This document shows, piece by piece, positions 1 through 64,000 of a stretch of DNA of 64,000 nucleotides. The notes beneath the pieces were generated by a model, which made no database searches, was not told the DNA's origin, and was given only the letters and a program-made list of their open reading frames with translations. Numbering within the stretch: the stretch's first letter is position 1; every line of letters starts with the position of its first letter. Made by a program: the position numbers and the translations under genes. This DNA comes from a bacterium (lineage in GTDB: Bacteria > Orphanbacterota > Orphanbacteria > Orphanbacterales > Orphanbacteraceae). The stretch covers positions 926,232 through 990,231 of the forward strand of contig JALGYY010000017.1 of assembly GCA_025782575.1 (NCBI GenBank). The letters run 5' to 3'.

Positions 1-1
1 G

Positions 2-1099
2 GAGAGCGGCGAAGCGGGACGGATGGTCGCTCAGGGGGGAATCCTGGTTCTTCTGGCAGGCGCCGGAGCCTTGATCACAGCCGGCCCCGCAGCACACTAC
101 CTGTTTCTCCTGATCGGCACCGACCCCGAGGTGAGCCGGCTCGGTTACGCCTATCTCTCTATTCTGTTTCGTGGTGCGATTTTCAGTTTCTCGTCACTGT
201 TCATGGAATCTGCGCTTCGGGCCGCAGGGGATACGCGGACACCCATGTTCATCACCGGTGGTGGTTTTCTGCTGAACGCTCTTCTTGATCCGCTCCTGAT
301 TTTCGGAGCGGGTCCCGTCCCGGCTCTCGGGATCGAAGGGGCTGCGATTGCCACAGTCATTTCCCAGGCGACGATGGTCTGCTTCTTCCTGGCCCATTTC
401 CGAAGCGACCGAACGGCCGTGCCGATCGACTTCCGAGCCGCCCGGGTACCAGACCTCGCTGTCTGGGGCAAGATCATCCGGATCGGCGCACCCGTATCGA
501 TGATTACGGCGCTCTTCTCAGCGGTCTATCTCTTCCTCACTTACTTCCTGGCCAAATACGGCGCCGTACCGATCGCCGTCGTGGGCGTAGGAAACCGGCT
601 CGAGGGGATCACCTATCTCATCGCCCACGGACTCTCGGTCGCCGCCATGACTCTCGTCGGCCAGAATCTAGGTGCCGGAAAATCGGACCGCGCAGAAAAA
701 GCAGCATGGATGGCATCCGGAATCGCCGCCGGCATGGCCCTCTTGATAGGGCTCGCATTTTTCCTCTTCCCCCGATGGATCTTCGGCTTTTTCACGGATG
801 ATCCGACGGTTCTTGAAGAGGGGGTGCGCTTTCTTCGAATCGTCGCTCTCTGCCAGGGCTTCATGGGTGTGGAGGTCGTAATGTACGGGGCGTTTTCAGG
901 TGCGGGGGATACGCTTCCCGCTACGATCATCTCAACCTTCCTGAATGCCCTTCGGATTCCCGCCGCATGGATAGTGGCTGATCTTCTTGGTTATGGTCCT
1001 GTCGGGATCTGGTGGATGATTTCGCTCAGCTGCATCGTACGTGGAGTGTTGCTCGGAGCCTGGTTTCGCAGGAACCGTTGGAAAGAGAAGGTGGTTTAG
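2..1099 (+). CDS. MATE family efflux transporter, 5'-truncated by the window edge
   Basis: The reading frame is open from base 2, so the true start lies upstream of the window. About 365 residues are visible, against about 450 for a complete MATE protein. The protein is almost entirely hydrophobic, with repeated membrane segments. The pattern of the second MATE half is clear: an ALRAAGDTRTP stretch about 70 residues in, later GNRLEGITYL, and near the end GAFSGAGDTLPATI. MATE proteins are inner-membrane Na+ or H+ antiporters that export cationic drugs and metabolites. The gene ends just before a long palindromic repeat. The substrate cannot be told from the sequence. Family assignment is secure; NorM versus DinF subgroup is not. 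Confidence 0.9.
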   Translation, partial: ESGEAGRMVAQGGILVLLAGAGALITAGPAAHYLFLLIGTDPEVSRLGYAYLSILFRGAIFSFSSLFMESALRAAGDTRTPMFITGGGFLLNALLDPLLIFGAGPVPALGIEGAAIATVISQATMVCFFLAHFRSDRTAVPIDFRAARVPDLAVWGKIIRIGAPVSMITALFSAVYLFLTYFLAKYGAVPIAVVGVGNRLEGITYLIAHGLSVAAMTLVGQNLGAGKSDRAEKAAWMASGIAAGMALLIGLAFFLFPRWIFGFFTDDPTVLEEGVRFLRIVALCQGFMGVEVVMYGAFSGAGDTLPATIISTFLNALRIPAAWIVADLLGYGPVGIWWMISLSCIVRGVLLGAWFRRNRWKEKVV

Positions 1100-1119
1100 C
1101 CCGAGAGTCGTGTGGGACT

Positions 1120-1229
1120 CCCTTAATTCTGGGGACATTAATTCTGGGGACACAATACTTAATTCCGGCAAGACGGGTCGGGGGAATTAAGTATTGTGTC
1201 CCCAGAATTAATGTCCCCAGAATTAGGGG
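1120..1229. repeat. Long palindrome with GGGGACACAATAC core (REP/RAYT-type element), copy 1
   Basis: Left arm about 1122-1166 and right arm about 1183-1227 are near-perfect reverse complements around a short loop of about 16 bases. Each arm contains a duplicated TTAATTCTGGGGACA unit followed by CACAATACTTAATTCC. The same core (GGGGACACAATAC / GTATTGTGTCCCC) recurs at 35367-35438 and 48343-48430. Sequences of this type are known to flank REP-associated tyrosine transposases in many bacteria. No transposase gene is present here, so this is probably a non-autonomous copy. It lies between the ends of two convergent genes and could also terminate transcription from both sides. Confidence 0.85.
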
Positions 1230-1236
1230 GGTCGGC

Positions 1237-1809
1237 CTAGCCCGCTTCGACGATCCGGCCTGCCCGCAGGCGGTACTCCTTGCCGCACTTACAGGGAACG
1301 CTCGGCTCCATCTTCTCGCCGCACTCACAGGACCAGCCGTACTGACGAGCTGGGTTACCGATTACGATCGCATGGTCCGGCACATCTCGTGTGATGACTG
1401 CGCCGGCGCCGATCATCGCGTTCCTGCCGATCTTGACGCCACATATGATTGTCGCGTTCGCACCGACGGACGCCCCCTCGCGAATCAGAGTCGGTAGAAA
1501 TTCATCGGGCGTTTTCTTGGTTCGGCAGCGGGGAAGCAGATCGTTCGTCAGAACCGCGTTCGGGCCGAGAAAGACGTAGTCCTCCAGCACCACTTTGTCC
1601 CATACGGATATGCCGTTCTTGAGCGTGCAATGGTTTCCGATTATGGCGCCCGTCTCCACGAAACAACCTTCTCCTATATTGCAGTCCTCGCCGACGGTCG
1701 CCCCTTCCATGACATGCGCGAACGCCCAGATCCGCGTACCCCGGCCTACTTCGGTCGCATCGCACATTCCCTTTTCATGCACGAAAAAGCGCTCTTCCAT
1801 CGCTCTCAT
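1237..1809 (-). CDS. Left-handed beta-helix acyltransferase (WbbJ/WbpD-like) with C-terminal zinc-ribbon-like tail
   Basis: About 190 residues. Residues ~15-150 are made of hexapeptide-repeat turns ([LIV]-G-x-x-x-x), for example VGEDCNIGEGCFVETGAIIG and VGANATIICGVKIGRNAMIG, ending in the typical VIGNPAR motif. Members of this family transfer acetyl or other acyl groups to amino sugars (WbpD/FdtC type) in surface-glycan synthesis. The last ~30 residues carry CEC-G and CKC-G pairs, which look like a small zinc ribbon. I chose the ATG at 1809, preceded by AGGGGG; an in-frame ATG at 1800 is equally possible, and the ORF extends further upstream without a good start. It stands alone on the minus strand, convergent with the MATE gene. 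The sugar substrate is unknown. Confidence 0.8.
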   Translation of the reverse strand: MRAMEERFFVHEKGMCDATEVGRGTRIWAFAHVMEGATVGEDCNIGEGCFVETGAIIGNHCTLKNGISVWDKVVLEDYVFLGPNAVLTNDLLPRCRTKKTPDEFLPTLIREGASVGANATIICGVKIGRNAMIGAGAVITRDVPDHAIVIGNPARQYGWSCECGEKMEPSVPCKCGKEYRLRAGRIVEAG

Positions 1810-2041
1810 CCGCCCCCTGTTATTAGTTGGTTCGATTGAATGGACCGCATGGGACCATAGTGTAGACCTGCCTGTCCCCAAAAGAAAAGGGGCAATCACC
1901 CGGGGCGGGGAGCCTCGGAGAAATCACGCCTTAAAGCCCCTCACCGTTTACTCCGGAGCGGCTTCCTGCTTCTCTTTCTCGCCACCGCGATGCCCCCTCC
2001 TATCAGGAGCCTTTTCATTCGAACTTCCTGAGTTGAATCAC

Positions 2042-4372
2042 TTAAAGCGGGAAGAACATCGGAATCAGGTAAACGAGTACCGCGAGCAGAACAATCGTAA
2101 GTGGCGTCCCGACTTTGAGATAGTCAGATACCTTGTACCCTCCCGCTCCCATGACGAGCAGATTGGCCTTGTGGCTGAAAGGGGTCATGAACGCGGCCGA
2201 TGCAGCCAGGCTGATGCCCATCATGACCGGCATCGGGCTGATTCCCATCTGCTCCGCCGCCTGGAGCGCGACCGGAGTGAGTAGTACCACCGCGGGAGCG
2301 CCGTCGAGCGCCTGACTCAGCATGCTCGAAAGTAACACCAGTCCGGCCAGCACGGCATATGGCCCGTAGGGACCCGCAATGGTTGTCACGCTCAGAGAGA
2401 GCAGGTGAGCCCCCCCCGTCCTTTCCATGGCGATCCCCACGGGGAGAATAGCGGCCACCAGGAAAATCGCCCGCCACTCGACCGCTCGATATGCTTCTTC
2501 CATTGTGATCGCACCAAAGAGCACCACGAAAGTAGCCGCGGTGAACGCCGCTACATGGATCGGCTGCCAGCCGGTAACGACCATGGCGATCATGAGCAGC
2601 AAGCCGCCGACTGCGAACCACGCCTTGTTTTTTCGTCGTGGTTCCTGGGCTTGCGGAGAGAGTGTGATGAAATCGGGATCAGCGCCGAAGAGACGGATTT
2701 TGTTCCACGGCCCCTGAACGAGGAGGGCGTCACCGAATCGAAGTCGTCGTTTCGGAAGCCCTGTGTGAATCGGCTTCCCCTCCCGCCAGAGCGCGAGAAC
2801 CTGCAGGCCGTACTTGTCAGCGAAACGGAGTCCGGCAATTGTCTTTCCGGCCGCATGGGAGCGGGGGGCCACAGTCGCCTCCACCATGCCCATATTGTCG
2901 GTCATGATGACCGATTCGCTGACGTCCTGTTCGAGCGTGACATTTCCGAGAGCGAGGATACTTCGTATTTTGCTGGGCTCGCCTGCTACAAGAAGCTCGT
3001 CACCGGCGAGAATCGACTCCTCGGGATCGGTCGCCAGATGGGTTTCACCCCCCCGCATGATGCCGGCAATCGTAAGTCCCACAAGCTCTGACATGCGGCT
3101 CTCCCCCACGGTCGCCCCGGCCAGGGGAGATCCTTCCGGCACGCGCAGAAGAAAAAGATGATCCTCCAGATCCCGAAAGGTCGAGCGCCCTCTCTGGGAG
3201 ACTTCGAAATCCCTTTCGAGAGCGATCGTGTCGAGCTGAGCCTGTGTTCCGATCGCGATGATCTCATCCCCCGCCTGAAGCGGCCGCTCGGCAAGGTTCG
3301 TATCGATCAATTCACCATTACTTCGGATTCCCACGACGATCGCGCCGAACCGAACCCGGAACCCGATCTGCCGGAGTGTCTTGTGAACCATTCCCGAGTC
3401 GGGGACGAGTTTAGCGGCGATCCCGCTCACTCGGGAACTCGCTCGCTCGAGAGTGGCCCGCGCCCCCTCCTCGATCTCCACTCCCCGCACGCGAAAAAGC
3501 TCGTTCAGCTCGCTGTAACGCCCCTTGACCAGCAGAACATCGCCGCCGAGCAGCACCGAATTACCTGACGGGGCAAGCTGCTTTTTCTCATCTCTCACAA
3601 TGCCGACGACCTGGACTCCAAGCGAACTGCCGAGCATGGTCTGGCCGAGCGTCTTGCCGTCCAGATCGGAGCCGAACGGAATGCGAATCGAGAAGAGATT
3701 CTGCTCAATCTGATACATGCGGGAGAGTTCCCGGTCGGGCGAAACCGACTTGCCGATGTCCGTATCAGGAAGGAACTTCCGACCCACCGTAATCATGAAC
3801 AGGATCCCGCCTAAGAGAAGCACCGAACCGAGAGGGGTGAAGTCGAACAGACCGAACGAGGGGAGTCCCCGCTCGCGAAGCATTTCAGCAGCCAGAATAT
3901 TCGGCGGCGTGCCGATGAGCGTGGTGGTTCCGCCGAGAATCGCACCGAAAGACAGGGGGATAAACAGACGGGAAGGAGATACGCCTGTCTTTTTGGAGAT
4001 GCTCGAAACGGCGGGAAGAAGGACCGCTGTAGCGGCGATGTTGTTCATGAATGCCGACAGAACTCCCGCCACCAGCATGATTGCGATGATGAGCGGCACT
4101 TCTTTGTTGCCGATGAACGTATGAACCCGGCCACCAATTATGTCCGCCACCCCCGTGTGCAGGAGTGCGCCGCTCACGAAGAATATCGAGAGCATGGTGA
4201 TAACTGCGGCGCTCGAAAAACCGGTGAAGGCTTCACCGGGCGTGACAAATCCGGCGAGAGTAAAGATGACAAGACCGATAAACGCCGTCAAATCGACCGG
4301 CAGCTTTTCGGTGAAGAAGAGATAGGCCATCCCGAGCAGGATGGCAAAGAGGATACCGATCTCGACCGTCAT
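2042..4372 (-). CDS. SLC13/DASS-family transporter with four tandem RCK_C (TrkA_C) domains
   Basis: 776 residues. Residues ~1-200 are membrane segments with the first-half signatures MNNIAATAVLLP and GGTTTLIGTPPNIL. Residues ~225-560 form four successive RCK_C-like domains, each ending in a GD(ALV)L(LV)V- or GDEIIAIG-type strand. Residues ~590-776 are the second membrane half (VLLTPVALQAAEQMGISP, ASAAFMTPFSHKANLLVMG). SLC13 proteins with central RCK_C domains are Na+-coupled transporters, often annotated as sulfate or dicarboxylate carriers. The RCK_C domains probably bind a ligand that gates transport. In the second half the usual SN(A/T)AT-type ion/substrate motif reads LDGAPAV. Sulfate as substrate would fit the Sat/CysC operon 40 kb away, but that is inference. 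Confidence 0.88.
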   Translation of the reverse strand: MTVEIGILFAILLGMAYLFFTEKLPVDLTAFIGLVIFTLAGFVTPGEAFTGFSSAAVITMLSIFFVSGALLHTGVADIIGGRVHTFIGNKEVPLIIAIMLVAGVLSAFMNNIAATAVLLPAVSSISKKTGVSPSRLFIPLSFGAILGGTTTLIGTPPNILAAEMLRERGLPSFGLFDFTPLGSVLLLGGILFMITVGRKFLPDTDIGKSVSPDRELSRMYQIEQNLFSIRIPFGSDLDGKTLGQTMLGSSLGVQVVGIVRDEKKQLAPSGNSVLLGGDVLLVKGRYSELNELFRVRGVEIEEGARATLERASSRVSGIAAKLVPDSGMVHKTLRQIGFRVRFGAIVVGIRSNGELIDTNLAERPLQAGDEIIAIGTQAQLDTIALERDFEVSQRGRSTFRDLEDHLFLLRVPEGSPLAGATVGESRMSELVGLTIAGIMRGGETHLATDPEESILAGDELLVAGEPSKIRSILALGNVTLEQDVSESVIMTDNMGMVEATVAPRSHAAGKTIAGLRFADKYGLQVLALWREGKPIHTGLPKRRLRFGDALLVQGPWNKIRLFGADPDFITLSPQAQEPRRKNKAWFAVGGLLLMIAMVVTGWQPIHVAAFTAATFVVLFGAITMEEAYRAVEWRAIFLVAAILPVGIAMERTGGAHLLSLSVTTIAGPYGPYAVLAGLVLLSSMLSQALDGAPAVVLLTPVALQAAEQMGISPMPVMMGISLAASAAFMTPFSHKANLLVMGAGGYKVSDYLKVGTPLTIVLLAVLVYLIPMFFPL

Positions 4373-4503
4373 GCGGCCATTGTATCAGCGAGGGGGATGA
4401 GGAGCGAACAAAAGGTGGGAAGGGGGTGGCAAGATGAAGGGGGGACGCTCCGGTCGCCCGTTAATTTCAGCGAAGCGGCCCCAGGTCCCCCCCCGAATCT
4501 CTG

Positions 4504-4532
4504 TTGCAGACCGCAACCCATCCTGATACGAT
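4504..4532 (+). promoter_or_regulatory. Possible promoter of the sigma-factor operon
   Basis: TTGCAG (4504-4509) and TACGAT (4527-4532) are separated by 17 bases, immediately upstream of the ECF sigma gene and within the divergent gap to the SLC13 gene. Both hexamers match the sigma70 consensus only partly. I see no clear GGAAC-type ECF autoregulatory box. Weak call. Confidence 0.3.
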
Positions 4533-4586
4533 TCGTTCGAAGTGCATAAGCGACTTCCCCCCCATGAGTTAGATGAAAGGGAGAGC

Positions 4587-5165
4587 TTGAATTTTTCCAG
4601 TCCTGAATTTCTCGACCAGGTAAGAAAGAAGGATCCAGAAGCACTAACCGCCATCGTGAAGGCGTATGGAAAGCAGATCTTTCGGGCTTCCCTCGGCGCC
4701 GGCCTCCGGGAACAGGAAGCCGAAGAGGTGGTGCAGGAAACCTTCACGGCTTTTGTGCAGAATGTCTCCCGTTTCGAAGGGAGATCGCACATCCGCACAT
4801 GGCTGTTCGGGATTCTATACAACAAGATCGCCGAGTCCCGGCGGAAGAAGAAGCGGGATCTCGCGAATGACTCGATCGATGATGTCTTTGAATCCCGATT
4901 CGATATGAACGGATCGTGGACACGGCCGCCGAGAGACGTGGAAGCGCTCTTCTCGGATTCGGAACTCCGCGATCAGATTGGTTCGTGCATGGAGGGACTC
5001 TCCGATAATCAAAAGAACGCCTTCATGCTTCGCGAAGTCGAGGGTTTCCCGAGTCCGGAAGTCTGCGAGATTTTAGGAGTAACGGCGACCAATCTCGGCG
5101 TCTTGATCTATCGGGCCCGGAACAACCTGAGAGAATGCCTGGAAGCGATGGGAGTAGGAAAGTAG
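4587..5165 (+). CDS. ECF-family RNA polymerase sigma factor
   Basis: About 192 residues. Sigma region 2 spans residues ~10-75, with DPEALTAIVKAYGKQIFR and the -10-recognition stretch RTWLFGILYNKIAESRRKKK. Region 4 spans residues ~130-185, with LSDNQKNAFMLREVEGFPSP and a helix-turn-helix EVCEILGVTATNLGVLIYRA. ECF factors redirect RNA polymerase in response to a signal relayed by a cognate anti-sigma factor, here probably the next gene. I chose the TTG at 4587 because AAAGGGAG lies just upstream; the frame extends to a GTG at 4542 with no Shine-Dalgarno. The gene starts a tight + strand operon with the anti-sigma, DUF3179 and OPT genes. The ECF subgroup is not assignable by eye. Confidence 0.92.
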   Translation: MNFSSPEFLDQVRKKDPEALTAIVKAYGKQIFRASLGAGLREQEAEEVVQETFTAFVQNVSRFEGRSHIRTWLFGILYNKIAESRRKKKRDLANDSIDDVFESRFDMNGSWTRPPRDVEALFSDSELRDQIGSCMEGLSDNQKNAFMLREVEGFPSPEVCEILGVTATNLGVLIYRARNNLRECLEAMGVGK

Positions 5166-5167
5166 CG

Positions 5168-5446
5168 ATGATGAACTGCCGCGAAGTGAGCCGCATGATC
5201 GCCGACGGATCGGCAGAGGGAGCGGGCTTTCTCGCCCGCATGCAGATCCGTTTCCATCACCTGATGTGCGGTCATTGCAGAAGTTTCGCATCGCAGCTCC
5301 GTGCGGTCGGAACAGCTGCCCGGGCTCATATGGACAAACAGGAATCTTCGTCGACCGGGCAGGGCGGAATCGAAGATCGTGTAATCAAGAAAATCCTGGA
5401 GCAGGACGACTCCCCAGAGACAACTACAAAAGGCGGCAATTCATGA
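5168..5446 (+). CDS. Small zinc-finger anti-sigma factor (zf-HC2/ZAS-like), soluble
   Basis: About 92 residues beginning at ATG 5168, two bases after the sigma stop; an adjacent ATG at 5171 is equally possible. AGGAAAG upstream serves as ribosome binding site. The N-terminal MNCREVSRMIAD and the following HHLMCGHC give the Cys...H-x3-C-x2-C pattern of zinc-binding anti-sigma domains. No membrane segment is present, so unlike many partners of ECF factors it is probably cytoplasmic and could sense redox state or metals through its zinc site. The last bases overlap the next gene (ATGA), indicating translational coupling. Assignment rests on the motif, the size and the position directly behind an ECF sigma gene. 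Confidence 0.8.
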   Translation: MMNCREVSRMIADGSAEGAGFLARMQIRFHHLMCGHCRSFASQLRAVGTAARAHMDKQESSSTGQGGIEDRVIKKILEQDDSPETTTKGGNS

Positions 5447-6489
5447 CAAAGAGACTGATCCTGATTTTACTCCTCTTCCCCGCTTTCACCGCGTGGGCCG
5501 ATGAGCCTGAAGACGTCGAGTTGATCGACGGCGACCGGATCTATACCGTACTCGAATTCGACGGAATTCCCGCGATCGATGATCCGGTTTTCGTGAGCGC
5601 GGCAGAAGCGGACTCGTTCCTGAATCCCGATGAGATGATGATCGGGGTTTCAATCGGCGACGAGGCGCGGGCGTATTCCACCTGGCATCTCGACGGCCAT
5701 GAAATCGTGAATGATGTGGTGGGAGGCACGCCGATCGCCGCTACATGGTGACCTCTCTGCTATACCGCCATCGTGTATGAGCGGACGGTAGCAGGCGAAG
5801 CGACCACATTCGGTGTGAGCGGCAAACTCTGGCGCAATTCTCTCATTATGTATGATCGAGCCACAAAGAGCCTCTGGAGTCACGTCCTGGGCGAGTGCCT
5901 GGACGGCGTGCGCCAGGGGGAAACTTTGACTGTTGTTCCCAGCTCCCAAACGACCTGGGCCGAGTGGAAGGCCGCATACCCCCACACGCTGGTATTACAG
6001 AAAGACGCCACAGAAATACAGGACGGCTCTCATTACGATCGCTACTTCACCGACCCGGATCGCATGGGGATTCACGGATACGAGAATGATGACGTCCGTC
6101 TCGAAGGGAAAGATATCGTGATCGGCGTCCGGCAAGGGACGAGCAGGGCCGCCTATCCCCTGAAGAACCTGGAGACCCAGCCCCTCGTCCATGATACGAT
6201 CGGTGATGTTCCGATTCTGGTGGTGTATTCGAGTGAGAGCCATTCGGCTTACCTGTTCGACCGCCGCGCAGGAGATCGCGAGCTTCATTGGACGCCCGTT
6301 CCCGACACGAAAGGTCTTCGTCTGAAAGATGACGAAACCGGATCGATCTGGGACGGAACGCGAGGTGAGGCGATATCAGGCCCCCTCGCCGGAACACGCC
6401 TCGATCCTGTGACGTTTACGAAAGTCTTCTGGTTTGCGTGGAGCCAGTTCTTCCCGCAAACATCGATCTGGAGCCCGGACCGAAATTGA
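5443..6489 (+). CDS. DUF3179 protein with in-frame TGA: candidate selenoprotein (Sec103)
   Basis: The frame starts at ATG 5443, overlapping the anti-sigma stop. It has a signal peptide (MTKRLILILLLFPAFTAWA, cleavage before DEP) and resembles DUF3179 throughout, with AYSTWHLDGHEIVNDVVGG before and PLCYTAIVYER after codon 103. Codon 103 is TGA (5749-5751), and the same frame continues 246 codons to TGA at 6487. DUF3179 proteins usually read (T/V)(Y/W)CPLC here, so TGA replaces exactly the first Cys of a CxxC pair, giving U-P-L-C. A SECIS-like hairpin follows at 5757-5794. Together these support selenocysteine insertion rather than a broken gene. DUF3179 function is unknown; an exported thiol/selenol redox role is inference. 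The alternative is a nonsense mutation or sequencing error (TGC/TGT to TGA). Confidence 0.8.
5757..5794 (+). promoter_or_regulatory. Bacterial SECIS-like hairpin downstream of the in-frame TGA
   Basis: The mRNA can fold as CUGCUA (5757-5762) with UAGCAG (5789-5794); an internal loop UA / ACGG; CCGC (5765-5768) with GCGG (5781-5784); CAU (5769-5771) with AUG (5777-5779) and a bulged A at 5780; and a five-base apical loop CGUGU (5772-5776). The loop G and U sit about 21 bases after the UGA. Bacterial SECIS elements lie within roughly 16-37 bases of the UGA and carry a G early in a small apical loop, so geometry and loop both fit. The hairpin is inside the coding sequence, as is normal in bacteria. 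Confidence 0.65.
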
Positions 6490-8378
6490 GCAGCGCCCCC
6501 AAACCTTTCGTTGCGCCTGAAAAATCGATCGCGGAAGCGACACTGATCGCCGTCGGTCTCGGCCTCGCGATCGGCCTGGTCATGACCGCCGCGAATACCT
6601 ATCTCGGGCTATACGCCGGAATGACCGTAAGCGCTTCGATTCCCGCCGCAGTCATCTCCATGGGGATTCTGCGGGGCATATTGAAGCGGGGCACGATCCT
6701 CGAAAACAACATCGTGCAGACCATCGCTTCCGCAGGAGAGTCGGTCGCGGCCGGAATCATCTTTACCGTGCCGGCGCTCGTGCTGACGGAAGCGTGGCAT
6801 AAATTCCATTACTGGCCAGTCACTCTGATCGGCATGCTCGGCGGCCTGCTCGGCGTGCTCTTCATGATCCCACTTCGTCGAGCGCTCATCGTGGAAGAAG
6901 AGGAGCTGATCTACCCGGAGGGGCTCGCCTGTGCGGAAGTACTCGAAGCGGGAGAACGGGGGGGCACCGGCCTGAAGACCGTTTTCGGCGCGATGGGTCT
7001 CGGTATGCTCTTCAAGACGATGATCGGAGGTGTGGCGATCATCAAGGGGACAGTCGAGTGGGCCACTCGGGCGGGCAACACGATTCTTTATATGGGAAGC
7101 GACCTCTCCCCCGCTCTGCTGGGCGTCGGATTTATCGTCGGCCCCAATGTGGCGACTCTCGTCTTTCTCGGCGGCGCCATCGGCTGGCTGATCGCGATTC
7201 CCATCTATGTCGCATCGAGCGGATTGATCGGCGTCACCGACTATGTCGCCCATGCCGGTTCGATCTGGGATGCCCAGATCCGTTATATGGGTGTGGGGGC
7301 GATGGTGGTGGGTGGCCTCTGGTCAATCTGGTCGGTTCGCCATGGTATTCGGAAAGGGATCCAGGGGGGGATCGGCGGTTACAAGGGCGAAACCGATGAG
7401 ACGGGCCGGGCCATTCGAACAGAGAGAGACATGCCCATGAAGCAGCTCGGGCTCATGCTGGCGCTCATTCTGCCGGCCGTTTTCGGCCTCTACATTTACC
7501 TGGCCAATGGCGTAATAATCGGCCTGCTCGCCGGCCTCATCATGACAGTGACCGGTTTCTTCTTCGTTGCGGTATCAAGTTATATCGTCGGACTCGTCGG
7601 CAGCTCGAACAACCCCGTTTCGGGGATGACGATCTGCACAGTGCTGTTCGCTTCGGGCCTCTTGCTCCTGTGCGGGCTTACGGGAACGACCGGAATCATA
7701 GCTGTGCTCGGTATTGCCGGCGTAGTCTGCTGCGCCGCCTGTACGGCGGGTGACGTATCCCAGGATCTGAAGACCGGCTGCATGCTGGGTGCCACGCCTG
7801 TCAAGCAGCAGTGGACTCAAGTTATCGGCGTGATAGTGCCCGCATTTATCGTCGCGCCGATTCTCATGGTGCTTCATCATTCGTACGGAATCGGCGATCA
7901 GCTCAGGGCGCCCCAGGCGACCCTATTCGCCAGCCTGACAAGCACCATGTTTAAGGGGGGAACGCTTCCCTGGGCCATGATCATTGCCGGTGCCGCGATC
8001 GGGATCGCCATTATTATCATCGATCTGATTCTGAAAAGCCGAGGCGCTTCTTTTCGCGCACATGTCATGCCTGTGGCGGTCGGTATCTATCTGCCCCTTT
8101 CTTTATCTGTTCCCATTCTCGTGGGCGGGCTGGCCAGCTATTTCGTCGCGCGAGCTGTTCGTGGCGGCGGGGAAAAGGCCATAAGTAACGCACAAAGCAA
8201 GGGCGTACTCTTCTCTTCCGGGCTCGTTGCCGGGGAGGCGATCACCGGAGTGATTCTGGCGACGCTGATCTTCTTCAACGTCAATCTGCCGATCCAGGTG
8301 TTCGACAGCTCCGCTCTTTCCCTGATTCTGTTCGCTGCGATCGTCGCTATTCTCATCCGGGCTTCGAGAAGAAATTAG
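6486..8378 (+). CDS. OPT-family oligopeptide/metal-chelate transporter
   Basis: About 630 residues of polytopic membrane protein. OPT hallmarks are visible: AANTYLGLYAGMTVSASIPA near residues 30-50, NNIVQTIASAGESVAAGIIF, then YPEGLACAEVLEAGE, and SSNNPVSGMTICTVL in the second half. OPT carriers import peptides or metal-siderophore complexes by proton coupling. I chose the TTG at 6486, which overlaps the DUF3179 stop (TTGA) and gives an N-terminus like family members; a GTG at 6438 is in frame but lacks a ribosome binding site. The overlap ties it to the sigma/anti-sigma/DUF3179 operon. The substrate cannot be read from sequence. Confidence 0.92.
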   Translation: MSSAPKPFVAPEKSIAEATLIAVGLGLAIGLVMTAANTYLGLYAGMTVSASIPAAVISMGILRGILKRGTILENNIVQTIASAGESVAAGIIFTVPALVLTEAWHKFHYWPVTLIGMLGGLLGVLFMIPLRRALIVEEEELIYPEGLACAEVLEAGERGGTGLKTVFGAMGLGMLFKTMIGGVAIIKGTVEWATRAGNTILYMGSDLSPALLGVGFIVGPNVATLVFLGGAIGWLIAIPIYVASSGLIGVTDYVAHAGSIWDAQIRYMGVGAMVVGGLWSIWSVRHGIRKGIQGGIGGYKGETDETGRAIRTERDMPMKQLGLMLALILPAVFGLYIYLANGVIIGLLAGLIMTVTGFFFVAVSSYIVGLVGSSNNPVSGMTICTVLFASGLLLLCGLTGTTGIIAVLGIAGVVCCAACTAGDVSQDLKTGCMLGATPVKQQWTQVIGVIVPAFIVAPILMVLHHSYGIGDQLRAPQATLFASLTSTMFKGGTLPWAMIIAGAAIGIAIIIIDLILKSRGASFRAHVMPVAVGIYLPLSLSVPILVGGLASYFVARAVRGGGEKAISNAQSKGVLFSSGLVAGEAITGVILATLIFFNVNLPIQVFDSSALSLILFAAIVAILIRASRRN

Positions 8379-8419
8379 CGCGATCCGCGGGATCGCCTGT
8401 CTTTATTCCAGAGGGATGT

Positions 8420-9502
8420 ATGCAGATGTCCGACCACCGCTCCTGTTTCGTATCCATGTTTCTATTGCTGGCGGCGAGTCCCGGATTCGCCCAGGGCCCG
8501 CCGGTAGCGCCTGTCCGCCATGCTGAGGCGATCATTCATGATGTAACGAAAATGATCCAGCTCCCGGGGACCCTCGAGTCGCCGCGGACGAGTCTCGTGG
8601 CAAGTGAGGTTGCCGGAATCGTCATTGAGATGGCGGCTCGCGAGGGTACGGCGGTTACGAAGGGGGACATGCTGGTCCGGCTCAGCAGTTCCAATCTGGA
8701 TCTGGAGCTTCGCGGTCTCGACGGGGAACTGAGAGAAGCTGCGGCGCGACTCGAAAGAGCACGCAGCGCCTATGACCGTGCCAAGAACCTTCACAGCGAA
8801 AGCCTTCTGTCTGAGGACGAATATGATGAGGCACATGCCGAGCTGACAGCGTGGCAAGGAAGGGCTGACAAGCTCGAGGCACAGCTGGAACGGGTCAGGC
8901 TCGATCTGCGGCGGTGTCGTATTGTGGCTCCCTATGGGGGCGTTGTGGTATCCGAGTCGTGCGACCTCGGGGAGTGGATCAGTGTGGGCGAGCCGGTGAT
9001 CGAACTGGTCGCTACAGACGAGCTTGATGTTCGTGTTGAAGTACCGGAACAGCACTTCAATGGAATCAAGCGGGGATCGAACGCCCGCGTGACGATCGAG
9101 GCGATCCCGGGTTACGAAGTGCAGGGAACGGTCGACGCGCTCATCCCCCGAGCCGATCCCCGGGCGCGTACATTCCCGATCAAGATTCGCGTCCCGAACC
9201 CGGAGGGGCTCCTGAACGCCGGCATGCTAGGGAAGGCGTTTCTTCCTGTCGGCCGGACGAAAAAGATGCTCATCGTTCCTAAAGATGCGGTCGTCTCGCT
9301 CGGATTCGGCGTCTCCGTATTCATCATCTCCCCCGACAGCACAGTGGCGCAGGTCAGTATAACGACGGGCGAAGGATACGGAGACTGGATCGTGGTGCAG
9401 GGTGATGTCCAGCCGGGCCAGCAGGTGGTAGTCCGCGGAAATGAACGGCTCCGCCCCGGCCAGAAAGTCTCGGGCGAGAGCCTGGATTACGATCTCCCGT
9501 GA
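8420..9502 (+). CDS. RND efflux periplasmic adaptor (HlyD/AcrA family)
   Basis: 360 residues starting at ATG 8420 behind GAGGG. The signal peptide ends near GFAQ. The order is typical of membrane fusion proteins: beta-barrel and lipoyl half (SEVAGIVIEMAAREGTAVTKG), an alpha-helical hairpin rich in Leu/Glu/Arg (LDGELREAAARLERARSAYD), the second lipoyl half (RIVAPYGGVVVSESCDLGEW) and beta-barrel/membrane-proximal domains. It bridges the inner-membrane pump to an outer-membrane channel. The stop overlaps the GTG of the pump gene that follows. No outer-membrane TolC-like gene is present next to it. Confidence 0.93.
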   Translation: MQMSDHRSCFVSMFLLLAASPGFAQGPPVAPVRHAEAIIHDVTKMIQLPGTLESPRTSLVASEVAGIVIEMAAREGTAVTKGDMLVRLSSSNLDLELRGLDGELREAAARLERARSAYDRAKNLHSESLLSEDEYDEAHAELTAWQGRADKLEAQLERVRLDLRRCRIVAPYGGVVVSESCDLGEWISVGEPVIELVATDELDVRVEVPEQHFNGIKRGSNARVTIEAIPGYEVQGTVDALIPRADPRARTFPIKIRVPNPEGLLNAGMLGKAFLPVGRTKKMLIVPKDAVVSLGFGVSVFIISPDSTVAQVSITTGEGYGDWIVVQGDVQPGQQVVVRGNERLRPGQKVSGESLDYDLP

Positions 9503-12500
9503 AAATCGTACAGAGTGCAATCCGATATCCTGTGACGACAACGGTGGGAGTCCTGTTCCTGGTTCTCTTCGGCATGCTCGCCATTTTCCGCATTCCCGTC
9601 CAGATGAGCCCCGATGTCGATGAGCCGATCATCTCCGTTTCCACGACCTGGCCGGGCGCCTCTCCTCGCGAAATCGAAAGGGAGATCGTCGAAGAGCAGG
9701 AAGAACAGCTGAAATCGCTCGAAGGGCTACGGAAGATGGAGAGCTCCTGCTCGGACAGCCGGGGGAGCATCACTCTCACGTTTTATGTCGGAACCGATAT
9801 CGACGCCGCGATTCTGAAGGTCTCGAACCGTCTCGAACAGGTTCCCTCCTACCCGTCCGAGGCGGATAAGCCGGTCATTACAACCGGCAATATTTTCGCC
9901 AACGCCATCGGCTGGTTCATTCTTCGACCGACCGAGGAGAATGGATTCGAGGGTGACATCTCCACGCTCTTCGATTACGCGGATAACGTGATCAAGCCGG
10001 CGTTCGAAAGGGTGTCCGGTGTGTCGGGGGCCAATATCTACGGCGGCCGTACGCGTGAAATGCAAGTGATCGTCGACCCAGCCAGGCTTGCCACCCGCCA
10101 GGTTACGCTGGGCGAGCTCGCCACCGCCCTCGACCGGGAGAACAAGAACTACAGTGGCGGCGATTTCGACGAAGGGAAGCGGCGTTATATCGTTCGCACT
10201 GTAGGCGAATACGAAACGGCTGAGGATATCGAATCGATCGTCATCGCCGTCCGGAACGGTCTTTCCATTTACCTGCGTGACGTGGGTCGGGCCGAGCTCG
10301 GTTACCGAAAGGCCGGCGCCCGTGTCTTCCAGAACGGCCGGCCGGTACTCGCCATCAACGCCGTCCGCGAACCAGGTTCGAATGTGCTCGACGTCATGAC
10401 GCGACTCCAGGAAGTTATGGGGCACCTCGACGAGACCGAGCTTACGGGCCGGGGGCTCCACCTGATCCAGGTTTATGACGAAACCGAGTACATCGTAAGC
10501 GCCATTTCACTCGTCCGGCAGAGCCTGATCATCGGCGGCGCACTCGCGATTCTGATCCTATTGCTTTATCTCCGTAGCTTTACGAGCACATTCGTGATTG
10601 CCGCGGCGATTCCGGTCAGCGTGGTGGGGGTGTTCCTTATGATGTACTGGTTCGGCCGCACGATCAACGTGGTGAGCCTCGCCGGTATGGCCTTCGCAAT
10701 CGGCATGGTGGTCGATAACTCGATTGTGGTGCTCGAGAACATCTATCGCCATCGACAAATGGGAAAATCGAGGCGCGATGCGGCCCATGACGGAGCCTCC
10801 GAAGTATGGGGGGCGGTGCTCGCAAGCACACTCACGACAATCGCCGTCTTTGTTCCGGTCCTGTTCATCCGCGAAGAAGTGGGACAGTTGTTCGGCGACA
10901 TCGCCATCGCGATCAGCTGCGCTGTCGCGTTCAGTCTGGTGGTCGCCGTTACCGTGATCCCGAGCCTCTCGGCCAAGATATTGGGAACTGAGAATGCCGC
11001 AGTGAAAGCAAGAAGCGGGTTCAAGGATCTTTGGGGAGGGGCCGCGATCGCCGGCCGGATCAATCGATGGATTGCCGATACGGTGTACAGGATAACAGGA
11101 AGTAACCGGTTGCGAATCACACTCGTCGCCGGGCTCGTCGTTCTTTCGATCGGGGGGAGCCTGCTGCTCGCGCCCGACACCGAATATCTGCCGGCGGGAA
11201 ATAGAAATTTCCTGTTCGGCTTCCTGCTTCCTCCCCCCGGCTACAATCTGAACGAAGTTTCGGATATGGAGTCCGTGTTCAGCGAACAGTTGAGTTACCT
11301 GTGGGAAGCGCCCGCTGATACCCCCGAAACAGATGCCCTCCCCGGCGGAGGGATCGAAAGCTACTTCTTCGTGGCACTGAACTCCAACGCTTTCATGGGT
11401 GCCCGATCCCGAAGCGAAGAGCGATCGAGGGAACTGCTCCCCGAATTTCGAAAAGTGAACGCCAAACTTCCCGGAACGATCTTTGTGATGAATCAGGCGG
11501 GGATTTTTTCGGGGGTCGGCGGCCGTTCAATCGATCTCGAAATTCGCGGGCCCGATCTCGAGCATCTGCTTGGACTGGGGGGCGAGATTTTCGGCAAGGT
11601 GATGCAGAATCTACCGGGCGCGCAGGCACGGCCGATCCCCGGACTTGATCTCGGGAATCCCGAGGTGCAGGTGCGCACTCACCGGCGCCGCGCGGCGGAA
11701 CTGGGAATTTCGAATCGCGAACTCGGCTATGCGGTAAGCGTTCTGGTGGACGGGGCGAAGGCGAGCGAGTTCCAGTATCAGGGAGATGAGATCGATCTCC
11801 GGCTCACTACTGAAAACAGCGGGGCTCACAGGACTCATCTTCTGGAAGAGCTTCCGATTGCGACGAGAAGCGGCGAGTTGGTCACACTGGGTTCGGTAGC
11901 GGACATCACGCTGGAAACCGGCCCGACGACAATCAACAGGAGCGAGCGCCAGCGAACGATTACGATCCGGGTGAGCCCGTCGGATGAAATGCCGCTCGAG
12001 CGTGCGATGAAGACGATCGAAAGCGAAATTCTGGCACCCATGAGAGAGTCGGGGCGTCTCGGCGGGCTCTATCGTGTCGAATTGTCGGGAACAGCGGACA
12101 AACTCGCCCAGACCTGGTCGGCCCTTAAATGGAATCTATTGCTGGCGCTCGTAATTACGTTCCTGCTTCTTTCCGCACTGTTCGAGAACTTCATCTATCC
12201 ATTCGTCATCATGTTCAGCGTCCCCCTGGCCGCGTTCGGCGGGTTTCTGGGGCTCGCGATACTCACACTGTTCACGCCGCGCCAGTCTCTTGATGTACTC
12301 ACGATGCTCGGCTTTATCATTTTGATCGGTACTGTGGTGAACAACGCCATCCTGATCGTCCATCAGACGCTCCATCACATCAGAACCGACGGGATGTCGA
12401 ACCGCGAAGCGATCCGGGAGGCTGTTCGTAATCGTGTACGCCCGATCTTCATGAGCGTCAGCACTTCGGTCTTCGGCATGCTGCCGCTGGTAATCTTCCC

Positions 12501-12696
12501 CGGCGCAGGCTCGGAGCTCTATCGGGGCCTCGGAAGTGTAGTGGTCGGCGGCCTCATCGTATCCACCCTCTTTACGCTCTTTCTCGTCCCTGCGCTTCTC
12601 AGCATGATGCTTGATGTTCGGGCAGCAGCCGAGATCCGAATTCGTAGCATCTTCCAAGGGACACCCGGTCCCGAGGATGGGGCGACGGCCCCCTGA
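9499..12696 (+). CDS. RND efflux pump, inner-membrane permease (AcrB/HAE-1-like)
   Basis: 1065 residues, starting at a GTG that overlaps the adaptor stop (GTGA). The N-terminus MKIVQSAIRYPVTTTVGVLF is the usual first membrane helix, followed by the pore domain (VQMSPDVDEPIISVSTTWPG), and twelve membrane helices are discernible in two repeats. In TM4 the proton-relay motif reads GMVVDNSIVVLEN (D406-N407). AcrB has two consecutive Asp residues here, so the second is Asn, as in several other RND branches. RND pumps use proton motive force to extrude drugs, bile-like compounds or lipids. Specificity is unknown. Operon with the adaptor upstream. Confidence 0.95.
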   Translation: MKIVQSAIRYPVTTTVGVLFLVLFGMLAIFRIPVQMSPDVDEPIISVSTTWPGASPREIEREIVEEQEEQLKSLEGLRKMESSCSDSRGSITLTFYVGTDIDAAILKVSNRLEQVPSYPSEADKPVITTGNIFANAIGWFILRPTEENGFEGDISTLFDYADNVIKPAFERVSGVSGANIYGGRTREMQVIVDPARLATRQVTLGELATALDRENKNYSGGDFDEGKRRYIVRTVGEYETAEDIESIVIAVRNGLSIYLRDVGRAELGYRKAGARVFQNGRPVLAINAVREPGSNVLDVMTRLQEVMGHLDETELTGRGLHLIQVYDETEYIVSAISLVRQSLIIGGALAILILLLYLRSFTSTFVIAAAIPVSVVGVFLMMYWFGRTINVVSLAGMAFAIGMVVDNSIVVLENIYRHRQMGKSRRDAAHDGASEVWGAVLASTLTTIAVFVPVLFIREEVGQLFGDIAIAISCAVAFSLVVAVTVIPSLSAKILGTENAAVKARSGFKDLWGGAAIAGRINRWIADTVYRITGSNRLRITLVAGLVVLSIGGSLLLAPDTEYLPAGNRNFLFGFLLPPPGYNLNEVSDMESVFSEQLSYLWEAPADTPETDALPGGGIESYFFVALNSNAFMGARSRSEERSRELLPEFRKVNAKLPGTIFVMNQAGIFSGVGGRSIDLEIRGPDLEHLLGLGGEIFGKVMQNLPGAQARPIPGLDLGNPEVQVRTHRRRAAELGISNRELGYAVSVLVDGAKASEFQYQGDEIDLRLTTENSGAHRTHLLEELPIATRSGELVTLGSVADITLETGPTTINRSERQRTITIRVSPSDEMPLERAMKTIESEILAPMRESGRLGGLYRVELSGTADKLAQTWSALKWNLLLALVITFLLLSALFENFIYPFVIMFSVPLAAFGGFLGLAILTLFTPRQSLDVLTMLGFIILIGTVVNNAILIVHQTLHHIRTDGMSNREAIREAVRNRVRPIFMSVSTSVFGMLPLVIFPGAGSELYRGLGSVVVGGLIVSTLFTLFLVPALLSMMLDVRAAAEIRIRSIFQGTPGPEDGATAP

Positions 12697-12746
12697 TTTC
12701 ATCGAAACACCTCTCTCCTGCTTGTCCCATCCCGCCGAATCGCTTA

Positions 12747-12758
12747 TTGTTCGAACAA
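12747..12758. promoter_or_regulatory. Perfect 12-bp palindrome TTGTTCGAACAA upstream of a TPR peptidase gene
   Basis: A perfect dyad lies 40 bases before the ATG at 12798 in the 102-base gap after the RND gene. It has the size of a dimeric repressor operator. No further copy of the full 12-mer was noticed in the window (the inner GTTCGAAC recurs at 60423-60430), so the assignment is weak. Confidence 0.3.
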
Positions 12759-12797
12759 ATCAGCAGCCTGTACATATGGTAGGGAGGAACGACCGGG

Positions 12798-15587
12798 ATG
12801 AGAGGGAGAGCTGTTTTTTCACTATTGGTGGCGCTCATGGCGGGGGTAGCCGGGATCGCCGGCGCCGGTGACGACAAGCCGACCGACAACAAGCGAATCG
12901 TCGACAGAATCATTGAAAAGCGAAACGGGGTGGAAGCGGCGATTCCTGATCTCGACCGACGGCCATTGGAAAAGGCGGAAAGCCTGATCCGGCTGGGTAT
13001 GCTTGATGAGGCCCGCGCGATTCTGAATCAACTGGAATTCGACCTGGACGAGAACCGGATCGAGGCGGCTCTTCTGCTCGCTGATCTTCAGCTCCGGCTC
13101 TACGATTTTAACGGTGCTGCGGAGTCTGTCCGAATCGCCGAAGAGATCGATCCTGAAGATGACGGCGTTTTCGCCCATCAGATGGCGATCATGAACGCCC
13201 GTGAAGATCTCGCCACAATCGACAAGCTGACCAAAGAGCGACTCCGGGATCGGCCCGGCTCAGTTGCGGGACGGCTTGCACGCGGTTCTCTTCTTTATCA
13301 ACTCCTCCGGCATGACGAATCCGAGGTCGAATACGAAGAGGCGCTCGCCCTCGCGAAGAAACCGGACCAGGGCGTGCGTGCCCTGACCGGCCTGCTCCTG
13401 ATCGCATACAAGCGTGGGGATTATGACGGCGCGCTCGCCATAGGGGAGCGGGCGATCGAGGCGGGATTTCCGACGCCCGGCCTGATCAACTCGATCGCGC
13501 AGACCATGATCCGGACCGGCGACGTCGGCGAAGCGATCGAGCTCTGTCATGAGAGCTTACGATGGGATCCTTTGAATGAATTCGCCCACTACATGCTCGG
13601 CAACGGTTACGCGGAACAAAACTATACCGAACTGGAAGCGGACTACCCGGGCGCCTTCCCCGACTCTTTGACTGAGCCTTACCTGATCGAAGCCAAGAGA
13701 CTTCTGGCAGAAGGGAAAAGGGGGCCGGCCCGGGCGACGCTGATCAATCTGAAGCGAGATGAGCCCGGCCTCGCCGATCCCGATCTACTTCTCGGCACAA
13801 TGTTCTGGGAAGAGGGTGAGCCCGATTCGGCAATCGCTCATTTCAATGCCTCCCTCGAAGTCTGTCCCGGGTACGGCCGGGCTCATAATGCGTTTGCGAA
13901 GGCGATGGAATGGAAGAAGCTCCGCGCCAATGTCCATCGACAGGTCTACGAGAAGACCTTCGCGGAGACGGCTATGCCGGAGATTCCCCGGATCGAAGAA
14001 TTCGTACTCAACTTCGACGGTCTCTCCGACCGTCACAAGAAGCGAGTCGCCCTCTCGATCGATCCCTGGAAACGCTTCCTGCCCGTGCTGATCGAGGCGG
14101 GAGCGACTTATTATATCAAGCCGCTGTTCGAGCGACTCTCGGAAACGCCCCATCAGGAACTGCTCGCCGACATGCGGATCGACTACGATTCGAGACTCTG
14201 GGACGATGTGCGGGGATGCGGCGGCTTTCATACGGTAACCGGTGTGGAGGATGTGGAGCGCACGGTATTCATGAAGTACAACACAGTCCTTCATGAGATG
14301 ACCCACCAGGTGCATTACGTTCTGACCCCCGATGAGCAACGGATTATTCAGGATCACTATCGAAACGCGAAAGAGCAGGAGGGGAACGGCCAAAAAACGT
14401 TTGTCTCCCGTTATCAGGGGTCGAGCGTCTGGGAGTATTTTGCGGAGGGGATCAACTCCTACTTCAGCCCGAAGCGAGACGAGTACGACACAAGGGAAAT
14501 CGTCCGGGAGCGTCTCATCGAGTTCGATTCCGGACTGCTCGGTATGCTCGATCAGTTCCTCGTTGATGGATCGATAGAAAAATACTATGCACCTGCCTAC
14601 GTGGTAGCGGCCTATGACGAAGTTGAAAACGGCGATGCCGATAAGGCGGTGACATTGCTCGAGAAGGCGCTCGGCCGCTCGCCGGACGACGAGTCCGCGC
14701 TCAGCTCGCTCGCCCGAACGTATTCGATTCTCGATCGCGACGATGACGCGGTTCGGTCGGGGGAGCGGGCAACCGAAGTTCACGAGAGTGCTTCGCAAAC
14801 CTGGGTGCATTATTCTCAGGCTGTCTTCCATAAGACCGGGTCAAGGGCGGACGCCATCCGGCTTCTTCTTAAGGCGCGCCAGTCGGTCGACAAGAACCAG
14901 CGATGGGAGATCGAACTGGCGCTCGGAAGCGCGTATGCGGCGCGGGGTGAGCTCCGGAACGCGCGCGATGCGTACGAATGGGTACTCAGCTATCAGAATG
15001 ACAACCCCGAGGCACTCTGGGGGCTGGCGTACACTCTCGGATTCAACGGGGCCCGGGAGCGGGCGGACGAGCTCTTTCAGAAAGTGGTCCGGAGGCGAAG
15101 CGGCATCGTGGAACTGCGGACTGACTACGCCCGTTTTCTCATTCGGGAAGGCCGTTATGATGAGGCGGAGAAGCAGCTCGGCGAGGCGCGGGGTCTCGAT
15201 CCTGTAAGCACGGATGTCGAAACGGCGGCCGGGTTGCTTGCGCTCTACCAGGGTGATCCTGAAGGTGCGAAAAGGTCGCTCGAGTCGGCCAGGCTATACG
15301 CTGATTACAACGATCTTGCCACCGCGCTTCTTGCCAATTCCCTCGTTCGTCTGGGTGATCTGGAAGGGGCCGAAACCCTTCTCGATCCGATCCGTGAGTC
15401 GATGGAGAGGGGAGATCCGCCCACCTGGGTTTACGTGAAAAAGAAGGCCGACTTCATTCCCGCCCACGAGTACCCGGCCGAACTCCGCTGGATCCTCTAC
15501 CAGACCGCTTCGAAGCTCGCGGAAGCGCAAGGGGATGAAATCAAAGCTAAGGAGTACGCGTTCCTGATGGAGCAGAGCTTCAGGTAG
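12798..15587 (+). CDS. Secreted TPR protein with HExxH metallopeptidase domain
   Basis: 929 residues behind a GGGAGG ribosome binding site. The N-terminus is a signal peptide (MRGRAVFSLLVALMAGVAG). Residues ~50-390 and ~610-920 are arrays of tetratricopeptide repeats. Between them, residues ~395-600 contain VLHEMTHQVHYVL, giving an H499-E500-x-x-H503 zinc site, and WEYFAEGINSYFS about 45 residues later, whose Glu is the likely third ligand (gluzincin-type). This resembles peptidase-MA-like domains in TPR proteins. It is probably exported, with the TPRs binding partners or substrates. Neighbours give no firm clue. The substrate is unknown. Confidence 0.85.
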   Translation: MRGRAVFSLLVALMAGVAGIAGAGDDKPTDNKRIVDRIIEKRNGVEAAIPDLDRRPLEKAESLIRLGMLDEARAILNQLEFDLDENRIEAALLLADLQLRLYDFNGAAESVRIAEEIDPEDDGVFAHQMAIMNAREDLATIDKLTKERLRDRPGSVAGRLARGSLLYQLLRHDESEVEYEEALALAKKPDQGVRALTGLLLIAYKRGDYDGALAIGERAIEAGFPTPGLINSIAQTMIRTGDVGEAIELCHESLRWDPLNEFAHYMLGNGYAEQNYTELEADYPGAFPDSLTEPYLIEAKRLLAEGKRGPARATLINLKRDEPGLADPDLLLGTMFWEEGEPDSAIAHFNASLEVCPGYGRAHNAFAKAMEWKKLRANVHRQVYEKTFAETAMPEIPRIEEFVLNFDGLSDRHKKRVALSIDPWKRFLPVLIEAGATYYIKPLFERLSETPHQELLADMRIDYDSRLWDDVRGCGGFHTVTGVEDVERTVFMKYNTVLHEMTHQVHYVLTPDEQRIIQDHYRNAKEQEGNGQKTFVSRYQGSSVWEYFAEGINSYFSPKRDEYDTREIVRERLIEFDSGLLGMLDQFLVDGSIEKYYAPAYVVAAYDEVENGDADKAVTLLEKALGRSPDDESALSSLARTYSILDRDDDAVRSGERATEVHESASQTWVHYSQAVFHKTGSRADAIRLLLKARQSVDKNQRWEIELALGSAYAARGELRNARDAYEWVLSYQNDNPEALWGLAYTLGFNGARERADELFQKVVRRRSGIVELRTDYARFLIREGRYDEAEKQLGEARGLDPVSTDVETAAGLLALYQGDPEGAKRSLESARLYADYNDLATALLANSLVRLGDLEGAETLLDPIRESMERGDPPTWVYVKKKADFIPAHEYPAELRWILYQTASKLAEAQGDEIKAKEYAFLMEQSFR

Positions 15588-15638
15588 GGGTCGAGGATCG
15601 GAATCGATTTGCCGGTCAGTTTCCGGCCGCCATCCCCG

Positions 15639-16394
15639 TCATCGCTTCATTGATTCCGCTTCACCGGTCATGGGAACGAAGCGGACGGGGATGATCGCCC
15701 GTCTTTTGAGTACGCCGTTCTCTTTTCGTACTTGTATGAGTTCCTGTGAGTAACCACCTACCGGAATGACGAGCCTCCCCCCTTCGGCGAGCTGCTGGAG
15801 GAGCGGAGCGGGAATCTGTTCGGGTGCAGCCGTCACGATGATCGCATCGAACGGGTCTTCGCCCGGCCATCCTTGATAGCCGTCGCCGGCCCGTACGGTC
15901 ACATTCTCGTAACCCAGAATTTCGAGAATCTTCGCAGCTGAATCCGCCAGCTCCTCGACGATTTCAATCGAGAAGACCTGACCGACGATTTCGGAAAGAA
16001 CGGCAGCCTGATAGCCGGAGCCGGTACCGACTTCCAGAACCTTGTCATCGGGCTCGAGTTCGAGCAGTTCTGTCATGATCGCCACGATGTAGGGCTGTGA
16101 AATAGTCTGGCCCTCGGCGATCGGAAGAGGGTGGTCATCGTATGCTTCTGATTCGAGCGCGGCCGGAACGAATCGGTGTCTTTGGACCGAACGCATGGCG
16201 TCCAGCACACGCGGGTCCTTGATCCCCCGCGAGACGATTTGATTCTCTACCATGTCCATTCGATCACTCCACCTGGGATCGGCATTCGCCGGCGGCCGCC
16301 GTTTCGAGTCTTCACCGTTGCCGACATCGGCCCAGAACATGAGAACCAGCGTAGCCGCGACAATCAGGACCGCAAAACCTTCTTTCCAATCCAT
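15639..16394 (-). CDS. pcm: Exported protein-L-isoaspartate O-methyltransferase
   Basis: 251 residues from ATG 16394, preceded by GGGGAG. The SAM-binding motif VLEVGTGSGYQAAVLSE and the PIMT signatures MVENQIVSRGIKDPRVL, EGQTISQPYIVAIMTELL and DAIIVTAAPEQIPAPLLQQL are all present. The enzyme methylates isoaspartyl residues to start repair of aged proteins. Here the catalytic domain is preceded by a hydrophobic leader (FAVLIVAATLVLMFWADVG), so the enzyme is probably periplasmic or membrane-tethered. The frame extends further upstream to 16538, but that part has no family similarity. The gene is convergent with the TPR peptidase gene; a weak GCCGG/CCGGC hairpin lies between them. Confidence 0.9.
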   Translation of the reverse strand: MDWKEGFAVLIVAATLVLMFWADVGNGEDSKRRPPANADPRWSDRMDMVENQIVSRGIKDPRVLDAMRSVQRHRFVPAALESEAYDDHPLPIAEGQTISQPYIVAIMTELLELEPDDKVLEVGTGSGYQAAVLSEIVGQVFSIEIVEELADSAAKILEILGYENVTVRAGDGYQGWPGEDPFDAIIVTAAPEQIPAPLLQQLAEGGRLVIPVGGYSQELIQVRKENGVLKRRAIIPVRFVPMTGEAESMKR

Positions 16395-16558
16395 TTTCGC
16401 TCCCCGTGTGATGCCCTGAATAGAATATAGCCTCCCCCGGCCGATCGACCAGAAGAACAAGCCCTGACACCCTTGAAGGTTGAGCCGACCCCGCGCATAC
16501 TCAGGTGAGTCGGCGCAGGTGCTACCCCACATCGGCACTGCAGGAAGGGGCCCGCTTC

Positions 16559-17902
16559 ATGAAACAGCGCTTTCTCTTCATCGGTGACATTCACCTCGGT
16601 CGCCGCCCCTTGCGACTCCCCGACGATCTGACCGAGTACGGTGTGGATCCCGCCCAGCTCACCCCAGCGACCGCCTGGCGACTCGCCGTCCGATGGGCGG
16701 TCTCCAATAATATTGACGCAGTCGTTCTCGCAGGCGACGTCATCGAGGGAATGGACGACCGCTTCGAAGCGCTGGCACTGCTCGAGAGGGGCATCCGGAC
16801 CCTTGTGGATACAGGGATTCCCGTGTTCGGCATAGCTGGGAACCACGATGTAGAGGCGCTTCCCCTGGTGGCTGCAAGGATCGACGGTTTTCGGCTGGTG
16901 GGTGAAGGAGGACGATGGGAAACGGCCGATCTGGGAGGCGAAAGTGGTGCCCGGCTTCTAGGATGGTCGCACCACGAAAAGCGGCATGAGACTGATCCCA
17001 CGGAAAGCCTTGTCAACTTCGTTCCAGACAAAACCAGGGCGACTATCGCCGTTCTTCACGCCGATCTTGATGATTCACGAAGCAATTATGCTCCTGTCTC
17101 TCGGGCAGGGCTGGAATCGATCCCGACAGACGCCTGGTTTCTGGGGCACATCCACACGCCATCAGATCTTTCGGGATCGCGGCCGATCGGTTATCTCGGC
17201 TCGCTCGTCGGATTGGACCCGGGAGAGCCGGGGCGACGCGGCCCCTGGCTGGTAACTGTCGGTGGCCCCGGGGAAGTGGAGGCCGAGCAGATTCCCCTCG
17301 CTCCGATTCGCTGGGAACGCTTGGATGTCTCAGTAGAAGAGATGAGCACGGACGAAGGCCAGCCGATCGACGACCGATTCCATCAATTGCTCTACAGTGC
17401 TCTCGAAACGATTCGAGATAGGATAGACGGCGGCACGGAATTGCTCGCGGTCGGATGCAGGCTCCGGCTCACGGGCAAGAACGAAGACCATCTCTTGATC
17501 GGACAGCTGGTACGGGAGGGAATCGACTTTCCCCGGCTGACCGCCGACCGCACCCACTACTTCGTGGAAAAGATTATAGATGAATCGACCGCCCCGTTTG
17601 ACCTGGAGAAAATCGCGGCCGGCTCGGATCCACCCGCCATTCTCGCCGGTAAAATATTGGCACTCCAGGGGAGAGGGGTGGAGGGGGAGAATATTCTGCG
17701 AGATGCTACGAATGCCCTCGCCCCGGTTTCCGGTGCGGCCCGCTGGCAAGGGGTGGACACCCAAGCGGATGACCCCGCTACTGTTCGAGAAATTCTCGTC
17801 CGGGCGGGATTGGAGGTGCTCGAAAAACTGATGGCCCAGCAGGCTCCCCCGGCCTCGGCTGATTCATCGGCGACATTGACTCGCAGTGAGGGCGAATCAT
17901 GA
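16559..17902 (+). CDS. YhaO/SbcD-like DNA-repair metallophosphoesterase
   Basis: About 447 residues from ATG 16559. The calcineurin-like phosphoesterase motifs come in order: GDIHLGRRP, GDVIEG, GNHDVE, LHADLDD and GHIHTPSDL. These bind two metal ions in Mre11/SbcD/YhaO nucleases. The C-terminal third lacks recognisable motifs and probably contacts the partner ATPase. The stop overlaps the start of the next gene (ATGA at 17899), so the two are coupled and should form an Mre11-Rad50-like nuclease complex acting on DNA ends or hairpins. Similarity is closer to the YhaO branch than to SbcD, judged from the partner's architecture. Confidence 0.87.
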   Translation: MKQRFLFIGDIHLGRRPLRLPDDLTEYGVDPAQLTPATAWRLAVRWAVSNNIDAVVLAGDVIEGMDDRFEALALLERGIRTLVDTGIPVFGIAGNHDVEALPLVAARIDGFRLVGEGGRWETADLGGESGARLLGWSHHEKRHETDPTESLVNFVPDKTRATIAVLHADLDDSRSNYAPVSRAGLESIPTDAWFLGHIHTPSDLSGSRPIGYLGSLVGLDPGEPGRRGPWLVTVGGPGEVEAEQIPLAPIRWERLDVSVEEMSTDEGQPIDDRFHQLLYSALETIRDRIDGGTELLAVGCRLRLTGKNEDHLLIGQLVREGIDFPRLTADRTHYFVEKIIDESTAPFDLEKIAAGSDPPAILAGKILALQGRGVEGENILRDATNALAPVSGAARWQGVDTQADDPATVREILVRAGLEVLEKLMAQQAPPASADSSATLTRSEGES

Positions 17903-20900
17903 AACTCACCCGACTCCTGGTGCGCCGCCTGCCCGGCATCGACCAGGGCTTCCGCCTGGAGAACATCGCCGAAGGGATCAATCTGATCGTCGGCCCCAAC
18001 GGTTCGGGCAAGACTTCCATCTGCCGGCTCATTCGAAACATGCTCTGGCCGTCAAAGCGCCGGGAGCAGGTAGACGCGATCGCTCACTGGATCGATGGGG
18101 AGGAACAACTGACGTCGGAGTTCATCGGTCAGGTTCGGTGGCAACGAGAAGGGGAGGACACCCCCTCACCCGAACTTCCGGATCGACATCTCGCCGGGTG
18201 CTTCACAATTGGGCTCACTGATCTTCTCGATGAAAAACGGGAAACTGAAAAAAGGCTCGCCTCAGAAGTGAGACAGCTTCTGGCCGGCGGTTACGATGTG
18301 GAAGCTGTCGGCGAGGAATACAGCAAGTCGAATCGCTTCGGTCAGACCGCTTTTAAAGAAGTGGTGGAATCGAAAAGAGTCCTTCGTGAGATCGAAAACG
18401 ACCGGCGGTCACTCGCGGAAAACGAAGACCGTCTGCAGAGTCTCGAGGAACAACGCGCCCGGGCAGAGGCGGCGGGCCGGGAAAAGGAAAAACTCCAGCA
18501 CGCCGCTGAGTTCGCCGGCTTTCGCGAAGATCTCGATTCGATCGAAGCGGAGATGGCGACCTACCCGGAGGGGATGGACCAGCTGGGCGGCGAAGAGGGG
18601 GAGCGACTCGCCGAGCTCATGCGTGAGCGTGAAGAGACTGAGCAGAGCCTTGGCAAGCGGGAGAAAGAGAAGAGCGACGCCGCTGAGGCGCTTGCTGCTC
18701 TTGATCTCCCGGGAGGGGCGGTCGATGAGGAACGGCTGGAGTCAATGGGCGAGAGGGCACGCGCTCTCACGCGTACGGAGGAGAAGCTCGCCGACGCCGT
18801 CTTGAATGAGAGTAGTGCGGCGACGGAACTCGAGAACCGCGAAGCCGAACTGGGTGTCCCACCTGATCGGACGATCGAATCGATCGATGACGGCGACCTC
18901 GAGTCACTCGAAAACTGGGTTTTCCGTTCGGGGCTCCTCCGCGAGCAAATGCAATCGAATGAAGCGGCGCAGAACGCTTTCGAAGATGATAACGACCCCG
19001 GTTTCGCTCCGCTCGACGCTCTCCGTGAATCAATCGCCCGTCATCAGGATTGGCTTGCCGCTCCGGCGCCTGTTATGTCCCGGGGATTGGCGATCGGCGC
19101 CTATCTGGTGCTTGCGTTGCTGATTGGTGGAGGGATCGCGGGCGCCATTCTGATTGACCCCTGGATCGGCGCGATTTCGGCCGGGGCGCTCGTCCCGATT
19201 GTAATGCTGTTCACTTTGCGGCGAAAGAGCATGGCCTACCGGACACTCATCCAGGAGCAGATCGAGCGTGCGGGAGCTGAAGTGCCCGATGGCTGGGAAA
19301 CCGAGCTCGTACAGGCCAATCTGGATCAGCTGATCGACGGCCGCAATGAATCGGAAAGCCATCGTGGCCGGATGGAGGATCGCCGGCGTTATCAGGCAAG
19401 GCGGGATCAGCTCGAGGAAGATCAACAAGAGATGGAACGAGAGCGTCTGGAGCTCGCGGCAGTTACGGGGATTGACGCATCGGTGACAGGGCTCAAGCTT
19501 GGTGATCTGGCCGGACGGATTCGAAGCTGGCGGTCAGCAAAAGGGGCGCACGAACGGGCGGAGTCGGACCGCCTGGCGCTCACCGGATCACGAGATAGCG
19601 AGATGGCTACGCTACTTGAAGCTCTCGAAGGGCTCATCCAGGATTCACCTGGCGATGGCATCGGGCTGTCCGAGGCGATTGAGCGCCTGCGGACGGCGAG
19701 CAGACAGCACCGTGAGCAGAGCCGTCTTCACGACCAGGCGGAACGGGAAATGAAGAGGCTCGTGGGACTGATCGAGCGACGAACCGGTGAAATCGATGCA
19801 CTGCTGAGCCGAACGGGCACCCAGGACGGGAATCTGGATGAACGGGCCCGGCTGTTGGATCGCAAACTCGATGCTCTTGTTACATACAGGAAACTGGCTG
19901 ATCGAAAATTGGCTACCGAAGCACAGATGGCTGGTGTGAGATCTAAGCTCGGTGAGAGATCCGACCTTCTCTCGATCGACAGGGATGATGCGGAACAGCA
20001 GATCGCAGAGGCCTCCCGTACCATGGAATCGGCCGACGAACTGAGTAGAGAGATCGGTGAGATCCGAGGTCGAATCGATGACGCCCGAAAGAGCAGCAAA
20101 CGGGAAGAAGCGCTCGCCCGCCTGATGGATGCGGAGTCACGGCTGAGAGACCGGGCGGAAGAGGCGATGTACGCGGCTGCCGCCCGCTTTCTACTCGAGG
20201 ACGTCGATCGGGAACACGAAGACCGGACCAGACCCGAAGTTCTTCGCATGGCTACACAGTATTTCGCTGAGTTTACGCAGTACAGATATGAGCTCCGCCC
20301 GCCGGGAAAGAAATCGGGATCCGATTTCCGCGCCATCGAAAAGGATTCCGGCCGGTGGTTGTCACTTGAAGAGCTTTCCGATGGCACCCGTGTCCAGCTT
20401 CTACTCGCCGCACGACTCGCGTTCGCCACGAAAGCGGAAGGGGGGTCACTCCTCCCGATTTTTCTGGATGAAGCGCTTTCAACAGCCGACCCCGAGCGAT
20501 TCGCCGCCGCCGTAAAGAGCTTCGCGGTACTCGCCGGCCAGGGGCGGCAAATATTTTACATGACCAGTAATCCGGGGGATGTTCGATTATGGCAGCAGAT
20601 CATCTTGGAAGAGGGTGCCCCGGAACCGGTTCTGCTCGATCTGGCCGAATTTCGAAAACTGGGGCGGGGCATGCTCGATGAGGAGAGTGCCGCCGTTCCC
20701 CACCGGGAACCGGTCCCCCCGCCGGAAGGACTCGCAGCCGAGGAGTATGCTGCGCGGATCGGCGTCCCCCCCATTGATCCGTATGGACCGCTCGATTCTC
20801 TCCATCTGTTTCATCTGCTGCGTGATGACCTGGAGCTTCTCCACAGACTGCTCGATAAGGGCGTCGAAACCGCCGGCCAGTGGGAGCTCCTCTCCCGATC

Positions 20901-21348
20901 AATCGCGTGGAGTCGCTTCGTCGATGAAGCAGGCCGGGAGCGTCTCGCGGCAAAGCGGGAGCTCGCGGATGCTACACTTCGTGCCTGGCGAATCGGACGA
21001 GGGCGGCCGATCGGCCGAGAGGATCTGATCGTAGCCGGCGTTGTGGAAGGGAAGATCGACGCATTCGCCGATCTGATTCGTGAGCTGGACGGGGATGCCG
21101 AACGGTTCATCGCGTGCCTGAAATCCAGAAACGACCCCCGCACGACAGGTTATCGCAGCAAGAAGATTAACGAGCACGAAAGCTATTTCGCAGAGAACGG
21201 TTTTGTCGATCACCGTTCCGTTCTGAGTGATGGGGATGTGCGGGTCAAGGCGCTCAACGACATCGCGGTCCATCTGGACTCCGACCGCATCTCCGTCGAC
21301 GAAGCGAACCGAATGGTGGAGGAGATCCTCGCCCCTATCCGCCCCTGA
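17899..21348 (+). CDS. YhaN/SbcC-like AAA ATPase with coiled coils and a long C-terminal extension
   Basis: 1149 residues. Walker A is GPNGSGKTS at residues ~32-40. Long coiled-coil segments rich in Glu/Arg/Leu follow. A hydrophobic hairpin (residues ~393-435, LAIGAYLVLALLIGGGIAGA) sits in the middle where Rad50 has its hook, as in YhaN proteins. The ABC signature region (LSLEELSDGTRVQLLLAARL) and Walker B (LPIFLDEALSTADPERF, ~852-868) complete the ATPase head. After the head there is an unusual extension of about 280 residues with no motif I recognise. The partner is the phosphoesterase encoded directly upstream. Role: ATP-driven gating of the nuclease; the hydrophobic hairpin may attach the complex to the membrane. 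Confidence 0.87.
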   Translation: MKLTRLLVRRLPGIDQGFRLENIAEGINLIVGPNGSGKTSICRLIRNMLWPSKRREQVDAIAHWIDGEEQLTSEFIGQVRWQREGEDTPSPELPDRHLAGCFTIGLTDLLDEKRETEKRLASEVRQLLAGGYDVEAVGEEYSKSNRFGQTAFKEVVESKRVLREIENDRRSLAENEDRLQSLEEQRARAEAAGREKEKLQHAAEFAGFREDLDSIEAEMATYPEGMDQLGGEEGERLAELMREREETEQSLGKREKEKSDAAEALAALDLPGGAVDEERLESMGERARALTRTEEKLADAVLNESSAATELENREAELGVPPDRTIESIDDGDLESLENWVFRSGLLREQMQSNEAAQNAFEDDNDPGFAPLDALRESIARHQDWLAAPAPVMSRGLAIGAYLVLALLIGGGIAGAILIDPWIGAISAGALVPIVMLFTLRRKSMAYRTLIQEQIERAGAEVPDGWETELVQANLDQLIDGRNESESHRGRMEDRRRYQARRDQLEEDQQEMERERLELAAVTGIDASVTGLKLGDLAGRIRSWRSAKGAHERAESDRLALTGSRDSEMATLLEALEGLIQDSPGDGIGLSEAIERLRTASRQHREQSRLHDQAEREMKRLVGLIERRTGEIDALLSRTGTQDGNLDERARLLDRKLDALVTYRKLADRKLATEAQMAGVRSKLGERSDLLSIDRDDAEQQIAEASRTMESADELSREIGEIRGRIDDARKSSKREEALARLMDAESRLRDRAEEAMYAAAARFLLEDVDREHEDRTRPEVLRMATQYFAEFTQYRYELRPPGKKSGSDFRAIEKDSGRWLSLEELSDGTRVQLLLAARLAFATKAEGGSLLPIFLDEALSTADPERFAAAVKSFAVLAGQGRQIFYMTSNPGDVRLWQQIILEEGAPEPVLLDLAEFRKLGRGMLDEESAAVPHREPVPPPEGLAAEEYAARIGVPPIDPYGPLDSLHLFHLLRDDLELLHRLLDKGVETAGQWELLSRSIAWSRFVDEAGRERLAAKRELADATLRAWRIGRGRPIGREDLIVAGVVEGKIDAFADLIRELDGDAERFIACLKSRNDPRTTGYRSKKINEHESYFAENGFVDHRSVLSDGDVRVKALNDIAVHLDSDRISVDEANRMVEEILAPIRP

Positions 21349-21351
21349 CCC

Positions 21352-21765
21352 CTACTCCGTACTCTTCGCGGAAACGCGATGAGCCTCGATCGAAATCTCC
21401 GGTGCCTGGACGAGATGCTTCTTTACCGAACAGAGTGCGGCCGCACGGACGATCGCTTTTTCGTATTTCGTTGGGAAACCATCCGGCAGGATGATCTCCT
21501 GCTTGATCTGTGTGATCAGCCTGTTTTGCGGATCCCTCTCCCAGGACTGCAGAAGCTTGATCCTGTCTGTCGGAATACCCCGGGAGGCGCAGAAGTCGAG
21601 TACATAGTAGCCCGCGCATGTGGCAAGAGAAGCGAGAAAAAGATCGAACGGCTCCGGCGCCGTCCCTCCTCCCCCTTCACTCTCCGATTGATCGGTACGA
21701 ATGGTCCGTCCGTTGTACTCTGCGTCAACCCGCTTCCCCCCAGGGAATGAAATCTCCATCGCCAT
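21352..21765 (-). CDS. OsmC-family protein (YhfA-like)
   Basis: 137 residues from ATG 21765, behind GAAAGG. The two conserved Cys of the OsmC/Ohr fold are present at residues 50 (SLATCAGYYVL) and 112 (AALCSVKKHL). OsmC/Ohr proteins reduce organic hydroperoxides with these thiols; the YhfA branch is less well characterised. The N-terminus MEISFPGGKRVDAEYNG fits the family. The gene is last in a minus-strand series after the DinB-like gene. Selenocysteine forms of OsmC-like proteins exist elsewhere, but here both positions are plain Cys codons. Confidence 0.88.
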   Translation of the reverse strand: MAMEISFPGGKRVDAEYNGRTIRTDQSESEGGGGTAPEPFDLFLASLATCAGYYVLDFCASRGIPTDRIKLLQSWERDPQNRLITQIKQEIILPDGFPTKYEKAIVRAAALCSVKKHLVQAPEISIEAHRVSAKSTE

Positions 21766-21781
21766 CTTTGGAACCTTTCGT

Positions 21782-22312
21782 TTATCGATTCTGCATGTTC
21801 CTGTCGAATTCATCTGAACCGCCCCGCGGGATGCTGAGAGTCTTCCAGTTGTCACTGGCGAGGTGCCGGGCGAGCTGTACGATCTGCCCGGTATGATAGG
21901 CGGTATGAGCGAGGTTTCTTTCAATCGCGCCGATTACGGTGTGCCGTTCGCCGCGAATGGTCACGGTCTTCTCCGCATCCTCCGGCTGAAGCTCTGCAAG
22001 CGTTTCGAGCGCCGTTTTCCAGGCCCGTTCCCACCGATCGGTGATCGCGGCACGTCCATCCGTTTCCCGTTCGAACTCAGCGTCTCGATTCCGGCCGGGC
22101 TTCTGGCCATCTGTCGTCAGAAAATCGGTCCAGCGAGAAATCATGTTTCCCGCGATATGCTTCACGAGCACAGCCACGCTGTTCGAATCACCGTCAAACT
22201 CAGCGAAATAGAGTCCGTCATCCAGCTGTGAAACAGCTCGATCGGCCAGATCCTTGATGGACCGATAGCGATCCCCGACTTCTTCAAAATAGAGAGCGCC
22301 GAACTCCGTCAT
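21782..22312 (-). CDS. DinB/DUF1572-family four-helix protein
   Basis: 176 residues, helical, with the DinB-type metal ligands in LVKHIAGNM (residues ~50-55) and NLAHTAYHTGQIVQLARHL (residues ~135-153). The spacing of one early His and two late His matches the DinB_2/DUF1572 group, which are metal-binding thiol-transferase-like proteins of mostly unknown function. It lies 6 bases downstream of the phosphodiesterase lipoprotein gene and 16 bases upstream of osmC, suggesting cotranscription with a stress-related role. Function is inference. Confidence 0.8.
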   Translation of the reverse strand: MTEFGALYFEEVGDRYRSIKDLADRAVSQLDDGLYFAEFDGDSNSVAVLVKHIAGNMISRWTDFLTTDGQKPGRNRDAEFERETDGRAAITDRWERAWKTALETLAELQPEDAEKTVTIRGERHTVIGAIERNLAHTAYHTGQIVQLARHLASDNWKTLSIPRGGSDEFDRNMQNR

Positions 22313-22318
22313 GTTTAG

Positions 22319-23881
22319 CTATCCCAGATAAGGAAGAGCCTCGAGGCCTTCCCGTTCTTTCTCCCGCCGCTCATCGGGAATCTTGCGATCAATCGACCGA
22401 TTCCCTTCCCGAAGGGGAGCGATTTCCTCGAAACCAGGGGTAAAGAGATCGTCAATCGGCACGCCGTCCATATCCCGCGGCACTGTCTCACCCAGAATGC
22501 GGAGCAAGGTCGGCGCGAGATCCATAAGGCGGGGTCGCTCGCCGGGGGGCGCCCGCTTTCCCGATTTCACATGGGGCCCTTTCACGATCAAAATGCCCCG
22601 CCGGTTATGGTAACCCGAAAATGTAAAGGACGGTTCCCGAAAGAGATTCGTGCCGTCGAAAGGGGAACCACGGCCAAAGAAGAAGCCGGGTCTCGGCTCG
22701 AAGAGAAGATCAGGCGCCCTGTCGAGATAAGGCCCGCTGTAGATTTCATCCCGCCGGTAGACCTCTGCGACCACACGCTCTCCTGTCTCCGAATCGACGA
22801 GTCTGGTAAGCTTCCCTTCCAGCTCAGCAATCAGATCGTCATACTCTCGCCCGCCGTCCACCACCCCCCGTTTGAATGCGCTCTTCGTGTTGATCGTCAT
22901 TCGTCCACCGAGATGGGTGAAGTAGAGTACACGGGATCTCGGGAAATCAGTGTCGCAATACCCTTCGTTCCAGAGCCACTTGAGCACAGCCATTTCCCGG
23001 CTTACACTCTCGAAGCCATGATCGGAGGCCACCAGAACGATCGTGTTCTCGTCCGCCCTTTCCAGAAATTCGCCGACTATTTCGTCGATTCGAATCCAGA
23101 AATCACGAATTGTATTCTGATATTTTTCAGCAAGCGCGGGATCAACCCCATGCCTGCCCTCTTCGTCTTCCATGAACTTCCAGAAAAAATGCTGCACTTT
23201 ATCCGTCCCCATGAACACGACCCAGAAAAGCTCCCAGTCGTCCTCTTCGAACAGCTCGATTGCGGCACGGAAACGGGCCTCCCGCGTGGCGATCAGATTC
23301 CCGAGAAATGCTTCTTCGCTACCTTCGGGCAGGTACTCCCCATAACGGTCGAGGCGCCAGGGGCCAAGACCTTTTTCCAGTTCGGGAGGCCATGTGTATC
23401 CGGTATCACGAAGATGGGGAAATCCGCCGACCATCTTGCCTGCAATCGGATCGGGAGGAGTTGTAAGGGGGACCGTCATGATGACGGAGGGGCGTTCCGA
23501 TTCGGTCAGATACTCCCATACAGCCTTGGCCCGGCGGTCGAGAGCTGTCGCGGGAACGGGCATGAAGCGGTCGCGATCGACGAGCTCGAAGTCATAGATT
23601 CCATGCTTGCCCGGATTGACGCCGGTAATCGCACTTGTCCATGCAGGAGCGGATAGCGGGGGAATCACGGACTCCAGCTCGGCGGAATACCCGTCATTCC
23701 TCATGGCGGCAAGATTCGGCAGAAGGCCCTGATCCATCCAGGGTTCGATGAGGTCGAATGTAGCGCCATCCAGACCGATCACAGCCACGCGGAGGCCTGT
23801 CGGGAGAGGCGAATCGGCACACCCGGTTAAGAGAAGCAGAGCGTAACCGAACAGGATCGCTCTCACTCCGGCAGCTCTCAC
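22319..23881 (-). CDS. AP-superfamily (type I phosphodiesterase) lipoprotein
   Basis: About 520 residues. I chose the GTG at 23881, which overlaps the upstream stop (GTGA) and gives a lipoprotein signal ending LLLLTGCADS; the frame is open to 23920. AP-superfamily metal and catalytic sites are complete: IGLDGATFD, nucleophile region SAPAWTSAITG (Thr), MGTDKVQHFFW, ASDHGF and GYHNRRG. Members hydrolyse phosphodiesters, nucleotide pyrophosphates or related esters. The protein should be anchored outside the cytoplasm. It ends in EGLEALPYLG, a divergent form of the LGY tail found in other proteins of this window. The natural substrate is unknown. Confidence 0.87.
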   Translation of the reverse strand: MRAAGVRAILFGYALLLLTGCADSPLPTGLRVAVIGLDGATFDLIEPWMDQGLLPNLAAMRNDGYSAELESVIPPLSAPAWTSAITGVNPGKHGIYDFELVDRDRFMPVPATALDRRAKAVWEYLTESERPSVIMTVPLTTPPDPIAGKMVGGFPHLRDTGYTWPPELEKGLGPWRLDRYGEYLPEGSEEAFLGNLIATREARFRAAIELFEEDDWELFWVVFMGTDKVQHFFWKFMEDEEGRHGVDPALAEKYQNTIRDFWIRIDEIVGEFLERADENTIVLVASDHGFESVSREMAVLKWLWNEGYCDTDFPRSRVLYFTHLGGRMTINTKSAFKRGVVDGGREYDDLIAELEGKLTRLVDSETGERVVAEVYRRDEIYSGPYLDRAPDLLFEPRPGFFFGRGSPFDGTNLFREPSFTFSGYHNRRGILIVKGPHVKSGKRAPPGERPRLMDLAPTLLRILGETVPRDMDGVPIDDLFTPGFEEIAPLREGNRSIDRKIPDERREKEREGLEALPYLG

Positions 23882-24498
23882 TTCGATTCGATCGGTCGGA
23901 GAACGAGGCTGAGCTCGCACTTCTCACAGCTCCCGGGGAACATGGAGGTGATGCCCGGATGATTCGGGCATTGATACTCCATCCTGGCAAGAACCAGATC
24001 TTTTCCGCCGCACTTCACACACTTGGTCGGATAGGGGAACGAGATGTCCGGATGCTCGGGGCAGGTGTAACCCTGAATCTGTCCCAACACGAAAGGTGCC
24101 GAAAATCGAATCGGTTCGCCGTCGTCGGTTTCGAGACCGACAATCTCGAAAGAGAGCTCGCCGAAACCATCCTGCTTACCCGAGAAATCGAACTGGCCGT
24201 AAAGCGCCTCACCATGCTGCCGGAACCCCTGGCGATCGGTCTCCCCTCCGGCCTCCGTGACCAGAACCGTCCCCTTCAGACCTTCTACGGGGAGAAGATC
24301 CCCCTCACGTGTGTGCGGGTAGATTTCCACACCGACGTTAGAGCAGAGCACCTCCATTTTGTAATCGCCGGCGGCAACGATCACGCCACCATGGGGACCG
24401 GACTCCGGCTCACCACCCCCACCGCATCCGCCGCAACCGGCCCCGAACAGGGCGGCCACACCGAGAACAAATGCTATTTTTCGATAGACAAGATTCAT
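23878..24498 (-). CDS. Lipoprotein with two heavy-metal-binding (HMBD) repeats
   Basis: 206 residues from ATG 24498, with a strong GGAGGAG site upstream. The signal peptide ends in an ALFGAGCGGCGG lipobox. Residues ~30-145 are a beta-rich domain without a motif I know. The C-terminus has two copies of a short domain of the form (Y/Q)xCPxHPxI...P..C.KC (YTCPEHPDISFPYPTKCVKC and YQCPNHPGI...PGSCEKC), similar to the heavy-metal-binding domain found in copper-efflux proteins and multicopper oxidases. It probably binds soft metals in the periplasm. It overlaps the downstream phosphodiesterase gene by 4 bases. Function is inference from the repeats. Confidence 0.78.
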   Translation of the reverse strand: MNLVYRKIAFVLGVAALFGAGCGGCGGGGEPESGPHGGVIVAAGDYKMEVLCSNVGVEIYPHTREGDLLPVEGLKGTVLVTEAGGETDRQGFRQHGEALYGQFDFSGKQDGFGELSFEIVGLETDDGEPIRFSAPFVLGQIQGYTCPEHPDISFPYPTKCVKCGGKDLVLARMEYQCPNHPGITSMFPGSCEKCELSLVLRPIESK

Positions 24499-24551
24499 CT
24501 GATTACTCCTCCAAACTGCTGCTCCCACCATAACCGAGCATGGGGGCACGA

Positions 24552-25922
24552 TCAATCGATGTAGCCGAGTGCTTCCAGCTCCCGTCTTACTTTTTCGTCG
24601 GCAGGCGCGGTTCGCCCGGACTTCCCATCCAGAAAACGGACCGCCCGCGTCGCCTGAGATTCCAGAACTTTCTCCAGCCTGGTCTGAAGCTCTGACAAGA
24701 TATCGAACCGGATCTCATGAAGATCATTCAGCTCAAAAGGATCCGCTTCCAGATCGAAGAGAGACGACTTTCCGTCGGACTCGAAAACCGCTTTCCAGCG
24801 ATCACCCGTCAAAGCGTAGCGCCCGTACGGATTGTTCCTGCTGCGCCACCGCGCGCTCGATTCGCTGAGAACATACCGGGACGGAATCTCTTCACTCAGC
24901 ACATCGACCCCGCTTGCCTGCAATGCCAATGCACCGGCCGGGATCTTCGCCGACAGGCCAAAGAGTGTGGGGAAGACGTCGACAAGGGACATGACTGTCG
25001 TCATCCGTTCGGGGGAAACACCCGGGACACGAATGATGAGGGGCACGTGAAGCTGCTCGTTCCAGTTGAGTCCATGGTGCCAGTGGCCATGCTGGCCGAG
25101 CCCTTCACCATGGTCACCCGCGATGACTACTACTGTACGCTTCCAGTCGGCCTGCACTCGAAGTCGATCGAGCAGCCTCCCGACCTCGGAATCAACATAG
25201 CGAACTTCATTGTCATAATATGACAGGACGTCCTCAGCGATAAACGTGGCCGGATCCCATTCATCTCCTGTGACGATCTTGTCATCGAACGCCCTCGTCC
25301 TCACGAAGAAAGAAGCTCCGTCACCAGGCGCAAAAAAATCCTGATAATCGGGAGGAGGTTCGTACGGAGCGTGGGGATCGAAGTAGTGCACCCAAAGAAA
25401 ACAGGCTTTCTCCCCTCTCCGGCTCTCATTCAACCATCGAAAGACAGCTTCATTCGTTTCCCTCGCGTTCCGCTCGGCTCCATCCGGTTCATTGAACGTA
25501 TCGAAGCCGGCGTCGATCCCTGTGTCTTTCTTGATCGGTGTAGCGCTCACGAACGCGGCGGTCTGGTAGCCGGCTTCCTGCGCCACCTCGGCATAGCTCT
25601 TCAGGACGGGCGAGGGGATGAACCGAGAGCCGTCGATATCGGCATTGGCGTGAATGCCGTGCTCGACCGGATAGGTACTCGTCAAGAGTGAAACATGGGA
25701 CGGGAGGGTCGTCGCAATCGGAGCAATACAACGCTCGAACAGGAGTGCATCCTTGGCGAACCGGTCGATGTTCGGCGACGTGTCGCGAAAGTAGCCGTAA
25801 CACCCGAGGTTTTCCGCACGGATCGTGTCGATCGTAATCAGAACGACGTTCCATGGGATCGACTCCGAGCCGCAGGAGAGAATCGTCAAACAGAGGATAG
25901 TGACCGCCGCCGGGAATCTCAT
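24552..25922 (-). CDS. Sulfatase-like AP-superfamily lipoprotein with Thr in place of formylglycine site
   Basis: 456 residues from ATG 25922, which abuts the upstream TAA (TAATG). Lipoprotein signal ends in ILSCGSE. Sulfatase fold motifs: ITIDTIRAENLGCYGY at the N-terminus, AGDHGEGLGQHG and LHVPLIIRV in the middle. The active-site segment is ATTLPSHVSLLTS. True sulfatases have C/S-x-P-x-R here to make formylglycine; this has Thr-Leu-Pro-Ser-His, so it cannot be matured that way and is more like Thr-nucleophile phosphatases or phosphotransferases. Extracytoplasmic. The protein ends VRRELEALGYID, the shared tail motif. The substrate is unknown. Confidence 0.87.
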   Translation of the reverse strand: MRFPAAVTILCLTILSCGSESIPWNVVLITIDTIRAENLGCYGYFRDTSPNIDRFAKDALLFERCIAPIATTLPSHVSLLTSTYPVEHGIHANADIDGSRFIPSPVLKSYAEVAQEAGYQTAAFVSATPIKKDTGIDAGFDTFNEPDGAERNARETNEAVFRWLNESRRGEKACFLWVHYFDPHAPYEPPPDYQDFFAPGDGASFFVRTRAFDDKIVTGDEWDPATFIAEDVLSYYDNEVRYVDSEVGRLLDRLRVQADWKRTVVVIAGDHGEGLGQHGHWHHGLNWNEQLHVPLIIRVPGVSPERMTTVMSLVDVFPTLFGLSAKIPAGALALQASGVDVLSEEIPSRYVLSESSARWRSRNNPYGRYALTGDRWKAVFESDGKSSLFDLEADPFELNDLHEIRFDILSELQTRLEKVLESQATRAVRFLDGKSGRTAPADEKVRRELEALGYID

Positions 25923-28021
25923 TACCGGAGATCGACCCGCATGGGAGAGAGACCGGATGGCCATTCCCCTTTCGCCACATTCTGATCGCCATCGAAGGCA
26001 AGGTAACCATATTTCCCATAGTGCGGAATCTTCCGTCCGATGGATGGGATCGAGGTGGCGTCGGCCGGTAAAAAGAGGCTCCAGGAAAGGTCAGGTGTCG
26101 CCGGGTGTGGCACTGTGAGAACAAGTGAGTGGTTCGAAGGGTCATGAAGCTCCCCATCGAGATTCCACGAGCCCTCTTCCAGCGCCGAGCCTGGCGGCAA
26201 CGCCGCTGCGAATCGATCAGTGAAACGAGTATCGCCAAAAAGCCAGACCGCTTGATCGGACGGAATCGTGTCGACCTCGGACTCGTCGGTGATTTCGAAC
26301 CCGCCTGAGTCACCCCAGCCTTCGATCATGGTGCGGAGCGCGTTTCGCTTCTCCTCTGATTCACTCGATGAGATGATGATCAGCGTTTTTTCCGCTCCCA
26401 ATGTCTGTGACAATGCGGCGGGAATCTCCGCGCGATAGAGTCTCCGAAATAAATCGAACTCGGGATCCACACCGATCGAAACGGGCCGGCTTCGCCCCTC
26501 CCAGTGGAATTCACTCTCCTCCCCGTCGAGAATGACGATCATATCTTCCGATCCGCCGTCCCACTCGATTCGAACGGGAACCTCTAACTCATAACAGGGC
26601 CTCTCCTGAGTGAGCCGCCCTTCGAGCAGGAAATGGCCATCCTCTTCTTTCACTCGACAATCCTGAACACCGATCACAGGCGCCCCTTCCCGTTCCACCC
26701 ATTGCTCGAAGAATGTCTCCAGATTCTGACCACTCACTGTTTCGAATGACTCACGGATTTCCCGCCACGAGGAGACCTGAAACCGATTCCTTTTATAGAA
26801 TGCCGCGAGGCTCTTTTTGAAAGGGACCTCGCCGACACCACGTCTCAGCATATGAAAGACCATAGTGGCTTTGGAGTAACCGACCGCCTGAGTCGACGCT
26901 GAAGTACGGCTCCTGAATTCATTCAAGGGGAAATCTTTCTCGTCTTGCACGTAGTTCAGATACTTCCGAAGTTCGCCGCGCCTGTAGGATGCTGCGCTTC
27001 CTGCGCTTCGCTCCTCTTTGTACGCGTGATCCGCACCATAGCTCGTCAAGCCCTCACACCAGTTTCCCGCCTCCCAATCGACGTATACGCCGTTTCCCCA
27101 CCAGTTGTGCAGGATTTCATGTCGGTAAGATGTATAGGGGATGAACGGCAGACGAATCACCGTACTTCCGAGCAGGGTAAACGAGGGCATGCCGTAACCT
27201 GTTTGCCAGAAGTTCTCGACAATTGCGAACTTGGGAAACGGATAGGAGCCGATCTCCGCTTCGTAAAGATCGATGTAACGGGACGTGAGAGGGACGTAGG
27301 TTTCCCATAGTTCGCCGGCATCGTCAGCCTCATACAGGAAGCCATAGATCGCGACGTCATTCAGATCGGACTCATAGAATCGATAGGGCCCCGCAATGAG
27401 ATAGACCTCTTCATTGGGGACCGACGACTCCCACCGACTGGTTCGCATCCCCCCGCGATCGGTGCGCGATTCGAGCGCACCCTGGCTCACAGACTCCCAG
27501 TAATCGGGAACGGTGACGAGAAGTTTGAATTCAAAAAGGGAGCCTGGAATGGTCGGGAGCCAGCAGGTACCACCATCCAGGTAGGCGCCGCGCCCTTCGA
27601 TCAGGCCCGTGGTCGTCTCGAACGAGCGCGCATAGGCGGCCGATGGTGGATGAAGGGAATCCATTACGGTGCCCTCCGCCCGTAGATTGACCAGGGCTCT
27701 GGTCTCCATGCTCGCGGGAAGACTCGCCCGATATCGCACGACATGCGCCTCATCACCCTCTTCGGCGCCGACGACTCGCCAAGTAGCGCGCCGGTCTCCG
27801 ACGTTCAGCTCTTTGATCTCCAGGTCGCGGTGAAACAGGAACTCAAAGCTGCTCCCCTCGATTCCTTCGACAGTGAATTGATCATCTAAGACCAGACGGG
27901 ATGATCGGGGTGTGATTTCCGCGCTGATGACATGGGATACGATTGTCGGCTCCGCATTGACTACGGCGGCAGTCGCAAGAACCAGCATCAACATGATTCC
28001 GATAGTCGATCGAGCCATCAT
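25922..28021 (-). CDS. Exported M1-family-like zinc aminopeptidase
   Basis: 699 residues with a signal peptide (IGIMLMLVLATAAVVNA). The gluzincin zinc site is HEILHNWWGN (H301, E302, H305) with the third ligand Glu in NWCEGLTSYG at residue 323. The spacing is 17, one less than in aminopeptidase N but usual for this M1-like branch. An N-terminal beta domain (~25-200) precedes the catalytic domain. A C-terminal domain after residue ~510 contains no recognised motif. No GAMEN exopeptidase motif was found, so cleavage specificity is open. The ATG at 28018 is an alternative start. It sits between AP-superfamily genes in a minus-strand run. Confidence 0.87.
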   Translation of the reverse strand: MMARSTIGIMLMLVLATAAVVNAEPTIVSHVISAEITPRSSRLVLDDQFTVEGIEGSSFEFLFHRDLEIKELNVGDRRATWRVVGAEEGDEAHVVRYRASLPASMETRALVNLRAEGTVMDSLHPPSAAYARSFETTTGLIEGRGAYLDGGTCWLPTIPGSLFEFKLLVTVPDYWESVSQGALESRTDRGGMRTSRWESSVPNEEVYLIAGPYRFYESDLNDVAIYGFLYEADDAGELWETYVPLTSRYIDLYEAEIGSYPFPKFAIVENFWQTGYGMPSFTLLGSTVIRLPFIPYTSYRHEILHNWWGNGVYVDWEAGNWCEGLTSYGADHAYKEERSAGSAASYRRGELRKYLNYVQDEKDFPLNEFRSRTSASTQAVGYSKATMVFHMLRRGVGEVPFKKSLAAFYKRNRFQVSSWREIRESFETVSGQNLETFFEQWVEREGAPVIGVQDCRVKEEDGHFLLEGRLTQERPCYELEVPVRIEWDGGSEDMIVILDGEESEFHWEGRSRPVSIGVDPEFDLFRRLYRAEIPAALSQTLGAEKTLIIISSSESEEKRNALRTMIEGWGDSGGFEITDESEVDTIPSDQAVWLFGDTRFTDRFAAALPPGSALEEGSWNLDGELHDPSNHSLVLTVPHPATPDLSWSLFLPADATSIPSIGRKIPHYGKYGYLAFDGDQNVAKGEWPSGLSPMRVDLR

Positions 28022-28032
28022 CTCTTCCTTTA

Positions 28033-30309
28033 CTATTGGATGTAGCCGAGAGCCCGAAGCTCTTTTAGTACTGATTCATCTGCGCCTTCCGACGCGGGAT
28101 CATCCTCGCCGGCGTCAGGCACCCCCCCCTCATACCGATCAATCCATGTAACAGGATTGGCAGCACGATACTTTTCGCTGAGGGCGCCCAGCATCACTTT
28201 CCCTTCCCACTCCAGAGACTGGGGAAGCCCGAGAAGATAGAAAAGGGTCGGCACGACGTCGTAGATGGTCGCCCCTCGAAACCTCTTTCCCTTTGCCGCG
28301 TTATCACCCGACAGAATCACGATCCCGTTGATCCTGTGATTGCCCGACTTGGGCGATCGTTTGGCGATCAGCGATACCGGAATCTCGCTTCCTGGAATTG
28401 CCATCACCCCGCCGAGAGCATCAAGGTTCAGTTCGGCTAAGAGATCCCCTTTACTCGACGTCTCGCCGGCATGGGGATCGCGCCGGATATCCAGGAAAAC
28501 CGGTGTGCCGATACCGGTCCGAAGACCTTTCAGTATGCGCTCCGCCTCGTCGAGGGCACGCGGGAAATCGGCAGGTGACACGATTCCCTCCTCTTCCCGC
28601 CCGATCAGGTTCACGAACAACTTCAGGACATGGGGGCGCTCCGAATCACGCCCTCCATGAAAGCGGGACTTCGAAAGTATGATCTTGCCGTCCGCCTCCG
28701 CCGCCCAACCGAGTGAAAGCAGGAGCGGCTTCGGTTGCACTGAAATCTGGCGGTCGTACCGGTAACCGCTTCCATGGTCGCTCACCACCATTACCGTCGT
28801 CATCGGTTCCATGCGGTCGAGGATTTCCCCGATACACTCATCTACGAACCGCGTGTACGAGTCGATGACTCGAGAGAGTTCGCTCATTTCGTCGCTCCCG
28901 ATTTCGTAGAGCCAATCGGTCAGCTTGGGGTTATGCTCGGATCCGTAGAACTTGCGAAACTTGTGCTGGGTGGCGTCGGTTCCTCGAAAGTAGATCGCCA
29001 TGACATCGGGTTGGCCTTCGTCGATACGCCGCAATGCGAAATCCTTCGTCACGAGATCGCGCAGGAATGTCTGATCGAGTACCTCGACCGCACTCTTCCT
29101 TAGATCCGACGCTCCCCGGTCATCTTCTCCCGGTTGATCACGCAACGGATCGTATGAAGTGAAACGATCCCGCATGTCCCCGATCCGCGGCCGGTAGTTA
29201 TCGAGCAGGGAATCCAGAAACGGTTCGTAGCTATCAGGGAAGACGCGCTCGGGAATCGTGTGGTAGGTCGCCCGGTCTGTCAGCATCACTCCGCTCACCG
29301 AGTCGGGTGGCCATGACGGATACCATGACAGAACATCGACCGGGAGATCGAGATCAGTCAGTACATCCCAATAGGTTGCTTTCTGGCGAATCCGGTTGGT
29401 CGTCGTCACCCATCGGCCCCGGGCCTCGGAATACGAGAGGAAATCGAATACGCGGTGATCCTCGGGACGTCGGGAGGTCGCCACGCTCGTCCAGACCTGG
29501 GGCGACTTGATCGGGGGAAGGGTCGATCGCAATATGCCGGTGGAGCCGTTTTCAATCAGACGTGCGAGCGCCGGCAGTTCCCCCTTTTCGAAGAGGGGAT
29601 CGAGGAGATCCCAACCTACGCCGTCCAGGCAGAGAATGATCACTTTTGAAGCATCCTGCCCGGGCATGATCATGTCCGCCCGATTGCGGCCCCGTTCGGC
29701 GATGGCACCTGCAATCGAGACGCACAGGATGACGAACAGAATGGCGGTGAGCGCGGGGGCGATCCATGGTATTAGGAGGGCCTCTTTCCGCGGGACGGGA
29801 CGGGAAATGATGAAAGATATGAGGCCGGCCGCCAGAAACGAGAGGAGCACCAGCACGAGAAACCCCACGCGGGCGGCGGAACCGGGCAGACGAAAATGGA
29901 GGAGCGCCAGAAGAGTGTAGCCGTAGAAAATGCCGCCCAGTACGACTGTGGAAAGCAGAAAAGTAATGGACCGGCCGTCGGGGCGGCGACCGGCGGCACG
30001 GGAAATCAGACCGTGCGCGAGGCCGGCAAGTGCCCCGGCCAGAGCTCCTCCAAGAGCATAGACTAGAAAGAGATGGAACGGGCTATCCAGGGCGCGCGCA
30101 ACGGCACCGGAAAGAATCCGCCGGCTCACTTCGATGATCAGTTCATTGCCGACCAGAGTGTAATTGGGGAACGGGTACTCCAGATAGCAGACGAGAAAAC
30201 CGACCAACGCGCCGTAGATGAGACCGACCGCCGTTCCTGCTCGCCAATGTTTTCCCAACACTCGCCAGATCCTTCCCGCGTTCTCGGGAAACAGACTCCC
30301 GGGCAGCAA
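28033..30309 (-). CDS. Membrane-anchored AP-superfamily phosphodiesterase, tandem paralogue A
   Basis: 758 residues, starting at a TTG directly after the upstream TAA; the start is therefore uncertain. Residues ~20-210 hold about five membrane helices, followed by an AP-superfamily domain with ILCLDGVGWD, nucleophile region KSPQVWTSVATS (Thr), RGTDATQHKFRKF, VSDHGSGYRYD and SGNHRINGIVIL. All metal ligands appear intact. The neighbouring gene at 30310 encodes a protein of the same architecture, so this is a tandem duplication. The soluble domain probably faces the periplasm. The C-terminus is SVLKELRALGYIQ. The substrate is unknown; a role in envelope glycan or lipid modification is a guess. 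Confidence 0.83.
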   Translation of the reverse strand: MLPGSLFPENAGRIWRVLGKHWRAGTAVGLIYGALVGFLVCYLEYPFPNYTLVGNELIIEVSRRILSGAVARALDSPFHLFLVYALGGALAGALAGLAHGLISRAAGRRPDGRSITFLLSTVVLGGIFYGYTLLALLHFRLPGSAARVGFLVLVLLSFLAAGLISFIISRPVPRKEALLIPWIAPALTAILFVILCVSIAGAIAERGRNRADMIMPGQDASKVIILCLDGVGWDLLDPLFEKGELPALARLIENGSTGILRSTLPPIKSPQVWTSVATSRRPEDHRVFDFLSYSEARGRWVTTTNRIRQKATYWDVLTDLDLPVDVLSWYPSWPPDSVSGVMLTDRATYHTIPERVFPDSYEPFLDSLLDNYRPRIGDMRDRFTSYDPLRDQPGEDDRGASDLRKSAVEVLDQTFLRDLVTKDFALRRIDEGQPDVMAIYFRGTDATQHKFRKFYGSEHNPKLTDWLYEIGSDEMSELSRVIDSYTRFVDECIGEILDRMEPMTTVMVVSDHGSGYRYDRQISVQPKPLLLSLGWAAEADGKIILSKSRFHGGRDSERPHVLKLFVNLIGREEEGIVSPADFPRALDEAERILKGLRTGIGTPVFLDIRRDPHAGETSSKGDLLAELNLDALGGVMAIPGSEIPVSLIAKRSPKSGNHRINGIVILSGDNAAKGKRFRGATIYDVVPTLFYLLGLPQSLEWEGKVMLGALSEKYRAANPVTWIDRYEGGVPDAGEDDPASEGADESVLKELRALGYIQ

Positions 30310-32556
30310 TTAGTCAATATAACCCAGGGCGCGAAGCTCTTCCATCACGCTTTCCTCCCCCCCCGATCCCTCTGCCGCGTGTCCGGAACCGCCGCCGGTT
30401 CCGTCGTAGGATCTTACATATCGAACCGGTCGACCGTGCCGCCATTCGCCGTCCAATGCGTCGAGAATCGGCTTCCCTTCCCAGGCCAGCGAAAGTGGGA
30501 GCCCCATCAGATGGAAGAGGGTGGGCACTACATCGTAGACCGTCGCTCCCCGGACTCGTCCCCCCTGATTAGACGGCGTCCCGGCGAGGACGAATACTCC
30601 CCCCATCCTGTGATTTCCGGAGCGAGAAAACCGGGCGACCTCTTCTGTAATCGCCACAAGAGAGTCGCCAATCGCGATCTCTCCTCCCACGGCGCCCGCG
30701 TTGATCCTGCAAACGAGATCGCCGTTACTGTACCGGGTGCCCGCACGCTTCCCCATTTCCACAGATGAAAAAACGGCATCACCACCTGTGGTGCGGAGCC
30801 CGCCGAGCCGGTCGAGCATTTGGGCGATTAGTTTTTCATACTCGGTCCGCGAAACGGTCCCCGATGTGTGCCTGCCGACCAGGTTGACATGAATTCGAAG
30901 GGAATTCGTCTTCGCTTTGTCCCAGTGGGCAACGACTTTCGATCCGGCCCTGTCAATCCGATTGCCCTCCCCTTTCGCCCAACCGAGAAGACGGAGCAGC
31001 CGGCCTTCCTGCAGGTGGCTCTGCCGGTCATACGAGTAGCCGCTCGCATGGTCGGAGACCAGAAGGACCGCTGTATTCTCTCCGGATAGATCGAGAATCG
31101 AACCGATCTCCCTGTCGACGTAGCGCAGGTAAGCGTTCACGATATCGCCAAAAAACCCCATCTCCTGATCTGTCATTTCGAATAGACGGCTCGCCAGCCA
31201 GGGATCGTTTCTAGCTGCGTGATACTTGCGGAATTCGTGTTGCACCGTGTCGGTACCCCGGAAATAGACGGTGAGGAGATCGGGTTGACGCTTTCTCATG
31301 ATCCGTCTCGCCAGGGCGGACGTGACGAGATCCCGCAGATAGGACTGGTCGAGTATGTACATATCGAATCGACGGAGCGCGGCCGGGCCGTTCGAACCAA
31401 GGTCATCTTCGTCTTCATCCGGCACGTAGCTCGTCAGATCCAGGCGAAGCGCCGGCAGGCGCGACCGGAAGTCCGTGAGCAACGTGTCGAGTACCGGTTC
31501 CAGCTGCTCCGGAAACACTCGTCCTGTCACGTTGGGATAAGTGGCTCGATCGGACAGCATGATTCCGGGAATGGAGTCGACCGGCCATGATGGATACCAC
31601 GATAATAGGTCGACGGTGAGACCGAGACTCCCGATGATCTCCCAGAAAGTCGGTTGGAGACGGTGCTTGTTCGTTACCGGAATAAACCTGCCCGGCTGGC
31701 TCGATTCAGTGATGAATCCCTGGATACCATGATCTTCGGGGCGACGAGAAGTGGCGACGCTCGTCCAGACGACGGGTGATTCAATCGGCGGCAGGAGTGA
31801 ACGGAGCACGCCGCAACTTCCATTGGCAATCAGTCTGTCCAGGTTAGGGAGATCGCCGGTACCGAGAAGCGGTTTGATTGTCGGCCAGTCTATGCCATCC
31901 ACTGCGAACAGAATGATTTTGTGCGACGGTTCGCCGAAGGTCGGGTAGTCGATCAGTGATGCACGCCGCGCGCGGTTCTCCGTAACTATCGTAAGGGCAA
32001 ATAGAACGAGGAGACCGGAGAACACCAGAACAGGGATCCGGCGAGATCGGACGGGTTCGCGCAGGGGGAGGAGTCTGCCGGCGAGCCAGCCGACACCGGT
32101 TGCGAGAAGCAGCGCCGCCAGAAAGAAGGCCACCCAGAGCGGTTGCCACATGCGGGGGGGGACTTGAAGCGTCCGCACCATGACCGCCGGATAGAAAAAG
32201 AGCAGAAACGTGGCGAGTGTCGTGAGCGGGATCCGGAAACGCGTTCGTCTGCCGGGGCTGATCCGGAACGCCGCCGCCGCGATCTGAACGAGGAGACCGA
32301 GCGCTCCCCCGGCGAGTGCGCCCGAAAGAGCGTAAAGCAGAAAGAGAGGATAGGGGCGGTCGGCAAGTGAAGCGACTTCGCCCGGGACAATCGTCCGGAG
32401 CGCCTCGATCAGGAGGGCGTTCCCGGCGACCGTATAAGTCGAAAAGGGTATTTCCAGCAGGGCGAAGAAAAGCCCGGCAAGGGCGCCCGTAAGCAACCCC
32501 GCGGCGAGACCGGCCTGCAGGTATCGATCCTTGCTCATGCCGAGTGATGGTAACAT
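30310..32556 (-). CDS. Membrane-anchored AP-superfamily phosphodiesterase, tandem paralogue B
   Basis: 748 residues from ATG 32556 (ATG 32538 is an alternative). Same plan as the downstream paralogue: about five N-terminal membrane helices including FFALLEIPFSTYTVAGNALL, then the AP domain with ILFAVDGIDWPTIK, ESPVVWTSVATS (Thr nucleophile), RGTDTVQHEFRKY, VSDHASGYSYD and RSGNHRMGGVFVLAG. The two proteins share segments such as TSVATSRRPEDH exactly. The C-terminus is SVMEELRALGYID, again the shared tail. The gene is first of the minus-strand run 21.3-32.6 kb and divergent from the M28 peptidase gene. Confidence 0.83.
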   Translation of the reverse strand: MLPSLGMSKDRYLQAGLAAGLLTGALAGLFFALLEIPFSTYTVAGNALLIEALRTIVPGEVASLADRPYPLFLLYALSGALAGGALGLLVQIAAAAFRISPGRRTRFRIPLTTLATFLLFFYPAVMVRTLQVPPRMWQPLWVAFFLAALLLATGVGWLAGRLLPLREPVRSRRIPVLVFSGLLVLFALTIVTENRARRASLIDYPTFGEPSHKIILFAVDGIDWPTIKPLLGTGDLPNLDRLIANGSCGVLRSLLPPIESPVVWTSVATSRRPEDHGIQGFITESSQPGRFIPVTNKHRLQPTFWEIIGSLGLTVDLLSWYPSWPVDSIPGIMLSDRATYPNVTGRVFPEQLEPVLDTLLTDFRSRLPALRLDLTSYVPDEDEDDLGSNGPAALRRFDMYILDQSYLRDLVTSALARRIMRKRQPDLLTVYFRGTDTVQHEFRKYHAARNDPWLASRLFEMTDQEMGFFGDIVNAYLRYVDREIGSILDLSGENTAVLLVSDHASGYSYDRQSHLQEGRLLRLLGWAKGEGNRIDRAGSKVVAHWDKAKTNSLRIHVNLVGRHTSGTVSRTEYEKLIAQMLDRLGGLRTTGGDAVFSSVEMGKRAGTRYSNGDLVCRINAGAVGGEIAIGDSLVAITEEVARFSRSGNHRMGGVFVLAGTPSNQGGRVRGATVYDVVPTLFHLMGLPLSLAWEGKPILDALDGEWRHGRPVRYVRSYDGTGGGSGHAAEGSGGEESVMEELRALGYID

Positions 32557-32604
32557 AGCGTTGCTGCGACGGCACGAGCAGGTGCCACCCTCTCGCCCTC
32601 AATT

Positions 32605-32613
32605 TGGTATACT
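32605..32613 (+). promoter_or_regulatory. Possible extended -10 promoter of the M28 peptidase gene
   Basis: TGGTATACT (TG-n-TATACT) ends 8 bases before the ATG at 32622 in the 65-base divergent gap. No good -35 element is seen. If real, the transcript would be nearly leaderless. Confidence 0.3.
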
Positions 32614-32621
32614 CGCTCGTA

Positions 32622-35312
32622 ATGAATGATCGATCGGACGTAACCATATTCCAGGCTGTTGTAATTGCGCTGCTCTTCCTGGTTTCTACAGCCGGGGCGG
32701 GTGCTCCCCCTCACGACTCGCTTGATGATCCGAATCCCGCCGAACAACCATTTCACGGGCATGGGACTGTTACGCCCCTCCGCATTCTTTCTCCCGATTA
32801 TGCCAAGCAGGCTGAACCGAACCCGCTCCTGGCCGGCGCGATCGAGCAGATCGATCGTGACTCCCTCTATCGAACCGTGGCCGATCTCGAAGCGTTCGGC
32901 ACGCGCTACGAATTCGCCGCCGAACAGGAGAGTGCGGCGGTCTATCTGGCGGACCGGTTCTCCGCCCTGGGGTATGAAGCCCGGTTCCACCACTACAACC
33001 TGACCACATGGGACGTGCGCGCCGTTTCGTTCGCTGATTCTTTCGTCGGCTGGATGGCCATGACCCGGACCGGACCGAACGATTCGACTGTCATGCTCTC
33101 ATCGATCGATGGAGGGCGGTCATGGGATCCTGTATTCGAAGCGGAACTCGCCGTCTATGGACTCGCGGCAATCAGCCCCGCTCTTGCCTGGGCGGGCGGA
33201 ACGGCCGGACGGCTTTACAGATGGGATGGGGACTCCTGGTCACTTGACAGAACTCTGGGAGACTCCCGTCTGATCGCGATCGACTTCATGGATCAAGATA
33301 ATGGCATGGTCGCGGGAAGGAACGGCCTCGTCTGGAAGACGGAAGACGGCGGCGTGACCTGGCAGGAAATCTCGATCCCGGGCGCGATTCTCTATGACAT
33401 CGAATACCTCGATTCAGTGACTGTGTGGACGTGTGGCACATCGGGACGGATCTGGCGCTATGACGGCGCCGACTGGACAGTTGTATCGACGCCATCCAAC
33501 AAAACTGTGCGAAGCCTCGACTTTGCCGGACCCGGTTTCGGGTTCGCGGCCACCAGCGGAACTGACGGCCTTCTCTGGGACGGCTCGACCTGGAGTTCTC
33601 TCCCGATAGATTACAAGGAGGGCCAGGTGGTCGCCGTGCAGGGGGATTCCACCGTCTGGCTCGTCGTCCATCCTCTTCTCACCGTGGTTCTCCGATCCGA
33701 GAACCGGGGAACCACATGGGAGGAAGTGGAGTTTCCATTCGGGCTCAACTGGCGTTCGTTTAACGCCGTTCACCTGGAAAATGACGGGGGTGTTTTTCTG
33801 GCCGGTTTCGACGGCATGATCGTCGGCCGGTCGGATAATAATGCCGGCTGGAAGATCCCCGACCTTCCTCTCCGCGTGGCTCATCCTTCGCGCAATGTAT
33901 ACGCGGAGAAGCGGGGTCTGGAGCAGCCCGACCAGTACGTCATTCTGTCGGGCCACTATGACTCGATTATTCAGAACGGTCTCGCCGATCCTCTCGAATA
34001 TGCTCCGGGCGCGGATGATGACGCCAGCGGTATCGCCGCCATCCTCGAAGCGGCTCGGGTGCTCGCTGACGTTCCCACTTCCCGGTCCATTCGATTCCTT
34101 TGCTTTTCGGGCGAAGAGCTCGGGCTTCTCGGGAGCATCGCCTATGTAACGGAATTGAAAGAAGCGGGAGCGGAGATCTTCGCCGATCTGCAGATCGACA
34201 TGATCGCATTTTCCGACGACGGACCGCTCCGGGTAATCGCGAACGATCCGTCCGAGTGGATTCTTGATCGTGCGATCCCTCTCGGTGAGGCCTACTCTGA
34301 GAGCCTCGACATCTCGTATCAGATTTCTCCTGAAGAGACTTTCAGCGATCACGCCCCTTTCTGGGCGAACGGCTACAGCGCGGTGCAGATCAGCGAGACC
34401 ATACTCCCTCTCACCAATGCGCTTCATACCCCGGGCGACACGATCGGCCATCTCGACTTCGACTTCGCGTACCGGTCGACGAGACTGGCGACCGCTCTTG
34501 CGGCCGATCTTGCAGGAGTGATGCAACCTTTGGATAGTCCGGCCGACATCATTGCCCAGGGGGTGTGCGGCGGTGTCTCGATAACATGGTCCCTCGTACA
34601 AGGGGCGGCGGAATACGCCATTCTGCGTGACGGAATCGTGATCGATACTTCGTTCGGACTCCCCCCAGTCTACTTCGATCAGGGAGCGATTGAGAATGTC
34701 CAGCATGAGTATGAAGTCGAAACAAGAGCGGCAGGACAGACAGCCGGCCGGTCCATTTCGGTTCCCGCCATGCGGCCTTACAATCGTCCCGGGGCGCCCG
34801 AGGGCTTTTCGGTTAACCAGAGTGGGCAGCTCTCTGTCGTTCTCAGTTGGGAACCGCTCCTGACCGCCGATGAACTTCGTGTCTTCAAAGACGGGGAACA
34901 GATCGCCTCGTTGCCGGGAAATGCGGTTGAATGGACCGATCCTGATGGATGTTGTGGCCAGGTTACCTATGAAGTTGTTGCGTTCAACTCGTGCGGTGCG
35001 AGCAGGGAAAAAGCGGCCGATTCTCTAGTAACTGCACCCGCCGGGTTCGTCCCTTACCCTAACCCGGCGGCAGCTACTATGGCATTCCCCTTCCGACGCA
35101 CATCAGGTGGGGAGACGGCTCTCACTATCTACGACGCTGCAGGACGCGAGGTGCGCCGGATTCTCGCTCCGGCCGGTCAGTCAGGAACAACGGCCGAACT
35201 GATCTGGGACCTCAAGGGCTCGGACGATCGAGTTGTTTCGCCCGGCATCTATTTCGCTCGCATTAAAAACGGCTCTGCGGTGACCACCAGAAAAATCGTG
35301 GTTGTGCGCTAA
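32622..35312 (+). CDS. Secreted M28 aminopeptidase with YCF48-like propeller insertion and FlgD/T9SS-like C-terminus
   Basis: About 896 residues; signal peptide IALLFLVSTAGAGA. Residues ~70-130 are the usual N-terminal part of an M28 peptidase (ADLEAFGTRYEF, LADRFSALGYEARF). Residues ~135-420 are a beta-propeller of repeated W-x-x-E/S...G..W units resembling Ycf48/BNR repeats (VWKTEDGGVTWQEI). Then the M28 catalytic part follows: ILSGHYDSI, GADDDASGIAAIL, FSGEELGLLGS, QIDMIAFSD and FSDHAPFWANGYSA supply all zinc ligands. A fibronectin-like region and a C-terminal domain (VPYPNPAAATMAF, IYDAAGREVRRI, GIYFARIKNG) like FlgD/T9SS sorting domains end the protein. The start is chosen as ATG 32622; a TTG at 32604 is in frame. 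Confidence 0.9.
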   Translation: MNDRSDVTIFQAVVIALLFLVSTAGAGAPPHDSLDDPNPAEQPFHGHGTVTPLRILSPDYAKQAEPNPLLAGAIEQIDRDSLYRTVADLEAFGTRYEFAAEQESAAVYLADRFSALGYEARFHHYNLTTWDVRAVSFADSFVGWMAMTRTGPNDSTVMLSSIDGGRSWDPVFEAELAVYGLAAISPALAWAGGTAGRLYRWDGDSWSLDRTLGDSRLIAIDFMDQDNGMVAGRNGLVWKTEDGGVTWQEISIPGAILYDIEYLDSVTVWTCGTSGRIWRYDGADWTVVSTPSNKTVRSLDFAGPGFGFAATSGTDGLLWDGSTWSSLPIDYKEGQVVAVQGDSTVWLVVHPLLTVVLRSENRGTTWEEVEFPFGLNWRSFNAVHLENDGGVFLAGFDGMIVGRSDNNAGWKIPDLPLRVAHPSRNVYAEKRGLEQPDQYVILSGHYDSIIQNGLADPLEYAPGADDDASGIAAILEAARVLADVPTSRSIRFLCFSGEELGLLGSIAYVTELKEAGAEIFADLQIDMIAFSDDGPLRVIANDPSEWILDRAIPLGEAYSESLDISYQISPEETFSDHAPFWANGYSAVQISETILPLTNALHTPGDTIGHLDFDFAYRSTRLATALAADLAGVMQPLDSPADIIAQGVCGGVSITWSLVQGAAEYAILRDGIVIDTSFGLPPVYFDQGAIENVQHEYEVETRAAGQTAGRSISVPAMRPYNRPGAPEGFSVNQSGQLSVVLSWEPLLTADELRVFKDGEQIASLPGNAVEWTDPDGCCGQVTYEVVAFNSCGASREKAADSLVTAPAGFVPYPNPAAATMAFPFRRTSGGETALTIYDAAGREVRRILAPAGQSGTTAELIWDLKGSDDRVVSPGIYFARIKNGSAVTTRKIVVVR

Positions 35313-35366
35313 CCCGGATTTCTCATCAGCTTTCGCCGCAAGGAGAAATCGATGAACGTGCCCCGC

Positions 35367-35438
35367 TAATTCTGGGGACACAATACGCATCTCTACCAAT
35401 ACCGTGCGTGGGAATTGCGTATTGTGTCCCCGGAATTC
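35367..35438. repeat. Palindrome with GGGGACACAATAC core (REP/RAYT-type element), copy 2
   Basis: Arms AATTCTGGGGACACAATACG (from 35368) and CGTATTGTGTCCCCGGAATT (to 35437) are inverted repeats with one mismatch around a ~26-base loop. They match the inner arms of copy 1 (1120-1229) and copy 3 (48343-48430). The element sits in the 181-base gap between the M28 gene and the small cytochrome gene. Confidence 0.8.
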
Positions 35439-35492
35439 ATTGGCTAGACTCGTCGTGTTAATGGCATCTCAAACCAGGAGGCCACCAGGCAG

Positions 35493-36002
35493 ATGAACAA
35501 AGCAGCGATCGCATTGTCCATACTCGCGCTCATCCTGAGCACGATCGCCATCCTCCAGATGGTCGGTCTTCGTGAGATCGAGATGGCCACGTCGTCGGCC
35601 GAGGATATGTTCCGTCCCGCCCGGAAAGCAGAAGAACGCCTCACCGTTCAAATGGAAAGGCTCCATCATTTTGCCGACAAACTCTATCTCTCGACTTACT
35701 GGGAGAACACCGACCTCGCCACATTCTACGTCAATAAAATCGAAGGGATAATCGAGGATATTTCATTCGGACAATACGAGCAGAACGGCCTGGAGATCGG
35801 TGCGCTGGCCCGGGACATGTTACGGGGACCGCTTGACGGCATGGCAGCATCAATTCAGACCGAAGAACAGGAGGCGATGGAGAGTGCGTGGTACGAGCTC
35901 GCTGCAGCCTGCAACGATTGCCACGCAGTAGCGGAACGGGAGTATATTCAGATCGAAGCACCCGACAAAGGGATGTACACCAGTCAGCGGTTCATGAAGT
36001 AG
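35493..36002 (+). CDS. Membrane-anchored helical protein with single c-type haem site
   Basis: 169 residues from ATG 35493 behind AGGAGG. An N-terminal hydrophobic helix (AIALSILALILSTIAILQMV) anchors it. The rest is a predicted helical bundle, with a CxxCH haem-binding motif near the end (AACNDCHAVAERE, C140, C143, H144). A C-terminal CxxCH on a helical bundle recalls class II cytochromes (cytochrome c'-like), though the family is not certain. It is probably exposed to the periplasm, as an electron carrier or gas/redox sensor. It ends 9 bases from the convergent membrane-protein gene. Confidence 0.7.
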   Translation: MNKAAIALSILALILSTIAILQMVGLREIEMATSSAEDMFRPARKAEERLTVQMERLHHFADKLYLSTYWENTDLATFYVNKIEGIIEDISFGQYEQNGLEIGALARDMLRGPLDGMAASIQTEEQEAMESAWYELAAACNDCHAVAEREYIQIEAPDKGMYTSQRFMK

Positions 36003-36011
36003 GATCGCAAG

Positions 36012-36830
36012 CTAGACCTCTACGCCCACCACACCCTTGATCGCAAACCCGAACAGTACGGAAACCACGAAGAAGACGAGCAGCCAGTGCAGGCTGTAGC
36101 CCCATGCTTTTGTGTCGCGATCAGGGTACTGGAATGAGATCGCCTGGAATGCCGAGCCCTTGGGGATGGGTTTCTCGGCGGGCGCCAACCAGACGGCCAG
36201 GATCCCCGCCTGATCTCGTCCTTCGGCAATTTTCGTAATCTTGTCGCCCACGACGATTCGCTTGGTCACGGTCTCGCCGGCCACGGTGATCTGGAGATCG
36301 TACTCCCCCTCGTTTTCGGCGCGCAGTCGCCAGTCCACTTCATGTTCCCTCGGAATCCGAACCGGTAGGGCACTGATCGCGATGCCGGCCGGCACTTCGA
36401 GAGTCACATCACCCGGGTCAACGCTCTCACTGACCATGACTTTGAGAAGCGTCGATTCGCCTGGTAGAAGCGGCCGACGCTCATAGCGAACATCCAACTG
36501 AACAAGAATCGCCACCACAGGGAGCAGAACTACGATCAGAGGCGGAACGGCAAGCGACAGATACTTCATGTTGGCCAGAAACGCCTTTCGCTGCGCAGCC
36601 ATCTGGAGTCCCATGTCTTCCTGGAAGATTCGAATCTCGTAGATATAGGCGCTGATTTTAGACTTCGCAGCAGCAATCGCTTTCTGGTTGGACGTGAATT
36701 TCCAGACAACGAGCATGACGGCGCCGGTAAGAATCGATACGACAGATAGCCCGACGAACGGATGCATACCGCCGAAAAGGCCGATCAAGCCGTCGAAGAA
36801 AGCGGTCACCGCTTTGACGATAGGCCACAT
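36012..36830 (-). CDS. Membrane protein resembling the Oxa1/YidC/EMC3 (DUF106) insertase superfamily
   Basis: 272 residues. Hydrophobic segments lie at ~22-45, ~90-112 and ~245-268. Between the first two is a charged helical stretch (FTSNQKAIAAAKSKISAYIY, then EIRIFQEDMGLQMAAQRKAF and NMKYL) that resembles the cytoplasmic coiled coil plus second helix of DUF106/EMC3 proteins, which insert membrane proteins. A beta-rich extracytoplasmic domain (~115-225, VDPGDVTLEVPAGIAISALP) follows. The similarity is recognised by pattern only. It is the last gene of the Sat/CysC/AP operon, 34 bases after the second RHH gene, and so may serve the membrane-bound AP proteins encoded there. Confidence 0.5.
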   Translation of the reverse strand: MWPIVKAVTAFFDGLIGLFGGMHPFVGLSVVSILTGAVMLVVWKFTSNQKAIAAAKSKISAYIYEIRIFQEDMGLQMAAQRKAFLANMKYLSLAVPPLIVVLLPVVAILVQLDVRYERRPLLPGESTLLKVMVSESVDPGDVTLEVPAGIAISALPVRIPREHEVDWRLRAENEGEYDLQITVAGETVTKRIVVGDKITKIAEGRDQAGILAVWLAPAEKPIPKGSAFQAISFQYPDRDTKAWGYSLHWLLVFFVVSVLFGFAIKGVVGVEV

Positions 36831-36864
36831 GGAGATTCAATTCCTTCCAATGGCTGGAGGGGAG

Positions 36865-37059
36865 CTACGAGATATAGCCGAGACCCTGCAGTTTCTTTTT
36901 GATTTCCTCTTCCGACGCCCCTTCTTCCACCGAGCTCAGCTCTTTCTCGAGGGCATGAACGACAAACTCATCGACCGAAGAATATCCGGCGATTTCCGCG
37001 TACTTCTTTACTCGGACGAACAGGTCCTTTGTCAGTTTGACTTTTGGTCCACCAAACAT
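36865..37059 (-). CDS. Small ribbon-helix-helix (CopG/Arc-like) protein with LGY tail, copy B
   Basis: 64 residues, ATG 37059 behind GGAG. Residues ~5-40 (PKVKLTKDLFVRVKKYAEIA, then GYSSVDEFVVHALEKEL) fit a ribbon-helix-helix DNA-binding domain: a short strand with alternating residues and two helices. The second half is an acidic linker and a helix ending in KKKLQGLGYIS. A paralogue of the same plan lies at 45933-46157 at the other end of the operon. RHH proteins bind DNA as dimers, usually repressing their own operon. No toxin gene is adjacent. Confidence 0.7.
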   Translation of the reverse strand: MFGGPKVKLTKDLFVRVKKYAEIAGYSSVDEFVVHALEKELSSVEEGASEEEIKKKLQGLGYIS

Positions 37060-37081
37060 GATGTCTCCTTCCTGCGGTGAT

Positions 37082-39130
37082 CTAAAAAACGGAAGCGCCG
37101 ATCATGTCAGGCCCCTTCTCGATTCCGAAGAACTCGAGAATGGTCGCTGTCAGATCGTACAGCCTGGGATTCGGATTAGTTATCTCCCGGTTTACGATCA
37201 GAATTCCGGGTACGAGATCTTCGGCGATACAGTGATCACCGCTCCACTTGCCGGTATTGTCCCCGAACCACTCTATCGGGAATTCGCCGAGGGCCGATTC
37301 ATTCGATCCTCGATAGGTAAGCGCGTACCCGACATTCATGTCAGGAGCGTATTTTGCGAAGGCACCGGAATAGACATCGTCACTCTTATAGACTTCTTTG
37401 ATAGCGTACATACCGGTCACCGGATCTTCGATTCCCTTCAACTTCTGCACGAGTTCCTCGATCAACTCATCACGCTCCGCGCCAGGCGCCACTGTCCCGA
37501 ACTTCTCGCGCCCCCTCACGTTGATGTAAAGGCCGTTAATCCCGAGCGCGTAGGCCCGTGTGTTCTTCCAGTCCACATTCATGAAGAAGTCAGACGTTTC
37601 GCGCGCCGCCTGGGAAGGATCCTTGAGCGTCAGATAGCCATTATCGGCAAGCCAGGAATTCAGATGCATTTCCCGATACCACGGCGCGAATCCATGATCC
37701 GACATGACGACGATCGTCGCATCCCCTTCCAGTTCATCGAGGGCCACCCCGACCGCCTCATCGAGCCGCTTGAATATGTTGACCACCACGTCGGAGTGCT
37801 TGAGCGATTCTTCATCAGCCGCCGGATGGTTCGGATCGAACGCCCGCCACATCATGTGAGTCTGCTGGTCGAGACTGGAAAAATAGAAGAACAGGAAACC
37901 CCACTCTTCCTGTGCGAAATCCCTGATCATCGCTTCGAAGAGCATCATACGCTCATCGAGCACCATCCCCGCCTGGTGGATGTACTCGGAGTCATCGAAG
38001 ATGCCCCCTTCGAGAGCCTTGGAATCTTCGGGCATGCCCTGCGTGTAAAAACGGCCCAGTCGATCAGAGAGTTCGACCGACCAATTGTCGGGGGTCGAAA
38101 CAGGCTGCGCCGGATTGGCGGGATCGATCTGCACGGGCGTTACGTAGAGGCCGAACTGGGGGGAGACCGACCGGAGGTAGAGCCGGGCGATCCCGTTGAT
38201 CGCGAGCCCCATGGGAGCTGCGACCGGCTTCACCTTTGCGCCGAATCCTTCCTCGCCCAGCATGTAGTACTCCACCGGAACCCAGTCGCTCCATTCACCT
38301 TCGGCGAGTAGAACTTCCTCTCCGTCGCCGAGAACGATCTTTGCGGTCTTGTTCTCTTCATCTCGGTAGATGCGAATGGGGCACTCCGCCTTCTTCCCCT
38401 TCTGACTGAACGGATTCCCCGGCCCGGGGATTCCCCCTTTCGCCACACCACGATCGAAATAGATATCGATCACCTCGCCGCCGGAAATGTCGTCGGCATC
38501 CTCAGGAGGGTGTGTGGTGAAATAGGTAAACGTTCCGGGCGTCCCCTGCATATCAGGCGTACCCATCCCGGACAGCGATCTTGCTTCGCTTTCGGTCGGA
38601 GGATAATTCGCGGGGATCTTGAAGATCGTTGTCGGCACCCCGCCTTCGTCCAGATACTCCCAGAACGCTTTCCCCTCACGAAGATTAATGACTTCGCCGC
38701 CGCCGAGAGGGAGCTGCCAGTCCCCCCACAGCTTGATTGATTTATCCGAACCTACCGCCTCTGACGTGGACAGGTAGGGTAGATAGGTCTCCGGATCGCG
38801 ATGGATGAAATCGAAAATATTATGGCCACCCGGATTCTGGCCGGTAATAAAGTTCGACCACGCGACCGGGCTCTGGGGCGGAATGCTCGTGCCGAGAGTG
38901 GTGAACTCCCCGCTTGCGATGAGCCGCCGGAAGTTCGGCATATAGCCGGCGTCCAGATGTTCCCGAAGTTGCTTGGGATCCATGCCGTCCAGGCCGATCA
39001 CCACCATCTTCTTTTTCTCGGGAGCCGCCTCGCCCGGACTCGTGAGCATGGCGATCGCCAGGCCTCCCGTCAGAAGCGTTGCGATACCTGCGGGCTTCCA
39101 CCAGGACTTCACTATCTTGAGACTAACCAT
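37082..39130 (-). CDS. Exported AP-superfamily phosphodiesterase/sulfatase-like protein
   Basis: 682 residues. A single hydrophobic leader (IATLLTGGLAIAMLTSPGEAA) is followed by the AP domain: VVIGLDGMDPKQL, nucleophile region QSPVAWSNFITG (Ser rather than Thr), SSLDQQTHMMW, MSDHGFAPWY and WSGDHCIAEDLVPGI. All metal ligands look intact. The long central insert (~170-330) differs from the small members. The ATG at 39130 overlaps the upstream stop by 8 bases, so it is coupled to the related gene upstream. It belongs to the Sat/CysC operon. Extracytoplasmic, perhaps releasing phosphate, sulfate or a nucleotide from an envelope ester; the substrate is unknown. Confidence 0.83.
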   Translation of the reverse strand: MVSLKIVKSWWKPAGIATLLTGGLAIAMLTSPGEAAPEKKKMVVIGLDGMDPKQLREHLDAGYMPNFRRLIASGEFTTLGTSIPPQSPVAWSNFITGQNPGGHNIFDFIHRDPETYLPYLSTSEAVGSDKSIKLWGDWQLPLGGGEVINLREGKAFWEYLDEGGVPTTIFKIPANYPPTESEARSLSGMGTPDMQGTPGTFTYFTTHPPEDADDISGGEVIDIYFDRGVAKGGIPGPGNPFSQKGKKAECPIRIYRDEENKTAKIVLGDGEEVLLAEGEWSDWVPVEYYMLGEEGFGAKVKPVAAPMGLAINGIARLYLRSVSPQFGLYVTPVQIDPANPAQPVSTPDNWSVELSDRLGRFYTQGMPEDSKALEGGIFDDSEYIHQAGMVLDERMMLFEAMIRDFAQEEWGFLFFYFSSLDQQTHMMWRAFDPNHPAADEESLKHSDVVVNIFKRLDEAVGVALDELEGDATIVVMSDHGFAPWYREMHLNSWLADNGYLTLKDPSQAARETSDFFMNVDWKNTRAYALGINGLYINVRGREKFGTVAPGAERDELIEELVQKLKGIEDPVTGMYAIKEVYKSDDVYSGAFAKYAPDMNVGYALTYRGSNESALGEFPIEWFGDNTGKWSGDHCIAEDLVPGILIVNREITNPNPRLYDLTATILEFFGIEKGPDMIGASVF

Positions 39131-41336
39131 TCGCTATCTTCTCCTGAGGGGTGGGCTCGCGACGCTCTTCAGTCTGATCCGGCCGGAAGAATGACCGGCC
39201 CTGCATATGTCTCGGCGCGGCAATACCGAAGAGATCGAGCACCGACGCGGACATGTCAATAATGCACGGATTCTCACGGACGAGCCTCTTGCTCGAGAAG
39301 AGAATGCCGGGTACGAGCCGCCAATCCGTGCAATGGTCACCGCTCCACGCCTTCGGATTATCGTGGATCACCCGGCCGTCCGCTTTCCCGACCGCGGCGG
39401 CCCATGACTGCCTGTAGTTGTGATTGAAGCCGGGCAGCAGATCGGGACCATTCCCGACATATGGCCCGTCGTAGAGCTCGTTCGTAATAAAGACTTCCGT
39501 GATCGCCACATCATTGTTCCGCTCGGAATCGCGAAGCCCGGACAGCTTCTCTTTGATCTCCCGGCGTAATGCCTGAGCTTCTTCACCCGGTTCGACGATC
39601 CCCTGCCCTTCACGACCCTTGATATTCAGATAGATTCCGGTGAGACCGAAACTGTAGGCCTTTGTCTTCGACCAGTCGACGCCGCGAAACCAGTCGGAGC
39701 AATCTGTGCCGCCATCCTTCATATACATGTAGCCATTCTCGACGAGCCACGAATTCAGATTGAATCCCCGTGCGAACTGAGTGAATCCATGATCGGACAT
39801 CACCATCAGGACCGTCTTCTTGTCCTTCTCCGTGATTCTCATGATCCGCCCGAGCATCTCATCCATGCGCTCATAGAGATTGTCGATCGCTCCCTTGTGG
39901 ACTTCTGTATCCTGGCCTTGATTGGCGGGATGATCGTCGAGCTTGTATCGATGAAACATGTGCTGAATCCGGTCGGTTCCGTCGAACACGCAGACCAGCA
40001 GTCCTTTCCTGCATTGACTGAGAGCGTTGAAGAACATCTTCTCCCGCTCCTCATGCGTGAGCCAGGCCTGTTCCAGAAACGCCTGCTCATCGATCACCCG
40101 CTCATTCAGCCCCCAGGTATCCTCGCAGAACCCGAGTGTGGCGTAGCTTCCCTGCAGCTTCGAAAGATAAGTGGAATAATAGGCCGGATGGGAAATCGGC
40201 ATGGCCGGCTTCTCCGGGTCGATCTGCACCGGCGAAACATAAAGTTTAAAGTGAGGCGTCATCTCCATGACATAGAAGCGAACAAGTCCCCAGACTTTGA
40301 TTCCCAGCCCCGGCTTGAACGCCGTGCGGATCCAGGGGGAATACTCTTTAGGCTTCAGCGTGAATTTCTCACCATTAAACTCGAAGTGGGCAACCCCTTT
40401 GGCTTCATCAATCTTGATCTTGAACGGCTCTCGGAGCTCCTCGTTATCTTTCGACATCGAATTTTCGGGCCCGGGAACGTAGGCTTCGACTATGTCATTG
40501 ACCTTCTTGATACGGTATCGAACACCGCCGGTCGCTTCACCCAGTTCACTTTCATCGTCCGTATAATAGGTAAACGTCCCCTGGGATCCCTTGAGATCGG
40601 GAACGCACATCGCCGAGAGAAGAACCCCTTTGTGTTTTTCCGGCGGGAAAGTAATCGGCACTCGCAGTACATGCGAAAAAATGCCGTAATCGCCGAGAAT
40701 CCTCCAGAACGGCACCGACTTCCGGAGCATGCGGATCACCGGCTTGCCTAGAGGGATCTTGTATTTGCCGAGATTCAGCGTTCGGGAGACATTCCCGATA
40801 AAGACCGATGCGAGATCGGGCAGATAGGTTTTGGGATCGCGATTCAGGAAATCGAACTGGTTGTGCCTCGAGGGATCGACACCCGTAGCGAATGACGACC
40901 AGGCGACCGGGGACATGGCGGGCATCACGGTTTCGAGCTGCTGGAAATCGCCGCTCTCCGCGAGCTCCTCGAAGTTGGGCATTTTCCCTTCGTCCATGTA
41001 CTTCCGGCAATAGTTGGGATCGAGTCCGTCGAGTCCGACAATCACCACGCGTTCGGTGTCCGTTTTGGGCGCTCGTTTCTTGAAGATCAACTTCCAGAGG
41101 AAGCGGATCGGCCAGAGCAGGATCGAAGCCATCGCCAGTACGAACGTGACGAAGAAGACTGCGAATGAAGAGAGAAATGCAAAGCCCGCACCCGGCCCGA
41201 TGTACGCGTCTACCGGTGCCGGCGTGGCGGCGAAAAGTGCCACCAGCGCTACGAGAAAAAAGAGGCCCCGCGGAGCCGGAACAGAACCGGGCGCGATCTG
41301 TCCGCCCCATCCGCCCGTTCCTTTCAGTCTAGCCAC
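39123..41336 (-). CDS. Membrane-anchored AP-superfamily phosphodiesterase/sulfatase-like protein
   Basis: About 737 residues. The start is uncertain: a GTG at 41336 overlaps the upstream stop region, and a TTG at 41369 is also in frame. Two hydrophobic stretches (residues ~25-45 and ~50-80) are followed by the AP domain: VVIVGLDGLDPNY, MSPVAWSSFATG (Ser), FDGTDRIQHMFHRY, MSDHGFTQFARGF and WSGDHCTDWRLVPGI. It is closely similar to the product of the next gene, including the Ser active site and SGDHC motif, so the two are tandem paralogues that form a subgroup distinct from the Thr-type members. Part of the Sat/CysC operon. Confidence 0.83.
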   Translation of the reverse strand: MARLKGTGGWGGQIAPGSVPAPRGLFFLVALVALFAATPAPVDAYIGPGAGFAFLSSFAVFFVTFVLAMASILLWPIRFLWKLIFKKRAPKTDTERVVIVGLDGLDPNYCRKYMDEGKMPNFEELAESGDFQQLETVMPAMSPVAWSSFATGVDPSRHNQFDFLNRDPKTYLPDLASVFIGNVSRTLNLGKYKIPLGKPVIRMLRKSVPFWRILGDYGIFSHVLRVPITFPPEKHKGVLLSAMCVPDLKGSQGTFTYYTDDESELGEATGGVRYRIKKVNDIVEAYVPGPENSMSKDNEELREPFKIKIDEAKGVAHFEFNGEKFTLKPKEYSPWIRTAFKPGLGIKVWGLVRFYVMEMTPHFKLYVSPVQIDPEKPAMPISHPAYYSTYLSKLQGSYATLGFCEDTWGLNERVIDEQAFLEQAWLTHEEREKMFFNALSQCRKGLLVCVFDGTDRIQHMFHRYKLDDHPANQGQDTEVHKGAIDNLYERMDEMLGRIMRITEKDKKTVLMVMSDHGFTQFARGFNLNSWLVENGYMYMKDGGTDCSDWFRGVDWSKTKAYSFGLTGIYLNIKGREGQGIVEPGEEAQALRREIKEKLSGLRDSERNNDVAITEVFITNELYDGPYVGNGPDLLPGFNHNYRQSWAAAVGKADGRVIHDNPKAWSGDHCTDWRLVPGILFSSKRLVRENPCIIDMSASVLDLFGIAAPRHMQGRSFFRPDQTEERREPTPQEKIANG

Positions 41337-42660
41337 CGTTCGAATCCCCCTTGGTGAGCCTGTTCTCAATCACAGACGCAATCCCAGTAATATCAAAGGC
41401 CTCCGGCATTTTGTCCGGGCTCCATAGAAATGCGTCGTCCCAATTGTGCATCCCAGTGAAATGGCTCCTACCGAACGGATCGCCCGATCGATGCCACCCC
41501 TTTACATCATAGCCGTCATTTGCCACAAGGACCAGATCCGGACCACGGTGTTTCTCGGGGCCCGAGTAAAGATCAGCCCCCAGATGTCCCGCCTGAAAGA
41601 CCTTCTCCCCCTGATATTCGACAGCAAGCGCCTTTTCTCTAAGCTCCTCACAAAGGGGTCGGACCTCGTCGCTACGCACCCCACCCCGCGGGAATCGATC
41701 AGCCGTGTGAATGTAGATGCGAGTCGGATCGAGTGCGAGCGCCAGCGCCCCGGGCGCAATCTCTTCGAACCCGGTTGCATTGTCCGACCGGTAGGCGAGG
41801 TACCCCTCGTTTTCGAGCCAGGCGTTCAGGTAGAACTCCTCTTTGATCTCGGTGAAACCATGATCGGAGAGCGCGAAAAACCCGGCGCCGCTTTCATCAC
41901 CCGTCTTCTCGATATACCGGTCGAAGGCCCGCCCGAGAAACGCGTCGACATCGTGATAATAGTCCAGGAAGCGTTGATGATTCCCATGGGATTCGTCGAA
42001 CGCCCCATCCATCTGAAAGTGCATCAGCCGATCGGTTCCGGTGACGACGATCTCGAAGAGATCCCACTCTTTCTCCCAGAAGTAATCGAACGCCCGCTCC
42101 CGTCCTTCGAGCGTGGAACGCAACTGCTTGAAGAGAAAATCGGCGTCTTGCCCCCCCTTTCGGGAGTCCACGTCGATCTCGTAATCCATCTCGATCAATT
42201 TGTCATAGAGTGTAATCGGATGAACCGCTCGCTTCATGTCGATCGCGACGAAACCGGAGACGAGCATCCCCGGGATCGGCCTCGCCGGATAGGTAGACGG
42301 CTGATTGATTACAATCGAGCGCTTCCCCTTTTCGCCGAGCCTGTCCCAGAACGTCGATGCTTTCAGTTCGGGAAAAGAGGGAAAGCGGATATCGTAGCTT
42401 CGGGGTTTGAAGTCGGTGAATCCATAGACACCGTGGACGCCGGGGCCGGCGCCTGTCATGAAGCTCGTCCAGCTCACAGAAGAGACTTCCGGCAGGGTGA
42501 CTTTCATTCGATGCAGCGTGCCACGCTCGAAAATTTCCACCGCCCGAGGCATGACCCCCTCGTCCATGAACCGGCGGAGCAATTTATGCGGAACGCCATC
42601 GACGCCGAAGACACATGCCTTCGGCGCCGACTTCCCGCGCTTCAAAAACTTGAAAGCCAA
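41329..42660 (-). CDS. Cytoplasmic AP-superfamily phosphodiesterase-like enzyme
   Basis: 443 residues with no signal peptide or membrane helix (starts MAFKFLKRGKSAPKACVFGV). AP motifs are complete: VFGVDGVPHKLL, VSSVSWTSFMTG (Thr nucleophile), VTGTDRLMHF, LSDHGFTEI, and HFTGMHNWDDAFLWSPDK. Archaeal and bacterial relatives are annotated as nucleotide pyrophosphatase/phosphodiesterases. It is encoded 19 bases downstream of APS kinase. A cytoplasmic enzyme of this kind next to a PAPS-forming pathway could act on APS, PAPS or PAP, or on an ester made with them; this is inference. It lacks the LGY tail. Confidence 0.82.
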   Translation of the reverse strand: MAFKFLKRGKSAPKACVFGVDGVPHKLLRRFMDEGVMPRAVEIFERGTLHRMKVTLPEVSSVSWTSFMTGAGPGVHGVYGFTDFKPRSYDIRFPSFPELKASTFWDRLGEKGKRSIVINQPSTYPARPIPGMLVSGFVAIDMKRAVHPITLYDKLIEMDYEIDVDSRKGGQDADFLFKQLRSTLEGRERAFDYFWEKEWDLFEIVVTGTDRLMHFQMDGAFDESHGNHQRFLDYYHDVDAFLGRAFDRYIEKTGDESGAGFFALSDHGFTEIKEEFYLNAWLENEGYLAYRSDNATGFEEIAPGALALALDPTRIYIHTADRFPRGGVRSDEVRPLCEELREKALAVEYQGEKVFQAGHLGADLYSGPEKHRGPDLVLVANDGYDVKGWHRSGDPFGRSHFTGMHNWDDAFLWSPDKMPEAFDITGIASVIENRLTKGDSNGG

Positions 42661-42679
42661 ATGAGGCTCCTAGTGGTTC

Positions 42680-43282
42680 CTAAAGATAGCCGAGGTCTTT
42701 GAGCCGCTGCTTGATCTTCTCCTCTTCCTCATCAGAGAAATCCTGCGAAGCGTCGGCACCGGGCACGAGTCCCATCAGTTCGAGAGTCCGAATGATTTTC
42801 TGGACACTCTCTTCCTCGCTCTCCTTGTCGGTTTCGACAAGAATCTCAGGATTCAAAGGCTCCTCGTACGGATCGTCCACGCCGGTAAAGCCCTTGATCT
42901 CTCCCGCGAGCGCCTTGGCGTAGAGCCCCTTTACGTCACGGTCGGTAAGAACTTCCAGAGGACACTTGCAGTAGACCTCTACAAAATTGTCGATCTTGTC
43001 GCGGTTCATATCGCGGATCTCACGATACGGGCTGATGGCCGAAGCGATCGACGCAACGCCGTTTCGGCTGAGGAGCTGGCAGACAAAACCGATCCGCTTG
43101 ATGTTCTCGTCACGATCTTCTTTCGAGAAGCCGAGCCCCTTCGACAGATTCGTGCGAATCACATCGCCGTCGAGAACCTCAACTTTGAGACCCCGCTCAC
43201 GCATGATGTCTTCCACCTGGCGGGCCAGGGTCGTCTTGCCGGAACCGGAAAGTCCGGTGAACCAGAGAGTAAAGCCTTTCAT
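42680..43282 (-). CDS. cysC: Adenylylsulfate (APS) kinase with LGY C-terminal tail
   Basis: 200 residues. P-loop GLSGSGKTT at residues 10-18, followed by the APS-kinase signatures [29 protein letters not shown] and [20 protein letters not shown]. It phosphorylates APS to PAPS with ATP in the cytoplasm. The normal enzyme ends near residue 175. Here about 25 residues are added: an acidic stretch ([12 protein letters not shown]) and a helix ending [12 protein letters not shown], matching tails of the RHH and AP proteins nearby. It is flanked on both sides by cytoplasmic AP-superfamily genes, with Sat one gene upstream. Confidence 0.96.
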
Positions 43283-43354
43283 TTCCTTCGTATCCTCCTG
43301 CGAGCCGCCTCCCGGGCGCTCTCGTCGTTGCTACGCTCGTTTCGCCGTGCCGCC

Positions 43355-44734
43355 TTAGAAGAGAGGCTCGCCGATCATCTGCTTCGGCTGATCGATATCG
43401 AAGTACTTCATGATTGTCGGAGCGATGTCATAAATCGAATAGGGGTCTTTGGCATTCGGAACGATTTTCGCCGGATGATCCCAGATGAATATGCCTTCCC
43501 AGTCGTGGTTCGTATCGTCGTGCTCCCCTTCGGTATCTTCGAGATGGAGTTCGCCTGAGCCGACCCGGCCTGCGGCGCGCCAACCAAGATTGCCGAAAAA
43601 GACGAGGAGGTCCGGCGCCACACCGGTCACTTCGGTGAACGTCTCCTCGGGATAGAGCACCTTCGTACCGATCGAATTTCCCGAAGGGCCGGCCACAGCT
43701 TCGAGCTTCTCTTTCAGCTCCCGCCGGAACCCGTCGGCCTCCCCTTCCGGGATCGTCCCCTTCGTCTCCCGGCCTTCGATATTCAGAAAGACGCGGCCAT
43801 AGTTCCCGCCGGTAGCCCACGCTTTCGTCTTCTTCCAGTCGATCATGTCGTGCGTGAGCGGCCCCGGCTCCTCCGGCTTCTTCTTCAGCTTGAGGAGCTT
43901 CTCCTGAATGAGCCACTCGTTCACGCATACCGACCCTTCGAGCCGCCGTGCGCCGTAGGCGGACGTGATCATGACCGATGTATCCTGCGGGAGGGAATCG
44001 AGCAGATTGCCGAGTTCCTCATCAAGAAACACATAGTAGTCATGGAGCGCCTCGGCGTGCCGGCTGTCAGGCACGAACTTGGGATGTTCCGGATCCATGA
44101 AGCGCCAGAACGCCCGCTGCATCCGGTCGGTGCCTACTTCCCCCAGCATCATGAAGTCGAACTCCTTCTGCTGGGCGTAGTATCGAAACGCCTCGAAACG
44201 GCGGCGCGTCATGTCCTTGATCTGCTCGATCAGCCAGTCTCTGGCGTCGGTGCGATAATCTTTCGTGTCGATGACGTAGTCGCCGCGCGCCACATTGTCC
44301 ACTTCACCCGCCGCTTCACGCGGGTGGGTCCATTGCACCGACTTGTTGGGCGTCAATATGCCGGAGACAAGAACACCCTTCATCGGCTTAGGAGGCCAGG
44401 TCTGCGGAACACCCATCACGAGCGAGTTCAGACGGAGCCGGGAGAGGTGGTTCCATATCGTTTTGCCGCGCACGTCCGTCGAATCGAGGGCCGTCATGGA
44501 ATCGTATTCTCTGCTCCCATGCCCATCGAACTCATAGAGGCCGAGCTGCCCCGGATCCTGGCCGGTCACCATCGACGTCCACGCGGGAATCGTCACAGGC
44601 GGAGTGGTCGATTGGAGCCTGCGATGAAGCCCATCGTCCATCACCGACTTGATGTTCGGCAAATCGTCTATCCATCGCTGGAAAACGAGTTCGGGGGGTG
44701 CGCCATCGAGTCCGATTAAAGCGAGACGACTCAT
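43355..44734 (-). CDS. Divergent cytoplasmic AP-superfamily protein, probable altered or lost metal site
   Basis: 459 residues, no signal peptide (starts MSRLALIGLDGAPPEL). The fold is clear: IGLDGAPPELV, VTIPAWTSMVTG (Thr), MLGEVGTDRMQRAFWRF, NEWLIQEKLLKLKK. However the usual SDHGF metal motif reads TSAYGARRLEG (Asp to Ala, His to Tyr), and the His after GTDxxQ is replaced (GTDRMQRAFW). Two of the normal metal sites therefore lack ligands, so it may be inactive and regulatory, or use a different centre. The C-terminal NHDWEGIFIW His is kept. It lies between sat and cysC, which argues for a role tied to PAPS formation. It lacks the LGY tail. Confidence 0.8.
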   Translation of the reverse strand: MSRLALIGLDGAPPELVFQRWIDDLPNIKSVMDDGLHRRLQSTTPPVTIPAWTSMVTGQDPGQLGLYEFDGHGSREYDSMTALDSTDVRGKTIWNHLSRLRLNSLVMGVPQTWPPKPMKGVLVSGILTPNKSVQWTHPREAAGEVDNVARGDYVIDTKDYRTDARDWLIEQIKDMTRRRFEAFRYYAQQKEFDFMMLGEVGTDRMQRAFWRFMDPEHPKFVPDSRHAEALHDYYVFLDEELGNLLDSLPQDTSVMITSAYGARRLEGSVCVNEWLIQEKLLKLKKKPEEPGPLTHDMIDWKKTKAWATGGNYGRVFLNIEGRETKGTIPEGEADGFRRELKEKLEAVAGPSGNSIGTKVLYPEETFTEVTGVAPDLLVFFGNLGWRAAGRVGSGELHLEDTEGEHDDTNHDWEGIFIWDHPAKIVPNAKDPYSIYDIAPTIMKYFDIDQPKQMIGEPLF

Positions 44735-44748
44735 TTGACCCTTCTCCT

Positions 44749-45900
44749 TTATTGATCCTTGTAGAACGACATGAGGAGCTCCGCCACCTCAGGACGAGTG
44801 AACTCGGGCGGAGGCATCTTGCCCTCGGCCAGCATGGCCCGTACTTTCGTCCCGCTCAGGAACACATGATCTTCCGATCCGTGTGAGCAGGTCTTCGACG
44901 ATGCCATATTGCCGCATTTCTTACAGAAGAACGAGTGATCAAAAAACATCGGCGTAATATCGATTTCGTAGCGATCGAATTCGGCGAAGATATAGTGCGC
45001 GTCGTACGTGCCGTAGTAGCTCCCTACGCCGGCGTGGTCACGGCCCACGATGAAGTGGGAGCATCCGTAGTTCTTGCGGACCAATGCATGAAATACCGCT
45101 TCCCTCGGGCCGGCATACCGCATCGCGGCCGGAAAGATGGAAAGGGCGGTCCTGGTGGACGGATAGTAATTCTCGAACAGGATCTTGTAGCACTCCATCC
45201 GGATCTCAGCCGGGATGTCCCCCTTCTGAGTCTCACCGACCAGCGGGTGAACGAGCAGCCCGTCCACGATCTCGAGGGCGCACTTCTGCAGGTACTCATG
45301 AGCCCTGTGGATCGGATTGCGGGTCTGGAAGGCGACAATCGTCTCCCACCCTTTGGCCTTGAACAGAACGCGCGTCTCTTTGGGATCGAGCCGGAAATTC
45401 TCAAATCGATTGTGCTGGGGCCGCTTGAGAAGCGAGATCGTGCCGCCAAGGTACGTGCCTATGATCGTGTCGAGATAGCGAACGCCCGGATGAGCATCAT
45501 CGTTCGTCAGGAGTACTTTGGAGGCCTCCTGCTGCTTGTCGACTCCGTATTTCTCCTCGAGGTCCATCACGGCGAGAATTTCACCATCCGATTCGACGAG
45601 GGCGATCTGATTCCCCTCGACGAACTCATCGCCGTCACCCTCTTTCACCGCAAGCACCACCGGAATCGTCCAGGGGAGCCCTTTGGCAAGACGTTTGAGG
45701 TCGAGCACGGAAAGATAGTCTTCCCGGCCCATGAAGCCTTCCAGGGGGCTCATGGCCCCGATGGCGATCATCTCGAGATCGGCGGTCTCCCGATCGTTCA
45801 GCGTGAGCTTCGGGAGAGAAGGAGCGAGGGATTCCAGCTGTTCGCGCTCCTTGCCCTCCGCGATGCGGTTGATCAGTTTTCCGCCGTGTGCCTTGATCAT
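44749..45900 (-). CDS. sat: Sulfate adenylyltransferase (ATP sulfurylase)
   Basis: 383 residues. The catalytic FQTRNPIHRAHE motif is at ~190-201 (HxxH), with GRDHAGVGSYYGTYDAHYIF and the zinc-binding CKKC...TC.HG segment followed by SGTKVRAMLAEGKMPPPEFT. Length and order match the Sat family of bacteria and archaea rather than CysDN. It makes APS from ATP and sulfate in the cytoplasm. No APS reductase (AprAB) or sulfite reductase gene is present in the window; instead APS kinase is in the same operon, pointing to PAPS production. It is 32 bases downstream of the first RHH gene. Confidence 0.97.
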   Translation of the reverse strand: MIKAHGGKLINRIAEGKEREQLESLAPSLPKLTLNDRETADLEMIAIGAMSPLEGFMGREDYLSVLDLKRLAKGLPWTIPVVLAVKEGDGDEFVEGNQIALVESDGEILAVMDLEEKYGVDKQQEASKVLLTNDDAHPGVRYLDTIIGTYLGGTISLLKRPQHNRFENFRLDPKETRVLFKAKGWETIVAFQTRNPIHRAHEYLQKCALEIVDGLLVHPLVGETQKGDIPAEIRMECYKILFENYYPSTRTALSIFPAAMRYAGPREAVFHALVRKNYGCSHFIVGRDHAGVGSYYGTYDAHYIFAEFDRYEIDITPMFFDHSFFCKKCGNMASSKTCSHGSEDHVFLSGTKVRAMLAEGKMPPPEFTRPEVAELLMSFYKDQ

Positions 45901-45932
45901 GATGTCCTTTCCATCGCCCGGATTTGCGGGCT

Positions 45933-46157
45933 TTATTCCAGGTAACCCAGGTTCTTCAGTTTCTGACGGATGCCGCTCAACTCCTCCTGCGAAAAGGTAT
46001 CGTTGTTCGTTTCCGCCGCCGCCGTCGCCCCCACCAGATCGCGGAGGACGTAGACTATGAAATCGGTAGGCGAGCTAAACCCTGATTCTTCAATGATTTC
46101 TGCGATCCTCCGGTAAAGGGGGCGCGGAATCTTGATGGTGACCCGGTTCTCTTTCAT
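45933..46157 (-). CDS. Small ribbon-helix-helix regulator with LGY tail, copy A
   Basis: 74 residues, start ATG 46157. Residues 1-45 (VTIKIPRPLYRRIAEIIEES, GFSSPTDFIVYVLRDLV) are a typical ribbon-helix-helix DNA-binding domain. The remaining ~30 residues are an acidic linker and a helix ending IRQKLKNLGYLE, the tail shared with CysC and AP proteins. It is the first gene behind the promoter at 46228-46256, and three tandem 11-bp repeats lie between promoter and start codon, so it is likely the operon's autoregulator. Confidence 0.8.
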   Translation of the reverse strand: MKENRVTIKIPRPLYRRIAEIIEESGFSSPTDFIVYVLRDLVGATAAAETNNDTFSQEELSGIRQKLKNLGYLE

Positions 46158-46175
46158 CCGACCTTGGCTCCAGTA

Positions 46176-46209
46176 AGACTCTAATCAGACTCTAATCGCA
46201 CTCCAATAT
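46176..46209 (-). promoter_or_regulatory. Tandem 11-bp repeats, candidate RHH operator
   Basis: On the + strand AGACTCTAATC occurs twice head to tail (46176-46186, 46187-46197), followed by a degenerate third copy GCACTCCAATA. On the transcribed strand the unit reads GATTAGAGTCT. The 11-bp period places copies on one face of the helix, as RHH dimers often require. The repeats lie about 12-45 bases after the predicted transcription start, where a bound repressor would block transcription. Confidence 0.6.
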
Positions 46210-46227
46210 GACTACCACAAGGCTCAG

Positions 46228-46256
46228 ATCATAGCCATATGCCGCGCCCCTGTCAA
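46228..46256 (-). promoter_or_regulatory. Sigma70-type promoter of the RHH-sat-cysC-AP operon
   Basis: On the minus strand TTGACA (46256-46251) and TATGAT (46233-46228) are separated by exactly 17 bases. The -35 is the full consensus and the -10 matches 5 of 6. Transcription would start near 46221 and read into the RHH gene at 46157. The promoter lies in the 114-base gap behind the glycosyltransferase gene. Confidence 0.75.
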
Positions 46257-46271
46257 TTCAGAATTTGGAAT

Positions 46272-48125
46272 TCAGCGAATGGGGGGAAGGAGAATCGTAA
46301 CGGGGGAGTCCTCATCATGCTGGTAGATCGTCCGCCAGGATTCCAATTCGGCCTGGATGGCGCTGCTCTTGTAGAAGACCATCTGGGTAAAGTCGTCGAG
46401 CACGACCGCCCCCGGGGGGTTGTTCCGAAAATAGTCGTAGGTAAAATCGGCCCACTCGCCATCCACTTCCTCTCGAAAAGACCCGAGCGGATGGTTCAGC
46501 CTCAGAAAGGGCATTCTCCCGGCCGCGTAGGACCAGATCATCCCGCCTGACATGACTTCCTCGTCCGGTTCCGTCTGCGCCTTGATGATCTCCACCACCT
46601 CCCGTACCAGATCCGGATGCCACGGTGCCTGGTAGCTGACTCCCCCTTTAGTCATGGTGGTATTGGCTGAGAAGATTAAGCCGAACAGAGTTACGCCCAC
46701 CAGCATCCGGCCGGCGATCGCTTCCCTGGCAGCGTAGAGGGAAAGCACCGTTGCCATGATAAACAGGGCGAGTCCCACGAGTAAGGTCTGGGCAGGACTG
46801 ATCCCGCTAAGGGGCGCCCCGGCGCGTCGGAGTGCGAACAACAGAAGAAGCAGCCCGGTACCGAGGACGAGCGAGATGGTCCCGTGCCGGCGCATGGCGA
46901 AGGGCGCAGCCAACAGGACCAGCATGATGAAGGCCGCCCCACCCGCCAGTGTCAGGCTCTCAATCCAGACAGGCATCCGGTCGGAAATGGTAAGAACACC
47001 CCCTGCCAGCAGAATGGCGGCGACCCCTGCGTGGAGCCAGCCGAAACTGCATTGCCTGCCTGCGGCCGCGAGACCGGCACCGCCAATAATTGCGAGGAGT
47101 GGTTCGAATTCGCGGGCATATCCGGGAAAGAATCCGCGAGCGTACATCCAGTAACCATAGAATGCCGCGAGCGTCATAATACTGATCAGCAGCATTCGCA
47201 AGACGCGTTTCGAAGTCTCGCCTGTCTTGATTCCCAGACGGGTAATCGCGGTAACGGCCGCTACCAGGATGAGGGGCATGATCATCTTGAAAGTAACCGC
47301 AAGATAGAGACCGCTGCTCGGCCTCCCCAGTGTCTCGATCACTTCGGTACCGGCAGCTGAAACATCCTGGGTGGTTTGGGAGAGCGCCGCTCCCAGAAAG
47401 CCTTCAACCGCCTCGAGACCAAGGGCGATCGGATTCAGCCTGTTGTGCCACATCGCTTCGAAGCTCAGCCAGCGGCCGAAGTATGCGAACACGAGAACCA
47501 CGATGGCGAGAAACCCGCAGACGAGCGGCCCGCCGAGCCTGAGAACGCCCCCTCTTTTGCGCTCGAAGACAATAAGATAGATCATGAGGGCCAGAGCGAC
47601 GGCAAGAGCGGATTCACGCACATAGAATCCGCAGGCGAGAAGTACTCCGGCAGCGAGATAGGTCCTGCTCGTAGCCGACGTTGCCGCCAGAACGGCAGCG
47701 AGGGTCAGGCACATGACGATCGGCTGGGTCTGGACCGCTGTCGAATAGTGGACGGTGAGGGACGAGAATAGAAACAGCCCGGCTGCCACCGGGCCGGCGG
47801 GGGGACCACCGATCATGCGGGCGGCCCGGGAGACCAGAATCGCTGTGGTCAGCGTGAACAGCATCGATACGATTCGGCCGGATGTGAGCGTCTGTCCCAG
47901 AACCGCCTGGAACAGAGCGTGTATGTAACAATAGAGAGGTTGTCTCGAACCGTAGTCGACGAACGGCACTTCCCCGAAGAGGATCCTTTTGGCGCTCATG
48001 AGATGAGCCCCTTCATCGGGAGAGATCCACCGATGGGGGATCAACCAGACATAAAGCGCTATGGCGATGGAAAATATTGCCCCGTAGGCCGCCCAATAGG
48101 AATAGTTTTGTTTCTGTTCGCCCAT
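46272..48125 (-). CDS. GT-C fold glycosyltransferase (GT39/ArnT-like) membrane protein
   Basis: About 617 residues from ATG 48125 behind AGGGG; the frame extends to 48164. About a dozen membrane helices span the protein. The first periplasmic loop has the acidic motif WISPDEGAHLMSAKRILFG, typical of the catalytic Asp of polyisoprenyl-phosphate-sugar-dependent GT39/PMT enzymes. The C-terminal ~120 residues form a soluble domain (DLVREVVEIIKAQTEPDEEV). Such enzymes transfer a sugar from a lipid carrier to protein, lipid A or glycan on the outer face of the inner membrane. It lies upstream of the Sat operon, which has its own promoter, so joint function is only suggested. Confidence 0.82.
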   Translation of the reverse strand: MGEQKQNYSYWAAYGAIFSIAIALYVWLIPHRWISPDEGAHLMSAKRILFGEVPFVDYGSRQPLYCYIHALFQAVLGQTLTSGRIVSMLFTLTTAILVSRAARMIGGPPAGPVAAGLFLFSSLTVHYSTAVQTQPIVMCLTLAAVLAATSATSRTYLAAGVLLACGFYVRESALAVALALMIYLIVFERKRGGVLRLGGPLVCGFLAIVVLVFAYFGRWLSFEAMWHNRLNPIALGLEAVEGFLGAALSQTTQDVSAAGTEVIETLGRPSSGLYLAVTFKMIMPLILVAAVTAITRLGIKTGETSKRVLRMLLISIMTLAAFYGYWMYARGFFPGYAREFEPLLAIIGGAGLAAAGRQCSFGWLHAGVAAILLAGGVLTISDRMPVWIESLTLAGGAAFIMLVLLAAPFAMRRHGTISLVLGTGLLLLLFALRRAGAPLSGISPAQTLLVGLALFIMATVLSLYAAREAIAGRMLVGVTLFGLIFSANTTMTKGGVSYQAPWHPDLVREVVEIIKAQTEPDEEVMSGGMIWSYAAGRMPFLRLNHPLGSFREEVDGEWADFTYDYFRNNPPGAVVLDDFTQMVFYKSSAIQAELESWRTIYQHDEDSPVTILLPPIR

Positions 48126-48556
48126 TTCGCCCCTACTGATCCACAAATGACGGCCCGATTGCAACTGGAATAGCTGTTTTCCGCTGATCGGACGGTAGAG
48201 GCCTGGAGGTGAGCGACCCCTCCCAAACCGCTCATGGCCCGTAGCTACCGTTGGGCCATTGACACTCCCCTGCCGAGCCCCCGTCCGAAGCCGGGCGATC
48301 CTCCTCGCGGGAGAATTAGGGAGACGAGGCCGGGCGGGACCTGTTTAATTTAATTATGGGGACACAATACGTAACTCCCCCGCTCCATTCTGGCGGAATT
48401 ACGTATTGTGTCCCCATAATTAAGTTAAACGGGCCGAGCGAGCCAGCGAGGGGCGACGACAAGAGTCCCGCAGCGGCTCCTCGGGAGGAGGATCGCCCGG
48501 CTACGGACGGGAGAATTCCCAGCCTGGGTAGGAGCGGCGAGGGAGGTCAGCTGACG
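48126..48556. other. 431-base intergenic region dominated by a nested palindrome
   Basis: No gene is supported here. The region holds the long nested inverted repeat described separately (48279-48514). Bases 48126-48278 show no motif I recognise. The MauG-like gene begins at 48557 behind a GGGAGG sequence at about 48541. Confidence 0.7.
48279..48514. repeat. Nested long palindrome with GGGGACACAATAC core, copy 3
   Basis: Inner arms 48343-48374 and 48399-48430 are near-perfect inverted repeats containing TTAATTATGGGGACACAATA and its complement, around a 24-base loop. Outer arms add a second inverted repeat: GTCCGAAGCCGGGCGATCCT (from 48283) matches the complement of AGGATCGCCCGGCTACGGAC (to 48509). 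The whole structure spans about 235 bases. The core is shared with copies 1 and 2. The outer arms are not seen at the other two copies. Confidence 0.82.
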
Positions 48557-49666
48557 ATGAGATCCGAACCATTGAGATCGAGCAGGCGCAATCGTTTCAT
48601 CTTCGCCCCCCTCGGGCTTCTCGCACTCCTCGCCGTTTCGGGTTGCGGGGACGACCAACCGACAGACCCGGGCGACGCCAGCGCTCCGATCGACACATTT
48701 CCGCCCCGCGACACGATCACGATCGAGATCGACGGCCTCCCCCCCATGGCAATCCCCTCGAACAATCCGATTACCGTACAAGGCGTCCGGCTTGGCAGGC
48801 GTCTCTTCTACGATCCTATTTTATCGGGCGACAGCACACTCTCCTGCGGTGGTTGCCATGCCCCCCGGTTCGCGTTCAGCGACAGCTCGAACCGCTTCAG
48901 CGAGGGGATCGCCGGTTTATTGGCAGAGCGAAACACGCCGCCGATAATCAATGCGGGCTGGAGCGCCCAGCTCTTCTGGGATGGAAGGGCTCTTTCACTC
49001 GAGGACCAGGCGCGGGAGCCGGTTGCCGATCCGATCGAGATGAACCTGCCGTGGAATGAGGCGATCTCCCGGCTTCGCACCCACCGGGACTATCCCGCAC
49101 TCTTCGGGCAGGCGTACGGCACTACGGAAATCACGGAGACAAAAGTGGTCCGAGCGATCGCCCAGTTCGAACGGACTCTCATTTCTCTCGATTCAAAGTA
49201 TGATCGTTTTCTTCGAGATGAAGAGCCGTTCACGGATTCAGAACGGCAGGGACTCGCACTCTTCTTCAGTGAAAAAGGGGGATGCTTTCATTGTCACGGC
49301 GTGAACGATCTGCTGACCGATGATCTCTTTCATGACATCGCCCTCGACTCGATGCCACCGGACGCCGGAAGATCGGCCGTCACGTCTCTGGAAAGCGACC
49401 GAGGCAAATTCAAGACGCCCACGCTGCGAAATATAGAACTCACCCGACCGTACATGCATGATGGCCGGTTTGATTCGCTCGAAGAGGTTCTCGACCATTA
49501 CCGGTCGGGTGGGTTCCCTTCACCAAACGCGGACGCGCTCTTCCCCGTGGGCCGTGGGTTCGATCTCACCGATCAGGAAACGGCTGATCTGATCGCGTTT
49601 CTTAAGACGCTCACCGACCTCGGATTCGTGCAGAATCCCGACTACGGTCCGCCGGTAAAAGAGTAA
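48557..49666 (+). CDS. Dihaem cytochrome c peroxidase/MauG-family lipoprotein
   Basis: About 369 residues from ATG 48557. The lipobox is LLAVSGCGDD. Two CxxCH haem sites are present: SCGGCHAPRF at C97-H101 and GCFHCHGVND at C243-H247, each in its own cytochrome-like domain. Domain order matches bacterial cytochrome c peroxidases and MauG proteins (LGRRLFYDPILSGD, FRDxx-type linker, TPTLRNIELTRPYMHDGRF). These reduce hydrogen peroxide in the periplasm or oxidise protein side chains. The conserved TPTLRN...PYMHDG segment supports an active peroxidase. The gene is convergent with the octahaem cytochrome gene. Confidence 0.93.
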   Translation: MRSEPLRSSRRNRFIFAPLGLLALLAVSGCGDDQPTDPGDASAPIDTFPPRDTITIEIDGLPPMAIPSNNPITVQGVRLGRRLFYDPILSGDSTLSCGGCHAPRFAFSDSSNRFSEGIAGLLAERNTPPIINAGWSAQLFWDGRALSLEDQAREPVADPIEMNLPWNEAISRLRTHRDYPALFGQAYGTTEITETKVVRAIAQFERTLISLDSKYDRFLRDEEPFTDSERQGLALFFSEKGGCFHCHGVNDLLTDDLFHDIALDSMPPDAGRSAVTSLESDRGKFKTPTLRNIELTRPYMHDGRFDSLEEVLDHYRSGGFPSPNADALFPVGRGFDLTDQETADLIAFLKTLTDLGFVQNPDYGPPVKE

Positions 49667-49695
49667 CGGCCGCCCGGACAAAAACCGGACGGCCG
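49667..49695. terminator. Strong hairpin between convergent genes, probable terminator
   Basis: CGGCCGCCCGG (49667-49677) pairs with CCGGACGGCCG (49685-49695), with one C-A mismatch, around a seven-base loop ACAAAAA. It begins directly after the MauG-like stop codon and lies before the octahaem cytochrome stop. No T-run follows on either strand, so efficiency is uncertain. Confidence 0.5.
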
Positions 49696-49721
49696 CTCTC
49701 GAAATTCAATCAGTGCTCCGA

Positions 49722-50984
49722 TCAATTCTCCGCACGGAGCTCCTTATTCATCTGCTTGATATCCGTCAGATCGAGCTGCATCTCATTCCATCCGTACCAT
49801 AGTGAGTAGTCCGGATTCTGGTGGAACGCGCCCTGGAAGAGACGCATCCTGTGCTTCAGATGCATCACGAATAGCCGCTGCTCGATCGGCGTCGGCGCAT
49901 CGTGGAACGTCAACAGGTCGGGAAACGCGTAAGCATAGTTATCCGGCTTCTCCAGAATGCTGTCCTGATAGAGGCCGGCCACAATCCTGATCGCCTCCGC
50001 GAATAACTTGTCTCCCTCCCGAATGATCCGATCGCCTTTCTCCAGATCGGCCTTAGCATAATTCTCCGAATGGCACTCGGTGCAGGTAGCAAGCATCTTC
50101 GCCCGCTCCCTGTCGAAGTCCCCGGCAGTGAGACGGAGCACGTCGGCACCTGCCATCACGTCGAGCCGTGCCGTCGGTTTCCCATCGGGATCGAGTACGC
50201 CGAGGGCCTTCAGAATAGTCACTCGATTCGCCCACCATTCCTCATCCTCTCCCGGATAGGGAGCCAGCCCGTCAGTCCGAATACCAAGGAATCCCCAGGC
50301 TGTCCGCACCTCATGATTTCCTTCCTGCATGTGACAGGTCTGGCATGTAGGCGCGGCCGTCCCCTCGGGGAGGACACCGCTCTACACGAGAAGCGCCCGA
50401 ACGCCGTGTTTCGAAGTGGAGTACATCTCCCATTGTGGGTGGTCAAATCCCATGTGGCAGGTCTGGCAAGCCTGCGGCTGACGAGCTTCTTCAGCCGAGA
50501 AAAGATGGCGCGTATGACACGCATCGCATGAAGCAATACCGAAACCGGTTTCGCCCGCGTCTTTCAGCGCCTGAATCTCACCTTCACTCTTGACGCCGAT
50601 TTTGTGACACCCGCCACACCCTTTCATTCCCGATATGAGTTCCATCGGCTTGTAGTGGGTCGTGGGCATCGCATGAAGTACCGCCCACGCAATCGCGTGC
50701 TTTCCCTTTCGGAACTGGCCGACCTGGTCTTCATGGCACTCAGCGCAAACTTCAAGGGTCGGGATCCCCACATTGGCGACGTCCTCTGCAGTCTTATGAT
50801 CGTCGCCATGGCATTCATTGCAGCCGATCTCATTTTCGGCATGAGCGCTCAGTTCCCAGTCACCCACAATTCCGGGAGTGAGATCGCGATGACATTCGAT
50901 ACAGGAGTCATCTGCATTGGAAAAAGATGGATAAAAGAGGAACAGTAAGAGGGTGAGCACGGCAACAGGGGAACCATACTTCAT
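49722..50984 (-). pseudogene. Octahaem (HAO-like) cytochrome c interrupted by an in-frame amber codon
   Basis: The frame from ATG 50984 (behind GAGGAG) has a signal peptide (VAVLTLLLFLFYPSFSNA) and six CxxCH motifs, then TAG at codon 201 (50384-50382), then continues in the same frame with two more CxxCH motifs (CQTCH, CTECH) to the stop at 49722. Eight haems and the segments DHPQWEMYSTSKHGV and CHMQEGNHEVRTAWGFL fit the hydroxylamine-oxidoreductase-like octahaem family. The flanks of the TAG (HGVRALLV and SGVLPEGTAAP) read as continuous family sequence, so a single codon is altered. TAG is used as an ordinary stop elsewhere in the window. Most likely a nonsense mutation or sequencing error; otherwise readthrough. 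About 420 codons in total. Confidence 0.75.
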
Positions 50985-51193
50985 GATAGCGCTCCTCGTC
51001 TTGTGCCGGTCGGATCGGACAGGCCGGCTCGGAAACACTTGAACCCACACGAAGGTCGTGCGGACCAATTCAACCGATTTTCAGGCCGGGGATGGCTTAT
51101 CGACGGGCCGAAGACCCTTCAGCATCGTAGCGAAGAGGACCATAGGCCGTCCAGATCAAACAGGCGCCCCCACGGGGCGACGAGTCAATTCGC

Positions 51194-51400
51194 TCAGGTG
51201 AATCCGCCGCCGGAAGAACATCCTCCGCCGGGCAGACCGCCGGATGTTCTGCCGGCAGGGGATGCGAATAGAGAAAGGATCCGCTTCCCGACACCCTTCT
51301 CGCACGAGGGGCAGGCCTGCTGTTCATCTCGCTCCGCAATTGATGTCATTACGTCGAACTGTTCATCACACTTGGAGCACTTGTATTCGAAAATGGGCAT
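51194..51400 (-). CDS. FmdB-family zinc-ribbon protein
   Basis: 68 residues from ATG 51400 behind AAGGAG. The N-terminus MPIFEYKCSKCDEQFDVM and the second pair CPSCEKG give the CxxC...CxxC zinc ribbon of FmdB putative regulatory proteins. The tail is Gly/Ser-rich (GGLPGGGCSSGGGF), as is common in this family. Function is not established beyond zinc binding. The gene is divergent from the SGNH hydrolase gene. Confidence 0.9.
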   Translation of the reverse strand: MPIFEYKCSKCDEQFDVMTSIAERDEQQACPSCEKGVGKRILSLFASPAGRTSGGLPGGGCSSGGGFT

Positions 51401-51429
51401 TAAGCTCTCCTTCGTAGGTTACGAATATC

Positions 51430-51435
51430 ATTATA
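51430..51435 (-). promoter_or_regulatory. Consensus -10 element upstream of the fmdB-like gene
   Basis: TATAAT on the minus strand, about 30 bases before the ATG at 51400. No -35 lies at ideal spacing; a TTGACG occurs 23 bases upstream, and TTGACG-16-TATCTA is an alternative pairing nearby. Confidence 0.4.
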
Positions 51436-51520
51436 CTAGATACACTCGTGATTCGATACGTCAAGGTGGGGGACGGATCGGAGCATTCGACCATTGCGCA
51501 CTTGCGCGGGAAGGGGCGAG

Positions 51521-52588
51521 ATGAACAATCGGCTTCGAAGCCTTGCCGCGAATCTCTCTCTCCTCGTGGCAAGTCTCGTTTTTTTTCTGGTGCTCGGGGA
51601 AATCGCTCTTCAGGTCGGCCTCCCGATCTTCAAACCCCGCTTTACCAGGATTGATCCTGTGGTCGGCTGGTTCCACACCCCCTCCGCGAAAAACGATGAA
51701 GAAATCGAAGGGCACCAATACTCGCTGAGCTACAACAGTCATGGTTACCGTCCTCACGAGCACGAATATGCGAAGCCCGCGGGAACCAGGAGGGTGATCG
51801 TGCTTGGCGATTCTTTTGTAGACGCATCGGAAGTGGGGGACAACGAAACCTTCACATGGCTTCTCCAGGAGGAACTCCCCGGTGTCGAAGTGATCAATCT
51901 GGGCGTCTATGGGTACTCCACAGGACAGGAGTTGATCACCCTCGAAGATCGGGGCTTCCGATATGATCCCGACCTGGTCCTTCTCGTTACGATGACAAAC
52001 GATTACGATGACAATCTGCTGAACATCGCCTCGTTCGGACCGATTCCCCGTTTTGTATTGGATGGTGATTCAATCGCTCTCGAAAAAACCGGACATGAAA
52101 ACGCGATGGCTACTTTCCGGAAGACCAACTTGCCTCTGCCCGGAATCCGGTTCTTTCACCAGCACAGTCTGCTCTACTATTTCCTGAATCACTATGTCTA
52201 TCAGCGCCTGGCAGGGGGCAGAATCGAATCGATTATCGAGGAACAACGACATGCGATCGCCGGAGATGAAAAGCGAGAGCTTTACGCAAGAATCGTATGC
52301 CGCATGAGCGACATCTGCGAAGCGAGAGGAACAGCGCTCCGGGTTTTATTCGTCTATCCCGAGGCTCACCTGGAGGGTGAGATTGACTCCCCGTCACGCC
52401 GGGTGATCGAAACCCTCGAGTCCCGAGGGGTCGCTACTTTCGATCTTCATGGGCCATTACGGGAGCGGCAGCTTTCGAGCGACCCCTCCCTCTACTACGA
52501 GCATGACTTCCACTGGAACCGGACAGGCCACCGTTTTGTGACCGATCTCCTCGCCCGGGAGATCCCGGCGTGGCTTCCCGAAAACTGA
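51521..52588 (+). CDS. Membrane-anchored SGNH/GDSL hydrolase
   Basis: About 355 residues from ATG 51521 behind AAGGGGCGAG. An N-terminal helix (LSLLVASLVFFLVLGEIALQ) anchors the protein. The block I nucleophile motif is VIVLGDSFVDASEV with Ser98. The block III Asn region is TMTNDYDDNLL, and the C-terminal HDFHWNRTGHRF supplies the catalytic Asp/His. SGNH enzymes of this shape act as esterases or O-acetyltransferase partners on extracellular polysaccharides (AlgJ/AlgX-like); the exact role here is unknown. The next gene encodes a polysaccharide-lyase-like protein, which agrees with glycan work. Confidence 0.85.
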   Translation: MNNRLRSLAANLSLLVASLVFFLVLGEIALQVGLPIFKPRFTRIDPVVGWFHTPSAKNDEEIEGHQYSLSYNSHGYRPHEHEYAKPAGTRRVIVLGDSFVDASEVGDNETFTWLLQEELPGVEVINLGVYGYSTGQELITLEDRGFRYDPDLVLLVTMTNDYDDNLLNIASFGPIPRFVLDGDSIALEKTGHENAMATFRKTNLPLPGIRFFHQHSLLYYFLNHYVYQRLAGGRIESIIEEQRHAIAGDEKRELYARIVCRMSDICEARGTALRVLFVYPEAHLEGEIDSPSRRVIETLESRGVATFDLHGPLRERQLSSDPSLYYEHDFHWNRTGHRFVTDLLAREIPAWLPEN

Positions 52589-52822
52589 TTCGAACGAACC
52601 CCGCAGGTCCGGTGTTCAACCTCCTGGAAGAAGCCCGCGCCGCAACCATTCGCTCCTGTGGTAGGGTGTGTAAGAGGTGTTTGGTTAAGAACTCCTCTAT
52701 CTTGTTGAATTGAAATGCGATAGATATGGGGCTCCCCCCTCAATCTCGAGCCCATGAGGCCGATAAGTGGCTTAGATGGATCTAGAGATATTCAACTTCT
52801 GATTCAAGCGGGAGAAGCGAGA

Positions 52823-55609
52823 ATGAAACAACTTCGCCATGGCCTCCTCCTGCCTTTCCTCTGCTGGGTGGTGATGGGGATGGGGGCTTCAATTTCCGAG
52901 GCGCAATACAGCTATCCTCCGAATCATCCAAGACTGCTGATCACAGAAGCGACTCTGCCGGCTGTAGCGGAGCGCTGCAAAGTGGGCGGTTCCCACAGGC
53001 AGTATTACGACAAGCTGAAAGAGTTCGCCGACTACGTCGTATCGAATAACAGAACGTCATCACCCTATCTTCCGAATGCCGCCCTGATCTACAAGATTCA
53101 CAAGTATTGGAATGACACCAACTATCAGGGAGGCGGCTTCGAGGAGAACGCCTACTGGACGCACGTCAGAGACGCGCTGCTCGGAGTCGGCGCATGGGGT
53201 TCAGACGCGAGCGGCGCCGAACAGGCGATGTCCGCCGACTGGATCTGGGAAAAACTGAGCTCCTCGGATATCTCCGGGATGGCGTCGCGATACGGAACGC
53301 CGAGCACGTCGATCTTCGACGGCCAGACCTGGCGGGGAGGGACAGCTTTCTGGGTGGTCAAGTCGATGTACCGGTCGGCGCTCTTCGCCGGTTCCTCCGT
53401 GGACGGCGGCTCCTATTCAAACGAGTACCAGGCGATCTGCAACTATATTCAGACGGTTTATGCGCCGGCATTCAGTCTCTCGGGGGGAGTCGGTGTAAAC
53501 GGCGCCGCCTATGCCACGCAAAACGTGGACAACAGAGTTTACGCGTTTGAAGGATTCACGAGCTCCACCGGTACCAACATCTGGACCACCGCCCACGACT
53601 GGGCATTTCAATACGGAAAGTGGATCCAATGGGCCAACCCGCCTCACCGGGGCATCTTGGAAGCGAACCAGGATTACAACACACCGATCTGGGGCGACAA
53701 CTACATGAATGTGGCACTCATGGCGTGGCGGGGGCAGGACCCCTACAACCAGCGCCACACCAACAAGCAATGGTCACGTATTCAGAGTCGGAATATCAAC
53801 GACTACAAGAATGTGAACCTGTTCCTGTTCACACTCTTTTACGATTTCAATCTACAGGAAGTCAATCTGGTCGCCGAGCCCCAGGTGATGCGACTCAGCC
53901 CGGGCGGCATGGATCACACCTACATGTCGACTAACATCGATGACAAAAACGGGACGTGGGCTTACTTCGAATCGGGCCGTTACTTCTACGGCCACCAGCA
54001 CCAGGACGCCGGCTCGTTCAGCATCGGCCGGAAAGGGGACCTCGTAATCGACAGCGGTTTCTACGGACAGTATCGCTCCACCAGGGGCGGCAGCCATGCG
54101 AGCAACTACTACCATCGGTCCACCGCTCACAACTGCGTCTCCGTTTATGACCCTGGCGAGAAGTTTTACTGGGGCGCTTCGTCCACGAGCAATGGGACGG
54201 TTTCGAATGACGGCGGCCAGTTCATGCCTCAAAGTGCTCCCAGTTTCGCTACCGCGAATTCAGATTCCGCCTATCATCCGGCCAAAGTCGTTTTTCATGA
54301 ATCGAACAACGAGTACACCTATATCCAGGGCGACCTGCATAACGCTTACAGCTACGAAGTGTTCGCCGACAACCGGAACCTCAGTTTCCATCCCGACAAA
54401 CTGAGCGCGATTACTCGGGAGTTCGTCTTTCTCCGGCCGAACTACTTCATCGTGTTCGATCGTGTGACATCAACCAACGCGAATTTCACCAAAACATGGA
54501 ACATCCATATGACCGGGGATCCGACGATCTTCGGGAGCGGCGGGGTGCAGCGGGCGGGCGACTCACAAGCGGGCATCCGGGACTACGCAGGGGCGAGCCT
54601 CGCCAGGTGGACCGACGAGAACTCCAACTATAACCGCGGCTCGATCTTTCTGAAGACGCTCATGCCGAAGAACCGGGTCATGCGGAAAATCGGCGGTCGT
54701 AACCGGGAAGCCAGCGGCTACGCCTATTGGATCGGCGGTTTCGACGGCAACGGCAACTACGATCCTACATTCGGCAAGAATTACTACTGGGGAGAATGGA
54801 CACCGGGCAACGAGTACAACGAAAGCTTTTTGCAGGACCGGGCCACGCCCGGCTGGGGGCGGATCGAAGTGGAAGCGACGACGCCCCAACTCCACCAGAA
54901 CTTCTTGAACGTGCTCTACCCTGTCGATGAAACGAACAATACTTTTCCTGAAACCAATCTGATCGAAACACCGCAGATGGCGGGCGCCGAAATCGTGAAC
55001 GATCGTGTCATCCTGTTCGGCCGGACGGCGACTACCGGAATCGATTCGGTGACCTATCAGCTTGCCGGGCACGACACGTCGGCGCTTCATATGATCTGCA
55101 ATCTCGATCCGGGGGCGACGTATCACATCTATCGAGATGGCGCGACCGTATCGATCCGCAAAGAGGGGCTACCTCCGGGATCGGGGAGCGAACTTGTGAC
55201 ACCCGCGCCGAGCGCCTCCTCGTCCGGTATCATCGCATTCTATGACGACGGCACCGCGGTCGGGCCGCCGCCTGAAAACGTCGTCATCTCCAACGTCGCC
55301 GCTTCGCCGTCCGGTTTTCAATCCTTTGCCGTGACCATCACATGGACGACGAACATACCGTCTGATTCGAAAGTCGAGTTCGGCTCCACAAGTTCTTACG
55401 GAACATCGACCGGTGTCGATCCGTCGCTCGTCACCACCCACTCGGTGACGTTGCTCGAACCGGAAGTGTTGAATGACCAGACCTATCACTTCCGTGTGAT
55501 CTCCGACGCGCCGGGAACGGATGCGACATCTTCCCAGGACTTCTCGTTCAAATTCGACGTGCCTGGTGTCGGGGACCCTACCAAAATCCCTGATCTTCGA
55601 GAGCAGTAA
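52823..55609 (+). CDS. Secreted heparinase II/III- or alginate-lyase-like protein with C-terminal fibronectin-type domain
   Basis: About 928 residues from ATG 52823 behind GGGAGAAG. The signal peptide ends ASISEAQ. Residues ~20-370 resemble the alpha-toroid of heparinase/alginate lyases (NHPRLLITEATLPAVAERCK at its start). The beta-sandwich that follows contains YFESGRYFYGHQHQDAGSF and SNYYHRSTAHNCVSVYDPG, the His/Tyr-rich segment expected at the lyase active site. From ~830 there is a fibronectin type III-like domain (VTITWTTNIPSDSKVEFGST). It probably degrades acidic polysaccharides outside the cell. The polymer specificity cannot be told. Confidence 0.83.
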   Translation: MKQLRHGLLLPFLCWVVMGMGASISEAQYSYPPNHPRLLITEATLPAVAERCKVGGSHRQYYDKLKEFADYVVSNNRTSSPYLPNAALIYKIHKYWNDTNYQGGGFEENAYWTHVRDALLGVGAWGSDASGAEQAMSADWIWEKLSSSDISGMASRYGTPSTSIFDGQTWRGGTAFWVVKSMYRSALFAGSSVDGGSYSNEYQAICNYIQTVYAPAFSLSGGVGVNGAAYATQNVDNRVYAFEGFTSSTGTNIWTTAHDWAFQYGKWIQWANPPHRGILEANQDYNTPIWGDNYMNVALMAWRGQDPYNQRHTNKQWSRIQSRNINDYKNVNLFLFTLFYDFNLQEVNLVAEPQVMRLSPGGMDHTYMSTNIDDKNGTWAYFESGRYFYGHQHQDAGSFSIGRKGDLVIDSGFYGQYRSTRGGSHASNYYHRSTAHNCVSVYDPGEKFYWGASSTSNGTVSNDGGQFMPQSAPSFATANSDSAYHPAKVVFHESNNEYTYIQGDLHNAYSYEVFADNRNLSFHPDKLSAITREFVFLRPNYFIVFDRVTSTNANFTKTWNIHMTGDPTIFGSGGVQRAGDSQAGIRDYAGASLARWTDENSNYNRGSIFLKTLMPKNRVMRKIGGRNREASGYAYWIGGFDGNGNYDPTFGKNYYWGEWTPGNEYNESFLQDRATPGWGRIEVEATTPQLHQNFLNVLYPVDETNNTFPETNLIETPQMAGAEIVNDRVILFGRTATTGIDSVTYQLAGHDTSALHMICNLDPGATYHIYRDGATVSIRKEGLPPGSGSELVTPAPSASSSGIIAFYDDGTAVGPPPENVVISNVAASPSGFQSFAVTITWTTNIPSDSKVEFGSTSSYGTSTGVDPSLVTTHSVTLLEPEVLNDQTYHFRVISDAPGTDATSSQDFSFKFDVPGVGDPTKIPDLREQ

Positions 55610-55656
55610 ACCGTTTTCTCCCGGACCGGGTTAGACCGCTCTCCGGAAAATCAGGC

Positions 55657-56430
55657 CTACAGCCGCCAGAGAATCACGATCAAGAGGGCGAACAGAACGG
55701 ACCCGGTCAGCTCACGCCAGCCGAGCGCCCTGGCTGTGGCCGGCGGTTTCTCCCATCGAAGAGCGATGGCGCCACGGCCAAGCGAGAAAAGGAGGGCTAG
55801 GGTCGTAAGCGGGGGGATCCAGCCGGCGAAACCGACTGTGCCCGAAACGAGCAGACCGACCCCACCGAAAGTGAGAGCTGTCCGCCCGGCTAACACTGCT
55901 TCTTCCCTGTGACCCCTCATCTTTCGAATCACGGTACGTACAAACAAGACTCGAAACCCGAAATAAGAAACGAGCAGAATCCAGAAGCCGGCGAGTTCCT
56001 CCCAGCCGGATTGCGTGCCGAGCCGAAGAGCGGCAGGTCCCGCTATGGTCAACCCGAGCGTGCCGTAGAGTTCGGCTCCCATACTTCTCATTTTGCGTGA
56101 GGGGAAAAACACCATGTAGCCGGCGCCGATTAGAGCGCCCAATATCACCAGTCCCGTCATGTACGGGGCGTCAGCCAGAAAAAGCGGAACGGCGCACGCC
56201 ACTCCGACCATGCCGAACAGAACGGCCCACCCTGCGTTTCCCCGCCGAACTTCGATTGACTGATTGCCGAATGCGCGCGTCACGGGGAGCCTGAGCATAA
56301 ACGTAAAGAGGGCAGCTCCGGCGAGAGAGAGATGGAGAAGTGACGGCCTCCCTGACAAAGCCGCGCCGATCGCGATCGGGAGCAACAGCACAGGCCAGGC
56401 GCCATGCTCTTTTGGAAGAGGCGGCTTCAT
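55657..56430 (-). CDS. YwiC-like integral membrane protein
   Basis: 257 residues with about eight hydrophobic segments. The N-terminus PKEHGAWPVLLLPIAIGA is the hallmark of YwiC-like proteins, whose function is unknown. The ATG at 56430 overlaps the stop of the upstream TPR membrane protein gene (ATGA), so both are translated together. No other motifs. Confidence 0.85.
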   Translation of the reverse strand: MKPPLPKEHGAWPVLLLPIAIGAALSGRPSLLHLSLAGAALFTFMLRLPVTRAFGNQSIEVRRGNAGWAVLFGMVGVACAVPLFLADAPYMTGLVILGALIGAGYMVFFPSRKMRSMGAELYGTLGLTIAGPAALRLGTQSGWEELAGFWILLVSYFGFRVLFVRTVIRKMRGHREEAVLAGRTALTFGGVGLLVSGTVGFAGWIPPLTTLALLFSLGRGAIALRWEKPPATARALGWRELTGSVLFALLIVILWRL

Positions 56431-58433
56431 CGGCGCGCCGCGATCTGTTCCAGCATACGGCCCGCGCTTTCTATATTGGGTTTCAACTCGATTGCGCGCT
56501 TCAGGAACTGCCCGGCGACGTCATCCTCCCCGAGATTGAAATGAGCGTGCCCCAGCCAGAGATTCACATAGGCGTTATCGGGCAATTGGCGATACGTGAT
56601 TCCCAATGTTTCAATCGCCCGCCTCCAATCTCCTCTGACGAGATAGATACGACCGAGATAGCTCGCTGCAGACGAGTTGTTCGGATAGTGATCGAGAAAG
56701 CGGACAAAATGTTCCTCCCCCAGATCGCCCCGCTTGAGCTGAAATTCGCACGCACCCAGATAGTATCGAATGGGCAACGCTTCGGGGTTCAGTTCGGCGG
56801 CCTTCTGCAGATGGGGTAGAGCTTCTTTGTAGTTTCCTTCCAACCAGAGAAGGATCCCCCTGTTTGCGTTAGCAACAGCAGAATGCGGAGCGAGGCGCGT
56901 TCCTTCCTGAATGAGAAAACGGGCCGACCGGTCGGCGCCCCGCTCCATCATCATCCAGGCAAGCCCGGTGATCCAGGCGTTCTTTCCCCTCACATGATTC
57001 GGGTCGTTCAATACCATCCGCGCTGTACGATCGCCCCCACGCTCGAGCGAGTGATTCCCCAGAATCCAGGGATAGAGTAAGAACGATCCACCCAGAACCG
57101 CAAGAAGGGCGTACCGCGGGAGATCGCGCGAAGGGGCCGATCGAATGACACGGGCAGCCGCCCAGAAAGCAACGGGCGTGACCGGAAGTGAGATCAGATC
57201 CCAGTCCCGAGGGCCGAGCCAGGGCCGGATCGTCATGCCGTAAGCGACCGTAAGAATGGCGACTGATCTCAAGAAACGAAACAGTACCGCCCGGCTATCG
57301 GTGTCCGACATCTCCCCCTCGGCCGACTGAGCTTCGGAGGCATTGCGGTGCCACAGGAACAGCACCCCGATCAGGATCGGCACCGGCAAGAGAACGACTG
57401 AGAGATTCAATAGATCGAGAAGATGGGCAAGCGAGAATATTCCGAGATGGGTGTCTCCCGCTTTCGCGATCCACGGAAGAAAGAATCCCTTAATACGGAG
57501 CTGGCCGGTGGTCGGCATCACCAGGATGAAGATGATCGGGGCGGCTTCCGGCCAGTACTTGAGCACGCCCGGCAGCCGCCACCCCTTTCGCTCCATCAAG
57601 AGATAGAGAAATGGCGGAAGCAGTATCATGCCGAGCCAATGGGCGCTGATCGCCGCGATCAGGCAGAGCGCCGTCGGCGCGAAGGATCTCCCTTTCAGCA
57701 GGGCGACTGTCCCTTCCACCAGAAAACCGAGAACAAAAAGAGTGAGCCATGCGTAGTTTTCGACGTAACCGAAATAGAGCTGGGTGACACCGGTAGTCAG
57801 CAGAAGGCCGACGGCGAGAACAATGGAGTAATGCCTGTCCTGATCCCTACCGAGCGAGGCGAGAGCGCGCGCGCCCCTGACAGCCCAGAGAAAAGCGAAA
57901 AACCCCGCGACGGCAGCCAGGATCGCGAATGTCCATTCCTCATCAAGCGCAGGGAAGTAGCCTCGAAATGTCCTCAGAAAGAGCCTGTAGAAGAGCAGCG
58001 TCCCCATTCCCGGACGGGTCGGTATGGGATCGCCATCGTTTTCGAGCAGAGTGATCAGGAGCCAGCCGTCACCGAGAAAATGATTACGGGATCGCCAGAA
58101 GAGGGCAAGCCCGGCGAAGAGCGCGGCCAGGCCGATCGTACTGAACCATGCTCCCCGGCCTCTGGGGCGTGGCCAGATCCGGGCCATATAGCGGCCCCCT
58201 GCCGTTCCACGGAGTGCGGCCACAGAGAGGAGGAGCGTCCCTCCAAGTGTGAACCACACCACTCGCGCCGCCGCCTCCAGATCGGCGCCGTTCGACAGGC
58301 CCCACCAGACGAAAGAGGGGTTCAGAGTGAAGTAAACGGATAGGCCCCCGAAGATAAGAATGAGTATTCCGAGCAGGCCGGGGGAGGCGATACGATTCAT
58401 GAAAGAAGAGACCGATTCATCGAGAAGTGTCAT
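56427..58433 (-). CDS. Polytopic membrane protein with C-terminal TPR repeats
   Basis: About 668 residues. Residues ~15-470 hold roughly ten or more hydrophobic helices, with a GT-C-like look (RSRNHFLGDGWLLITLLEND in the first loop). Residues ~490-660 are TPR-like repeats (GNYKEALPHLQKAAELNPEA, GDWRRAIETLGITYRQLPDN). Similar proteins are annotated as TPR-containing membrane proteins or putative glycosyltransferases. The start is uncertain: ATG 58433 overlaps the upstream methyltransferase gene, and ATG 58400 is an alternative. Coupled to the YwiC-like gene downstream. Confidence 0.75.
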   Translation of the reverse strand: MTLLDESVSSFMNRIASPGLLGILILIFGGLSVYFTLNPSFVWWGLSNGADLEAAARVVWFTLGGTLLLSVAALRGTAGGRYMARIWPRPRGRGAWFSTIGLAALFAGLALFWRSRNHFLGDGWLLITLLENDGDPIPTRPGMGTLLFYRLFLRTFRGYFPALDEEWTFAILAAVAGFFAFLWAVRGARALASLGRDQDRHYSIVLAVGLLLTTGVTQLYFGYVENYAWLTLFVLGFLVEGTVALLKGRSFAPTALCLIAAISAHWLGMILLPPFLYLLMERKGWRLPGVLKYWPEAAPIIFILVMPTTGQLRIKGFFLPWIAKAGDTHLGIFSLAHLLDLLNLSVVLLPVPILIGVLFLWHRNASEAQSAEGEMSDTDSRAVLFRFLRSVAILTVAYGMTIRPWLGPRDWDLISLPVTPVAFWAAARVIRSAPSRDLPRYALLAVLGGSFLLYPWILGNHSLERGGDRTARMVLNDPNHVRGKNAWITGLAWMMMERGADRSARFLIQEGTRLAPHSAVANANRGILLWLEGNYKEALPHLQKAAELNPEALPIRYYLGACEFQLKRGDLGEEHFVRFLDHYPNNSSAASYLGRIYLVRGDWRRAIETLGITYRQLPDNAYVNLWLGHAHFNLGEDDVAGQFLKRAIELKPNIESAGRMLEQIAARR

Positions 58434-59220
58434 CCCGTTTTCGAAGACAGGCGGCCACATACCATCCGGTCAGGTACTGGCCGGGCTTTCCCTGCATACC
58501 TTCCGACCAGGCGAGAATCTTTTCGACCAGACGGTCGGTCCCGCCCAGCCGGCAGGCATGACGGAGACGGCACCATACCGAAAAGAAAACGCGCGGTACA
58601 TGATAGACAGCCCGGAGATCGATCACGTCAGCGCCGAGCCGGCCTGCCAGGTCTCGCACTTCTTGCTCTGCCAAAGTTTCGCCCAGACGGAATCCCACAA
58701 GCCCCCGGCGGTCCAGAAACCGGACAAACCCGTAAAAGAGCGATCGTGGATTATCGAGTAGCAGGATCATTTCACCACCGGGACGCAATATCCGGAGCCC
58801 TTCAGCCACCCCTTCGATCAGATCGTCGCGCTCCTTGAAGTGATCGAGGGTGGAGCAACTGTACACCAGGTCGAAAACCCCGTCTCGAAACGGGGAACGG
58901 CGAGCATCCCCGACGAGCAGATTGGCGGATCGGCCGGCATCACGGATCCGCTCATGAGCGCGGCGGACGATTTCGTGTGACAGATCGAGCCCCCACGGTG
59001 GAGAGCCTCCTTCGTCGTCCGGCCAGTCGAGGAGAAGTTGATCTTCGCCAAGCGCCTCTTCGAAAAGATCGGTCTTCAGAATGGCGGCGCCGGGCGCCCC
59101 CCGCCACCACTCTCTTAGAAGAGCCCGATGGACCGTGCCCTTCTGCCGCGCCATCAATCGATCGAGGTGGTACCCATCCGCCATCCGACGCGCTACGTTG
59201 TCCCAATAGGACCGGCTCAT
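58417..59220 (-). CDS. Class I SAM-dependent methyltransferase
   Basis: About 267 residues from ATG 59220; a TTG at 59325 would add 35 residues. The SAM-binding core is recognisable: ILKTDLFEEALGEDQLL, WGLDLSHEIVRRAHERIRD, LLVGDARRSPFRDGVFDLVY, CSTLDHF and GLRILRPGGEMILLLDN. It belongs to the Methyltransf_11 type that acts on small molecules, lipids or glycan precursors; the substrate is unknown. It is divergent from a GT2 gene, and both may belong to surface-polysaccharide synthesis. Confidence 0.85.
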   Translation of the reverse strand: MSRSYWDNVARRMADGYHLDRLMARQKGTVHRALLREWWRGAPGAAILKTDLFEEALGEDQLLLDWPDDEGGSPPWGLDLSHEIVRRAHERIRDAGRSANLLVGDARRSPFRDGVFDLVYSCSTLDHFKERDDLIEGVAEGLRILRPGGEMILLLDNPRSLFYGFVRFLDRRGLVGFRLGETLAEQEVRDLAGRLGADVIDLRAVYHVPRVFFSVWCRLRHACRLGGTDRLVEKILAWSEGMQGKPGQYLTGWYVAACLRKRDDTSR

Positions 59221-59361
59221 GGCTGAATCCAGCCGTTCGGTCCCGGGGCCGGAAACCCCAGAATCCTGTTGCCAGTGGTCTCCGCTATCGAGTATCGTCC
59301 CCAGGTCATATTCGTCTCTATCCAAATGGTAGTTTGGGGGCGTCAGGGGGTGCCCCGCGTC

Positions 59362-60414
59362 ATGATTTCGATCGTAATTCCCACATACAACGCCCGTTCG
59401 AAGCTCGTCAAGCTGCTTCGTTCGCTCCGGGACCAGCCATTCCGTGATTGCGAGACGATTATCGTAGATGACGGCTCGACCGAGGACCTCTTCTTTCTCC
59501 GTCGCGAATTCGAGGTTCGGGTGGTGCGAACAGGAAAGCGCGGAGGGCCGGCACGGGCCAGGAATATAGGCGCCCGTCAGGCAGAGGGTGACATCGTCCT
59601 CTTTCTCGACGCCGACGTCGCGGTCGAGCCGGGAACTCTATCGGCAGTGGATCGCTTTTTTCGCCTCTACCCCGAGCGATCGGTGCTGATCGGCGTTTAT
59701 GCTCCCGAACCGCTGAACGACGGCATACTCCCCTGGTACAAGGCGCTTCAATGCTACTCCTACTATCGTGACCTTCCCCACATTTCCCGTGTCTCTCTAC
59801 TATGGGGGGCCAAAGCCGCGTTTCGACGCGATGTGTTTTTGGAATCCGGCGGTTTTGACGAGAGTTTCGATACCCCAAGCATGGAAGACCTGGAACTGGG
59901 GAGAAGAATTTCCAAAAAGCACACCATCTTCCTGGATCGGGACGTGATCGTCAGGCACCACTTTCCCGAGTCATTTCGGAAGAATGCGTACGATCATTTC
60001 TATCGCGGCTATCTCTGGATGCGGATTTTCTTCCGCTTCGGAAAGTTCGACAACTATCTTCATACGCCGCGCCGCGGGATCGGGCGTATCGCCGCCTCTC
60101 TAGTCATCCCGGCACTTGCCGTGATGCCGTTTTATCCAGTCACCGGCTGGGTGGCGGCCGCAGGACTTCTTACCTACATTGTCTGCAACTACGACCTCTG
60201 GTCGGTCGTCCTCGAGCGAAAACCCCGGATTCTGTTGCCCGTGCTGGGAATCGACTTCGCACTGGGCGTCATTCTCGGTGCGGCGGCCTTTCGAGCAACC
60301 GGAGAAGAAATTTTTCGAAGGATCAGCGCGATCTTCCGGAGCCGCCGGAACGTCCTTCTTCCCATGGATCAAGGAGAGAGCGGCCACCTCGACAGTCGAT
60401 CGGAATCGCGCTGA
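59362..60414 (+). CDS. Family 2 glycosyltransferase
   Basis: About 350 residues from ATG 59362. The GT-A nucleotide-sugar fold is clear: ISIVIPTYNARSKLVKLLRS, IIVDDGSTED, GGPARARNIGARQAEGD and the DxD motif LFLDADVAVEPG. Later GAKAAFRRDVFLESGGFDES is the acceptor-side signature. The C-terminal ~100 residues contain one or two hydrophobic segments (LVIPALAVMPFYPV, WVAAAGLLTYIV), so the enzyme is membrane-bound with its active site in the cytoplasm. Donor and acceptor are unknown. The frame extends upstream to 59269 without family similarity. Confidence 0.9.
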   Translation: MISIVIPTYNARSKLVKLLRSLRDQPFRDCETIIVDDGSTEDLFFLRREFEVRVVRTGKRGGPARARNIGARQAEGDIVLFLDADVAVEPGTLSAVDRFFRLYPERSVLIGVYAPEPLNDGILPWYKALQCYSYYRDLPHISRVSLLWGAKAAFRRDVFLESGGFDESFDTPSMEDLELGRRISKKHTIFLDRDVIVRHHFPESFRKNAYDHFYRGYLWMRIFFRFGKFDNYLHTPRRGIGRIAASLVIPALAVMPFYPVTGWVAAAGLLTYIVCNYDLWSVVLERKPRILLPVLGIDFALGVILGAAAFRATGEEIFRRISAIFRSRRNVLLPMDQGESGHLDSRSESR

Positions 60415-60457
60415 CCACCCCTAGTTCGAACGGCAACAGGAGACACGGAGTAGTACG

Positions 60458-61033
60458 ATGAAGAAAGTGATCGGCGCCATCGGCAAAAACGGTACGGGCA
60501 AAGATACCGTTCTCGATATGATCGCGGATTCGTATAGTGTACCGAGAATTTCCATGGGCGATATCGTACGAAACATCGCGGAGGAGAAGGGAATCGAGCC
60601 GACCCGGGGCAATTTGAACGGAATCTCGAAGGAATACTTCGGGAAATTCGGGAACGACTACTTCATCAAGATTGTTTGTGACCGGATTGACAGCTCCGAT
60701 GCTCCGCTTACGGTGGTGACCGGGATTCGTACCTATCTGGATGCCAAAACACTGCTCGATCGATATGAGAAGGACTTTCTGCTGGTGAATGTGGTGGTAA
60801 CGGACGACCGGGCACGGCTGGAGCGGGCGCTCGCCAGAGGGACGGCACGGGATCCCAAGTCGATCGAGGACATGCTGCGCCACGATGAGCGGGAAGAGAA
60901 GCTCTTCGGAATGGACAAAGCGGCGAAGCTGGCTACCCACACGATGCAGAATGACAGTACGCTTCAGGATTTAAGTGATCAGGTGGATGTCTGGATGAAA
61001 GAGAATTTTCCGGACATGATGAAGAAAGCCTGA
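60458..61033 (+). CDS. P-loop nucleotide/nucleoside kinase (AAA_18 or UPF0200-like)
   Basis: 191 residues from ATG 60458, with AGGAG about 17 bases upstream and a closer GGAG. The Walker A motif is GKNGTGKDT at residues ~9-17; VPRISMGDIVRNIAEEKG resembles the NMP-binding region of adenylate-kinase-like and dephospho-CoA-kinase-like proteins. VTGIRTYLDAK and the Arg-rich lid (ERALARGTARDPKSIEDMLR) fit. The closest recollection is the UPF0200/archaeal NMP-kinase-like group. The phosphate acceptor is unknown. Confidence 0.75.
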   Translation: MKKVIGAIGKNGTGKDTVLDMIADSYSVPRISMGDIVRNIAEEKGIEPTRGNLNGISKEYFGKFGNDYFIKIVCDRIDSSDAPLTVVTGIRTYLDAKTLLDRYEKDFLLVNVVVTDDRARLERALARGTARDPKSIEDMLRHDEREEKLFGMDKAAKLATHTMQNDSTLQDLSDQVDVWMKENFPDMMKKA

Positions 61034-61047
61034 TGTCCCGACCCGGG

Positions 61048-62415
61048 TCAGTCGACGTAACCGAGAGCACGTAGTTTTTTAATCACTTCCTCTTCCATGT
61101 CGACCACTTCCTCCCCCCGGGGGTTTCCGCCGGCCTGATCGAGGCTCGCGTTGTACCAATCGAGAAGCCTGGTCGCCATGTCGCTGACTAGCTCGGTTCT
61201 CCGTTTCTCCAGATTGTCTTCTTCCCATCGATCAAGAGTGAGGTCGTAAAGTTGTATGGACCGCGTCGTTTCGCAGTACATGAATTTGTAACGATCATCA
61301 AGAACCGCTTTCCACTCCACCCCGCGAAAAAGAGATTCGGCGAAACGATCCATGCTCATTTCATCACTCTCATCCCCGCGAGCCATCGATAGAAGCGAGC
61401 GCCCCTGAAACGCGTCAGGCACCGGCAGACCCATCGCATCTAATACGGTGGGCATGACATCGATCAGACCGACCCGGCGATCGACCTCCCGCGGTTCGAT
61501 GGAGCCGGGAAACTTCATGATGAGAGGGACATGAATCAACTCATCATAAAGGGTGTGGCCATGTTCGAAACTCCCGTGATCCCAGAACTCCTCGCCGTGA
61601 TCGGCGGTAATGACCACCGCGGTCTCTTCCGATAGCCCCAGCCGGGCGAGATCGTCCAGAAACAAGCCGCACTCGTGGTCAACCGCGGCAATCTCGGCGC
61701 GATAGAGGGCGCGGGCAAACTCGCGAATCTCCGGCTCGGGCATTTTCCCCAGCCACTTAGCCAGATCGCCGAACGGCGGCTCCATCGGCTGGGGCAGACC
61801 GGTCAGAAAACGGGATCGAAACGGTTCGGGGGGATCGTAGTCCATGTGAGCATCGAAGAGATGGATGAGAAGAAAGAATCTCTCCTCCTGGTGCTCCCGA
61901 ATCCACTCACCGGCAGCAGCAAAAGTCTCCGCCGCAGTCCTCAGTTTGAGATTGGAAGCGGGGAAATAATCGAAAGTGTCGAAGCCGCGATCGAGACCGA
62001 GCCGAGGGTCGAGAAAGGCGCAGTTCACGAAGGCGCCGGTTGTGATCCCCGATTCCTGCAGCGACTCAGCTGCCGTCTTGACCCCGTCCCTGATCCGCGA
62101 AAAGTCAGGATAGCGGCCGACTGCTCCGTGAAGGGTCGGATACAGGGAAGTGAGCAGCGTGGTGACCGACGGCAATGTCCAGGGCGCCTGGGCGGTGGCT
62201 GACTGGAATCGGACCGCCCCCTCGCTGAATCTGTCAATCTCGGGTGTGACCGGGCCGTTCGGCGTCGTTCTCCCCACCTCGTCCCATCGACAGGTATCGA
62301 TCAGGATCAGGACCGTGTTCCGGGCATCGACCGGCTCATCCCGGGCGCACGAAAAGGGGATCAACAGGAGCAACAGCAGGAGGATCAACGATTTCGATGT
62401 TTTCTCCGTATCCAT
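61048..62415 (-). CDS. Sulfatase-like AP-superfamily lipoprotein with Thr active site and LGY tail
   Basis: About 455 residues from ATG 62415 (ATG at 62433 also possible). Lipobox LLLLIPFSCARD. Motifs: LILIDTCRWDEVG, QAPWTLPSVTTLLTS, ITADHGEEFWDHGSFEHGHT and ELIHVPLIMKFPG. As in the protein at 24552, the formylglycine Cys/Ser is replaced by Thr (T-L-P-S-V), so it is not a formylglycine sulfatase; a phosphatase, phosphonatase or phosphotransferase is more likely. Extracytoplasmic. It ends VIKKLRALGYVD, the shared tail. It is convergent with the kinase gene. Confidence 0.87.
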   Translation of the reverse strand: MDTEKTSKSLILLLLLLLIPFSCARDEPVDARNTVLILIDTCRWDEVGRTTPNGPVTPEIDRFSEGAVRFQSATAQAPWTLPSVTTLLTSLYPTLHGAVGRYPDFSRIRDGVKTAAESLQESGITTGAFVNCAFLDPRLGLDRGFDTFDYFPASNLKLRTAAETFAAAGEWIREHQEERFFLLIHLFDAHMDYDPPEPFRSRFLTGLPQPMEPPFGDLAKWLGKMPEPEIREFARALYRAEIAAVDHECGLFLDDLARLGLSEETAVVITADHGEEFWDHGSFEHGHTLYDELIHVPLIMKFPGSIEPREVDRRVGLIDVMPTVLDAMGLPVPDAFQGRSLLSMARGDESDEMSMDRFAESLFRGVEWKAVLDDRYKFMYCETTRSIQLYDLTLDRWEEDNLEKRRTELVSDMATRLLDWYNASLDQAGGNPRGEEVVDMEEEVIKKLRALGYVD

Positions 62416-62476
62416 CACCCGGTACCATACCATTAGAGTCGATTTGTGAAACCAAGATGTTCCTTTGCCGGGAGCG

Positions 62477-64000
62477 ATGGCGCTTATCCTTTCCTATCTG
62501 TTGATTTTTCTGCTCGCGCTCGTCGTTCGTCTGATCTATCTGACGAGTATCATCGGCGACCCGATGTTCGCCACGCCGATCGTGGATAGCGCGGTCTATC
62601 TCGGCGTAGCCGAGTCGCTTGCCCGGGGGGATGGCTTTCCGCCGGGCCCACTTCGGTTCGGACCGCTCTATCCCATGCTTCTCGGTGCCGCGTTCAAGCT
62701 GACTGGCGGCGGGACAATCCCCCTCCATTTCATCCAGGTGCTCTTCACATCGCTTACCGCCCCCCTGCTCGCTCTGGCGGGGAAGCACGTATTCAATAAA
62801 CAGGCAGGTCTTCTCACCGGTGTTCTGGCCGGGATCTACTGGCCGATGGTCTATTTCGATGGTGAATTTCTGATCGAACCTGCGCTCCTTCCCATAGTTG
62901 CGGGACTCCTCATCGTTCTGCTCGCAGCTGACAGGCGGCCGTCAAATAAGATCTACATGGGAGCGGGCCTCCTGATGGGGATCATCGGAATCGCCCGACC
63001 CAATCTGCTTCTCCTCGCGCCCGTCTGGGCAGTCAGGCTTCTGATTGGAAAGCGGCCGATAGCGGCACTGCTGCTCATCGTGGGAGCAACGCTTCCCATA
63101 GTCCCTGTTACCGTTCGGAACATGACGGCAGGTGATGATTTCGTCCTCATTTCCTCTACGGGCGGCATCAATTTCTATATTGGAAACAACGAAAATGCGA
63201 CCGGAAGGGATTCTACTTTTCCAGGGCTTTTCCAATGGACTTTCGAGAAGGTGCAGAAAATCGCGGAACACGAAGCGGGGCGGTCCTTAAGAGATTCCGA
63301 AGTTTCACGGCACTACTTTCAGAAAGGTCTGGAATTCGCCCGACAAAAACCGGGCGCATTCGCCATGGTCACTGCACGCAAGGTAATCCAGACTTTCTCT
63401 TCCTACGAAATGCCGAATGTGAAAGATCCCGGCTTCCAGAGAGAGCGTTCCTGGTTCTTAGGTCTTCCTTTCTGGCCCGGGTTCGGGATCCTCTTTCCGC
63501 TGGCTGTTTTGGGGGTGATCCGAGTAAGGGGGCGGCAGCGAACGACCTTGCTTCTCTTCGCACTCACGACGGCTCTGTCGATCGTCCTGTTTTTCGTTAA
63601 CGGACGCTACCGGCTCCCCATGGTTCCGGTCCTGCTGCTGCTCGGCGGAGCGGGGCTCGCGACGGTTCTCGAACTCCTTCGCTCACGGGGCAAGGGTATC
63701 TCGAAGAAGATCAGACTTCTCGCCACGTTTCTCATCGCACTCGTTCTCGTCAACCTGAACCCGCTCGGCCGGTTGGATGACCGGTCACAGCTCTACTTCA
63801 ACGTCGGTTGGGCGGCCCAGAAACAGGGGGAGAGCCAGGCGGCGATCGAGGAGTACAATCAGGTCGCGCGGGGGAGCCGCTGGTATCCGCCGGCACTGAA
63901 TAACAAGGCGATTCTTTTCCGTGACAGTGACCGGCTGAAAGAAGCGCGCGCGGCATTGCTCGAGGCGACTGAGATTGACTCGACCTACTTCGAAGGGTGG
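62477..64000 (+). CDS. GT-C glycosyltransferase-like membrane protein with TPR segment, 3'-truncated by the window edge
   Basis: 508 codons from ATG 62477 (behind GGGAG) to the window end, with no stop. About ten membrane helices fill residues ~1-430. The first loop has PIVDSAVYLGVAESLARGDG, which places an Asp where GT39/ArnT-like enzymes have their catalytic residue. Residues ~440 onward turn into TPR repeats (QLYFNVGWAAQKQGESQAAI, EEYNQVARGSRWYPPALNNK). It therefore combines the features of the GT39-like protein at 46272 and the TPR membrane protein at 56427. It probably transfers sugars from polyprenyl phosphate. It is divergent from the sulfatase-like gene. Confidence 0.82.
   Translation, partial: MALILSYLLIFLLALVVRLIYLTSIIGDPMFATPIVDSAVYLGVAESLARGDGFPPGPLRFGPLYPMLLGAAFKLTGGGTIPLHFIQVLFTSLTAPLLALAGKHVFNKQAGLLTGVLAGIYWPMVYFDGEFLIEPALLPIVAGLLIVLLAADRRPSNKIYMGAGLLMGIIGIARPNLLLLAPVWAVRLLIGKRPIAALLLIVGATLPIVPVTVRNMTAGDDFVLISSTGGINFYIGNNENATGRDSTFPGLFQWTFEKVQKIAEHEAGRSLRDSEVSRHYFQKGLEFARQKPGAFAMVTARKVIQTFSSYEMPNVKDPGFQRERSWFLGLPFWPGFGILFPLAVLGVIRVRGRQRTTLLLFALTTALSIVLFFVNGRYRLPMVPVLLLLGGAGLATVLELLRSRGKGISKKIRLLATFLIALVLVNLNPLGRLDDRSQLYFNVGWAAQKQGESQAAIEEYNQVARGSRWYPPALNNKAILFRDSDRLKEARAALLEATEIDSTYFEGW

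Follow-up and report, generated by a model that had tools for sequence, protein, structure and literature searches.

The window, by which we mean the whole stretch of 64,000 nucleotides analysed here, carries on its minus strand an operon with the gene order RHH1, Sat, AP1, CysC, AP2, AP3, AP3-like and RHH2, which is probably transcribed as one unit, judging from strand and spacing. Around the promoter lies an array of 11-bp units, which were counted as matches out of 11 to the degenerate consensus RATYRGAGTGY and scored with a matrix derived from RHH1 loci. The features are as follows.

46251 to 46256, minus strand: -35 hexamer TTGACA, from the promoter scan
46228 to 46233, minus strand: -10 hexamer TATGAT, in the 11-bp register of the array, 7 nt before a GGAG position, modulo 11
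46220 to 46230, minus strand: weak putative operator unit GATCTGAGCCT, overlapping the -10 box (10/11, matrix score 5.0)
46209 to 46219, minus strand: very degenerate unit TGTGGTAGTCA, in register, which may not be a site (6/11, matrix score -11.2)
46198 to 46208, minus strand: strong putative operator unit TATTGGAGTGC (matrix score 15.4)
46187 to 46197, minus strand: strong putative operator unit GATTAGAGTCT (matrix score 13.2)
46176 to 46186, minus strand: strong putative operator unit GATTAGAGTCT (matrix score 13.2)
46165 to 46175, minus strand: weak unit TACTGGAGCCA, just upstream of the RHH1 start codon (8/11, matrix score -1.1)
45933 to 46157, minus strand: RHH1, 74-aa protein, very likely of the ribbon-helix-helix (RHH) type, and proposed repressor, with conserved ribbon VT(I/V)KIPRPLY and C-terminal KLKNLGYL
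44749 to 45900, minus strand: Sat, sulfate adenylyltransferase, second gene of the operon (family matches)
43355 to 44734, minus strand: AP1, alkaline-phosphatase-superfamily protein (Phosphodiest, PF01663; family match)
42680 to 43282, minus strand: CysC, adenylylsulfate kinase with a C-terminal RLKDLGYL tail (family matches)
41329 to 42660, minus strand: AP2, Phosphodiest protein (family match)
39123 to 41369, minus strand: AP3, Phosphodiest protein (family match)
37082 to 39130, minus strand: AP3-like Phosphodiest protein
36865 to 37059, minus strand: RHH2, 64-aa homologue of RHH1 without the conserved DNA-contact ribbon but with the LGY tail (profile-profile comparison)

The near-perfect promoter described in the earlier note, TTGACA-17-TATGAT on the minus strand (46256-46228), was recovered with 11 of 12 consensus matches and is the sole promoter-like match within 44000-48000. 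Taken alone it is not decisive, because chance yields 1.4 matches of at least 9/12 in such a scan. The array reads, on the plus strand, AGACTCTAATC at 46176-46186 and again at 46187-46197, followed by GCACTCCAATA at 46198-46208. The two exact copies and the one degenerate copy noticed earlier are thus as stated, but three is an undercount, as weaker units in register flank them. Read on the minus strand in 11-nt steps from the -10 box to the RHH1 start, the sequence is TATGATCTGAG CCTTGTGGTAG TCATATTGGAG TGCGATTAGAG TCTGATTAGAG TCTTACTGGAG CCAAGGTCGG ATG. Since the flanking units share the 11-bp register, it extends from the -10 box as far as the ribosome-binding region, and the GGAG of the unit at 46165-46175 may double as the ribosome-binding sequence. 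Only the central three units can be called strong, because the matrix scores of the flanking ones are low. The window array consists of direct repeats only. With a matrix trained without the window locus, the three tandem units (46208-46176) score 41.5, against a mean of -29.7 and a maximum of -0.06 in 2000 dinucleotide shuffles; the runner-up place in the 64-kb window, outside the array, scores -1.9.

Scans of genome contigs and whole genomes identified RHH1 relatives in records titled Planctomycetota, Candidatus Eisenbacteria, Krumholzibacteriia, Omnitrophota and Sumerlaeota. The 300 bases upstream of 68 RHH1 loci share a single motif, GATYGGAGTGY, whose AT and GAG positions hardly vary, and an array is found upstream of the RHH1 gene in 63 of the 68 loci, each beating all 100 of its own shuffles. 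Because the matrix and the 68 loci were fitted jointly, weight falls on a separate test with loci fetched later, in which 22 of 26 possess an array at p <= 0.01; as two of these, L128 and L148, duplicate the training loci L075 and L069 (same coordinates), the fair held-out figure is about 21 of 24. The proposal of a typical autoregulated RHH operator gains support from these counts, and the homologous operons, where a lack of repeats had been named as the evidence that would count against it, have for the most part kept them. No convincing array could be discerned beside RHH1 in L017, nor in L163, L171 and L172, where RHH1 occurs without neighbouring Sat or CysC, and the arrays of L011 and L012 are weak. 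When each unit must reach a matrix score of at least 6, 21 of the 68 loci have no adjacent unit pair; the shuffle test is judged fairer than this single-unit demand because it sums the unit scores. An observation in favour of the operator, though a weak one, comes from G007/L123: Sat comes first there, RHH1 has an internal position, and the highest-scoring inverted site within 9 kb lies at the Sat promoter.

The geometry of the units is also conserved. In the 68 loci the spacings of same-strand units peak at 11, 22 and 33 bp and the offsets of opposite-strand units at 7, 18, 29 and 40 (7+11k), matrix training having taken no account of spacing; direct and inverted units therefore lie on one 11-bp ruler. 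Units are often inverted around a centre of the form CACTCC-RATY-GGAGTG, and such centres are also visible by eye, outside the script scoring, in L164 and L166. The -10 box falls in the array register in 38 of 49 loci, an agreement that is to some extent inherent, since the GAT within each unit looks like the last bases of a -10 box, and the distances from the -10 box to GGAG in the window's family are 7, 18, 29 or 40 (41 once).

RHH1 is very likely a member of the ribbon-helix-helix (MetJ/Arc/CopG) superfamily, each single test being sub-threshold. In Pfam and NCBIfam no model reaches its own cut-off with RHH1 (Pfam RHH_1 gives 17.0 bits, under the 20.5 cut-off), and among the sequences of solved structures there is no significant relative, the nearest PDB match being NikR 2bj1 at a sub-threshold E of 0.029. 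The AlphaFold monomer (pLDDT 79.9) has an N-terminal extended stretch followed by helices at 12-22 and 30-52, and several RHH entries are among the top Foldseek matches of this model, none at E <= 0.001. Arc, MetJ, CopG and NikR share the RHH fold and repress by operator occlusion; RHH1 would resemble them in its probable RHH fold and in the occlusion proposed here, but has no significant sequence relation to them. Identity with NikR was rejected, as RHH1 has only 74 aa, scores 14.9 with NCBIfam PRK01002 against a cut-off of 111, and has the LGY tail in place of the nickel-binding C-terminal domain. The ribbon residues T7, K9, P11 and R12 are invariant in 49 RHH1 sequences.

Neighbours of RHH1 at the other loci were identified by querying them with the window's proteins in tblastn, because simple ORF calling gave wrong strands in GC-rich loci. 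The operons of Omnitrophota and Sumerlaeota are without Sat but keep CysC and AP proteins. CysC (APS kinase) occurs with AP proteins and without Sat at L068, L071, L075 and L076, which poses the question of where its substrate comes from.

RHH1 is a single-copy gene: all 50 genomes in which it was found have a single match, and it is present in 7 of the 7 genomes searched from the window's phylum. The exact 11-mer has 2 copies in the 4.88-Mb genome, both in the window array. A scan of this genome, which the earlier note had proposed as a way to find a regulon, led instead to a single target: single-mismatch unit copies number 28 (the 2 of the window array included) against 15 for a reversed-pattern control, the others not being tandem, and the tandem pattern gives 3 matches in the window array and 8 single-mismatch ones elsewhere against 5 for the control. 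A regulon was rejected, since the scattered copies are not far above the control and not tandem. In 28 genomes the strict tandem pattern matches almost only at the RHH1 locus, and in 20 genomes the inverted-centre pattern matches at RHH1 loci only. Among 294 Planctomycetota, a strict two-unit pattern is present in 16 of 30 genomes with RHH1, in all 16 at the RHH1 locus, versus 7 of 264 genomes without RHH1 (Fisher 2.6e-13), each of these 7 with one match containing a mismatch. To judge from these patterns, the circuit is a single-target operator serving one operon and not a regulon. One of the 16 genomes, G064, has in addition a single two-unit site with one mismatch that is not at the RHH1 locus (contig C80, 116067-116084; locus L096); it may be a second target or chance.

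Two known systems show comparable arrays. The omega protein (ParB of pSM19035) is an RHH repressor of 7-bp WATCACW units, direct or inverted, which overlap promoters including its own; one dimer binds each unit, and tight binding needs two or more units (PMC9499535, PMC4803016). The RHH1 array likewise has many short direct or inverted units over its own promoter, but its period is 11 bp rather than 7 bp and its core GATYGGAGTGY rather than WATCACW; omega, moreover, is plasmid-encoded, controls several promoters and has a ParA partner, whereas RHH1 serves one chromosomal operon. ParR of plasmid R1 needs at least two 11-bp direct repeats (PMC9426499), and parC shares with the present array an RHH protein and 11-bp direct repeats around a promoter; ParR/parC, however, acts in segregation with the actin-like ParM, and RHH1 belongs to a metabolic operon. 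RHH1 was assigned to neither family, because the period or core and the partner genes differ: the array has a GGAGTG core and no 7-bp WATCACW heptads, and its neighbours encode Sat, CysC and Phosphodiest proteins and no ParM. By analogy, RHH1 would represent an unnamed family that works like the omega and ParR arrays. Among the papers searched, none links RHH with Sat and CysC, or RHH with 11-bp direct repeats and an operator.

As in an autoregulated RHH operator, the repeat array overlaps the promoter of the RHH gene's own operon, and it is highly probable, from sequence comparison, that the array is the operator of RHH1, whose dimers would bind it cooperatively and repress this single operon. 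RHH1 itself (45933-46157) is the likely binder. Its dimers would contact the asymmetric GGAGTG core of each 11-bp unit in turn, every helical turn carrying one dimer and all dimers sitting on one face of the DNA, with cooperative contacts between neighbours like those of omega, ParR or MetJ on their own arrays. Once occupied, the row would cover the -10 box and the transcription start, and in the window also the leader up to the ribosome site, so that RNA polymerase would be shut out and RHH1 would repress its own gene together with Sat, AP1, CysC, AP2, AP3, AP3-like and RHH2. Cooperative binding that excludes polymerase is suggested by the registered -10 boxes, by the strong units downstream of the -10 box in the window, and by the unvarying ribbon opposite an almost unvarying core; the position of the array argues for repression rather than activation. 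The earlier expectation that the repeats explain how the operon is switched is satisfied as to the location of the switch, at the RHH1 promoter, but the effector was not found.

It is improbable that RHH2 or a mixed RHH1-RHH2 dimer is the main DNA binder, or that RHH2 is an anti-repressor pulling RHH1 off the array. RHH2 is encoded in the same operons, and its full-length homology to RHH1, the LGY tail included, is backed by a profile-profile probability of 97.9% at E 4.8e-13; the ribbon region of RHH2, however, reads KVKLTKDL where RHH1 has VTIKIPRPL, without the invariant RHH1 residues, and the array accompanies the RHH1 gene even in L169 (1498-1920), where RHH1 is divergent from Sat-CysC and the array lies in the shared intergenic region. 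An equally small chance is given to RHH1 as an activator, whose upstream-bound units would recruit polymerase to promoters with poor -35 boxes. In many Planctomycetota promoters a -35 box cannot be recognised and units precede the -10 box, and activation is conceivable there because the -35 regions are non-consensus. In the window and its family, by contrast, both hexamers come close to consensus, and it is downstream of the -10 box, where a bound protein would block initiation, that the strong units are located. Repeats acting as RNA, through leader hairpins or as additional ribosome-binding sequences and not as protein sites on DNA, are very improbable: CACTCC-RATY-GGAGTG would form a hairpin and the last window unit stands shortly before the start codon, but the window has direct repeats only, shuffled versions of its leader fold just as well (z 0.43), the array-to-start-codon distance in Planctomycetota varies from about 20 to 230 nt, and part of the array there is not transcribed because the -10 box often lies inside it. 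Finally, a partition centromere or toxin-antitoxin operator (ParR/parC- or ParD/CopG-like) standing by chance beside metabolic genes, as the RHH protein and R1-like 11-bp repeats near a promoter might suggest, can be dismissed almost entirely, for across many phyla array and RHH1 keep company with Sat/CysC/AP genes (two of the contigs being complete chromosomes), RHH1 has no recurrent ParM/ParA or toxin neighbour among the loci seen, the gene following it is Sat, and PADLOC gave no toxin family and no relevant defence match for seven operon proteins.

A motif LxxLGY(L/I/V) ends RHH1 (KLKNLGYL), CysC (RLKDLGYL), RHH2 (KLQGLGYIS) and several phosphodiesterase/sulfatase-like proteins of the window, among them those of the minus-strand ORFs ending at 30310, 28033 and 24552. 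Among RHH1 and RHH2 proteins the tail hardly varies, and it was not seen on the CysC proteins of Planctomycetota loci. It is a tentative idea, and rather an unlikely one, that the repressor senses the products of its own operon through this tail common to regulator and enzymes. Should a common partner dock on the tail, the quantity of RHH1 available for the array could depend on how much free enzyme tail there is, or on how much ribbon-less RHH2 pairs with RHH1, which would amount to feedback. In L025 a divergent neighbouring gene (6572-7090) encodes a short protein whose start looks like a secretion signal and whose end, LGYxGD, is similar to the LGY tail; comparable minus-strand ORFs occur in many Planctomycetota loci. 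In the archaeal Candidatus Nanosalinarum (L083, 8001-8186), an RHH-like protein with a KLKNLGYL tail is located beside an AP-like protein, and no operator array was noticed upstream.

In all probability the array is the switch by which RHH1 controls its own operon, one that is uncharacterised. An operator that serves a single-operon repressor would be expected to diverge fast, yet here the core, the 11-bp register and the inverted centre can still be recognised in five or more phylum-level groups. GATYGGAGTGY arrays therefore offer a sequence handle on a widely kept operon that joins sulfate activation with enzymes of the alkaline phosphatase superfamily, and the proposed circuit makes a clear prediction for the bench, which needs a 74-residue protein and 70 bp of DNA.
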